Assembly (NCBI GenBank): GCA_030149525.1
Contig: JASBRJ010000354.1
Coordinates: 1-35,202, forward strand
DNA length: 35,202 nt
Origin: a bacterium
GTDB lineage: Bacteria; Vulcanimicrobiota; Xenobia; Xenobiales; JADMJV01
Reading direction: 5' to 3'
Shown: positions 1 through 35,202 of the stretch, in pieces
Layout: each line of letters starts with the position of its first letter
Numbering within the stretch: the first letter of the stretch is position 1
Notes under the pieces: generated by a model
Databases searched by the model: none
What the model saw: only the letters and a program-made list of their open reading frames with translations
What the model was told of the DNA's origin: nothing
Made by a program: the position numbers and the translations under genes

Positions 1-1957
1 AACCGTAGGAGGCCCACTTACCCATAACAGGATCGGCCGAGTACCCACTGGCCACCACCCCTTTGGCTTCCGGGTCGTATTCCAACAGACGCTCGAGCAT
101 CTCGCGCCCCCCCATACCCTGGGGAACCGTCAGATCGATAAGCACCACGGAGAAAGGCTTCCCCTCTTCCATAGCTTCCTTGTAAAGACGAAGCGCCGCT
201 TCGCCGTCCTGAGCGGAAACCGCTTCTAAGCCCAACCTGGTCAACATCCGGCAGGTCACCTTTGCCACCTGAGCCTCATCATCCATCACCAGAGCTCGAT
301 GAGAGAGGACTTTCCGGGGTTGAGCGGACTCCTGCTCCGGCGGCAATTCCGCTATAGGAAGCGTCACCACGAATTCGGCGCCGCCAAGTTTCGAGTGACC
401 GGCGGAGAGGGTTCCGCCATGACGGGAGATGACAGAGTAAGAGGTGGCAAGACCAAGGCCGCTCCCCGTCTTCTTGGTGCTGAAGTAAGGGTCGAAAATC
501 TGGTCGATAATCGCGTCGGGTATTCCGGGCCCGTTGTCGCCAAAGGTGAGTTCCAGCACCTCACCTCTTCGCCTGAGAGAGACTTCCAAAATGCCTCCCT
601 CGGGCATGGCTTGGGCGGCGTTGATGACTAGGTTCTGAAAAACCTGCCCCATCTGAGTGGAGTCCACGTTGGCCATCAGAGAAGAGTCAAGAGCCAGGCG
701 GGCTTTCACCCTGCTCCCCTTGAGATACATCTCTACGGTGTCGGCAACAAGAGGTGCTAGAGCCACAACTTCTTGCCTTGGCTCGCCCCCTTTGGAGAAG
801 GTCAACAGTTGATTGGACAACTCTCGGGCCCGCTGCAGAGCGATGTCTGCTTCCAGGAGCGGCTCACGTGTAGGGTGCCCTTGATCGACCTCCAACTCCA
901 TCAGGGAAAGGTTGCCCTGAATCATGGTTAAAACATTGTTGAAGTCGTGGGCGATACCGCCTGCTAAGACTCCGAGAGACTCCAGGCGCACTTGGTTGAG
1001 CCTCTTTTCCTCCCGTTTGCGAATCTCAGAGAGGTCTTGAATCACGATGACACTCCCGGACCGCTCTCCCACCTCGGTGACGATCGGTGAGCAAGCCAGC
1101 CGAACCGGAAGGCTCTTGTGGGAAAACTTGAGATAAGTGTCTGCCGGACTATTCCACTCGTGAGCGAGACTGAGGGAAACAGCGTTCCCGGACTCTCCTT
1201 CCAGGATGAGGAGATCTCGAATGTGGCGACCCAGGATCTCTTCCGAGCGTCGCCCGAGGAGAATCTGGGCCTCCTGATTGACCAACTCTACCCGACCTTC
1301 CGAGTTCAAGGCCACGACGGCGTCGGAAATGCAACCGAAAGTGGTGGCGAGTCGAGCCTTCGCCTGCCTGGTATACTCAATCTCTTCCTTCAATCTGACA
1401 TTGAGATCCCAGGCCGCTCGCAGTGAATTCTCAAGGCGAATAGAGCCGAAACTCGACAGGAAAGGACAGGTTGCCATGAGGATTCCCAGCACCAGAACTC
1501 CTGGAGTGTTCGTGCCGCCGCAAAAGAACAGATAGCTCAGTCCGAAACTCGCCCCGACCGAAATGGGGAAGAGAAAGGCCGTAGGGGGACGACTGGGATA
1601 ATGAGCGCACGCCCCGGCAATAACGAACCCCGCCGACACGTAAACGGGAAATTGCAAAATGGGATCGACAATGGAACCGATATAGGCCATAAAAACGGAA
1701 AAGACGTGAAAGTTCACGTAGATCCAGGTGAGTTGGGTCTCCCCCTCCGCCCTCACTCGCATGCGATAGCTCCAGTAGAGCAAAAGGACGATCAACACCC
1801 GAAGCCAAGCGAGTCGAACCAGAGGTAGCGGCCGGTAGAGAAGATCGATCAGAACCTCAAAAGGCAGAGTCAGCAAAACGCCACCGGTCCAGGCTAGGAA
1901 AGCTTGCCGGTGAGTTGTTCTCAGGTATTCATGCTTATATTCACGGTACGAGTCCAA
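1..1957 (-). CDS. Hybrid sensor histidine kinase (membrane-PAS-HisKA-HATPase-REC), 3'-truncated by window edge
   Basis: The protein senses a signal, autophosphorylates on His and passes phosphate to its own receiver domain. Residues 1-190 hold five or six hydrophobic segments. A PAS-like domain follows at about 200-320. The H-box is AGGIAHDFNNV with His near residue 337. The ATP-binding lobe has an N-box (QNLVINAAQAMP), a G1 box (DNGPGIP) and a G2 box (GSGLGLAT). The receiver domain begins near residue 550, with acidic MDDE and the phosphoacceptor Asp near 608 in LIDLTVP. The window ends inside the receiver, after about 652 codons. The start is a TTG, the first possible start after an in-frame TGA, with GAGG about 10 nt upstream. 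The H-box type (AHDFNN) is typical of NtrB-like and hybrid kinases. No partner regulator is visible nearby. Confidence 0.9.
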   Translation of the reverse strand, partial: MDSYREYKHEYLRTTHRQAFLAWTGGVLLTLPFEVLIDLLYRPLPLVRLAWLRVLIVLLLYWSYRMRVRAEGETQLTWIYVNFHVFSVFMAYIGSIVDPILQFPVYVSAGFVIAGACAHYPSRPPTAFLFPISVGASFGLSYLFFCGGTNTPGVLVLGILMATCPFLSSFGSIRLENSLRAAWDLNVRLKEEIEYTRQAKARLATTFGCISDAVVALNSEGRVELVNQEAQILLGRRSEEILGRHIRDLLILEGESGNAVSLSLAHEWNSPADTYLKFSHKSLPVRLACSPIVTEVGERSGSVIVIQDLSEIRKREEKRLNQVRLESLGVLAGGIAHDFNNVLTMIQGNLSLMELEVDQGHPTREPLLEADIALQRARELSNQLLTFSKGGEPRQEVVALAPLVADTVEMYLKGSRVKARLALDSSLMANVDSTQMGQVFQNLVINAAQAMPEGGILEVSLRRRGEVLELTFGDNGPGIPDAIIDQIFDPYFSTKKTGSGLGLATSYSVISRHGGTLSAGHSKLGGAEFVVTLPIAELPPEQESAQPRKVLSHRALVMDDEAQVAKVTCRMLTRLGLEAVSAQDGEAALRLYKEAMEEGKPFSVVLIDLTVPQGMGGREMLERLLEYDPEAKGVVASGYSADPVMGKWASYG

Positions 1958-1974
1958 ACCACACCTACCTCACC

Positions 1975-1989
1975 CTAGACCGGGTCTAG
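1975..1989. promoter_or_regulatory. Perfect 6-bp inverted repeat in a divergent promoter region
   Basis: CTAGAC-CGG-GTCTAG is a perfect dyad with a 3-nt spacer. It lies between the divergent hybrid kinase (start 1957) and the CAP protein (start 2045), about 20 bp upstream of the -35 box at 2010. It has no T-tract, so it is more likely an operator or activator site than a terminator. The protein that binds it is unknown. Confidence 0.35.
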
Positions 1990-2009
1990 AGCCCGTATTC
2001 TCCCAAGGA

Positions 2010-2038
2010 TTGTCATGTCATTCGATTCGATCTAAATT
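2010..2038 (+). promoter_or_regulatory. Sigma70-type promoter for the CAP protein, probably leaderless
   Basis: TTGTCA (2010-2015), a 17-nt spacer and TAAATT (2033-2038) form a near-consensus promoter. Transcription starts about 7 nt after the -10 box, which here is the A of the ATG at 2045. The AGGAGA between the -10 and the ATG is too close to act as a normal ribosome binding site. Confidence 0.65.
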
Positions 2039-2044
2039 AGGAGA

Positions 2045-2803
2045 ATGTTCCTACGTCTCGTCATAGCTCTGACTCTGGCACTCTTCTCGCCGCTGTTGGC
2101 GCAAACCGTGAAAGTCCAGGGACAAGACGTCGAATACAAACTCCTTAACGGTAGACAGATGGTGCCGCGTAAGGCGCTTGCCAAAATCTTTCCCGGTTTC
2201 CCTCAAGAGGGCTCCGAGACAGTCGATCTCGCCGTTCTCATCGATGATCCGAACGCCCGCGTAATGAGGCGGAACGGTCTTATCGTTTCGGTACGCTACT
2301 ACAGTTCCGACATGGCCCGAATGTACTCCCTGTCGGGCGAAAAAGCCCAGCCTCGCGGCGACGCTCCCAACAGCACGACTCCTGTGTCCAGTGGGGGATA
2401 TAGGGTCATTATGGACGAGATTGTCCGCCTCTCCAACCTCGAACGGGAGGCCCACGGAGTGCCGCCTCTGACCGCCGACCCCTTGCTGGAAAAGGCCGCC
2501 ACAGGGCACTCCGAGGAGATGGCGGCTCTCGGCTACTTTTCCCATACTTCACCTACCGCCGGTCGAGAAACCCCCTCCGACAGAATCCGCCTGGCAGGAG
2601 TCGATTTCCGAGCCAGCGGTGAGAATATTGCAAGTTTCACAGGCCATGCAGAATCTACGCTGGCGGAGAAAGCCGTGCGGGGCTGGATGAACAGTCCGCC
2701 CCATCGCAAGAACCTGCTCAGCCCAATGTTTACCCATGTCGGAATCGGTGTGGGAAGAAACGGCGAGAAATACACCCTCACACAAAATTTTGCAAGCTAC
2801 TGA
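2045..2803 (+). CDS. Secreted CAP/SCP (YkwD-like) domain protein
   Basis: A 252-residue exported protein. Residues 1-19 form a signal peptide ending in LLAQ. Residues 20-90 look like a small beta domain of the copper-amine-oxidase-N or stalk type (RQMVPRKALAKIFPG). The C-terminal 130 residues form a bacterial CAP domain, with LEREAHGVPPL, ATGHSEEMA, YFSH, GENIA and the hallmark WMNSPPHRKNLL. Family members are cysteine-rich secretory protein relatives, and their biochemical role in bacteria is largely unknown. The ATG is preceded by an in-frame TAA, and the promoter geometry suggests a leaderless transcript. The 3' end overlaps the next gene. Confidence 0.9.
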   Translation: MFLRLVIALTLALFSPLLAQTVKVQGQDVEYKLLNGRQMVPRKALAKIFPGFPQEGSETVDLAVLIDDPNARVMRRNGLIVSVRYYSSDMARMYSLSGEKAQPRGDAPNSTTPVSSGGYRVIMDEIVRLSNLEREAHGVPPLTADPLLEKAATGHSEEMAALGYFSHTSPTAGRETPSDRIRLAGVDFRASGENIASFTGHAESTLAEKAVRGWMNSPPHRKNLLSPMFTHVGIGVGRNGEKYTLTQNFASY

Positions 2804-3623
2804 ACTTCTCAAGAAATCGTGGGCCAGATTCGGCAAGAACCGGGGCGCCAGAACGGCTGCCGGGCTTGCTTTTTTCGCTGTTCTCTCCCTCTCTCCCATC
2901 CTGCTCCTGGCCGTCTCCGTAGCCGGCATGGTCTTTAGCGGAGCGGAGGCCCAAGCGAACCTGCTCTCCTCCTTAGAAACCTCCCTGGGCCCCCAAGCTC
3001 TCAAGGCGGTTGAGCCTCTGCTAAAAAATGCGGCCGACTCCGGGAAAGGGTTTCTGGGAACGGTGATAAGCTCCGTCCTTCTCCTCCTGGGCGCCTCAGG
3101 AATGTTCGCCCAACTCCAGCAAGCCCTCGACGATCTTTGGGGAGTTCCCGAAGTGGAAGGGGGCGGGTTGAAAGCCACCATTATGAGCAAGCTCTCCTCC
3201 ATGCTCATAGCTTTCCTCTCGGCCGTCGTTTTTCTGGGCTCCTTGCTGGTTAGTTTGGCAACCGGATATCTGGGAGAGAGGCTCGCCCTTCCCTCCGCCG
3301 TCCTCGGCTTGCTCGATCTGGTTGTCTCCTTTGCTGTGCTGGTCATGATCGTGACTCTTATTTACAGTCAAATTCCCCGTATCGACATCGAGTGGAGACA
3401 AGTTCTTGTTCCGGCCACCTTCACGGCGGCACTCTTCGTGATAAGCAAGATCGTTTTGGGATTCTACTTTAGCTACACCGGTGCCGGATCGGCCTACGGC
3501 GCGGCGGGATCTCTCGTGGTTCTCCTGCTCTGGTTCTTCTACGTCGCCCAGATCCTACTTCTGGGAGCAGAAGTGTCCTATGTGTACACTCAACAGCCGG
3601 ACAGCGAACCGACGGCTAAATAG
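2736..3623 (+). CDS. YihY/virulence factor BrkB family membrane protein
   Basis: A 295-residue polytopic inner-membrane protein. The BrkB/YihY signature begins at about residue 35 with AAGLAFFAVLSLSPILLL. Five or six hydrophobic helices follow, including the characteristic region around ALDDLWGV and the C-terminal SLVVLLLWFFYVAQILLLGAE. The family was once called RNase BN in error; its role is unknown, possibly transport. The upstream ATG at 2736 lies 68 nt inside the CAP gene without a clear ribosome binding site. A TTG at 2790 (LQATELL) would overlap by only 14 nt and still keep the whole conserved domain, so the true start is uncertain. The 3' end overlaps the convergent TPR gene by 34 nt. 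Confidence 0.9.
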   Translation: MSESVWEETARNTPSHKILQATELLKKSWARFGKNRGARTAAGLAFFAVLSLSPILLLAVSVAGMVFSGAEAQANLLSSLETSLGPQALKAVEPLLKNAADSGKGFLGTVISSVLLLLGASGMFAQLQQALDDLWGVPEVEGGGLKATIMSKLSSMLIAFLSAVVFLGSLLVSLATGYLGERLALPSAVLGLLDLVVSFAVLVMIVTLIYSQIPRIDIEWRQVLVPATFTAALFVISKIVLGFYFSYTGAGSAYGAAGSLVVLLLWFFYVAQILLLGAEVSYVYTQQPDSEPTAK

Positions 3624-6600
3624 AGAACCGTATCCGGACCCGACGGATACTCCAAAATCATTTGAGCGTCTTCCAGTTGAGCCGCGATCCGACCGGCTAA
3701 CTCAAACCCTCTTTGACGGCTACACCGAAGAATCGAGGGAACACCCAGAACCTCGTTAAGACTCACCGTAGCGAGACTTTGATACCATCCGGCGCGAAAC
3801 TCGTCACCGACCTGAGAGCCGAGCACATGACATTCGGCCGAGGCACGGTCCTGCTCCCGGTATCCCCAGATCAGACGACCCTTGTCTTTGTCCCAGCGGG
3901 GTTCGGAATCCAGCGGTCGGTAGTCATCCAGTTTACGCTGGAAATTTCGGCGACGTCGAAACCAGTTCACAGCCTCGGTTCTTTCCCCCTGGAGTCGGCG
4001 GACGAGATATCCCACGGATTGAGAGAGGCAGTTAACCACCTGCTCCTGAAACGGCTTGCCGAAACCACGACTGATCCAATCGGCCAGGACTCTCCTATTC
4101 ACAGGGTCGGCCACCGCCGAACCCTCCAGCCAACGTTCCACCTGGGCCAGATCCTGCTCTCGGCCCGGAAAAAGGACGGCCCAGTCATCATAGGGAGCCG
4201 GATCGGCCAGGACCAGGGTTGAAGCCACGATCAAATCCGTGACCCGATCGAACTCAACTGAACTCAAGCCCTGCTCTTTCCAAAGCTCACCATAGGTGGC
4301 GGCGACCGCTTCCCACAGTCTCTCCACGGCGCTCCGGCGACCCTGGGCATCGGTCTTGGCGAAATCGATGGAACGAGAGGAGACCAACTCGAAATTGACC
4401 TGAATCTGGTCCAACAGGCTTGGGTAATCAAGGTTGAGCGAACCATCCACCGGTAGCTTGAGTCGCTGGAGAAGGGGTAGGTCGACCAGAGTCTCCAAAT
4501 TGACCAGGCTCCAAGCGGTCTTCCAATCCGCCGGCCAGTTGTCGTCGGGGCTACCGATCTCCAACGACTCCAGTCGCCTCAAGCCGGAAAGAGGTCGTAA
4601 TGAGAGCGGTGCGCTTTGGTGGATCTTTAATCTCTTAAGATTGGAGCAGTACTGAAGGCCTTCTAGGGAACGGACGATGGGGGTGGCATCCTCGTCGAGG
4701 GAGTCGGCTCTCTTCAGGGTGAGTTCTGAAATTTCCAACTCGTCGATAAGACGCAGATCGTCGGGATAAAAAGTGAGGACTTCCTCCTCCAATTCTAGCG
4801 AACCGGCCTTCCCCCGCCCGTTCTTCCTCAGCGCTTCTGCCACCGAGGTCTCCAAGCAACGGTCCGGAAAGCGAATCGGGGTCATAGGCGAATCGTCTGT
4901 CTTCGCCCTGGCTCGGCGCCGGCCCAAATAGACCTCGCCCAGCGCCGCGACCTCCTCGTCACCACTTCCTTCAAGAAAGAATCTCTCCACCACCGGAGAT
5001 TGTAGGAGGGTAAGTGCCTCCAAACACACTTCTCTCTGGTCGGCGAACGGGCAAGCGTCGAAGAGCCGAATCAAGATGGGAATCGCCTTCTCCTTGAGGA
5101 CCAGAGGAAGCTCCACCACGGCGTGTGTCTCCATATAATGAAGATTCTTAACCCGAAGGACTCGCTCTAACTGCTCCAGAGTCGACCAGTGGGGTAACAG
5201 CTTCCAACCGCTCCACAGGTCGTTCACATCCTCGAGCCACAGGTGAGCGGCCCGTGCGGTCCAATCGGTCATCTCCGGAAAACAGTAGGGTATCCCAAAA
5301 TCGACTCGGGCATCCTCCCCGGAGAGCATTTCGGCCGCCGCTTTCCTAAGCCGTTCGTAATTCGCTTCATCAAGACATGCGAGGCATCTCCGCAGAGACA
5401 TCCAATAGCGATCATGGCCCAGATAGGCCACCGTCTCCAGCACAAACTCGGGACTCTCCCAGTGGAGCCAGCACCAAATGAGATCATCAAGACGCTCCTC
5501 GTCGGAGTGGAGAGCCGCGGCAAGACTCGCCTGTTCTTCGGTTTTCATCGAGGAGGGACGAGGACCACCGAGCTGGTCCAACCGAACATGGGGCGATTGG
5601 GCCATGATCGTTGTGCGGACACGCTTCCAACAACGCTCCGGCGAATCCATCTTGACCGGATGTTCAAGATCACGTCTCAAGGCGAGCTGAGTCCAATCGA
5701 CCCTGTCCCAGTTCACCGTGGCGCGAAGCTCCGACTCAGCCAGCTGGTGGGGAGACAACCCCTGCGGCCAACGGGGTTGACGATACCTGTCCCTCAGAAA
5801 CGATTCAAATCGAAAAGAGCCAGGCGTCCAGAGCCCTAGAGCCGTGAGGCACACTCCTCCGCCCAGTTCGGTCCAAATTCGAAGCAAAAAACCCTCTTGG
5901 GTGCGTTTCACCACATCGATTTCACCGCGCAGAAGGCGGTCGAGTTCCTCCTCTGACAGCTCCTGAGGCACACGCTCTGCTCGACTCAGAGGTAGTTGAA
6001 ACATATCCCAGAGAATGAGATGAACAAGCTCGCTGCCGTTCATTTCGTCGTACAGTTCCGGCCGATTCAGCTCAAGGATCAGCTCCCGCCGGCTTCGCTC
6101 AGCGCCTGGTGCGCCCCGTTTCATAGCGGTCTTATAGGCCTCCAGAGCAAGCTCCGGTTGCCCTCCACGACGATAGGCGTGACCTTGATAACAGTAGACG
6201 ATCCCCCGTCGAGCGTCGTCTTTGGGAAGCAGTGACTTCAGTCTTTCTCCCACCGAAAGGGCATGGCGACCGGATTCTTGCTGCAAAAGTTTCATCAGCA
6301 CTCTTTCCAGGCGTCGGCGAACGGTGGATTGCCCTTGGGAAAGAGTGAGAGCCCGCTCCAGTAAGGTGGCAGCAGCCTCCAGAGAGCCCATCTCCTCCAG
6401 CGCCTGACAGACGACTAAAACCGAGGACACCGATTGAGTGTGGAGATCGGCGTCCTCGACCTGGGCGGCCTTAGCGAAGCATACCATCGCCTGATCCGGA
6501 AAGTTCAGACGAAGAAAGCTCAGGCCGCGTTCACTCCACTGCAGAGGAGTGGCAGACTCAAGGTAGGGCGCCTGCGCCACAGGATCCAGGGCGCAAGCTT

Positions 6601-6682
6601 TATCAAACTGCTCGGTGGCGGCTTGATAGTCTCCCTGTTCCAGAAGTCTTATCCCGTTCTGCCATATTTTCTGCGGATTCAT
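3590..6682 (-). CDS. Large cytoplasmic TPR / leucine-rich repeat protein
   Basis: About 1030 residues with no signal peptide or membrane segment. Residues 1-200 contain several tetratricopeptide repeats (for example GIRLLEQGDYQAATEQFDKA and GHAYRRGGQPELALEAY). The middle is Trp-rich and alpha-helical with no domain I recognise. Around residues 640-760 there is a short leucine-rich stretch (LEGLQYCSNLKRLKIH, LSGLRRLESLEI) like LRR or internalin-type repeats. Such repeats usually mediate protein-protein contacts; a specific function cannot be assigned. I chose the ATG at 6682; an in-frame GTG at 6691 is also possible, and neither has a strong ribosome binding site. It is a lone gene whose tail overlaps the BrkB gene on the other strand. 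Confidence 0.8.
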   Translation of the reverse strand: MNPQKIWQNGIRLLEQGDYQAATEQFDKACALDPVAQAPYLESATPLQWSERGLSFLRLNFPDQAMVCFAKAAQVEDADLHTQSVSSVLVVCQALEEMGSLEAAATLLERALTLSQGQSTVRRRLERVLMKLLQQESGRHALSVGERLKSLLPKDDARRGIVYCYQGHAYRRGGQPELALEAYKTAMKRGAPGAERSRRELILELNRPELYDEMNGSELVHLILWDMFQLPLSRAERVPQELSEEELDRLLRGEIDVVKRTQEGFLLRIWTELGGGVCLTALGLWTPGSFRFESFLRDRYRQPRWPQGLSPHQLAESELRATVNWDRVDWTQLALRRDLEHPVKMDSPERCWKRVRTTIMAQSPHVRLDQLGGPRPSSMKTEEQASLAAALHSDEERLDDLIWCWLHWESPEFVLETVAYLGHDRYWMSLRRCLACLDEANYERLRKAAAEMLSGEDARVDFGIPYCFPEMTDWTARAAHLWLEDVNDLWSGWKLLPHWSTLEQLERVLRVKNLHYMETHAVVELPLVLKEKAIPILIRLFDACPFADQREVCLEALTLLQSPVVERFFLEGSGDEEVAALGEVYLGRRRARAKTDDSPMTPIRFPDRCLETSVAEALRKNGRGKAGSLELEEEVLTFYPDDLRLIDELEISELTLKRADSLDEDATPIVRSLEGLQYCSNLKRLKIHQSAPLSLRPLSGLRRLESLEIGSPDDNWPADWKTAWSLVNLETLVDLPLLQRLKLPVDGSLNLDYPSLLDQIQVNFELVSSRSIDFAKTDAQGRRSAVERLWEAVAATYGELWKEQGLSSVEFDRVTDLIVASTLVLADPAPYDDWAVLFPGREQDLAQVERWLEGSAVADPVNRRVLADWISRGFGKPFQEQVVNCLSQSVGYLVRRLQGERTEAVNWFRRRRNFQRKLDDYRPLDSEPRWDKDKGRLIWGYREQDRASAECHVLGSQVGDEFRAGWYQSLATVSLNEVLGVPSILRCSRQRGFELAGRIAAQLEDAQMILEYPSGPDTVLYLAVGSLSGC

Positions 6683-6852
6683 AGCTCTCACGGATGTTTC
6701 GCTCTTGCCCTTCGGACCCTCTCTATAGCCCTGTCAGGTTTAACATATTGGCAACAAACCTTTACACTCTCTACACATTTGCCATCTATTGTTCATATAG
6801 AGAGACCGAGGTCTTGATATTGTAGAAGCATGCTCATTCAGGAGGGCCGTCA

Positions 6853-7164
6853 ATGAACGAACTGGCAGACTCACTTTTCAACCGCAGAAGCGATCCGCGT
6901 ATTCCTTGTTTCCAAAAAGCGCACTATGTCGATCTTCGGGGTCAGAAGCGCCGTACGGAAATCCTCAATACCTCCCAGGGCGGTGCCAAGATCACCGTGG
7001 ACAAAGGTGTGAGGATCGGTGACAGGTTCCGGTTGCTGGATCAAGAGCAAAACGACAGTGCCAACGGAACTGCCGTGGAAGTGCGCTGGATAGAGCCTCT
7101 GCCCGGTGGAGTTCGTCTGATCGTGGGCGTTAAGAAACTCGAATCTCTGGCCGCGCCGCTCTAA
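6853..7164 (+). CDS. Single-domain PilZ protein (c-di-GMP receptor)
   Basis: A 103-residue protein that is essentially one PilZ domain. It has both ligand-binding motifs: RxxxR as RSDPR near residue 12, and (D/N)xSxxG as NTSQGG near residue 40. A beta-barrel-like remainder follows. Known PilZ proteins bind cyclic di-GMP and relay it to motility, pili or exopolysaccharide machinery. A good ribosome binding site (AGGAGGG, ending about 7 nt before the ATG) fixes the start. It stands alone, convergent with the DUF5005-like gene 16 nt downstream. A second PilZ protein lies next to pilC at 21.1 kb. Confidence 0.88.
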   Translation: MNELADSLFNRRSDPRIPCFQKAHYVDLRGQKRRTEILNTSQGGAKITVDKGVRIGDRFRLLDQEQNDSANGTAVEVRWIEPLPGGVRLIVGVKKLESLAAPL

Positions 7165-7180
7165 ACTGCAACACAGCAGC

Positions 7181-8230
7181 TTAGAACCAATCACCGCTTC
7201 CCGGATCCCACCAGAAAAAGCGTGGCCGGTAGATGTCGGCCTCCTCCACCACTCTGGTGAGACTGGTGGTATTGACGTTGTACGAAATGAGGATGCGGCG
7301 ATCGGAGCAGAGATGAGGGTGGGCCTTGGCGTTATATACGATCACCTCACCGCTTGCTTCAGGAGCCTGATAGATATCTTTCAGTTCGCTCCAGGGCCCG
7401 GTGAGAGAGGGGGCTCTCCTGGCCACAATCCGACCGCTTGTCGCCAAGCTCCCGATGTAGACATAGCTGCCCTGGGCCGTTTTGTGGAGAGAAGCCTCCA
7501 TGGAAGAATCAGAAAAGAGAGACCTGCCGGCCCAGGGATCGCGCACCCAACGCTCTCCGTCGAAAAACCTCCACAAACCGGCTTTCCCGAGACCTCCACG
7601 AGGAACCCTCGCAAGCCTTGCATGTCGCTTTACCCCCTGGTCGTGGGCGCCCAAGATGTAATCCCAGGCTCCTTCTCGAAAGACCGCAACTCCGAAGGTG
7701 AGTTGCTCCTTTCCCCGCCTCTCAAAGAAGGGTAACTTCTGATACTCAAGTGCCTCCAATCTTGGAGGCGAAGACTTCAATTCGGCCCGGACATGCCACA
7801 ACCCCACCTGCTTGAAGCCAAATCCAAAGACTCCCGATTCCTCTTTGTCAAACTGACCCAGCAGGGCGCTGAACTCACCATCATAGACTCCGTCCCACAT
7901 CCAGAACCAGCCTTTTCCGTCCGGAGGGACGAACGAGGGGGCCTCTAGGAAGGTGAGACTGTCCCCTTTCTGCACGACATGAGAGTTATTCAGAAAGGCG
8001 AAGTTTTTTCTCTTTCCTGCCTCGACGGCACCGAAAAACGTGTCGGAAAAACTCCACAGAATACGATTCCCTGGCAGGGGATAAGAATAGGTTCCGTCGG
8101 CCCCCGTCCACCCCTGAGTCCGCTGGAACTGAGACTCGAATTCGGGCGCCGGTATTACCCGCTGAGCCTGGGCGGCCCCGCTCAGCAACAAGAAAAGAAA
8201 GCAGAGTGAGGTGAGGCGAACCCGGCGCAT
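7181..8230 (-). CDS. Secreted DUF5005/DUF4185-like beta-propeller protein
   Basis: A 349-residue exported protein with a clear signal peptide (residues 1-22, ending AAQAQ). The mature part has the pattern of DUF5005/DUF4185-type five-bladed propellers related to glycoside hydrolase fold families: GWTGADGTYSYPLPGN, WSFSDTFFG, NSHVVQ and a late YNAKAHPHL. Members are often annotated as putative carbohydrate-active proteins, but the substrate is unknown. It starts 5 nt after the fur-family stop codon, so the two are probably one transcript. The role of a secreted propeller behind a metalloregulator is not evident. Confidence 0.7.
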   Translation of the reverse strand: MRRVRLTSLCFLFLLLSGAAQAQRVIPAPEFESQFQRTQGWTGADGTYSYPLPGNRILWSFSDTFFGAVEAGKRKNFAFLNNSHVVQKGDSLTFLEAPSFVPPDGKGWFWMWDGVYDGEFSALLGQFDKEESGVFGFGFKQVGLWHVRAELKSSPPRLEALEYQKLPFFERRGKEQLTFGVAVFREGAWDYILGAHDQGVKRHARLARVPRGGLGKAGLWRFFDGERWVRDPWAGRSLFSDSSMEASLHKTAQGSYVYIGSLATSGRIVARRAPSLTGPWSELKDIYQAPEASGEVIVYNAKAHPHLCSDRRILISYNVNTTSLTRVVEEADIYRPRFFWWDPGSGDWF

Positions 8231-8235
8231 TACCG

Positions 8236-8604
8236 CTACTCTTTACAGTCCGGACAGGTACCAAAAAGAGTGATGCTGTGAGAGGAGACTTGGAAGCCCG
8301 GCGGGGTCATATGATCGAGGTTGCCCGGGCAACCGGGGATATCGTAGACCTTCTCGCAATCGTCACACTGAAAGTGATGATGGTGAGCGAGACCGGAAAC
8401 TTCGTATAGAGCGGCCGCCCCGGGGATCTCGACGACTTTCAAGTGGCCGGTCTCCACCAGGCTCTTCAGGTTGCGATAAATGGTAGCGATTCCGATTCCG
8501 GGAAACAGCTTATCCGCCTCCGCTCTCACCTCATCAGGCGAAAGTGGGCGCTCGGCCTCCTCGAAGACCTGTTGAATGGCATCTCTTTGCTTCGTTTTTC
8601 TCAC
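8236..8604 (-). CDS. Fur-family metal- or peroxide-responsive transcriptional regulator
   Basis: About 122 residues, short for the family but complete in its core. The winged-helix recognition segment is GIATIYRNLKSL (residues 38-49). A metal-binding histidine run HHHHFQC (74-80) follows, with two structural-zinc CxxC pairs, CDDC (80-83) and CPDC (117-120). The Fur dimerisation pattern GFQVSSHSITLFG is present. Fur, Zur and PerR subtypes cannot be told apart with certainty. I chose the GTG at 8604 because conserved sequence begins there; longer in-frame extensions to 8802 run into the divergent DUF3299 gene. It is divergent from the DUF3299 gene, which makes that gene a likely target. Confidence 0.9.
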   Translation of the reverse strand: MRKTKQRDAIQQVFEEAERPLSPDEVRAEADKLFPGIGIATIYRNLKSLVETGHLKVVEIPGAAALYEVSGLAHHHHFQCDDCEKVYDIPGCPGNLDHMTPPGFQVSSHSITLFGTCPDCKE

Positions 8605-8646
8605 CAGAAACAAATTTAGAGAGCCACTCCTGAACCCCTCCCCCAG

Positions 8647-8667
8647 GTTGTCCCATAACGAAACAAC
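8647..8667. promoter_or_regulatory. Candidate operator between the Fur-family gene and DUF3299 gene
   Basis: GTTGT-N11-ACAAC is a 21-bp dyad in the 94-bp divergent region. Its size fits a Fur-family operator, but the inner bases are not symmetric and it does not match a known Fur or Zur box. Treat it as a candidate only. Confidence 0.2.
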
Positions 8668-8698
8668 AAGCCTCAATGATCGGTTGGAAGGAATGGTC

Positions 8699-9376
8699 AT
8701 GCCGAAAGGGCAAGGCCCGTTGTATACCGTTATGAAACAGTCTTTGCAAGTATTAGCCCTGGTGATTGTCGGGGTGGCCGGTCTGGCTCTGTTTTGGAGC
8801 ACCTCCTCCGAATCGCCCGCCCCAGCCCCTGTCTCACAAATTCAGGGAGCGCCCATCGATGCGCCTGCTCCTGCCACAACCTCCACCCCAAAACCGGGAG
8901 CATTCGGTATAAAACAGGCCCCCACCGATCCCGCCGCGCGCGCGGCATTGGCAGCCGAGGCTCCCACTCCTAAGGTCAAAGCGGGTTATACGCCGGTGAC
9001 CTTCAACGAGCTCTCAAGCTTCTCATACGAGACGGATAAGGACGGCAAACTGCTTCCAACGTCGGTGATCCCAAAAGCGATCTCCAAGCTCGATAAGAGC
9101 GCAGTGGCGCTGTCCGGTTTCCTCGTGCCCATCGAGTTTCAAGAAGACAAAGTCTCCAGTTTGATTCTGGTTCGCAATCAACTGCTCTGCTGCTACGGCG
9201 AAGAACCTAAGCTCAATGAGTGGGTCTTTGTGAGCGTCGATCCACCGGTGGAAGCCGTGACCGACGTACCCGTCACACTCTACGGCACTTTTTACGCAAC
9301 CCCCGACATAGAGGAAGATCAGGTGATCAGTCTTTACCGGATGGAAGCCACCGAAATGGAGCGAATGGATTCTTGA
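8699..9376 (+). CDS. DUF3299 family membrane-anchored protein
   Basis: About 225 residues. A single N-terminal membrane anchor (about 16-34) is followed by a Pro/Ala/Ser-rich linker (about 37-90) and a C-terminal DUF3299 domain. The domain carries the typical SGFLVPIEF, SLILVRNQLLCCYG and PVEAVTDVPVTLYGTF blocks. The paired Cys after RNQLL could bind metal. The family function is unproven; in some proteobacteria relatives lie in metal-responsive gene clusters. I chose the ATG at 8699 because AAGGA lies 6 nt upstream; ATGs at 8693 and 8732 are alternatives. The gene ends TTGA, where the next gene starts with the overlapping TTG. Confidence 0.75.
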   Translation: MPKGQGPLYTVMKQSLQVLALVIVGVAGLALFWSTSSESPAPAPVSQIQGAPIDAPAPATTSTPKPGAFGIKQAPTDPAARAALAAEAPTPKVKAGYTPVTFNELSSFSYETDKDGKLLPTSVIPKAISKLDKSAVALSGFLVPIEFQEDKVSSLILVRNQLLCCYGEEPKLNEWVFVSVDPPVEAVTDVPVTLYGTFYATPDIEEDQVISLYRMEATEMERMDS

Positions 9377-10455
9377 TTCGAATTCTCGTCCTGCTTGTTG
9401 CCCTGCTCTCCCCCACCCTGGCCTGCCCCTTTTGCAATCCCGGGGAATCCGATATCTTCGGTGACATTTCGGAGGCTCAGGCCGTTGTTCTGGTGAGCAA
9501 GGTGGACAAACGAAAGTATAAGATTGTCGAGTCCCTTTTGGGACCGGCCAAAGCGGGGCGAGTGGTGGTCGCCGCCGAGCCACAAGGGAAGCTGGGAAAG
9601 CAAGGAACCCTCCTTCTCACCACGGCAGGACCCCCCAACCTTCCCTACTGGTCGGACGCCCCGAGAGTCTTAGACAAAGAAGAGCTTGCCTTCGCACGGA
9701 AGGCTCTTCAGGTGAGCCGCCGGAGTGAGGCCGACAAGTGGGATTTCGCGGCCCGTCACTTGCACAACGAGTCTTCGGAGATCTCCAGAGCGGCCTACAA
9801 TCTTCTGGCCACCGCCCCCCTCTCCGAGGTTCAAAAGCGCGCCTCCATCCCCGGACAGGCCAATCTGGTGGCCTGGGTTAAAGACCCCAAAATCTCCCCG
9901 GAACGCCGGGCCCTTTTCCTGCTCATGAGCTATCAAGGGCTCCAACCGGCCGACTCTTCATGGCTCAAAAAAGCTCTCTTCGACCCAAACATCTCCCCCT
10001 CGTCTCCGCTTCTCGGACCGCTGGCGGTGGCTTATCTGAACCTTCTAGGACCGAAAGCTGTGGCGGAAATCGAGTCCCACTTTTACAAACCGAACTATCC
10101 GGCCAGCAGGATCACTCCTCTCAATCGGGCTTTGACTCTGGTGGCGGAACAGAGCCCTCGATTGAAAAGCGCCGTCACGGAACTGTTCCGAAGAGAACTC
10201 AAGCATCCCCAAAGGGGGCCCTTTGTCCTGGCTCCTCTGGCTCTCTGGCAAGATGCCTCTGGAATGGACGATGCCGAAGGTCTGTTTAAAAAGAACCCTC
10301 AGGTGACCTGGGTCAAGGTCGCCGTGATTCGCTACTTTAGAACCCTCCCCACAACTATTGCCGAAGCGCCGCTGAGGCGTTTGAGTCAAACGGACGCCAC
10401 CCTCGTGGAACGGACCACCGACACCTACCGGCGCTCCGATCTGGGAATCGACTGA
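9373..10455 (+). CDS. Exported CPFC-motif protein of unknown function
   Basis: About 360 residues. The TTG start at 9373 overlaps the DUF3299 stop (TTGA), implying translational coupling, and it gives a good signal peptide (residues 1-17) directly followed by CPFC (18-21). The rest is alpha-helical and HEAT-like, with blocks such as WDFAARHLHNESSEISRAAYN and LLATAPLSEVQ. Similar CPFC-starting exported proteins with this repeat pattern occur in planctomycetes, as far as I recall, where the function is also unknown. The mature N-terminal CxxC could be redox-active or bind metal. Its coupling to DUF3299 beside a Fur-family regulator points to a metal-related role, which is inference. Confidence 0.7.
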   Translation: MIRILVLLVALLSPTLACPFCNPGESDIFGDISEAQAVVLVSKVDKRKYKIVESLLGPAKAGRVVVAAEPQGKLGKQGTLLLTTAGPPNLPYWSDAPRVLDKEELAFARKALQVSRRSEADKWDFAARHLHNESSEISRAAYNLLATAPLSEVQKRASIPGQANLVAWVKDPKISPERRALFLLMSYQGLQPADSSWLKKALFDPNISPSSPLLGPLAVAYLNLLGPKAVAEIESHFYKPNYPASRITPLNRALTLVAEQSPRLKSAVTELFRRELKHPQRGPFVLAPLALWQDASGMDDAEGLFKKNPQVTWVKVAVIRYFRTLPTTIAEAPLRRLSQTDATLVERTTDTYRRSDLGID

Positions 10456-10532
10456 TGCCCCAGGCGGCACTAGCTTCCACTCACGCGCGCAAGTTTAGCA
10501 GGGTGAACGCCCTCCACAACTAATGCTCTGAG

Positions 10533-11393
10533 ATGGAAAATTTCATCGCTTTTATTTCCCTAACGGCAATTTGCGCCGGTTTGGGAATGGATAACGGCCT
10601 GCTGGTAGAGTTGAGCCTGCGCGGCCTGAAAATGGACGAGAAAAAGCACGCTCGATGGCGCTCTATCGCCCTGGTTCTGGCAGCCTTCCTCCGAATCTTC
10701 ATGCTGACGATTCTCAACAAGTTGCTCTTCTTACGCCAGCCGTTACCCGAGTCGTGGTTGAGAATCATCGGAAAATTCAACTCTCACGCCGCCGGTGGTA
10801 CGGCCCCTCACGCCGAGGAGCCCCTCACCTGGATGAATGTTCTTTTTCTCATCGGTGGTCTCATTATCGTTGCCATGGCGTTCTGGGAGATGTACCACAA
10901 GTACCGATCGCTGCGCTACGCGGAGTTCCATGAAAGCCAGGAGGAAGTCGAAACCGTCGACAAAGTCGAGGTGGGTGCCGCCATCAAAGTGGCCCTCTAC
11001 CTTCTGGTGATGAATATCATCTTCAGCCTCGACTCGGTCTTCACGGCGGTGGCCATGATGGATATTGAAACTCAATTCTGGTGGATGTGCGCCGCCATCC
11101 TCACCGCCTGTTTTGTCATGATCGTGGGCATGGTACCGCTGAGCAAACTGATCATGAAGAGCCGGCACTTCTCCGTAACGATGTTGGTGGTTCTTGTTCT
11201 CATCGCTGCCAAGCTTATCGTTGACGGGGTGGGTGGTCACTTCCCCAACTCCGTCCTCATCCTCTTGTTGGTGGCCATCTTCGGCAACGACGCGGCCCAA
11301 TCGTTCTTTGACCGAGCCGCCGAACAAGGCGAGATGGAACTCAAGGCCAAGCAGAGAGTCGAGGTCAAAGCCAAGGAGGCCGAACCGGCTTAG
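10533..11393 (+). CDS. TerC family integral membrane protein
   Basis: A 286-residue polytopic protein of the TerC superfamily. It has seven or so membrane helices and the conserved acidic intramembrane motifs GLGMDNGLLVE near the N-terminus and FSLDSVFTAVAM in the middle. TerC-type proteins studied in Bacillus and other genera export manganese or supply it to exported enzymes; others belong to tellurite resistance loci. No ter genes are present here, so a metal-ion export role is more likely. The C-terminus is a charged cytoplasmic tail (EMELKAKQRVEVKAKEAEPA). A TAATGC hexamer ends 6 nt before the ATG, a weak leaderless-type signal. The stop overlaps the convergent cupin gene by 4 nt. Confidence 0.87.
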   Translation: MENFIAFISLTAICAGLGMDNGLLVELSLRGLKMDEKKHARWRSIALVLAAFLRIFMLTILNKLLFLRQPLPESWLRIIGKFNSHAAGGTAPHAEEPLTWMNVLFLIGGLIIVAMAFWEMYHKYRSLRYAEFHESQEEVETVDKVEVGAAIKVALYLLVMNIIFSLDSVFTAVAMMDIETQFWWMCAAILTACFVMIVGMVPLSKLIMKSRHFSVTMLVVLVLIAAKLIVDGVGGHFPNSVLILLLVAIFGNDAAQSFFDRAAEQGEMELKAKQRVEVKAKEAEPA

Positions 11394-11746
11394 TCGTCTC
11401 GGTGAACGGTTTCCATGGAGAAAGCCGGCAAGCAAAGGGCCACGTATTCCGTGGGCTCCGGCGTGGTATACCGAATCCACTCGCCGGCTTTGGCCAGATA
11501 AGCCTGGTCGGCGGTAAGTTCCACCGGGTCAGCTTCCGTTTCGATGATCATTCGACCCGATAGAACAAGAGTGTACTCGTCGAACTCCGGCCGTTGACCC
11601 GGCTCCTCCCAGCCGGCGGGCGAACTCATGCGAGCCAGGCTCAAATCGCTCTGTTGAGAGTTCACAAGTCCGAAAAACTCTCTTATGATCTTAGGCTTGT
11701 TTCCGGCTGCTTCGATGATGGTCGGTTTGTCGATTTTTTTTCCCAT
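11390..11746 (-). CDS. Cupin-domain protein (EutQ-like)
   Basis: About 118 residues forming one small beta-barrel cupin. The core resembles ethanolamine-utilisation EutQ-like cupins: GQRPEFDEYTLVLSGRM, then a barrel turn and AGEWIRYTTPEPTEYVALCLPAF. The usual cupin metal-binding His pair is not evident, as often in EutQ-like members, so an enzymatic role is doubtful. I chose the ATG at 11746; a longer form starting at 11794 (MLKNGKYLRRRE) is possible. It is monocistronic, divergent from the subtilase gene and tail-overlapping terC. No ethanolamine operon is present. Confidence 0.75.
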   Translation of the reverse strand: MGKKIDKPTIIEAAGNKPKIIREFFGLVNSQQSDLSLARMSSPAGWEEPGQRPEFDEYTLVLSGRMIIETEADPVELTADQAYLAKAGEWIRYTTPEPTEYVALCLPAFSMETVHRDD

Positions 11747-11812
11747 GGGTGTCACTTTCTCTCGGCGTCTCAAATACTTTCCGTTTTTTAGCATTCTTTG
11801 AGGTAGAGAGTC

Positions 11813-11818
11813 TAGAAT
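11813..11818 (+). promoter_or_regulatory. -10 box placed for leaderless transcription of the subtilase
   Basis: TAGAAT ends exactly 6 nt before the GTG at 11825, the same spacing as at the starts 2045, 23722 and 34523. No ribosome binding site precedes the GTG. A convincing -35 box is not visible. Confidence 0.45.
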
Positions 11819-11824
11819 TTCCAA

Positions 11825-13022
11825 GTGACCCCTTCTGTTCAAAACATGGCCGCACGGCCCTCGGCCTTCCACCAATATGCCAGAGCCACGTCTCCAGGGC
11901 CCGTCCCCCACGGCTCAGGCACCTCTCCGGAGCCCGTTCAAGATAGCTTTACTCCTAGCGCTTCAACCTCTGAGCCCAAGCCGGTCAAACAGGGTCTCCT
12001 CCGATCACTGACCCGAGAAGCGGCCTATTGGAGCCGCAAGATCGCTCTGGGATTCGCTTCCTTCCCTGCTCTTCTTTTTGGAGTTGGAATGGGAGTCTCT
12101 CCGGCCAAACTCACCGGTGCCTCCGAACTTCACAAACTAGGAATCGACGGCAAAGGGACCCGAGTAGCCGTTCTAGACATGAATTTCACCAAGTTCGGTG
12201 CGGGCGACGAAGATGTTCTCGGGGTCTACCGGGTGCGCAACCGATCTTTTCAGAAAGGTCTGGAGAAGTCGAAGTCGGATGTGGTGGAAGAGCATGCCAC
12301 CAAGAAGAAGGGATACTCCTTTCACGGCAACGCCATGGCGTGTATTATCACCGGCGAGTCCACCGGACTGACCGGTGTCGCTCCAGGAGCCGAGGTTATC
12401 GGAGTGTCGGTGGTCGACGAGCAGAAGAAACTTCAGCCGGACCTCTTCATCGAAGGCCTGCAGTGGGTTTTAGACAACCATCAAGAGCAGAAAATTAACG
12501 CCGTTTCAGCCTCGGTGAACTATTTTCGACCCACACCCGAGCAGAGAGAACGTACCGCACAACTTGTCGATGAACTCAAAAAAGCCGGTGTTCCCGTGTT
12601 TGTTGCCGCCGGTAACTCAGGGCCCCGAGAAGACAGCGTTCTTTTCCCCGCCGACGTGGAAAACGTGGTGGCTGTGGGAGCTTACACTCAAGGTTGGTCC
12701 GGTTCCAACTACGACGACCGATTGGATCGATATTCGGGGCGGGGCGGAAAAACCCGGCCCTCAGTTGATCGCCCCAGGTGGAGACATGTTCACTAAAGAC
12801 AATCATGGAATCATTCAGATGACGAAAGGGACATCCAATTCGGCTCCCATGACGGCCGCCTCCTTCGCACTTCTCTCCCAAGCTTTTCCTGAGGCCGACT
12901 ACGAGCAAAAGATGTGGGCCCTCTACTCCACCGCACAACCTTTGACCGGAGACAGCAAGAAAGAGGGGCACGGCGCCATGCGCGTCTTTGAGGCCTATCA
13001 ATCTCTGAAAGCGAAACCATGA
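11825..13022 (+). pseudogene. Subtilisin-like serine protease (S8), interrupted by a one-base frameshift
   Basis: Two frames together make one S8 peptidase of about 398 residues. The first frame (GTG 11825 to TAA at 12796) has a Pro/Ser-rich N-terminus, a hydrophobic segment near 76-92, the catalytic Asp in VAVLDMNF (about residue 118), the catalytic His in SFHGNAMA (about 167) and the oxyanion Asn in VAAGNSG. The second frame, to the TGA at 13022, continues with PQLIAPGG and the catalytic Ser in GTSNSAP (codon at 12834). Removing one base from the A5 run at 12748-12752 joins RYSGRGGK to PGPQLIAPGG, a normal subtilase sequence. No other damage is visible, so this is a recent mutation, an assembly error or, less likely, programmed frameshifting. 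The gene ends ATGA, coupled to the PPOX gene. Confidence 0.8.
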
Positions 13023-13399
13023 GCTTCTCTGAAGATCTTATGTCGGCGGAATACATCAATCTCGTTACCTTTCGAAAGAGCGGCAAAGAGGTCCCCACCC
13101 CCGTCTGGGCCGCACCGCTCAACGGCAGTCTCTACGCCTTTTCAGAAGGCAAGGCGGGGAAGGTCAAGAGGCTGCGCAACTCTCCCAAGTGCAAAATCGC
13201 AACCTGCACCTACAGTGGAACGGTAACGGGTGAATGGGCGCAAGCCGAAGCTGTCATCGTGGAAGACCCGGCGGAAATTGAGAACGCCTATCAAGCTTTC
13301 TACAAAAAGTACGGTCTGAAAGTGCGTCTCTTCAATCTCGGCTCCAAACTGATCGGAAAATTTTCCAAGCGCGCCATGCTCAAGATATCGCCGGCCTAA
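13019..13399 (+). CDS. PPOX-class (pyridoxamine 5'-phosphate oxidase-like) flavin/F420-binding protein
   Basis: A 126-residue split-barrel protein. EVPTPVWAAPLNGSLYAFSE followed by KVKRLRNSPKCKIATC matches the cofactor-binding half of PPOX-class oxidoreductases, particularly the F420/FMN type annotated as 'PPOX class probable F420-dependent enzyme'. The substrate cannot be deduced. It starts in the ATGA overlapping the subtilase stop, so it depends on that upstream message. The last 20 nt overlap the convergent Nramp-like gene. Confidence 0.82.
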   Translation: MSFSEDLMSAEYINLVTFRKSGKEVPTPVWAAPLNGSLYAFSEGKAGKVKRLRNSPKCKIATCTYSGTVTGEWAQAEAVIVEDPAEIENAYQAFYKKYGLKVRLFNLGSKLIGKFSKRAMLKISPA

Positions 13400-14603
13400 C
13401 GCCCTGATAGACGAAAAATAGAAGTGTGGCCAGCAGGCCCAAATTGACCCACCAGGGGTTTCTCAACTCCGTATCTTGCTCCAAGCATCGACCGTTGAGA
13501 TAGAGTAGAGTTAGGGCCAAGAACGGCATGAACAGACTCCCCAGAACCGCGTAGATCTTGGCAATAGAACTCAAGGAAAGATTCTGGATGGCGATGGGAG
13601 CAAGACCCAAGAAGAGGAGATAAACCTTGTAGTCTCTCGACTTCTCTAGCTCCTCGGCATCCATTCGACGACCGGCCATAGTCTGGCGGAAATCGGCAAA
13701 AAGATAAGGGACCCCTTGCCACACACCCAGCAAACTGCTGAAAACCGCAGCCCAGAAACCCACAAGAAAAAGGAAGCCCACGAAAGGGGCGACGTTCTCG
13801 CCTATGAGGCTAGCGATGGAGAGAGCGACACCGGTTCCTTTGCCGGAGAGCTTGAGTTGAGAACCGATGACCAGCATGGCCATGCCAAAGATAGCCGTCA
13901 TGGCGTAACCGATTCCCAGGTCCAACCAGCAAGCTTTCAGCCCGCTCCTGCCCTGACGGTTCTGCTCTCCAATCCAGTATCCGTAAGAGAGCAGAGTCAC
14001 TGTTCCCCCAACGCCCCCCATAACACCCAGAGTCCAACTGAGGCCTCCCTCAGGCACCTGGGGAATCAACAAACCCTGAATCAGATTCCCATCCAGGGGC
14101 ACACCCACTTTGAACGCACTGATCGTTACCGTGACAAACATCACGCCGATGCAAAGAGACATCAGCTTTTCAAAAAAATGAAAGCCGCCCAGCCACACCA
14201 GAACGATACCGGCGATGGAATGAATCACTCCCCACACAAAAACAGTGCCGCTACCCGTCAGGGCTTGTCCGGCCACCCCGCACGCCTTCATGATGGTACC
14301 GCCCACGAAAACGGTCCACAGAAGAAGATAGACCAGAAACAGATAGCAAACAGGAGCCCCGATACGCTCGCGCCACCCCTCCATCAAGGTGGTCCCGGAA
14401 GCGAGTTGCCAACGAGCGATTCCCTCGTTGAGCAGCCATTTCAAGATGGCCCCGAGCCAGGCTGCCCACAGAATAACCAAACCAAGCTCCGACCCGGCCA
14501 AACTAGCGTTGATCAGATCGCCCGCGCCGACTCCGGTGGCAGCCACCAAGATCCCCGGTGCGATTCGATAAAAAACAGAACCCTTGTCCCCTTCGCTTCC
14601 CAC
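13380..14603 (-). CDS. Nramp-superfamily transporter with non-canonical substrate motifs
   Basis: A 407-residue inner-membrane protein with about 11 helices in a LeuT-like Nramp layout (APGILVAATGVGAGD in TM1, GNLIQGLLIPQVPEGG before TM6). Canonical Nramp manganese/iron transporters use DPGN in TM1 and MPH in TM6. Here TM1 has GAGD (Asp near residue 29) and TM6 has LLSYGYW, so both metal-coordinating motifs are absent. The substrate is therefore probably not a standard soft divalent metal; magnesium or another solute is possible by analogy with other divergent Nramp clades. The start is a GTG after the weak GGCGGGC. It is monocistronic and convergent with the PPOX gene. Confidence 0.85.
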   Translation of the reverse strand: MGSEGDKGSVFYRIAPGILVAATGVGAGDLINASLAGSELGLVILWAAWLGAILKWLLNEGIARWQLASGTTLMEGWRERIGAPVCYLFLVYLLLWTVFVGGTIMKACGVAGQALTGSGTVFVWGVIHSIAGIVLVWLGGFHFFEKLMSLCIGVMFVTVTISAFKVGVPLDGNLIQGLLIPQVPEGGLSWTLGVMGGVGGTVTLLSYGYWIGEQNRQGRSGLKACWLDLGIGYAMTAIFGMAMLVIGSQLKLSGKGTGVALSIASLIGENVAPFVGFLFLVGFWAAVFSSLLGVWQGVPYLFADFRQTMAGRRMDAEELEKSRDYKVYLLFLGLAPIAIQNLSLSSIAKIYAVLGSLFMPFLALTLLYLNGRCLEQDTELRNPWWVNLGLLATLLFFVYQGVRPAIS

Positions 14604-14660
14604 GCCCGCCGATTCGTCGCAGGACAGGATTGGTCCCCTGAACGGTTTTCAGTGGACAGG

Positions 14661-14687
14661 AAAAAACCCGAGTCGTTGGACTCGGGT
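14661..14687 (-). terminator. Intrinsic terminator of the glycine-rich gene
   Basis: Read on the minus strand, ACCCGAGTC-CAAC-GACTCGGGT forms a perfect 9-bp stem with a 4-nt loop, followed at once by six T. It lies about 80 nt after the stop of the 14765-15355 gene and upstream of the Nramp-like gene, separating the two transcripts. Confidence 0.88.
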
Positions 14688-14764
14688 CTTCCTCGATCTG
14701 TTTGTCTTTTTTTGTATGACGGACGAGCTTTCTGCGCGTCCAAGTTCAAATAGCGCTCGGACCC

Positions 14765-15355
14765 CTAGCCGTTGGCTTTGGCAACACCGTAAACGCCGCC
14801 GGCCACACCCATCAGAGCTACGGCTCCGGTCAGACCGTGACCCATAATGTTGGCTCCGGCGATCCCCAGGCCGATTCCAAGCGCGGTGGTTCCCGCTGCG
14901 CGGCCGAGGTTCTTACCGACCGACTCGGGAGTCAGAGCGGCGCCGAAGTCTCCAGCCACTCCGCCGGCCCATTTGCCGACTTTATAGCCCACAACGCCAC
15001 CGATGGTTCCGCCCACCAGTCCGCCGCCGACTCCGTAGATACCGGCTGAGGCGACGGTTTTCAGAAGGGTGCCGCCGACTTCCCCGATATTGCCGCTGCT
15101 GATGCTGGAGACGATCTCTCCCAGATTGGAAAGAACGGCACCGCCGCTTGCGATTCCGGCACCTAGCGTGCCGAGTCCGATAAAACCTGAGACACCACCG
15201 GCCAGTCCGATAGCGTTTTCTGCGCCACCTGCGAATCCGCTACTGAAAGCGTCGAGGTTGTTGGGTTTGGCGTCTTCTTTAGGGGGGGTCTGCTGGGCCG
15301 CTTGTGCGGGCGCTTTGGCAGCTTGAGGTCTAAAGCCTGAAGATGGGATATTCAT
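14765..15355 (-). CDS. Glycine-rich (glycine-zipper-like) protein of unknown function
   Basis: 196 residues. The first 40 or so are Pro/Ala/Gln-rich and likely disordered (MNIPSSGFRPQAAKAPAQ), without a signal peptide. The rest is Gly/Ala/Val-rich with repeated GxxxG spacing (GLVGGTIGGVVGYKVGKWAGG, cut here to the core), as in glycine-zipper membrane-inserting domains. The start is fixed by GGAGGA about 9 nt before the ATG, and the gene ends at a strong terminator. A second protein of the same design lies at 33822-34388. Function is unknown; membrane insertion or export are inferences. Confidence 0.72.
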   Translation of the reverse strand: MNIPSSGFRPQAAKAPAQAAQQTPPKEDAKPNNLDAFSSGFAGGAENAIGLAGGVSGFIGLGTLGAGIASGGAVLSNLGEIVSSISSGNIGEVGGTLLKTVASAGIYGVGGGLVGGTIGGVVGYKVGKWAGGVAGDFGAALTPESVGKNLGRAAGTTALGIGLGIAGANIMGHGLTGAVALMGVAGGVYGVAKANG

Positions 15356-15395
15356 AACAGTGGGTCCTCCACAAAATCTTTTTCTTTCTTTAAGG

Positions 15396-15401
15396 TACAA
15401 T
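15396..15401 (+). promoter_or_regulatory. Possible -10 box for the dehydrogenase operon
   Basis: TACAAT lies in the 149-bp divergent region between the glycine-rich gene and the alcohol dehydrogenase. It is a good -10 match, but the base composition upstream gives no clear -35 box. Confidence 0.3.
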
Positions 15402-15504
15402 CAATCGGACTCACACATGAAAACTGGAGATGAACAATCCGTCATGTTTTCCATTGAGAGACACTCCCAGGACTCACGCCCCCGACACCTCGAAAGCCGA
15501 ACTT

Positions 15505-16608
15505 ATGCTACCTACAAAAATGAAAGCCGTGGTTCTGACCGGGCATGGCGGTCTGGAAAAACTCGAATATCGTCACGACGTACCGGTTCCCCGTCCCGCT
15601 CCGGGGGAAGTTCTGATCGAAGTCACCGCCTGCGGGATGAACAATACCGATGTTTGGGTTCGACAAGGAGCGTACGGCACGGAACAGGATCCCCAAGAGA
15701 TTTCCACCTGGAGACGCGGACGCTCCACTCTCAAGTTTCCTCGCATTCAAGGAACCGATATTGTGGGTCGAATCGCCGCCGTGGGCGAGGGGGTGCCCGA
15801 AACTCGAGTGGACTCAAGAGTTATGGTTGATTTTAGCATTTACAATCGCACCGACGACAGCCTGGCCGACATCGACTACATCGGTCACGGGCGAGACGGA
15901 GGCTACGCCGAATACACCACCGTGCCGTCGGATCACGCCCACCAGGTGAAAACAGATCTGCCGGATGCGGAGCTTGCCACCTTCAGTTGCGCCTATCTCA
16001 CCGGGGAACACATGCTGGATCGTGCCCGAGTGACGGCGGGAGAGAACGTCTTGATAACCGGGGCCGGCGGCGGGGTGGGCTCCGGGCTCATTCAACTCTG
16101 CCGGGCTCGCGGTGCCGTTCCCTTCGCTGTCACCAGTCAGGGCAAAGGAGAAAGACTCCGTGAGATCGGGGCTGAAGATCTTATCTTCCGTGACAACGCT
16201 CGGTCTTTCTTCGAATCTGTCCGTGAGGTTATGGGAGAAAGACCGGTCGATGTGGTGGCAGACCTTGTGGCCGGACCACTGTTCAACGATCTCCTGCGGC
16301 TTCTTCGCCCGGAAGGTCGATACACCACCGCCGGCGCCATTGCAGGGCCCGTGGTTCAGTTGGACCTACGAACCGTGTACCTTAAGCATCTGGAGCTCCA
16401 CGGTTCTTCTCAGGGGACTCGCAGAGCCTTCGCTCATCTGATGGAATACATCGAACAGGGCAAGATCTCGGCCGTCCTGGATCGGGCCTTTCCCCTCTCC
16501 AAGTTTCATCAAGCTCAGCAGGCCTTCATGAACAAGGATTACATCGGCAAACTGGTTGTCGTGCCGGACCGGCATTGGGAAAAGATCGGTGCTCCGTATG
16601 CCGCCTAG
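15505..16608 (+). CDS. Zinc-free medium-chain alcohol dehydrogenase / quinone oxidoreductase family protein
   Basis: About 367 residues of the MDR superfamily. The GroES-like N-terminal domain begins KAVVLTGHGGLEKLEY and includes ACGMNNTD (Cys at the usual catalytic-zinc position). The Rossmann domain has the NAD(P) motif GAGGGVGSG. The four-cysteine structural-zinc loop is missing. The closest pattern is the group annotated 'alcohol dehydrogenase family protein', whose substrates are mostly unknown. I chose the ATG at 15505 (MLPTKMKAV); the ATG at 15520 and one at 15430 are in frame. No good ribosome binding site is seen. The 3' end overlaps the next gene by 11 nt, so the two enzymes are co-expressed. 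Confidence 0.85.
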   Translation: MLPTKMKAVVLTGHGGLEKLEYRHDVPVPRPAPGEVLIEVTACGMNNTDVWVRQGAYGTEQDPQEISTWRRGRSTLKFPRIQGTDIVGRIAAVGEGVPETRVDSRVMVDFSIYNRTDDSLADIDYIGHGRDGGYAEYTTVPSDHAHQVKTDLPDAELATFSCAYLTGEHMLDRARVTAGENVLITGAGGGVGSGLIQLCRARGAVPFAVTSQGKGERLREIGAEDLIFRDNARSFFESVREVMGERPVDVVADLVAGPLFNDLLRLLRPEGRYTTAGAIAGPVVQLDLRTVYLKHLELHGSSQGTRRAFAHLMEYIEQGKISAVLDRAFPLSKFHQAQQAFMNKDYIGKLVVVPDRHWEKIGAPYAA

Positions 16609-17629
16609 TCTCCTGGAGGTGATCGATACCCATGCCGGTGGCGACGTGAGCCGAATTGTGGTCGCCGGCGTCAAAAAGCTTCCCGGAGACTCGCTCCTCG
16701 AACAGTTGGAGTATCTCAGAATCCAGGCCGACGGGCTGCGCCAACTCCTTCTCTATGAACCTTATGGTGATCCATACATGTGCGTAAACCTCATCCAACC
16801 CGCCTTTCATCCTGAAGCCCGAGTCGGATTTATCACCATGGAATCCATGGGCTACCCCTACTTTTCAGGTTCCAATACTCTCTGCACCGGAGCGACTCTT
16901 ATGGGTCTTCTAGGCGCCAAAAACTCTCTCACCCTGGAAACCCCCAACGGCTTGACCAAGGTGGAGGGAAGACAATTGGAGGATGAGAGTTGGGAAATGA
17001 CATGTCAGGGGTCACCGGCCTATGTCGTGGAGACGGACCTTGCCGTGGATTTGACCCGCTACGGTCGGGTTGCCTTCGACCTGGTCTATAGCGGAGCTCT
17101 GTACGCCGTCGTTCAAGCCGCCGATCACGGCTTTTTTTTGGAGAAAGCAGAAGAAGCGAGACTTGTGGACTTTGCCCGTGCTCTGATCACGTCGGCCCGC
17201 CCCATGACAGCGCATGAGCATCCCCACTTGGGCCTCGTCGCGCCGCTCCCCTTTGTCCACTTCGAGGGCCCCTTGGAAGAGAAAGAGGGTGACATGTATC
17301 AGAGCCGGACGGCTACCTTCGTCTTCCCGGACGTCATCTGTCGAAGTCCCACCGGAACGGGCACGGCGGCCAGGCTTGCTCTTCTCCACCGGCGAGGGCT
17401 TCGCCGAAAAGGTGAGGCCATCCTCACGGTATCCCCCCGAGGCAACACCTTCCTGGGCCGAATTGTGGAAGAAACCGAAGTGGGCTCCTACAAGGCTATT
17501 CGCTGCACGACCACGGGTCGAGTCTTTACTCTCAGTCGAGCCCGGATTCAGGTCAATCCGCAAGACTGGTCCATACCACAATACGGACTCCTGGAGCTTC
17601 TGGAAGAGGGGCGCCGATTCGTGCCTTGA
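16598..17629 (+). CDS. Proline racemase / hydroxyproline epimerase-dehydratase superfamily protein with altered active site
   Basis: About 343 residues with the two-domain diaminopimelate-epimerase-like fold of the superfamily (IDTHAGGDVSRIV, YGDPYMCVNLI, RVGFITMESMGYPYFSG). Proline racemases and 4-hydroxyproline epimerases use two Cys, in MCGH and DRSPCGTGT. Here the first position is Ser (FSGSN, Ser near 90) and the second is Thr (CRSPTGTGT, Thr near 252). Cys/Thr pairs are known in trans-3-hydroxyproline dehydratases. The Ser/Thr pair seen here leaves no catalytic Cys, so the reaction may be a dehydration or something else. Pairing with a dehydrogenase suggests a small catabolic unit. The start ATG sits inside the dehydrogenase tail. 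Confidence 0.85.
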   Translation: MPPSLLEVIDTHAGGDVSRIVVAGVKKLPGDSLLEQLEYLRIQADGLRQLLLYEPYGDPYMCVNLIQPAFHPEARVGFITMESMGYPYFSGSNTLCTGATLMGLLGAKNSLTLETPNGLTKVEGRQLEDESWEMTCQGSPAYVVETDLAVDLTRYGRVAFDLVYSGALYAVVQAADHGFFLEKAEEARLVDFARALITSARPMTAHEHPHLGLVAPLPFVHFEGPLEEKEGDMYQSRTATFVFPDVICRSPTGTGTAARLALLHRRGLRRKGEAILTVSPRGNTFLGRIVEETEVGSYKAIRCTTTGRVFTLSRARIQVNPQDWSIPQYGLLELLEEGRRFVP

Positions 17630-17642
17630 CCGAAAACGCAAA

Positions 17643-17680
17643 GAGTCCGGCCCCTCGAAGTAAAACGAGAACCCGGACTC
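17643..17680. terminator. Long stem-loop between convergent genes
   Basis: GAGTCCGG (17643-17650) pairs with CCGGACTC (17673-17680), with a nested CTCG/CGAG stem inside. It sits between the converging racemase-family and LysM-like genes. On the minus strand it is followed by TTTGCGTTTT, so it may terminate the LysM-like gene; there is no T-run on the plus side. Confidence 0.5.
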
Positions 17681-17708
17681 AGTATTCCGTCGGGAAGTTG
17701 GAAGACCA

Positions 17709-18926
17709 CTAATTATTGATCCGGCGATAGCCTCGTCGGGTCAATCTATAGTTGGGATCTTCGGAGCGGGGAATATCGGGAGTGGCGCTGCGGAAGAAGT
17801 TGTCTACCGATTCACCGGCACGCTCTACCCAGGTGTCGTCGGTGTCGCCTGCAGAAGAGTAGATCTGGCGGACTTCACCGTTGTTACCGGCAGCCAGGAC
17901 AGACGTCTCGCCTTCCTTACCACGTTGGACCGTCACGCCTTCGGCGTCTCCGAAAACCTGTGGTTGCTGGGGCTCGCTGCTTCCGAAACCGAAGAACTCG
18001 GCGATTCCTCGTCCGGCATTTTCGAAGAATCCGTCATTGGACTTCTCGGAGAGATCGACGGCCGATGTGACGTCGCCTGAGCCGGGAGTGGTTCCCGGAT
18101 TGACCACCACCAGTTTGTCGTCGTGGACCATTCCGTAAAGATTCTTGTTGTCGTCACCGTCGGTGATAGAGACATCGGAACCGTTCTTTCCGACGGCCTG
18201 ATCTTGAACCGTCAGGGCGGAACCGTCGGCGTTACGACCCATGGTCACAGTTTCAACGCCATCGGCGGTTTCTTCGCTGGCCGAGACGATCTTACCGCCC
18301 GGTCCTGCAGCCATTTCCGTGGTCATGTTGGTGTCGGGGTTGGCGTGGTTGCGACTTTCAACGCGAGCTGCTACCGAACCGTCTTCGCCGTTGGCAACGG
18401 TAGTCTTTGTGGAGAGGCGCTCACCTTCGTTTCTCACCGTGGTGGTGCCGGTTTCTCCAGGAGCGATGTCGTCGGAGGAGAGACTTGCCGACTGAGGAGC
18501 TTGCTGTTCGGCAGGCTTCTCTTTGGTGGGAATCTTCAAATTTTGGTCGGGATGGATCAGGTTCGGGTCTCTTAGGTTGTTGGCGGCAGACACACGATCC
18601 AGGAGCGATTTGCCGTCGTCACCTTTGCCGTAAATCTCTTCCGATGTGTAGCCCTGGCTCTTGAGAATGCCGTCCAGGGTGCTCTTCGAGTTGTTACCGG
18701 GACTCCAGGGTTCCACTTTGACCGAAGTGACTCCGGCGGCAACACCTTCGTAAGGATTGGCGGAGGGAGCGGACTGAGCGGCGCTTGACAGACTTGAAGC
18801 ATCGGACGATACGCTCGGAGGGGCGGCCGTGGTGGTTGTTTGGGCCGGCCTTGGCGGCGGTGCTTGAGCGGCTCTGTTAAGAGTTGCCGGGGCGGTCTGA
18901 CGCTGTGATATTGCTGCTGCTGACAT
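17709..18926 (-). CDS. LysM-like protein with disordered N-terminus
   Basis: 405 residues. The first 60 are Ala/Pro/Ser/Gln-rich without a hydrophobic signal peptide. A LysM-like module lies near residues 70-135: KVEPWSPGNN, an insertion, then VSAANNLRDPNLIHPDQNLKIP, which ends like a classic LysM repeat. LysM modules bind peptidoglycan or chitin. The remainder is hydrophilic with Asp/Gly/Asn-rich beta-like segments (MGRNADGSALTV) and an Arg-rich C-terminus. Its function is unknown; a cell-surface or peptidoglycan-associated role would require non-Sec export. AGGAGT about 10 nt before the ATG supports the start. The first residues resemble in composition those of the two glycine-rich proteins of this window. 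Confidence 0.72.
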   Translation of the reverse strand: MSAAAISQRQTAPATLNRAAQAPPPRPAQTTTTAAPPSVSSDASSLSSAAQSAPSANPYEGVAAGVTSVKVEPWSPGNNSKSTLDGILKSQGYTSEEIYGKGDDGKSLLDRVSAANNLRDPNLIHPDQNLKIPTKEKPAEQQAPQSASLSSDDIAPGETGTTTVRNEGERLSTKTTVANGEDGSVAARVESRNHANPDTNMTTEMAAGPGGKIVSASEETADGVETVTMGRNADGSALTVQDQAVGKNGSDVSITDGDDNKNLYGMVHDDKLVVVNPGTTPGSGDVTSAVDLSEKSNDGFFENAGRGIAEFFGFGSSEPQQPQVFGDAEGVTVQRGKEGETSVLAAGNNGEVRQIYSSAGDTDDTWVERAGESVDNFFRSATPDIPRSEDPNYRLTRRGYRRINN

Positions 18927-18988
18927 GTTTTCTGAACTCCTGGCCCTAAGCTTATCGCGTTCGAACCTCTAAAATGTGAATATTTGTG

Positions 18989-19024
18989 AGGTGAAACTTA
19001 CATTTTTGTAAAGTGAAGTTAACA
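18989..19024. promoter_or_regulatory. Imperfect direct repeats two helical turns apart
   Basis: AGGTGAAACTTACA at 18989 and AAGTGAAGTTAACA at 19011 agree at 10 of 14 positions and are spaced 22 bp start to start. They lie in the AT-rich region between the divergent LysM-like gene and the TIGR02206 gene. Such spacing suits a regulator binding as two dimers on one face of the DNA. No known box matches. Confidence 0.3.
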
Positions 19025-19075
19025 AAATGAAAACATCTCCCCAATCCGTTCCAGTTGGATTCCAGAAGGCAAATC

Positions 19076-19786
19076 ATGGCACGTCGGCCAAACCTACCGC
19101 AGGTGGAACCCTTTCAACTCTTCGGAATACACCATCTGGCAGCGCTCCTTCTCGTAGCGCTTGCTTCGGCCACCTGTTTTGCTCTGGGTAGAAGCCACTG
19201 GAGCGACCATTTCAATAAGGCGGGAATGGCCATCTTTCTTTTCTGGGCGATTGCCCTGTGGTCTCTGAAACTTCGAGACGGACTCGACTGGGATCTCGAC
19301 CTGCCCCTGGCTCTTTGCGACGTAGTGTTCATTATCGGATTTGTCTGCTTCTTATCGCCCTCAACACTTCTTTTGACCTATCTTACCTATTGGGGATTGG
19401 GAGGTACACTTCAAGCCCTGATAACTCCCGATGTCAAAACGGCCTTCCCCAGTGCCGAGTTCACTATCTTTTTTCTCGGTCATTCCACCATCGTTTTCGC
19501 CGTTTTTTTCCTCCTGGGGCGCAACTCGCCTCAAGATCTCACCGGCTGGAAGGGAGTCAAGAACAGTTTCTCCGGGCTTCTGGTCTACACCCTGATTGTC
19601 GGGCTTATCGACCTCGCCTTCGGGGTCAACTATGGCTATCTCCTGAGAAAACCCGAAGGGGCTTCTCTGCTGGATTACCTCGGACCGTGGCCGGTCTACG
19701 TCTTGGCTGGTCTGGGAATCGCTCTCATCATTTTCAGCCTGCTATCGGTAGCTCTCAAATTCTTGCCGGAGGAGCGGGAGGCTTGA
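19076..19786 (+). CDS. TIGR02206/YwaF family integral membrane protein
   Basis: About 236 residues with six or seven membrane helices. The pattern matches the TIGR02206/YwaF family: an N-terminal LFGIHHLAALLLVAL, the mid-protein FFLGHSTIVFAV with its conserved His, and GVNYGYLLRKP before the last helices. No function is established for the family. AAGG 7 nt before the ATG at 19076 makes this a better start than the in-frame TTG at 19055. Its stop codon overlaps the next gene's TTG start (TTGA), so the two are translationally coupled. Confidence 0.82.
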   Translation: MARRPNLPQVEPFQLFGIHHLAALLLVALASATCFALGRSHWSDHFNKAGMAIFLFWAIALWSLKLRDGLDWDLDLPLALCDVVFIIGFVCFLSPSTLLLTYLTYWGLGGTLQALITPDVKTAFPSAEFTIFFLGHSTIVFAVFFLLGRNSPQDLTGWKGVKNSFSGLLVYTLIVGLIDLAFGVNYGYLLRKPEGASLLDYLGPWPVYVLAGLGIALIIFSLLSVALKFLPEEREA

Positions 19787-21201
19787 GCGAGAGAACATCT
19801 CGGGAACTCGACGGCTATCTCGATCGAATGAGAGAGTCCGGCGACTTCGACTCTCAAGGATTTTTTACAGTGGCGGGACTGCGCGCGGTGGGAAAACTGG
19901 CTCGATTCTTGCTGGAGAAAGAGTCCGACTGGGTGCTCAAGTTCGTCCAGTGTGCCTGCGCGGCAGACTGTCCCGAGCTTCGAATCAAACAGACCCGAGT
20001 GGCAACCCAATTTCATTTCACCCTACCCTACGCGGTCCAACTCACAGACTTTGAACGGAGCCTGATTCAAGCGAAAAACACCACGGAGCAGCCGGGATTG
20101 GAAGATTTGACGGCGGCCTTGAGAGCGGTCGGTTTGGGCCAGAAACGGAACTGGGTGGCCAAGCTGAACACCCCCTCGAAGGAAACGCTCATAAGCTGCA
20201 GCGAGGGCAAGGTTTCCGCCGAGCAGACGCAAAGCGAGAGCGATCATGGTCCGGGAACGATGATCACTGTGGGCGTCTCCTACCCTCGGGGTCAGAGCGG
20301 TAAGGTGGCCGGTCTCATCCGCTTTGGCGAAGCCGTCCAAAGTGAGCACGAAACTCTCCGCGAACGGGCCCGCTGTTGCCCCATCCCACTCTACATGGAC
20401 GGCGTTCGTTTAGACGATCTCACAACCGACACACTTCGAATCGGCCTGGAGAACAAATCGTTTCTCGGGATCTCCGGCACTCCGGACAGCGGTCCTTCCG
20501 CTCTGCGAGTACCCGAAGGCATCTTGAGAGTGGAGAGCTTTCAAATCGAGGATCGCTTCGCCGACCCTGCTCCGTTTTACGCCCCTCACATCGAGCCTCG
20601 TAGCTCAGTGACTTCTCTTCAATGCTGGTATTTCAACTTCACCACTTCCAGAGAGAATCTGCATAAAAGCGGATTCTTCTTCCAAGCGGTCCCCACTCCG
20701 TCGAGAGTTTTCTTGATCAGACGCGGAGTTGTGGTGGGCTGTCGCTATTTTGGTTTGCGTCACCCCATCAGCGTCGACATCTATCTCAGGGCGGACAATT
20801 TGAAGTCCGACCTGACGGGATTGAGAGTGGATATCACCGACACAGAAATGCAGATAGCCGGTGACGAAATTCTTGGCTCGGGCGAATTCCTGCAAGGTCT
20901 CTCGCAAGTTCTCCGCAACCATAATCCGCGCCCCCTCAAGCAGCAGATGTTGCTCTATGGAAGCCTGGGAGCTCTCGGTTTAATGTCGCCGTTCTTCGCC
21001 TTGAAGGCCGTTGCCGGCACGGTTTCCACTTTGATGCTTGCAAACTCGGCCCGAAATCACCGCAAGGTGGTATCCGAATGCGTCCGCCAGTTGGAGGATT
21101 TCCGAGCTTGGCTTTCCACCAAGCGTCCATCGGCTAGCTCTGCAGACCCATCTCCGAACGCTCATCTTCCGTCAGAAGCTCCGAATACTTTTGAAAAATA
21201 A
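19783..21201 (+). CDS. Unrecognised 472-residue protein, possibly a degenerate GHKL-ATPase relative
   Basis: The TTG start at 19783 overlaps the previous stop (TTGA) and is preceded by GGAGGAG about 8 nt away. Earlier in-frame codons lie inside the TIGR02206 gene and are not used. Near residues 35-60, SDWVLKFVQCACAADCPEL resembles the first helix of a family of Hsp90-like ATPase-domain proteins in planctomycetes and deltaproteobacteria. Near 200, RERARCCPIPLYMDG resembles another block of it. I recall that family rather than having compared it. No intact ATP-binding motif is seen. Two adjacent hydrophobic segments near 385-425 anchor the C-terminus, followed by a short polar tail. The gene's tail overlaps the convergent PilZ gene by 68 nt. 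Confidence 0.6.
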   Translation: MSERTSRELDGYLDRMRESGDFDSQGFFTVAGLRAVGKLARFLLEKESDWVLKFVQCACAADCPELRIKQTRVATQFHFTLPYAVQLTDFERSLIQAKNTTEQPGLEDLTAALRAVGLGQKRNWVAKLNTPSKETLISCSEGKVSAEQTQSESDHGPGTMITVGVSYPRGQSGKVAGLIRFGEAVQSEHETLRERARCCPIPLYMDGVRLDDLTTDTLRIGLENKSFLGISGTPDSGPSALRVPEGILRVESFQIEDRFADPAPFYAPHIEPRSSVTSLQCWYFNFTTSRENLHKSGFFFQAVPTPSRVFLIRRGVVVGCRYFGLRHPISVDIYLRADNLKSDLTGLRVDITDTEMQIAGDEILGSGEFLQGLSQVLRNHNPRPLKQQMLLYGSLGALGLMSPFFALKAVAGTVSTLMLANSARNHRKVVSECVRQLEDFRAWLSTKRPSASSADPSPNAHLPSEAPNTFEK

Positions 21202-21565
21202 TACTCAGGACAGACATAAGACCCGCCTCGGAATTGAGTTCGTCCAAGAGCCCTTCGGCATCTTTGGAATTGTACATGATGAGCTTGGTGAGATGGCTCA
21301 GCTCGTCGGGCTCTGCGTGAACGACAGTGACGGCCACATCCGAGCCTTGGGCCCTCACAATTTCTACTTCAAACGTTGCCATGGCGTCGCCCAGGAACAG
21401 GTAAAACTGGCCGCGGTCTCCGGGCTGAAGAGCCGCATCGTCGCCAAGCTCCAAAAGGAGTCCATTAACGCTTGCGTCTCTGAGACTAGCGGGAAAACTC
21501 TTCTCCTTGACTTCCAGCTCTCCGCGAAACCTTAATTTTATGCGAGAAAATACACGTCGATTCAT
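21134..21565 (-). CDS. PilZ domain protein, adjacent to pilC
   Basis: 143 residues. The N-terminal 100 form a PilZ domain with RVFSR (RxxxR, residues 4-8) and DASVNG (DxSxxG, near 28), the two c-di-GMP-contacting motifs. A helical tail of about 45 residues follows. A PilZ gene divergent from pilC suggests c-di-GMP control of pilus biogenesis, by analogy with PilZ-type proteins of other type IV pilus systems. AAGGTGG 8 nt before the ATG at 21565 supports this start. An in-frame open stretch continues upstream to 21904 but lacks any recognisable protein. Confidence 0.85.
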   Translation of the reverse strand: MNRRVFSRIKLRFRGELEVKEKSFPASLRDASVNGLLLELGDDAALQPGDRGQFYLFLGDAMATFEVEIVRAQGSDVAVTVVHAEPDELSHLTKLIMYNSKDAEGLLDELNSEAGLMSVLSIIFQKYSELLTEDERSEMGLQS

Positions 21566-21628
21566 CGAGATACCACCTTTCATTAGGAAAGTCCCAAGCA
21601 CACTATCGGCAAGGCCTGCAAAAAGATA

Positions 21629-21772
21629 AGGTCGGGAAATGATGACCTGTTCATATTTGAGCAAAATACCACCCCTTCCATCCATCCTGATTCCACCTGG
21701 TTTCCGCCTTCCGGTCTTAGCGTAATGAGACAGGGATGTCCTTCGCTTTGCCCAACAAACAAGGAGTGGATA
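21629..21772 (-). promoter_or_regulatory. Candidate structured 5' leader of the PilZ gene (possible riboswitch)
   Basis: The 269-bp divergent region 21566-21834 has no plausible gene. On the minus strand it contains GGGCAAAGC, a GACA-UCCC-UGUC hairpin, ACGCUAAG and CCGG in that order. This is loosely reminiscent of the c-di-GMP-I (GEMM) aptamer layout (GGGCAAAC, hairpin, ACGCAAAGC), but with several deviations. About 75 nt further on, AGGUC-N10-GACCU (21629-21648) is followed by UAUCUUUUU, a weak terminator-like element before the PilZ start. This would be a fitting expression platform, but the aptamer match is poor. Confidence 0.3.
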
Positions 21773-21834
21773 TTGCTGTATTTCCCTGTGAAAGCGTTCA
21801 CTGGGATCGATCACGATACTGAGGCGCCCAAGGT

Positions 21835-22959
21835 ATGGCCAAGAGCTACATAGCTCGTCAGAGCGAACTCCAGATGGAGCGCTCGATGGAAAAAGAGAAA
21901 GCAAAAAAACTGCGGGTTCCGGCCAAGGTTTTGGTCGTCTTCGTTCGACAGCTGTCCATCATGTTCAAAAGCGGAATTCCCGCTGTTGAGGCCCTGGACA
22001 CCCTGAGCAATCAGCCCGAATCGGAAGTTCTGGGTCAAGTTGTCGCTCGACTGTCCAAACTGATCGGCGAAGGTCATCGCCTCTCCAACGCCATGAGCTA
22101 CTTCCCCGGCATCTTCGATCAGGTCTTTGTCTCCATGGTAGCTATCGGAGAAGAGAGCGGACAACTCGACGTTTCGCTTGAGCGCCTGGCTCGATGGAAG
22201 GAACGCGACTTTGAGTTGGTGCGGATGGTGAAGGGAGCCCTCAGCTATCCTCTCTTCATCCTCGCCCTGACTCTGGTTCTCACCTTTTTCCTCTTCTATG
22301 CGGTCATGCCCAATTTTGTCAGCATCTTCGAAGAGATGAAAGTCCCCCTTCCCCTGCCCACCAAGATCACCATGGCTATAACGGATGCTTCTCAGAATCC
22401 CGGGACCTGGCTCATTATCACCGCCGTAGGAGTGGCTATCTATGGCGTCATTCGAGAACAGTGGAAGACGGAGCAGGGCCGCATTCGAATGTTCACTTTC
22501 CTTCATGAGGTTCCGTTAGCCGGTCGATTAATTCGTCTGACCACCGTGTCCCGCTTTGCCGGCGCCATTGAGACACTCTTGGAGTCGGGACTGGGATTGC
22601 AGAAGACTCTCCGGTTGGGTGGTTTGAGTTCGGGGAGCCCCATCGTGAAAAAAGCCTCGGAAGATTTGGTGCAGCGGGTCAGCGACGGTGAACCCCTCTC
22701 CGACTACGTCATGATGAGAGTCGATCTCTTTCCCATGGCGTTCGCTCAGTACGTGGCCACCGGCGAAGAGACCTCACAGGTTTCAAAGATGATGGGGGAA
22801 GCTTCCAGACTCCTGGACGACGAAGTGACCTACAAGGTGGAGACTCTAAGCGCCACTCTGGAGCCTTTCATGCTTGGACTAGTGGCTTTCATCGTTGGCT
22901 TTGTTTTAGTCTCTATTTTCATTCCTTTGTACAACCACATTGGAAACCTAGGAACCTAG
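21835..22959 (+). CDS. pilC: PilC/GspF-family inner-membrane platform protein of a type IV pilus
   Basis: 374 residues with two tandem T2SSF domains (about 28-150 and 225-350) and three membrane helices (about 130-158, 185-205 and 345-367). Hallmarks are VFVRQLSIMFKSGIPAVEAL, SYPLFILALTL and EETSQVSKMM. PilC is the platform that the extension and retraction ATPases turn to assemble pilin. Typical PilC/GspF proteins have about 60 residues of a small N-terminal domain before the first T2SSF motif; here only about 30 mostly charged residues are present. A separate downstream gene (22999-23640) encodes a protein beginning with what looks like that missing domain. GAGG lies about 10 nt before the ATG. 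Confidence 0.92.
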   Translation: MAKSYIARQSELQMERSMEKEKAKKLRVPAKVLVVFVRQLSIMFKSGIPAVEALDTLSNQPESEVLGQVVARLSKLIGEGHRLSNAMSYFPGIFDQVFVSMVAIGEESGQLDVSLERLARWKERDFELVRMVKGALSYPLFILALTLVLTFFLFYAVMPNFVSIFEEMKVPLPLPTKITMAITDASQNPGTWLIITAVGVAIYGVIREQWKTEQGRIRMFTFLHEVPLAGRLIRLTTVSRFAGAIETLLESGLGLQKTLRLGGLSSGSPIVKKASEDLVQRVSDGEPLSDYVMMRVDLFPMAFAQYVATGEETSQVSKMMGEASRLLDDEVTYKVETLSATLEPFMLGLVAFIVGFVLVSIFIPLYNHIGNLGT

Positions 22960-22998
22960 AAGCGTCAGACGGCCGTTTACGGGCCGGAGGGCAATTGT

Positions 22999-23640
22999 CT
23001 AGTCTTTGACTCGCTTGAGCTCGGCCTGATAGGAGTACTCTCCCTTGGCGGCCGAGGACACTAGCGAGCCCGCGTCTTCGGCCACAGGCTTCCCCCCGTC
23101 CAACAGCTTCACTTCCACCTGAGAAGGTGTCTGCACAGCTTCCAATTCAAAGTTTGCCGAGGTGGCTCCCTTTTCCGGTTTGGCGCTCAGCGTAACGGGG
23201 ATCTCGGGCAGGCGAAGGGTGACCAAGTCGTAACGATAGTCTGCCGGATCGTACTGCACGGAAATTTTGTAAAGTTTGAATTCCGGTTCCGGCGGTGCCG
23301 TTTCTTTAGGCCCTCCCAGACTCCCCACGATGAGCCAGACGAAGCCTATGACAGCCAAGACCAGCGCGGTTTCACGACGCAGCAATCGAGACTGAACAAA
23401 ACCCCAGAAACGCTCCAACGGCGTCTCTTCAAAGTCGATGATGGCGGCCCGTTGAGGAGTGGGTCGCCCTCGCTTGCGAGTTTCTTCGTGAACAATGAGG
23501 TCGGTCTTCTCGCTCAGAGAGATCACCTCGAAGCCCGCCTTCATAAGACGCTTGCGGGCCGCCTCTTCGTCGACCTCGGAAACGTTGCCCTTGCGAACAC
23601 GCCCATCCTGCGAGCGTACAATGAAAGCGAACTTAGCCAT
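22999..23640 (-). CDS. Membrane protein with a free-standing GspF/PilC N-terminal-like domain
   Basis: 213 residues. Residues 1-45 (KFAFIVRSQDGRVRKGNV, EEAARKRLMKAGFEVISLSE) match the small N-terminal domain that normally begins PilC/GspF proteins. A charged linker, one membrane helix (about 91-110) and a 100-residue extracytoplasmic beta-rich domain of unknown type follow. The protein may bind the assembly ATPase or complement the shortened PilC, which is inference. The ATG at 23640 precedes the conserved domain directly; an upstream in-frame start at 23688 is less likely. The gene converges with pilC and diverges from the minor prepilin operon, between the two. Confidence 0.72.
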   Translation of the reverse strand: MAKFAFIVRSQDGRVRKGNVSEVDEEAARKRLMKAGFEVISLSEKTDLIVHEETRKRGRPTPQRAAIIDFEETPLERFWGFVQSRLLRRETALVLAVIGFVWLIVGSLGGPKETAPPEPEFKLYKISVQYDPADYRYDLVTLRLPEIPVTLSAKPEKGATSANFELEAVQTPSQVEVKLLDGGKPVAEDAGSLVSSAAKGEYSYQAELKRVKD

Positions 23641-23709
23641 CACTGCCGCTTCTACGGAAGTTCCGAAAAATCTTGGCGGCTGCGGCATGCTTGTTCAGAG
23701 AGATTGTGT

Positions 23710-23715
23710 TAAACT
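23710..23715 (+). promoter_or_regulatory. -10 box placed for leaderless transcription of the minor prepilin operon
   Basis: TAAACT ends exactly 6 nt before the ATG at 23722, matching the spacing at 2045, 11825 and 34523. There is no ribosome binding site. The upstream TTGTTC (23691) is only 13 nt away, so the -35 box is unclear. Confidence 0.4.
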
Positions 23716-23721
23716 GTGGCT

Positions 23722-25791
23722 ATGGATTGGCGCGCACGACGCGGCTTTTCGCTCATCGAAGTCACTGTCGTCCTGGGTCTCGTGGTCCTGGTCGCCGGAA
23801 TCACCTTGATGAGCCTGAAGCCCGGAAAAGACAAGACTTCCAGTCTGGCTCTGGCAACAGCTCTGGCCGACGAGTTTCGGTCGGCTCGGCAACTGGCCAT
23901 CAGTAACGGCCACCCTGTAGCGGTCTGCTTCCCCACCAACGGCGGCACCCAGGAGGTGGCCGACTCCATCTATCGCCTGGAGGGATGGAACGTGCCGCGG
24001 GTGACCTGGTCCAAGGGTTTCAGGGGAGATTACCCCGAGCTCGGATTCGGAGCAGCTAAATGGAGCGGCCCCACCTTCACCGACGGTGCTCCTCTGCCTC
24101 CGCTCACCAAAGCCGCCGCCTTCAACATCAACACCTGGGTTCCGTCGGCTCATCGTAACGACACGGTCTACTGCTTTACACCCGACGGTGGGGTCATCAC
24201 CGATAATTTGCCTGCCCTCAACGGCAACTACACTGTCGTGGTGGCTAAGAATCCAGCCATCGCCGGTCGCACCATTTCCGCGGGTGCCGATGCCACGGTT
24301 GTTCAGATCAGCGCTAACGGAGCGGTGAGCTACACCAAGGGCATCGCCCCTAAGTTGAGCGCCTCAAGTTCGGTGGCCCGTTCCAACCCCAAAGCGCGCG
24401 AACAGCTTTCAGGAAGCGCCACCATCCGACTGTCCGCCATCAACATTCGGCCGTCCGTCAACGATGCGACAGCCGACGCCTTTTGCACTCCCGGCCAGCA
24501 GGTCACTTTCGAACTTTTCGCTTACGACCCGGAAGGTCGGGAACTGTTCACTCAGTGGACTCAGACCGGTGCCGCAGGCGGCACAAGACTGGGAACTTTC
24601 ACCTTCCCCAACGGGACCACGGTTCTCACTTCGGAAACCGAGCGGATGGAGTACATTCCCAACCCTCAGGATTACAGTATCGACTGGGGTTCGGCAGCCG
24701 CCCCCACCGACGGATGTTTCCGCTCCCGATGGACCTGGACGGTGCCTCTCAACTCTCAGGTGGGCGACATCTACCAGGTGGAAGCCGATGTTCAAGACGC
24801 CACCGGTAACGCCACCATCGAAAACCGCCCGGACCCAATTCGCCTGCCGGCCCCACCGGCCGGTCGCTTGCTGGTGGAGATGTTCAACCCGCTGCTCAAT
24901 AGGGTTGAAATGGTCAGGATGAACCCCAACGGCAGCGGCAAGCAGATCCTCACTCCCATGGGGCTGGAAGAACAGATGCCCAGTGTGGACGGAAGTGGCA
25001 CGAAAGTGGCTTTCCTCCAAGGTCCCATTGGGAATATCAACAATCGAACGGTGAAAATTCGCTCTCTCACCGGTGGTGGCGAGTTCACCGTGGCCGGTCC
25101 CGGACGTTTCACTTCGGTCTCACTCTCCCCGGACGGCGCCTGGATCAGTTATCGCCTGGACAACGCCTCTGCCCCGGGGCAAGGCACGATCACCATTCGG
25201 TCGGTCGACCCTTCGGGTCCGGTCTTCACCGATGCCCAGAACTGGGGTGGGTCTGTTCAGGATGTGGAGAAGTGCCGGACGGGTTGGTCTTCCGACGGTC
25301 GGTATGCATACTGGGGTAACGACGCCAGCATTATGCGCACCGACCTTTTAGGTGGTTTCGCAACCAGCACAGTTTTTAGCTATACCACCAACGCTCTGGG
25401 ACTCCCGGAAAGACTCTTCGCGCCCAGCTGTTTCACCCCGACGACTGGGGGACCGGAACGACTCCTTTTCACCATCGGAAACTACAACCCCGTCATAGGC
25501 CATGTTGCCATTTCCAGTCTTCCCACCTCGGGTAGCTTCAACGACGGGACGATTACGCTCATCGATCTGAACGGCGGCGGCGGTGGCGCAGGGAGCGGTT
25601 CTTTCAACGACAATCTTCCGTCAGTGTCGGCCGACGGCAGAAGCGTAGTTCTTCCCCGGAGAGATCTGGCCACCGACGGCCCGGAAGGGGCTCTGATCGT
25701 GGATTGGAACGACGGTCTACAAAACTTTGTTTCCAACCCTCCGGGCAAAACAATCCAGGGAGACATCCGCTCCATCGTTTGGATACCGTGA
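23722..25791 (+). CDS. Giant FimT/GspH-type minor prepilin fused to a TolB-like beta-propeller
   Basis: 689 residues. A type III signal sequence (cleavage after Gly8, then FSLIEV with Glu at mature position 5) and a hydrophobic helix mark a prepilin; the following region resembles GspH/FimT (EFRSARQLAISNGHPVAVCF). Residues about 230-380 look like an Ig/PKD-type beta domain (NDATADAFCTPGQQVTFELFA). Residues about 385-690 contain TolB/WD40-like blades (SLSPDGAWISYR, WSSDGRYAYWG, SVSADGRSVVLPR). FimT proteins are usually 150-200 residues, so this is about four times longer. Such a head could not pack within a filament shaft and probably sits at the tip, perhaps as an adhesin. The start is the ATG at 23722 (GTG at 23716 is an alternative). 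The stop overlaps the next gene as GTGA. Confidence 0.85.
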   Translation: MDWRARRGFSLIEVTVVLGLVVLVAGITLMSLKPGKDKTSSLALATALADEFRSARQLAISNGHPVAVCFPTNGGTQEVADSIYRLEGWNVPRVTWSKGFRGDYPELGFGAAKWSGPTFTDGAPLPPLTKAAAFNINTWVPSAHRNDTVYCFTPDGGVITDNLPALNGNYTVVVAKNPAIAGRTISAGADATVVQISANGAVSYTKGIAPKLSASSSVARSNPKAREQLSGSATIRLSAINIRPSVNDATADAFCTPGQQVTFELFAYDPEGRELFTQWTQTGAAGGTRLGTFTFPNGTTVLTSETERMEYIPNPQDYSIDWGSAAAPTDGCFRSRWTWTVPLNSQVGDIYQVEADVQDATGNATIENRPDPIRLPAPPAGRLLVEMFNPLLNRVEMVRMNPNGSGKQILTPMGLEEQMPSVDGSGTKVAFLQGPIGNINNRTVKIRSLTGGGEFTVAGPGRFTSVSLSPDGAWISYRLDNASAPGQGTITIRSVDPSGPVFTDAQNWGGSVQDVEKCRTGWSSDGRYAYWGNDASIMRTDLLGGFATSTVFSYTTNALGLPERLFAPSCFTPTTGGPERLLFTIGNYNPVIGHVAISSLPTSGSFNDGTITLIDLNGGGGGAGSGSFNDNLPSVSADGRSVVLPRRDLATDGPEGALIVDWNDGLQNFVSNPPGKTIQGDIRSIVWIP

Positions 25792-26735
25792 AGAAAAAAC
25801 TCTCTTCCGGCGTCCTCATCGTCGAGGCGGTCATCGCCGCTTTCCTGATGGTCTTCGCTTTTGCCGCCTCGGCTTCGCTGTTCGACGCCTCTTTGCGATG
25901 GGAGTCCTTCAGTTCTAATCAGCGCAAAGCCGCTCTTTTGGCGGAACGAAAGATGGAAGAGATCCGAGCGCGAGCGACCGCCATTCCCTCGGGGCAAACC
26001 TTTGCTCAGCATATCGACTCCGTGATAGGTGGAACCCACAACCCCTATCCCGACGCCCCCGGCTTCGAGTTCACCGTGACGACTCTGCGCAACCGACATG
26101 TTCGCGTCCCCACCAGCGGGTTCACTCCCACCGATGGAGTCCACAGCCCTTGCAGCGTCCTCTACACCCAGCCCGACAATCCCGGGACGACCAACCGCAT
26201 CACTCCGGCTTATAATATCGATCCCCCCACTCCGTTCGACCCCAACGGTGCCGGTGATTTCCAGAAGAATAACTTTTACGACACCTACCCTTACAGTCGC
26301 TCCATGGCCAACAGCTACCGACTGGTGAAGGTGACTGTCTCCTTCGGCACCAACGGCGACCGTACCGTCGATCTTATCTCCCTCATCGGCGATCCCATCC
26401 TGCCTCCCAATCGCCCGGCCGACAACCTGAACAACACGGTCAATGTGGTTCGAACAGCGGGCAACAACGTTTTATCGGGCGCCTCCGACTTTGCCGAATA
26501 CGAGATCAGGGTGACCACGGCAAGTGGGGCCGTGGTGGAAGATGTATCGGCTCTATGGAGCGTCCACCCTCTCTCTACCGGTAGTGTAGACATCTTCTGT
26601 CTGAACGCAAGCGGCACGCGAGTCAGGGTCAGCCGGAACCGATTTTCGCGCAACGGAACCCGGGCCAGACTCTTTCCCAAAATCCGATACGAGGCAGAGG
26701 AAGCCCGAGGACTCAGCGAGTTTATCAACCTATGA
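25788..26735 (+). CDS. PilV/GspI-type minor prepilin
   Basis: 315 residues. The prepilin leader is short (KKKLSSG), followed by VLIVEAVIAAFLMVFAF with Glu at mature position 5 and a long hydrophobic helix. The GspI/PilV type is suggested by the order in the operon and by KAALLAERKMEEIRA after the helix. The C-terminal part is large and beta-rich with no domain that I recognise. The GTG start overlaps the preceding TGA (GTGA), and its own stop overlaps the next gene (ATGA). It would join the tip complex that primes pilus assembly. Confidence 0.85.
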   Translation: MKKKLSSGVLIVEAVIAAFLMVFAFAASASLFDASLRWESFSSNQRKAALLAERKMEEIRARATAIPSGQTFAQHIDSVIGGTHNPYPDAPGFEFTVTTLRNRHVRVPTSGFTPTDGVHSPCSVLYTQPDNPGTTNRITPAYNIDPPTPFDPNGAGDFQKNNFYDTYPYSRSMANSYRLVKVTVSFGTNGDRTVDLISLIGDPILPPNRPADNLNNTVNVVRTAGNNVLSGASDFAEYEIRVTTASGAVVEDVSALWSVHPLSTGSVDIFCLNASGTRVRVSRNRFSRNGTRARLFPKIRYEAEEARGLSEFINL

Positions 26736-27322
26736 ACCATCGCCGTGGACAAAAGGGTTTCACCCTGATTGAAATTATGATCGTGTTGCTGCTCACCGGC
26801 ATCATTCTCTTCATGGTGAGCCGGCTCACTTCGGAAACGTTCAAAAGCCTGCGCTTTCTCCAGGAAAAATCCCAGACATTGCAGAGCGCAACGCTGGGCC
26901 TGGAGCGTCTGACCTCCGAGCTTCGAGAGGCCGTTAGGGTCAACGGCGTTTCGCCTCTAAATTTCGACAAAATCAATCCCGCTGCACCCGTTTGCCTGGG
27001 CAACGACCCCAATGCACCGAATCCGGTGGGAACGTGGGTCAGAGACTATTCCAATGATGCCAACGGGGATAACCAGATCGGCGTCGTCGAGTATCGACGC
27101 GACGTCGCTCAACAGATTCTCACCCGCACCGCCACCTTGAACGGCCGTACCATGACCACCGAAGTGGCCGTTAACGTAAACGATTTCGTAGTTCAGCGAG
27201 GCCCCACTCTGGGCGGCAACACCACCGGGCGCAACGTCTTTCAGGTCACTCTTACCCTTCAAGAGCAACGCCGAGCGGTGACTTTTGTCAGCCTTCTCAC
27301 CGTCCCCGGAGAGCAGATATGA
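26732..27322 (+). CDS. PilW/GspJ-type minor prepilin
   Basis: 196 residues. The leader ends in Gly9, followed by FTLIEIMIVLLLTGIILFMV, with Glu at mature position 5. RLTSELREAVRVNG after the helix matches the GspJ/PilW type, where it packs onto GspI and GspK at the filament tip. It is joined by ATGA overlaps on both sides, so the four prepilins are likely made in fixed ratios. Confidence 0.87.
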   Translation: MNHRRGQKGFTLIEIMIVLLLTGIILFMVSRLTSETFKSLRFLQEKSQTLQSATLGLERLTSELREAVRVNGVSPLNFDKINPAAPVCLGNDPNAPNPVGTWVRDYSNDANGDNQIGVVEYRRDVAQQILTRTATLNGRTMTTEVAVNVNDFVVQRGPTLGGNTTGRNVFQVTLTLQEQRRAVTFVSLLTVPGEQI

Positions 27323-27846
27323 AGGCGACCCAACGGCGACCACGCGGCTCGCTCATCATCGCCGCTCTGCTGCTGTTCGCCCTGCTCCTGGCGCTCGGCC
27401 TCGGGCTGATGTCAAGTCAGGCGGCCCGGATGAACGCGGCTCGAGCTCAGACCGAAGCCATCCAGGCCAAATCTTTGGCGTTAGCCGGATGGGAAGATGT
27501 CCGAACCAAGCTAGGCAAAGATCTCTTCTTCCCCCCCAACAACGAACTGCAAGGGCACTACAGCTACTCCGAGGATGTCTACGACGATCTCCCCGGAGGA
27601 GGCTCAGAGTTTTTCGGCACCTACACGGTCATGATCGATACTCGCTGGTCCCGATTCGAACGAGATACGGGGGCCAATTTTCTGGTCAACTCTTTCTCCG
27701 ACGTTCCTCTCGGGTTCTTCATCGTTACCTGTGTGGGGAAGTTGGGCCCTCGCGGAGAGCCGCCGGTGGCAGAAAGAACCCTTCAGTTCGAAATCGATCC
27801 CCAAACCTTTCGGGTCATTCGGATGCATGATCAGCAGAGCTTGTAG
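27319..27846 (+). CDS. PilX/GspK-type minor prepilin
   Basis: 175 residues. The leader ends in Gly10, followed by SLIIAALLLFALLLALGLGLM. There is no Glu at mature position 5, a known trait of GspK-like pilins, which sit at the very tip. ARAQTEAIQAKSLALAGWEDVR after the helix matches the PilX/GspK pattern. It is shorter than the typical 300-residue GspK, and the usual large alpha-helical insertion appears reduced, so PilX-like is the better label. It begins in an ATGA overlap and is followed, 43 nt later, by the sensor kinase. Confidence 0.82.
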   Translation: MKATQRRPRGSLIIAALLLFALLLALGLGLMSSQAARMNAARAQTEAIQAKSLALAGWEDVRTKLGKDLFFPPNNELQGHYSYSEDVYDDLPGGGSEFFGTYTVMIDTRWSRFERDTGANFLVNSFSDVPLGFFIVTCVGKLGPRGEPPVAERTLQFEIDPQTFRVIRMHDQQSL

Positions 27847-27889
27847 AGGAACCTCCAGGGACCTTCGTCTGAACTAAGAATTCGGTTTT

Positions 27890-30256
27890 GTGACCCCAAG
27901 GAACAAGGACCTTGATCCCGACCAGCCCCGACCGGTGGTAGCCTCTGCCTGGGTCGTATTCGGCCTGGGTTTGTGTTTTGCTTACTTTGCCCTGGCTCCG
28001 TCCACGGCCCTGCAGAAACCGGTCCCCTACGTGGTCTTCTACATTCTCGCCGTCCTCGTCCTCGATCTTTTTGTGGGCGCCTCACGGCGGGTGGTTCTTC
28101 AGCGGATCACACCGGCCGTCGTTCTGGGAATCCTCATTACCCCCGGCATTCCCGCCTCCGTAGCCATCGTGGCCGACCTGGTGGGAACCGTGGCCGTAGC
28201 CTCCACCTCCCGCCTCACCTGGAAACTGATCGGCCAGGCGGGACGAGCGCTCCTGCCGGTAGGCGTCTGCGCCCTTTATTTGCTCAGCCAGAACGCTCTG
28301 GAGCAGCGTCACTATCTCTTCTGCAGTGAAATCTTTCTTATCCTCTCCCTGCTCACCCGAACCTCGGACCCGCCCTATCGCAGCGACCTTTTCCTGGTGG
28401 TCTCCTACCCTGCCATCGCTTTCATGTTGCGATTTCTCTCCGATCTCTCTTTGATATACGTACTCCTGGCCGTTCCGCTCCTGTTTCTACTCACCACAGT
28501 CGACACGGAGATGATTCTTCGATACTTTCATTTGCAAAAGAAGCTCGACGACAGTCAAACCGCCTACCGAGAAACCCGTAAAGCCCAACGAGCCAGCGAA
28601 ATTGAGAGTCGGCGAAAGGGCATTCTTCTCAATCGACGAGAACAGGAACTTTCACTCCTCAACGGCCTGGGTCGCCAACTGGATGCCGCCAAGGCCGCCG
28701 ACGATCTGGCTCGCTATCTTTTGAAAGAGTGCCATCGACTCATCGGCGTAGACACCTCACTCATTCTTTTTTGTGATCGCCCGGATGGTCGGATACTTCG
28801 TATCATTAGTCCTGTCTCCAACGACTACTGGGGTCTCCGAGAGGGTGAGCCTGTCCCCGCCACCATGAAAGTGGGAATCACCGCGCGCCCCCCCTGGGAA
28901 GGGCCCGTCTGGAAAGGCAAGCGCTCTTTTCTCATGGCGCGCTTGGGAGAGCAGGGCTGGCTCATTCTCAGTCATGACGAAACGGATGCTTTCCCAGAGT
29001 TTCTCAACGACTTCTTCACCGCCGTAGGAAGGCACGCCGGCAGCTCGGTTTTGGCCATTCGGCGTCTGAGCGAAGTGAGAGAGATCGCCCGCCGGGAGGC
29101 CCTGGAGAAAGACAAGGTGGCCGCTGAGAAAGAGAAAGTCGCCGAGCAAAACCACAATCTCCGCTTGCTCATTGAACATTTTGAAGAACTCACCAAAGAG
29201 GCCTTGAACTCTGATCGAGAACTCTTCAAGCGAGCGGAGAAGGCGATCGCCAAGGTGGTCGCTGCCGATCTTGTGATCTTCGACTCTCGTCCACTTTCGG
29301 AGTATCCTCAGGACAAGTCCGGACTGCTGATCAACGGCACTCGTTGGGCCAGTCATCTGTTCATACCCGGGCAAGGTCCTTCGGGGAATCTCCTCTGCCT
29401 CGGTCTTGCCCCCGAAAGTTTTCAGGCCGGACAACAAGAATGGTGCAATCTGTTCAAGAACTTTCTGGATAAGACTCTTGAAAACGGCGTATTGCACAAA
29501 GAATTACGCTCCTCATACGCTCAGTTGGAGCGGACCCAGGAAGAGATTGTTCGGTCCAGTCAATGGGCCGCCGCAGGCCGACTGGCCGCCAACGCCGCCC
29601 ACGAGTTGAACACTCCTCTGGGAGCCATCAGACTGGCCGCCGAGCAGGTGAAGTTCTTTCTCAAACCCGACACCGTCCCAGAACCGGCCATTACCGGTGT
29701 GCAGTCGATTCTCCGATCGGTGGACCGCTGCCGTCAGGTGACCGACCGACTCCTCATCACCAGTCGACCGGTGGATCAGGGCGAGACAGAAGTCACGCCC
29801 GAGCTTCAGCCCCTAAATCCGATTATCCGAGATGCTATTGCCTCGATGCGACCTTACCTGCGAGCCTCGAATATCAAGCTCGCCGACCACCGCTTGACCG
29901 AAATGAAAGAAGGTCAAGTCGTGCTTCAGGACTTCTACTGGGCGGTGGTCAACCTGCTCAAGAATGCGGTGGATGTTCTGAGCGAGCAGAGCGGTGACGA
30001 CAAGCGGATCAATGTCGCCATGTCGGAGAAAGGAGATTTCCTCGAGGTCAGCGTGGCGGACAACGGGACAGGAGTGCCCGAAGAGCTTGCTCCCAAACTG
30101 TTCGAGCCGTTCTTCACCACCAAGAAATTAGGTCAGGGGAACGGGCTCGGACTGTCCCTGAGTCGGACCAATCTTCGCAAGTGGGGTGGAGACTTAGAGT
30201 ACTCCCCTACCCCCGGAGGAGGTGCAACTTTTACCATTTCGGTGCCCAAAGGCTAA
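27890..30256 (+). CDS. Membrane sensor histidine kinase linked to the minor prepilin operon
   Basis: 788 residues. Six or seven helices fill residues 18-205, followed by a coiled coil, a GAF-like region (about 255-390), a second coiled coil and another GAF-like region (about 430-540). The kinase core has AANAAHELNTPLGA with His near residue 571, N-box NLLKNAVDVL, G1 DNGTGVP, F-box FEPFFTTK and G2 GQGNGLGLS. It is a classical, not hybrid, kinase. The start is a GTG without ribosome binding site; TAAGAAT lies 8 nt upstream. Position after four prepilins and before the REC-SARP gene suggests that it reports pilus or surface state, in the manner of PilS, although the domain layout differs. Confidence 0.9.
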   Translation: MTPRNKDLDPDQPRPVVASAWVVFGLGLCFAYFALAPSTALQKPVPYVVFYILAVLVLDLFVGASRRVVLQRITPAVVLGILITPGIPASVAIVADLVGTVAVASTSRLTWKLIGQAGRALLPVGVCALYLLSQNALEQRHYLFCSEIFLILSLLTRTSDPPYRSDLFLVVSYPAIAFMLRFLSDLSLIYVLLAVPLLFLLTTVDTEMILRYFHLQKKLDDSQTAYRETRKAQRASEIESRRKGILLNRREQELSLLNGLGRQLDAAKAADDLARYLLKECHRLIGVDTSLILFCDRPDGRILRIISPVSNDYWGLREGEPVPATMKVGITARPPWEGPVWKGKRSFLMARLGEQGWLILSHDETDAFPEFLNDFFTAVGRHAGSSVLAIRRLSEVREIARREALEKDKVAAEKEKVAEQNHNLRLLIEHFEELTKEALNSDRELFKRAEKAIAKVVAADLVIFDSRPLSEYPQDKSGLLINGTRWASHLFIPGQGPSGNLLCLGLAPESFQAGQQEWCNLFKNFLDKTLENGVLHKELRSSYAQLERTQEEIVRSSQWAAAGRLAANAAHELNTPLGAIRLAAEQVKFFLKPDTVPEPAITGVQSILRSVDRCRQVTDRLLITSRPVDQGETEVTPELQPLNPIIRDAIASMRPYLRASNIKLADHRLTEMKEGQVVLQDFYWAVVNLLKNAVDVLSEQSGDDKRINVAMSEKGDFLEVSVADNGTGVPEELAPKLFEPFFTTKKLGQGNGLGLSLSRTNLRKWGGDLEYSPTPGGGATFTISVPKG

Positions 30257-30283
30257 ATCAATAAAAATCAGAAAGAGACCAGC

Positions 30284-32644
30284 ATGGAAGTAACGAGAGC
30301 CAAGATCCTACTCCTTGAAGACGACCCGGAGATGCGCGCCATCCTGGAGCAGATCCTGAGCTATCAGGACTATGACGTGACGGCTGTGGAGACAGGATTT
30401 CAAGCCATCGAAGCCGCCAAGAGCAATAGCTTCGACCTCATCGTTGCCGACGTTCGGGTGGACGGACCCGACGGGATTGAAGTCCTGTCCGAAGCTCGCA
30501 AGGATCAACCCGAGGTGGGAACTCTCCTGGTCTCCGGATATTCCTCCCTGGAAGACGACGCCCGGGCGGAGAAAGTGGGTGTTGGAGGCTTTCTTCGTAA
30601 GCCGTTCGAGACCCAGAGATTCTTAGAGTTAGTCCAGCAGCAGCTTCATAAACGGCGCAAGAGCAAGCAGGAACGGAATGTGGAACAAGAGGGCGCGAGT
30701 GTCCTCATGACCACCATCAACACCTTGTGTCAGGCCTTCAGTGTCAGTCCCGAAAAAGGGCAACCGGAGAGGGTGAGTCGCGCTCGAGAAGTGGCCACTC
30801 GGTTGGGAGTCGCCTCAGGCCTTGAGGGCCAAGTCCTCCATCAGGTTTCTGCCGCGGCCGTTCTTGCTGTGATGCCTGAGAGAAGCGTTGGCGATCTGCG
30901 GAAAGCGTTGAGCGAATCCTCCAATCAAGTCGACTCTTTGTCCGAGGCCCTTCAGCACTACCAGCGTCCTAACGACGACGACCCCAAGCCTCCACTTGAA
31001 GCTCGAATCGTGCGTCTGGTGAAGGCGATTATCGAAGAGCAGGATCTGGATTCGGCGGGGTTAGACAAAGAACTTGTGGCCCTTTATCGCTCGGAGAAGA
31101 GTTACACAGTTTCCGGCAAACCCGACGGTCAGGACGGAAACACGCAGCAGAGTGAGAGCTTTCTGGCCATCGCCCAGGCCTTGGAACGAGCCGGAGATAG
31201 CAAAGGAGCAGAGGCGGCTTATAAAGAGCTCTTAGAAAGTAAGCCTGGCGGAGAAGCCACTGTGGAAGCTCAATTGGGACTAGCCCGTTTGGCCGTTCTC
31301 AAAAGCGACCGGGAGTCGGTTCGGCGGTGGGTCGCCAAGGCCACCGAAGTGGCCAACTCGGTGGGTCGATTCCGCTCTTGTCTGACCGATTATTACGGAG
31401 GACTTCTCCTTCGTCAGGTAGGCGACGGAGACGCCAAGCGACTTCTCAGAAGAGCCGTTCCCTCATTAATAAAGTTCGGATTCTCCGATGCGGTTGCCTT
31501 GTCGGCGGTGGCCCTCATTGCCGAGGGAGAGCCGGTGGATCAGGAGCGTTGGAAGACCATCGGCCGTCGGCTCCTTTCGCCCTCTTTGAGCCGAGATATT
31601 CAAAAGCACGCCATGTGGTTTATCCCGGCTCTGCTGGAAATTCTCAGTAAACACCCCATTCCCGGGTTTCTGGGCGGCTTTGTGAACCATCTTCCTCGCC
31701 TCTTCAGTCGCATGTTGGAAGAGCAGCTTCTCAAGCCGGAAGACAGGGTGAAGTTGGCTCAGTTGCTGAGCAAGGAAGAGTCCCAGGTCCCGGAATCGGT
31801 CTGGAAACTTCTGAGTCAGGACACCAGCACCGAAGTGCGCGACACCAGCAAAGGCCTCAAAGTGAGAGTGGAAGCCATCGCGGCCCCCTCGCTCATACGC
31901 CTTTCCTCTCTGGGGCCTTTCGAGGTCCAGTGCGGGGGCGAGACCATTCCCGACCGAACCTGGCGAACTCAACGAACTCGATACCTCTTCGCTTATCTCG
32001 GCTATGAGTGGGGTCGGGCCGTGCACGAAGAGATCTTGCTGGACGCTCTCTGGACGGACAATGAAACTCCCGACAAAAAGGGGTTATACTGGAGCACCTC
32101 GGCCATCCGTCGCATTTTCCGCGGGCTGGGATTTCAATCCGAAGTGGTGGAGCGTGTGGGAGAGACCTTACGCAGCAATCCCAACGTCTCCATCTGGCAC
32201 GACGTCAACGTTTTGGAAGCGCATTTTGCCTCAGCTCAGCAAGCCGCCGATAAAGGTGACTCCGAACGGGCAAAAGCGGAGCTGAGAGCCGCTCTGGAAG
32301 TTTATCGGGGTCCGTATTTAGAAGGCTGCTACCTCGATTGGGCCCTGCGCCGACGCCAGGACTTGGAACGCCAAACCGCCGACGCCGCCCTTCAGTTGGC
32401 TCAACTACATCTGGATACCGGGGAGCATCGGGAGGCGGTTGAGGCGGCACGAAAAACTCTAACACTTGAGCCCGCACGTCAAGAAGCCCACCTCCTGGCC
32501 ATGAAGGCGCTTATGGATGGCGGGCGTCCTGAGGCCGCTATCGACCAGTATCATGAGTGTGAGAAGATGCTTCGTCAGCACTACGACACCGAGCCTGAAA
32601 CGGTGATGATCGAGTACTTCCACAGAGCCAAATTGTTAATGTGA
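30284..32644 (+). CDS. Response regulator: REC-TPR-SARP/BTAD transcription factor
   Basis: 786 residues. The receiver domain (1-120) has acidic EDD (12-14), phosphoacceptor Asp56 in LIVADVRV, Ser84 and Lys106 in LRKPF. Helical repeats of TPR type follow (about 285-480, for example AQALERAGDSKGAEAAYKEL). A winged-helix domain of the SARP/OmpR type lies at about 535-640 (SLGPFEVQCGG, STSAIRRIFRGLG), and a bacterial transcriptional activation domain (BTAD) at about 642-786 (YRGPYLEGCYLDWALRRRQ, GEHREAVEAA). SARP proteins activate transcription, often of secondary metabolism in actinobacteria. A receiver domain on a SARP protein is unusual. It lies 27 nt after the kinase gene, so kinase and regulator should form a pair. 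A strong terminator lies about 100 nt downstream. Confidence 0.88.
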   Translation: MEVTRAKILLLEDDPEMRAILEQILSYQDYDVTAVETGFQAIEAAKSNSFDLIVADVRVDGPDGIEVLSEARKDQPEVGTLLVSGYSSLEDDARAEKVGVGGFLRKPFETQRFLELVQQQLHKRRKSKQERNVEQEGASVLMTTINTLCQAFSVSPEKGQPERVSRAREVATRLGVASGLEGQVLHQVSAAAVLAVMPERSVGDLRKALSESSNQVDSLSEALQHYQRPNDDDPKPPLEARIVRLVKAIIEEQDLDSAGLDKELVALYRSEKSYTVSGKPDGQDGNTQQSESFLAIAQALERAGDSKGAEAAYKELLESKPGGEATVEAQLGLARLAVLKSDRESVRRWVAKATEVANSVGRFRSCLTDYYGGLLLRQVGDGDAKRLLRRAVPSLIKFGFSDAVALSAVALIAEGEPVDQERWKTIGRRLLSPSLSRDIQKHAMWFIPALLEILSKHPIPGFLGGFVNHLPRLFSRMLEEQLLKPEDRVKLAQLLSKEESQVPESVWKLLSQDTSTEVRDTSKGLKVRVEAIAAPSLIRLSSLGPFEVQCGGETIPDRTWRTQRTRYLFAYLGYEWGRAVHEEILLDALWTDNETPDKKGLYWSTSAIRRIFRGLGFQSEVVERVGETLRSNPNVSIWHDVNVLEAHFASAQQAADKGDSERAKAELRAALEVYRGPYLEGCYLDWALRRRQDLERQTADAALQLAQLHLDTGEHREAVEAARKTLTLEPARQEAHLLAMKALMDGGRPEAAIDQYHECEKMLRQHYDTEPETVMIEYFHRAKLLM

Positions 32645-32744
32645 TGTTCATAAATCGTTTACCCACTGTTTACATTCGCCCCCTTTACCAGGGCTTGATC
32701 GGTGGGAGAACAGGGGCAGAACACACTCCTCGATTTGTATAGAG

Positions 32745-32772
32745 CCTCCCGATTATGGGGGGTCTTTTTTTT
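32745..32772 (+). terminator. Intrinsic terminator of the prepilin-kinase-regulator operon
   Basis: CCTCCC-GATTAT-GGGGGG forms a 6-bp stem, one pair being a G-T wobble, followed by TC and eight T. The T-run touches the stop codon of the convergent SLH gene. It works only in the plus direction. Confidence 0.85.
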
Positions 32773-33688
32773 ATTTCTGGCCGACCAACTTGTAGCCGTA
32801 CTTTGCCTTGATGCGCTCTACACAGAGGGCGGCTTCGGCTCGGGTCACTTCTTTTTGAGGGTAGAAAGTCTTGAAGCTGCCCCAGATGTGAGAGGCAGTT
32901 TGAGAGCCGTAGCTAGAATTGTCACAGTTGTGGACCGCCTGCTTGTACTTGGGTGATATTTTCTCAAAATCGGTATAGCGTGGGCCGCAGTTGCCGTTCA
33001 TTTGGGGCTCGGCCTTGTCGAAGCTCACCTTGATAGCGATCATCTCTTCACGGGATAGGTTGCGTTCCGGGCGAAATGTGGTTTCGTCGTAGCCGATGAC
33101 AAAGCCTGAATTGGTGGCTCCCTGGACGAAGGGAAAGTAGGGGCTGTCTGGCGTGACATCGGTGAACTTGGAGTCCCCTGTTGTGGCCGGACGGACCTGT
33201 GTGGTTCTCGGGTTAACCGTGTTGGTCGCCTTCACCAACCATTGCAAAAATTCGCCCCTGGAAATCGGCTCGTTGGGACGAAACTTGCCGTCACCCAGTT
33301 CGATGACACCGGCTTTGAGCAGTCGACTGACGGTTTCCGCAGCATACTCACCCTCCAGGTCTTGGAAGGACATCTGGGTTTCCGCCTGGAGTTCTTGGGT
33401 TCGGGCCAACTGGAGGTGGTTTTTGTTCAGCTCAAGACTGAGAGCCTTGAGCTTCTTCTCCCCCTTGAGCCGACCAGCTTTCTCCTCAGCGAGCTTCTTC
33501 TCCAGAGCCTCAACCTGAATCTCCAGCGACTTTACCAAATCGGAACTGGCCTGGAGTTCTTGTCGAGCCTGGGCCAACTCGGTGTCGACCGAAGTGAATC
33601 TCTGAGATGCCAGAGTGTGGCTGTAGCCGGTAAACGCCAGGCTTGTGATCAAAAATCCAGCAAATAGTGTGTTCTTAAGTTTCTTCAT
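32771..33688 (-). CDS. Secreted coiled-coil protein with three C-terminal S-layer homology domains
   Basis: 305 residues. A signal peptide (1-29) is followed by a long coiled coil (about 33-115, heptads such as LEIQVEALEKKLAEE) and three SLH modules (about 112-157, 175-222 and 238-300; RFRPNEPISRGEF-like and FRPERNLSREE motifs). SLH modules bind secondary cell-wall polymers or peptidoglycan. The third is divergent and contains two Cys (CGPRYTDF, HNCDNSS). In S-layer and outer-membrane tether proteins of Deinococcus, Thermus and cyanobacteria, SLH lies at the N-terminus; here it lies at the C-terminus. GGGAGG 7 nt before the ATG at 33688 fixes the start. Confidence 0.9.
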   Translation of the reverse strand: MKKLKNTLFAGFLITSLAFTGYSHTLASQRFTSVDTELAQARQELQASSDLVKSLEIQVEALEKKLAEEKAGRLKGEKKLKALSLELNKNHLQLARTQELQAETQMSFQDLEGEYAAETVSRLLKAGVIELGDGKFRPNEPISRGEFLQWLVKATNTVNPRTTQVRPATTGDSKFTDVTPDSPYFPFVQGATNSGFVIGYDETTFRPERNLSREEMIAIKVSFDKAEPQMNGNCGPRYTDFEKISPKYKQAVHNCDNSSYGSQTASHIWGSFKTFYPQKEVTRAEAALCVERIKAKYGYKLVGQK

Positions 33689-33821
33689 AGTAAGACCTCC
33701 CGTGCTTTTTAGCATTGTGCGGGTCTCGGCTGAAGAACGCCGTGAGATCAGACACAGTGTGAGGAGGTTCACACCGTGCGATTGCTCCAGGCTTGCCGCC
33801 CTGGACCCCTTGGTCCTGTCT

Positions 33822-34388
33822 TTAGTAAGCCCAGTGAGGGCTCGGGAATTTCGCGTCGATCTTCTGGACCAGAGGCGTGATAGGGTCGGTTCGGCTTGCG
33901 ATAAGATAGCTTAGCCCCCCCGTAACGCCTGCACCGACGATTGCTGCGCCGGCCCGGCCGATATCACCCAGGGCCATATTCAAACCGGTGAAAACAAGGG
34001 CTCCGGCCGCCATGCCGGTGATTCCGCCCGCCAAGGTCAGCGGAGCCGAGAGCACCGGTCTCCAAGACCTGGCGTAATCATCGCCTTGAAAGAGGGCATC
34101 AGAGGCGCTCACGGCCAAACGGTCTCCAGCCATCCCCCCAGCTAGCCCGAGCATCGAGGACCCGACGAAAGCCAACGACCCGAGTGCAAAATTGGGAGCG
34201 GAAGCGGCCAAAGCACCACCCACAATGGCTCCTCCAAGCGTCTTCAAAGCCGTCGAAGTGTGTTTGTCCGACCATTGGATTTCAATAGTATCGGAACTGG
34301 AGTCGGTGGGGTTAGCTTGACTCTTAGGCTCGGCTTTGGGGGGAATTGCTCCCAGCCTGTTGGCTGGATGGGCACTCTTAATGTTCAT
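33822..34388 (-). CDS. Second glycine-rich protein with disordered N-terminus
   Basis: 188 residues. The first 40 are Pro/Ala/Ser-rich without a signal peptide (MNIKSAHPANRLGAIPPK). The rest is Gly/Ala-rich with GxxxG spacing in two or three hydrophobic stretches (LGGAIVGGALAAS, LAGGMAGDR, LAGGITGMAAGALV). It shares the design of the 14765-15355 protein but is only distantly alike in sequence. The ATG at 34388 is preceded by AAAGAG at about 7 nt; an in-frame GTG at 34436 is less likely. Function unknown. Confidence 0.65.
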   Translation of the reverse strand: MNIKSAHPANRLGAIPPKAEPKSQANPTDSSSDTIEIQWSDKHTSTALKTLGGAIVGGALAASAPNFALGSLAFVGSSMLGLAGGMAGDRLAVSASDALFQGDDYARSWRPVLSAPLTLAGGITGMAAGALVFTGLNMALGDIGRAGAAIVGAGVTGGLSYLIASRTDPITPLVQKIDAKFPSPHWAY

Positions 34389-34510
34389 GTGTACGCTCTT
34401 TAAGATAAATGATGATTGATGAGTGCGTTTCTTCACAGTAATAGCTTCTTGTTATAGGAACGTTAAATCGGCTTAGATCAAAAATCACGGAGAAGGGGGA
34501 GAGTGGACGA

Positions 34511-34516
34511 TAATAT
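34511..34516 (+). promoter_or_regulatory. -10 box placed for leaderless transcription of the last gene
   Basis: TAATAT ends exactly 6 nt before the ATG at 34523, so transcription would begin on the start codon. The in-frame TAA just upstream excludes an earlier start. No -35 box is clear. Confidence 0.45.
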
Positions 34517-34522
34517 GGACTC

Positions 34523-35202
34523 ATGATCCAAGCGAAACAGAAGCCGTCCAAGTTGATTTCCTGGACCCAGAAACTCCTCTTTCTTGAGTCCTGTCTCCTA
34601 CCGATGACTCTCTACTTGACCTTTCAACGGGGAATCGACCAATTCGTCGGTGGTCATGATCTTCACCAGCTTTTCGCGTTATGCGGGATCTCTGCACCAC
34701 CTGTGGCGTTTCTATGGACGAGATATTTAGGGCGGGCTGCAGAGCCGATTGAAGAGTCAGATATAGTCCGTGTCGACAGCCTCCCCAAGAGTGTCCGCAT
34801 CTACACAAGTGACGGTCAATCGCGCACCTTTGGAGTCGACCATTTTGATCTTACCGATTTGAGGCAGCAGCTTGAGCGGAGCGTATTCCCTCGCCTCCTG
34901 AACGAAGCACTGCATCAACTTGAAAGCGGTAAACCGATAGCCGTATCTCATCCCCACTCGCCGATTGTGGCTATCTGGGTCGGACTGGCGCTTCTTCTGA
35001 GTCTCGTCCATCCAGGGCTTATCGTTCTCCCAGCCATTGGACTGTGGCGAGAGTTACGGGCAAGTTACAGCCATCAAAGGGTCTGGAGCATGGACTCCTC
35101 GGGCTTGCGCCTCGACAACAACAAACTGTTGCCCTGGGACAAAGTGAGCGTCATCTTCCAGGGCCAGCGAACCGTCCTACTCGCCGACCAGAAACCGGTC
35201 GT
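34523..35202 (+). CDS. Membrane protein of unknown function, 3'-truncated by window edge
   Basis: The first 226 residues are present. Two N-terminal hydrophobic segments (about 15-35 and 45-65) are followed by a hydrophilic domain of about 80 residues and two more hydrophobic segments (about 155-185). The remainder (RVWSMDSSGLRLDNNKLLPWDKVSVIF) has the feel of a PH-like membrane-associated domain of the YcxB/YdbT kind (DUF3093 or bPH type), but I cannot assign it firmly. The gene is divergent from the glycine-rich gene, with 134 bp between. Confidence 0.65.
   Translation, partial: MIQAKQKPSKLISWTQKLLFLESCLLPMTLYLTFQRGIDQFVGGHDLHQLFALCGISAPPVAFLWTRYLGRAAEPIEESDIVRVDSLPKSVRIYTSDGQSRTFGVDHFDLTDLRQQLERSVFPRLLNEALHQLESGKPIAVSHPHSPIVAIWVGLALLLSLVHPGLIVLPAIGLWRELRASYSHQRVWSMDSSGLRLDNNKLLPWDKVSVIFQGQRTVLLADQKPV

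Follow-up and report, generated by a model that had tools for sequence, protein, structure and literature searches.

A predicted minor pilin with a C-terminal TolB-type propeller, multiplied into a candidate set of pilus-tip heads

The window, which is the whole stretch of 35,202 nucleotides of bacterial DNA analysed here, encodes a predicted protein in which an Ig-like domain connects a FimT/GspH-type pilin module with a TolB-type propeller. The gene heads a set of four pilin genes and lies beside the gene of a platform protein. With a probability of roughly 60%, we consider it to be a modular minor pilin that shows its propeller on a type IV filament, at the tip or close to it, with tips that are exchangeable across cassettes. 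The fusion recurs 5 to 13 times in each of several related genomes, as would be expected if the pilus tip were fitted with interchangeable heads.

Domain organization of the propeller pilin

The frame (23722..25791, + strand) encodes 689 residues of a conserved protein family, and its coding part (23722-25788) is uninterrupted. The first eight residues (23722..23745, +) form a class III (prepilin) leader, MDWRARRG/FSLIEVTVVLGLVVLVAG, with Gly at position -1 (G8/F9), Glu at mature position 5 (FSLIE) and a hydrophobic helix next to it. Cleavage by a prepilin peptidase is predicted after Gly8. The N_methyl model scores 21.5 bits against a Pfam cut-off of 21.2. The pilin module (23746..24366, +) consists of the hydrophobic helix starting from F9 and a GspH match over residues 45-177 (PF12019, E 2.7e-5), which at 25.1 bits is above the Pfam cut-off of 21. 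Both the type III signal with Glu5 and the GspH/FimT-like region of the original prediction are thereby confirmed. Judged from the window sequence by itself, the pilin half is firm and the propeller is suggested.

Next in the chain is an Ig-like (Big_9/PKD-type) linker domain at about residues 233-375 (24418..24846, +). The Ig/PKD-type domain proposed for this protein holds at the level of the family, where it is seen in the alignment and where Big_9 is matched by 2/25 members in a single-sequence Pfam scan; it does not extend to a Pfam call in the window protein, which has none for this domain.

Residues 381-689 (24862..25788, +) are assigned to a TolB/WD40-type propeller by homology (PD40, profiles and a blade scan). 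In the window protein PD40 scores 20.0 bits (E 6.8e-4), below the Pfam cut-off of 20.9, and the NCBIfam TolB model 19.6 bits (E 3.5e-4), far under its equivalog cut-off of 343. Among 25 members scanned singly, one of them cut by a contig end, 15 match PD40, the best at E 7.5e-26. When the C-terminal segments of 24 members are combined into a profile, it matches crystal structures of TolB at E values of about 1e-26 to 4e-26, and its match to the WD-40 protein 2ymu reaches 1e-68. The full-length family profile likewise matches TolB structures and WD-40 proteins. When the window protein was left out of the C-terminal profile to avoid circularity, the profile matched the C-terminus of the window protein at E 8.4e-11, the best of 1000 shuffles reaching 0.025. 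These matches agree with the TolB-like C-terminal propeller expected originally, and homology to TolB/WD40 propellers is supported by sequence comparison, weakly for the window protein taken singly and clearly for the family.

A motif scan gives four weak blade matches in the window protein, at residues 403-433, 465-482, 522-533 and 629-647, and a blade model trained without this protein scores 17.8 bits in total versus 6.2 for the best of 300 shuffles, which fits the proposal of at least three blades. Our own reading of the sequence is that there may be six, in a ring that closes where the first strand meets the last. AlphaFold run without an alignment on residues 376-689 yielded a mean pLDDT of 35.7, so that fold and blade number rest on homology.

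A family of related fusions

The genome to which the window belongs (8.27 Mb in 398 contigs) contains seven propeller-pilin genes including that of the window, with frames of 688-775 aa, and one additional weak N-terminal match in a short frame. The other six members are 25-33% identical to the window protein. Near relatives belonging to the same family or order have 5-11 members each by this search, and a profile of the pilin and Ig parts detected 5-13 in each of six such genomes; the FimT-propeller fusions anticipated in related genomes are thus present. Open frames of 600-850 aa hold more than 50 of the 70 matches to this profile (counted by eye), and the shorter matches are mostly at contig ends or in split-looking frames. 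With the same profile, members are present in 9/149 genomes of the phylum. Six of these belong to one family, another comes from a second family within that order, one is a further genome of the class, and one is from a more distant family and carries two members in tandem. A tenth genome of the phylum has a short pilin match only. Long frames matching the profile are absent from 198 genomes of the phylum that includes the PilY1 control genome described below. In Planctomycetota, ordinary propellers dominate the matches to the full-length profile, and none among the matches listed reaches the pilin part. A search with a generic pilin pattern returned four ordinary pilins from other phyla.

Median identity among the members is 32% in the pilin part, 23% in the Ig part and 19% in the propeller. 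This divergence of the propellers means that their binding partners are not to be guessed from sequence. The distances of the three parts correlate across members (Spearman about 0.5; 0/1000 permutations as high in a Mantel test), which fits one old fusion whose parts have been passed on together.

The correlation between pilin and propeller distances also bears on the question of whether the frame could stem from a sequencing or assembly error by which a propeller gene with no relation to it was attached to a FimT gene, the case that the original prediction had named as its refutation. Such an error is consistent with the lack of a Pfam propeller match above the cut-off in the window protein taken alone. 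However, the same fusion is found in more than 50 uninterrupted frames of nine genomes, and third-position GC is alike along the whole gene. Since paralogues and relatives carry the same fusion, a frame-joining artefact is excluded, and the probability that we leave to this reading is negligible.

Organization of the pilin operon

The propeller pilin is the first gene of a translationally coupled set of four pilin genes, all joined by 4-base stop/start overlaps (GTGA, ATGA and ATGA). It is followed by a PilV/GspI-like minor pilin (25788..26735, +), whose GTG start overlaps the propeller-pilin stop by 4 bases and whose product reads SG/VLIVEAVIAAF and then AALLAERKMEEIRA, and by a PilW/GspJ-like one (26732..27322, +; N_methyl E 6.5e-8). 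Homologues of both are found in sister cassettes. The last is a PilX/GspK-like minor pilin (27319..27846, +; NCBIfam GspK E 2e-4), RG/SLIIAALLLF, which has no Glu5, as is the case in pilins of the GspK/PilX type. The gene order is the canonical H-I-J-K (FimU-PilV-PilW-PilX), with the assignments of PilV and PilW resting on order and on weak or generic model matches. The first place in a FimU/PilV/PilW/PilX-like set supports the filament-tip location put forward originally.

Upstream of the pilins there is a T2SSF/PilC-type platform protein (21835..22959, +; PF00482 E 7e-48) without the usual N-terminal domain. A separate ORF (22999..23640, -), divergent from the pilin operon, encodes a domain that resembles the N-terminal one of PilC, together with a single membrane span and an additional domain, and has a homologue at a sister locus (L057, E 1.7e-9). 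Judging by their sequences, the two genes look like a split platform protein. A full-length platform protein elsewhere in the same genome (L092) has the N-terminal domain that the PilC/GspF protein of the cassette is without. The platform gene is adjoined by a gene for a PilZ-domain protein (21137-21904, -), hinting at control by c-di-GMP.

At the sister loci, PilV-, PilW- and PilX-like neighbours recur, the propeller pilin is either first or last, and a T2SSF gene is present in several of them. The position of related fusions within their operons, which was to be checked, agrees with a cassette whose partners recur beside the paralogues. Each propeller pilin usually has its own small pilin operon. 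One locus (L057:3818-16999) contains two adjoining cassettes, and in each of them a propeller pilin is accompanied by three small pilins and a platform gene. In the genome of the distant family, the tandem propeller pilins come after PilV-, PilW- and PilX-like genes (L055:9272-13802), showing that the propeller pilin can stand last and be doubled.

Downstream, 43 bases after the last pilin, there is a gene for a membrane histidine kinase (27890..30256, +; HisKA and HATPase_c), then one for a response regulator in which the domain search found TPR and BTAD domains (30284..32644, +), and then a terminator-like hairpin with a T tract (32744..32772, +), a consensus match only and the likely end of the operon. 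Just past the hairpin is a gene for a protein with three SLH domains (32774-33772, -). This arrangement allows the propeller to be seen as a contact sensor, the state of the pilus tip being read through the kinase and the regulator. Kinase and regulator genes are also found beside the cassettes of L057, and the PilZ protein is nearby. Nevertheless, most sister cassettes have no adjoining kinase, and the window kinase resembles the neighbours of other cassettes in the catalytic core only. The link to the kinase is consequently not conserved, the kinase/regulator pair was rejected as a conserved part of the cassette and is regarded as a neighbour, and a sensor of this kind appears improbable.

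Filament systems in the genome

The filament cassettes of this genome are extremely expanded, with more than 100 prepilin-like leaders versus approximately five strong PilB-type ATPases. There are 114 N_methyl matches, among which frames longer than about 340 aa belong to this family only. Counting 76 half-domain matches per frame gives 38 T2SSF platform genes, whereas PilB-type ATPases at E below 1e-100 number five and clear secretins two. Many platform genes against few ATPases and secretins fit shared motors with many tips.

The same inventory bears on whether the cassette builds a pseudopilus of the type II secretion kind, in which the propeller would recruit or gate secreted substrates in the periplasm and would not be displayed on the surface. 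The pilin of GspH type, the GspH-I-J-K gene order, the GspK-like fourth pilin and the adjoining platform gene are all compatible with it. We consider it unlikely, though somewhat less so than the contact sensor, as seven propeller cassettes in the genome stand against only two clear secretins, and neither a secretin nor an ATPase family was called among the window genes scanned. It would also be difficult to fit a propeller of approximately 300 residues on each H subunit into a pseudopilus that is short and confined to the periplasm.

PilY1 (PF05567) has no match over the cut-off in 148 genomes of the phylum, the genome of the window included, and PF05567 is matched by 0/25 family members at E 0.01. 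As the controls built into the search were silent for the PilY1 family, a separate control genome (that of L036) was used, in which the same search finds PilY1 on a contig with a FimT/PilW/PilV locus.

Proposed role and evolution

In the reading that we prefer, with the propeller displayed at the filament tip, the four pilins would together form the complex that initiates a type IV filament. The Ig arm would hold the bulky propeller out at the tip or close to it, where the propeller could either bind an outside ligand or surface, or prime the filament in the way of the PilY1 propeller docked on FimU-PilV-PilW-PilX. One chain would merge the FimU-type subunit and the propeller head, doing the work of FimU plus PilY1 elsewhere, and the head would not need separate docking. 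The several cassettes per genome may supply exchangeable tips on shared machinery. A role as an adhesin or receptor, put forward originally, is a plausible extension of this model.

As for the origin of the cassettes, a tentative scenario, which we hold to be somewhat doubtful, is that a lineage without detectable PilY1 fused a propeller to a FimU-type pilin once and that copying then produced as many as 13 cassettes per genome, all having minor pilins of their own and many also a truncated platform protein. Few motors would then serve many diversifying tips.

At pilus tips, the propeller of PilY1 works jointly with the four core minor pilins, but it is difficult to study how a propeller secreted as a separate protein is retained there. 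A propeller that is naturally and covalently fused to a FimU-type pilin offers a direct handle on the tip geometry, and with dozens of divergent propellers sharing one kind of pilin stem, tip specificity is open to comparison and test.

Comparison with known systems

The window protein resembles GspH/FimT/FimU minor pilins in its pilin module and in its gene order with I-, J- and K-type partners, the one of K/PilX type being without Glu5. Ordinary pilins of this kind end after about 150-200 residues, whereas the window protein adds about 470. With TolB of the Tol-Pal system it shares blades of the PD40 type and clear profile similarity, but there is no match outside the propeller, the score is far below the equivalog cut-off and the gene context is that of minor pilins.

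In Myxococcus xanthus, PilY1, which has a propeller, joins FimU, PilV, PilW and PilX in a complex that is found at the tip of the pilus and primes it, and three FimU-PilV-PilW-PilX-PilY1 clusters serve one machine (PMC7541494). The present cassettes are similar in that a propeller and four minor pilins are encoded together, in several clusters per genome. PilY1, however, is a separate secreted protein with a propeller of the PF05567 type, while in the present family propeller and FimU-like pilin are one covalent chain.

Modular pilins, of which 264 architectures were counted in 2021 according to the article text (PMC8179133), are known already. As in those, the extra module of the window protein is, by its sequence, not pilus-specific and is fused C-terminal to the pilin module. 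The same text describes a module grafted on a pilin of Streptococcus sanguinis as an adhesin most probably located at the tip, the vWA module being a proven one (Raynaud, 2021, PMC8179133). It names no pilin with a propeller among the modules, although its full data set may list one (PMC8179133), and a description of the FimT-propeller family was not found in the literature searched. A FimT-type pilin that bears a propeller and has spread into many cassettes thus seems to be a new form among the modular pilins. Compared with PilB and PilC of S. sanguinis as described in that text, the window protein has the same succession of class III leader, pilin module and bulky module on the C-terminal side, for which a tip location is expected (PMC8179133). 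The module is vWA or lectin in PilB and PilC and a TolB-type propeller after an Ig arm in the window protein, and the module is carried here by a GspH/FimT pilin that belongs to an H-I-J-K set and is present in 5-13 copies per genome.
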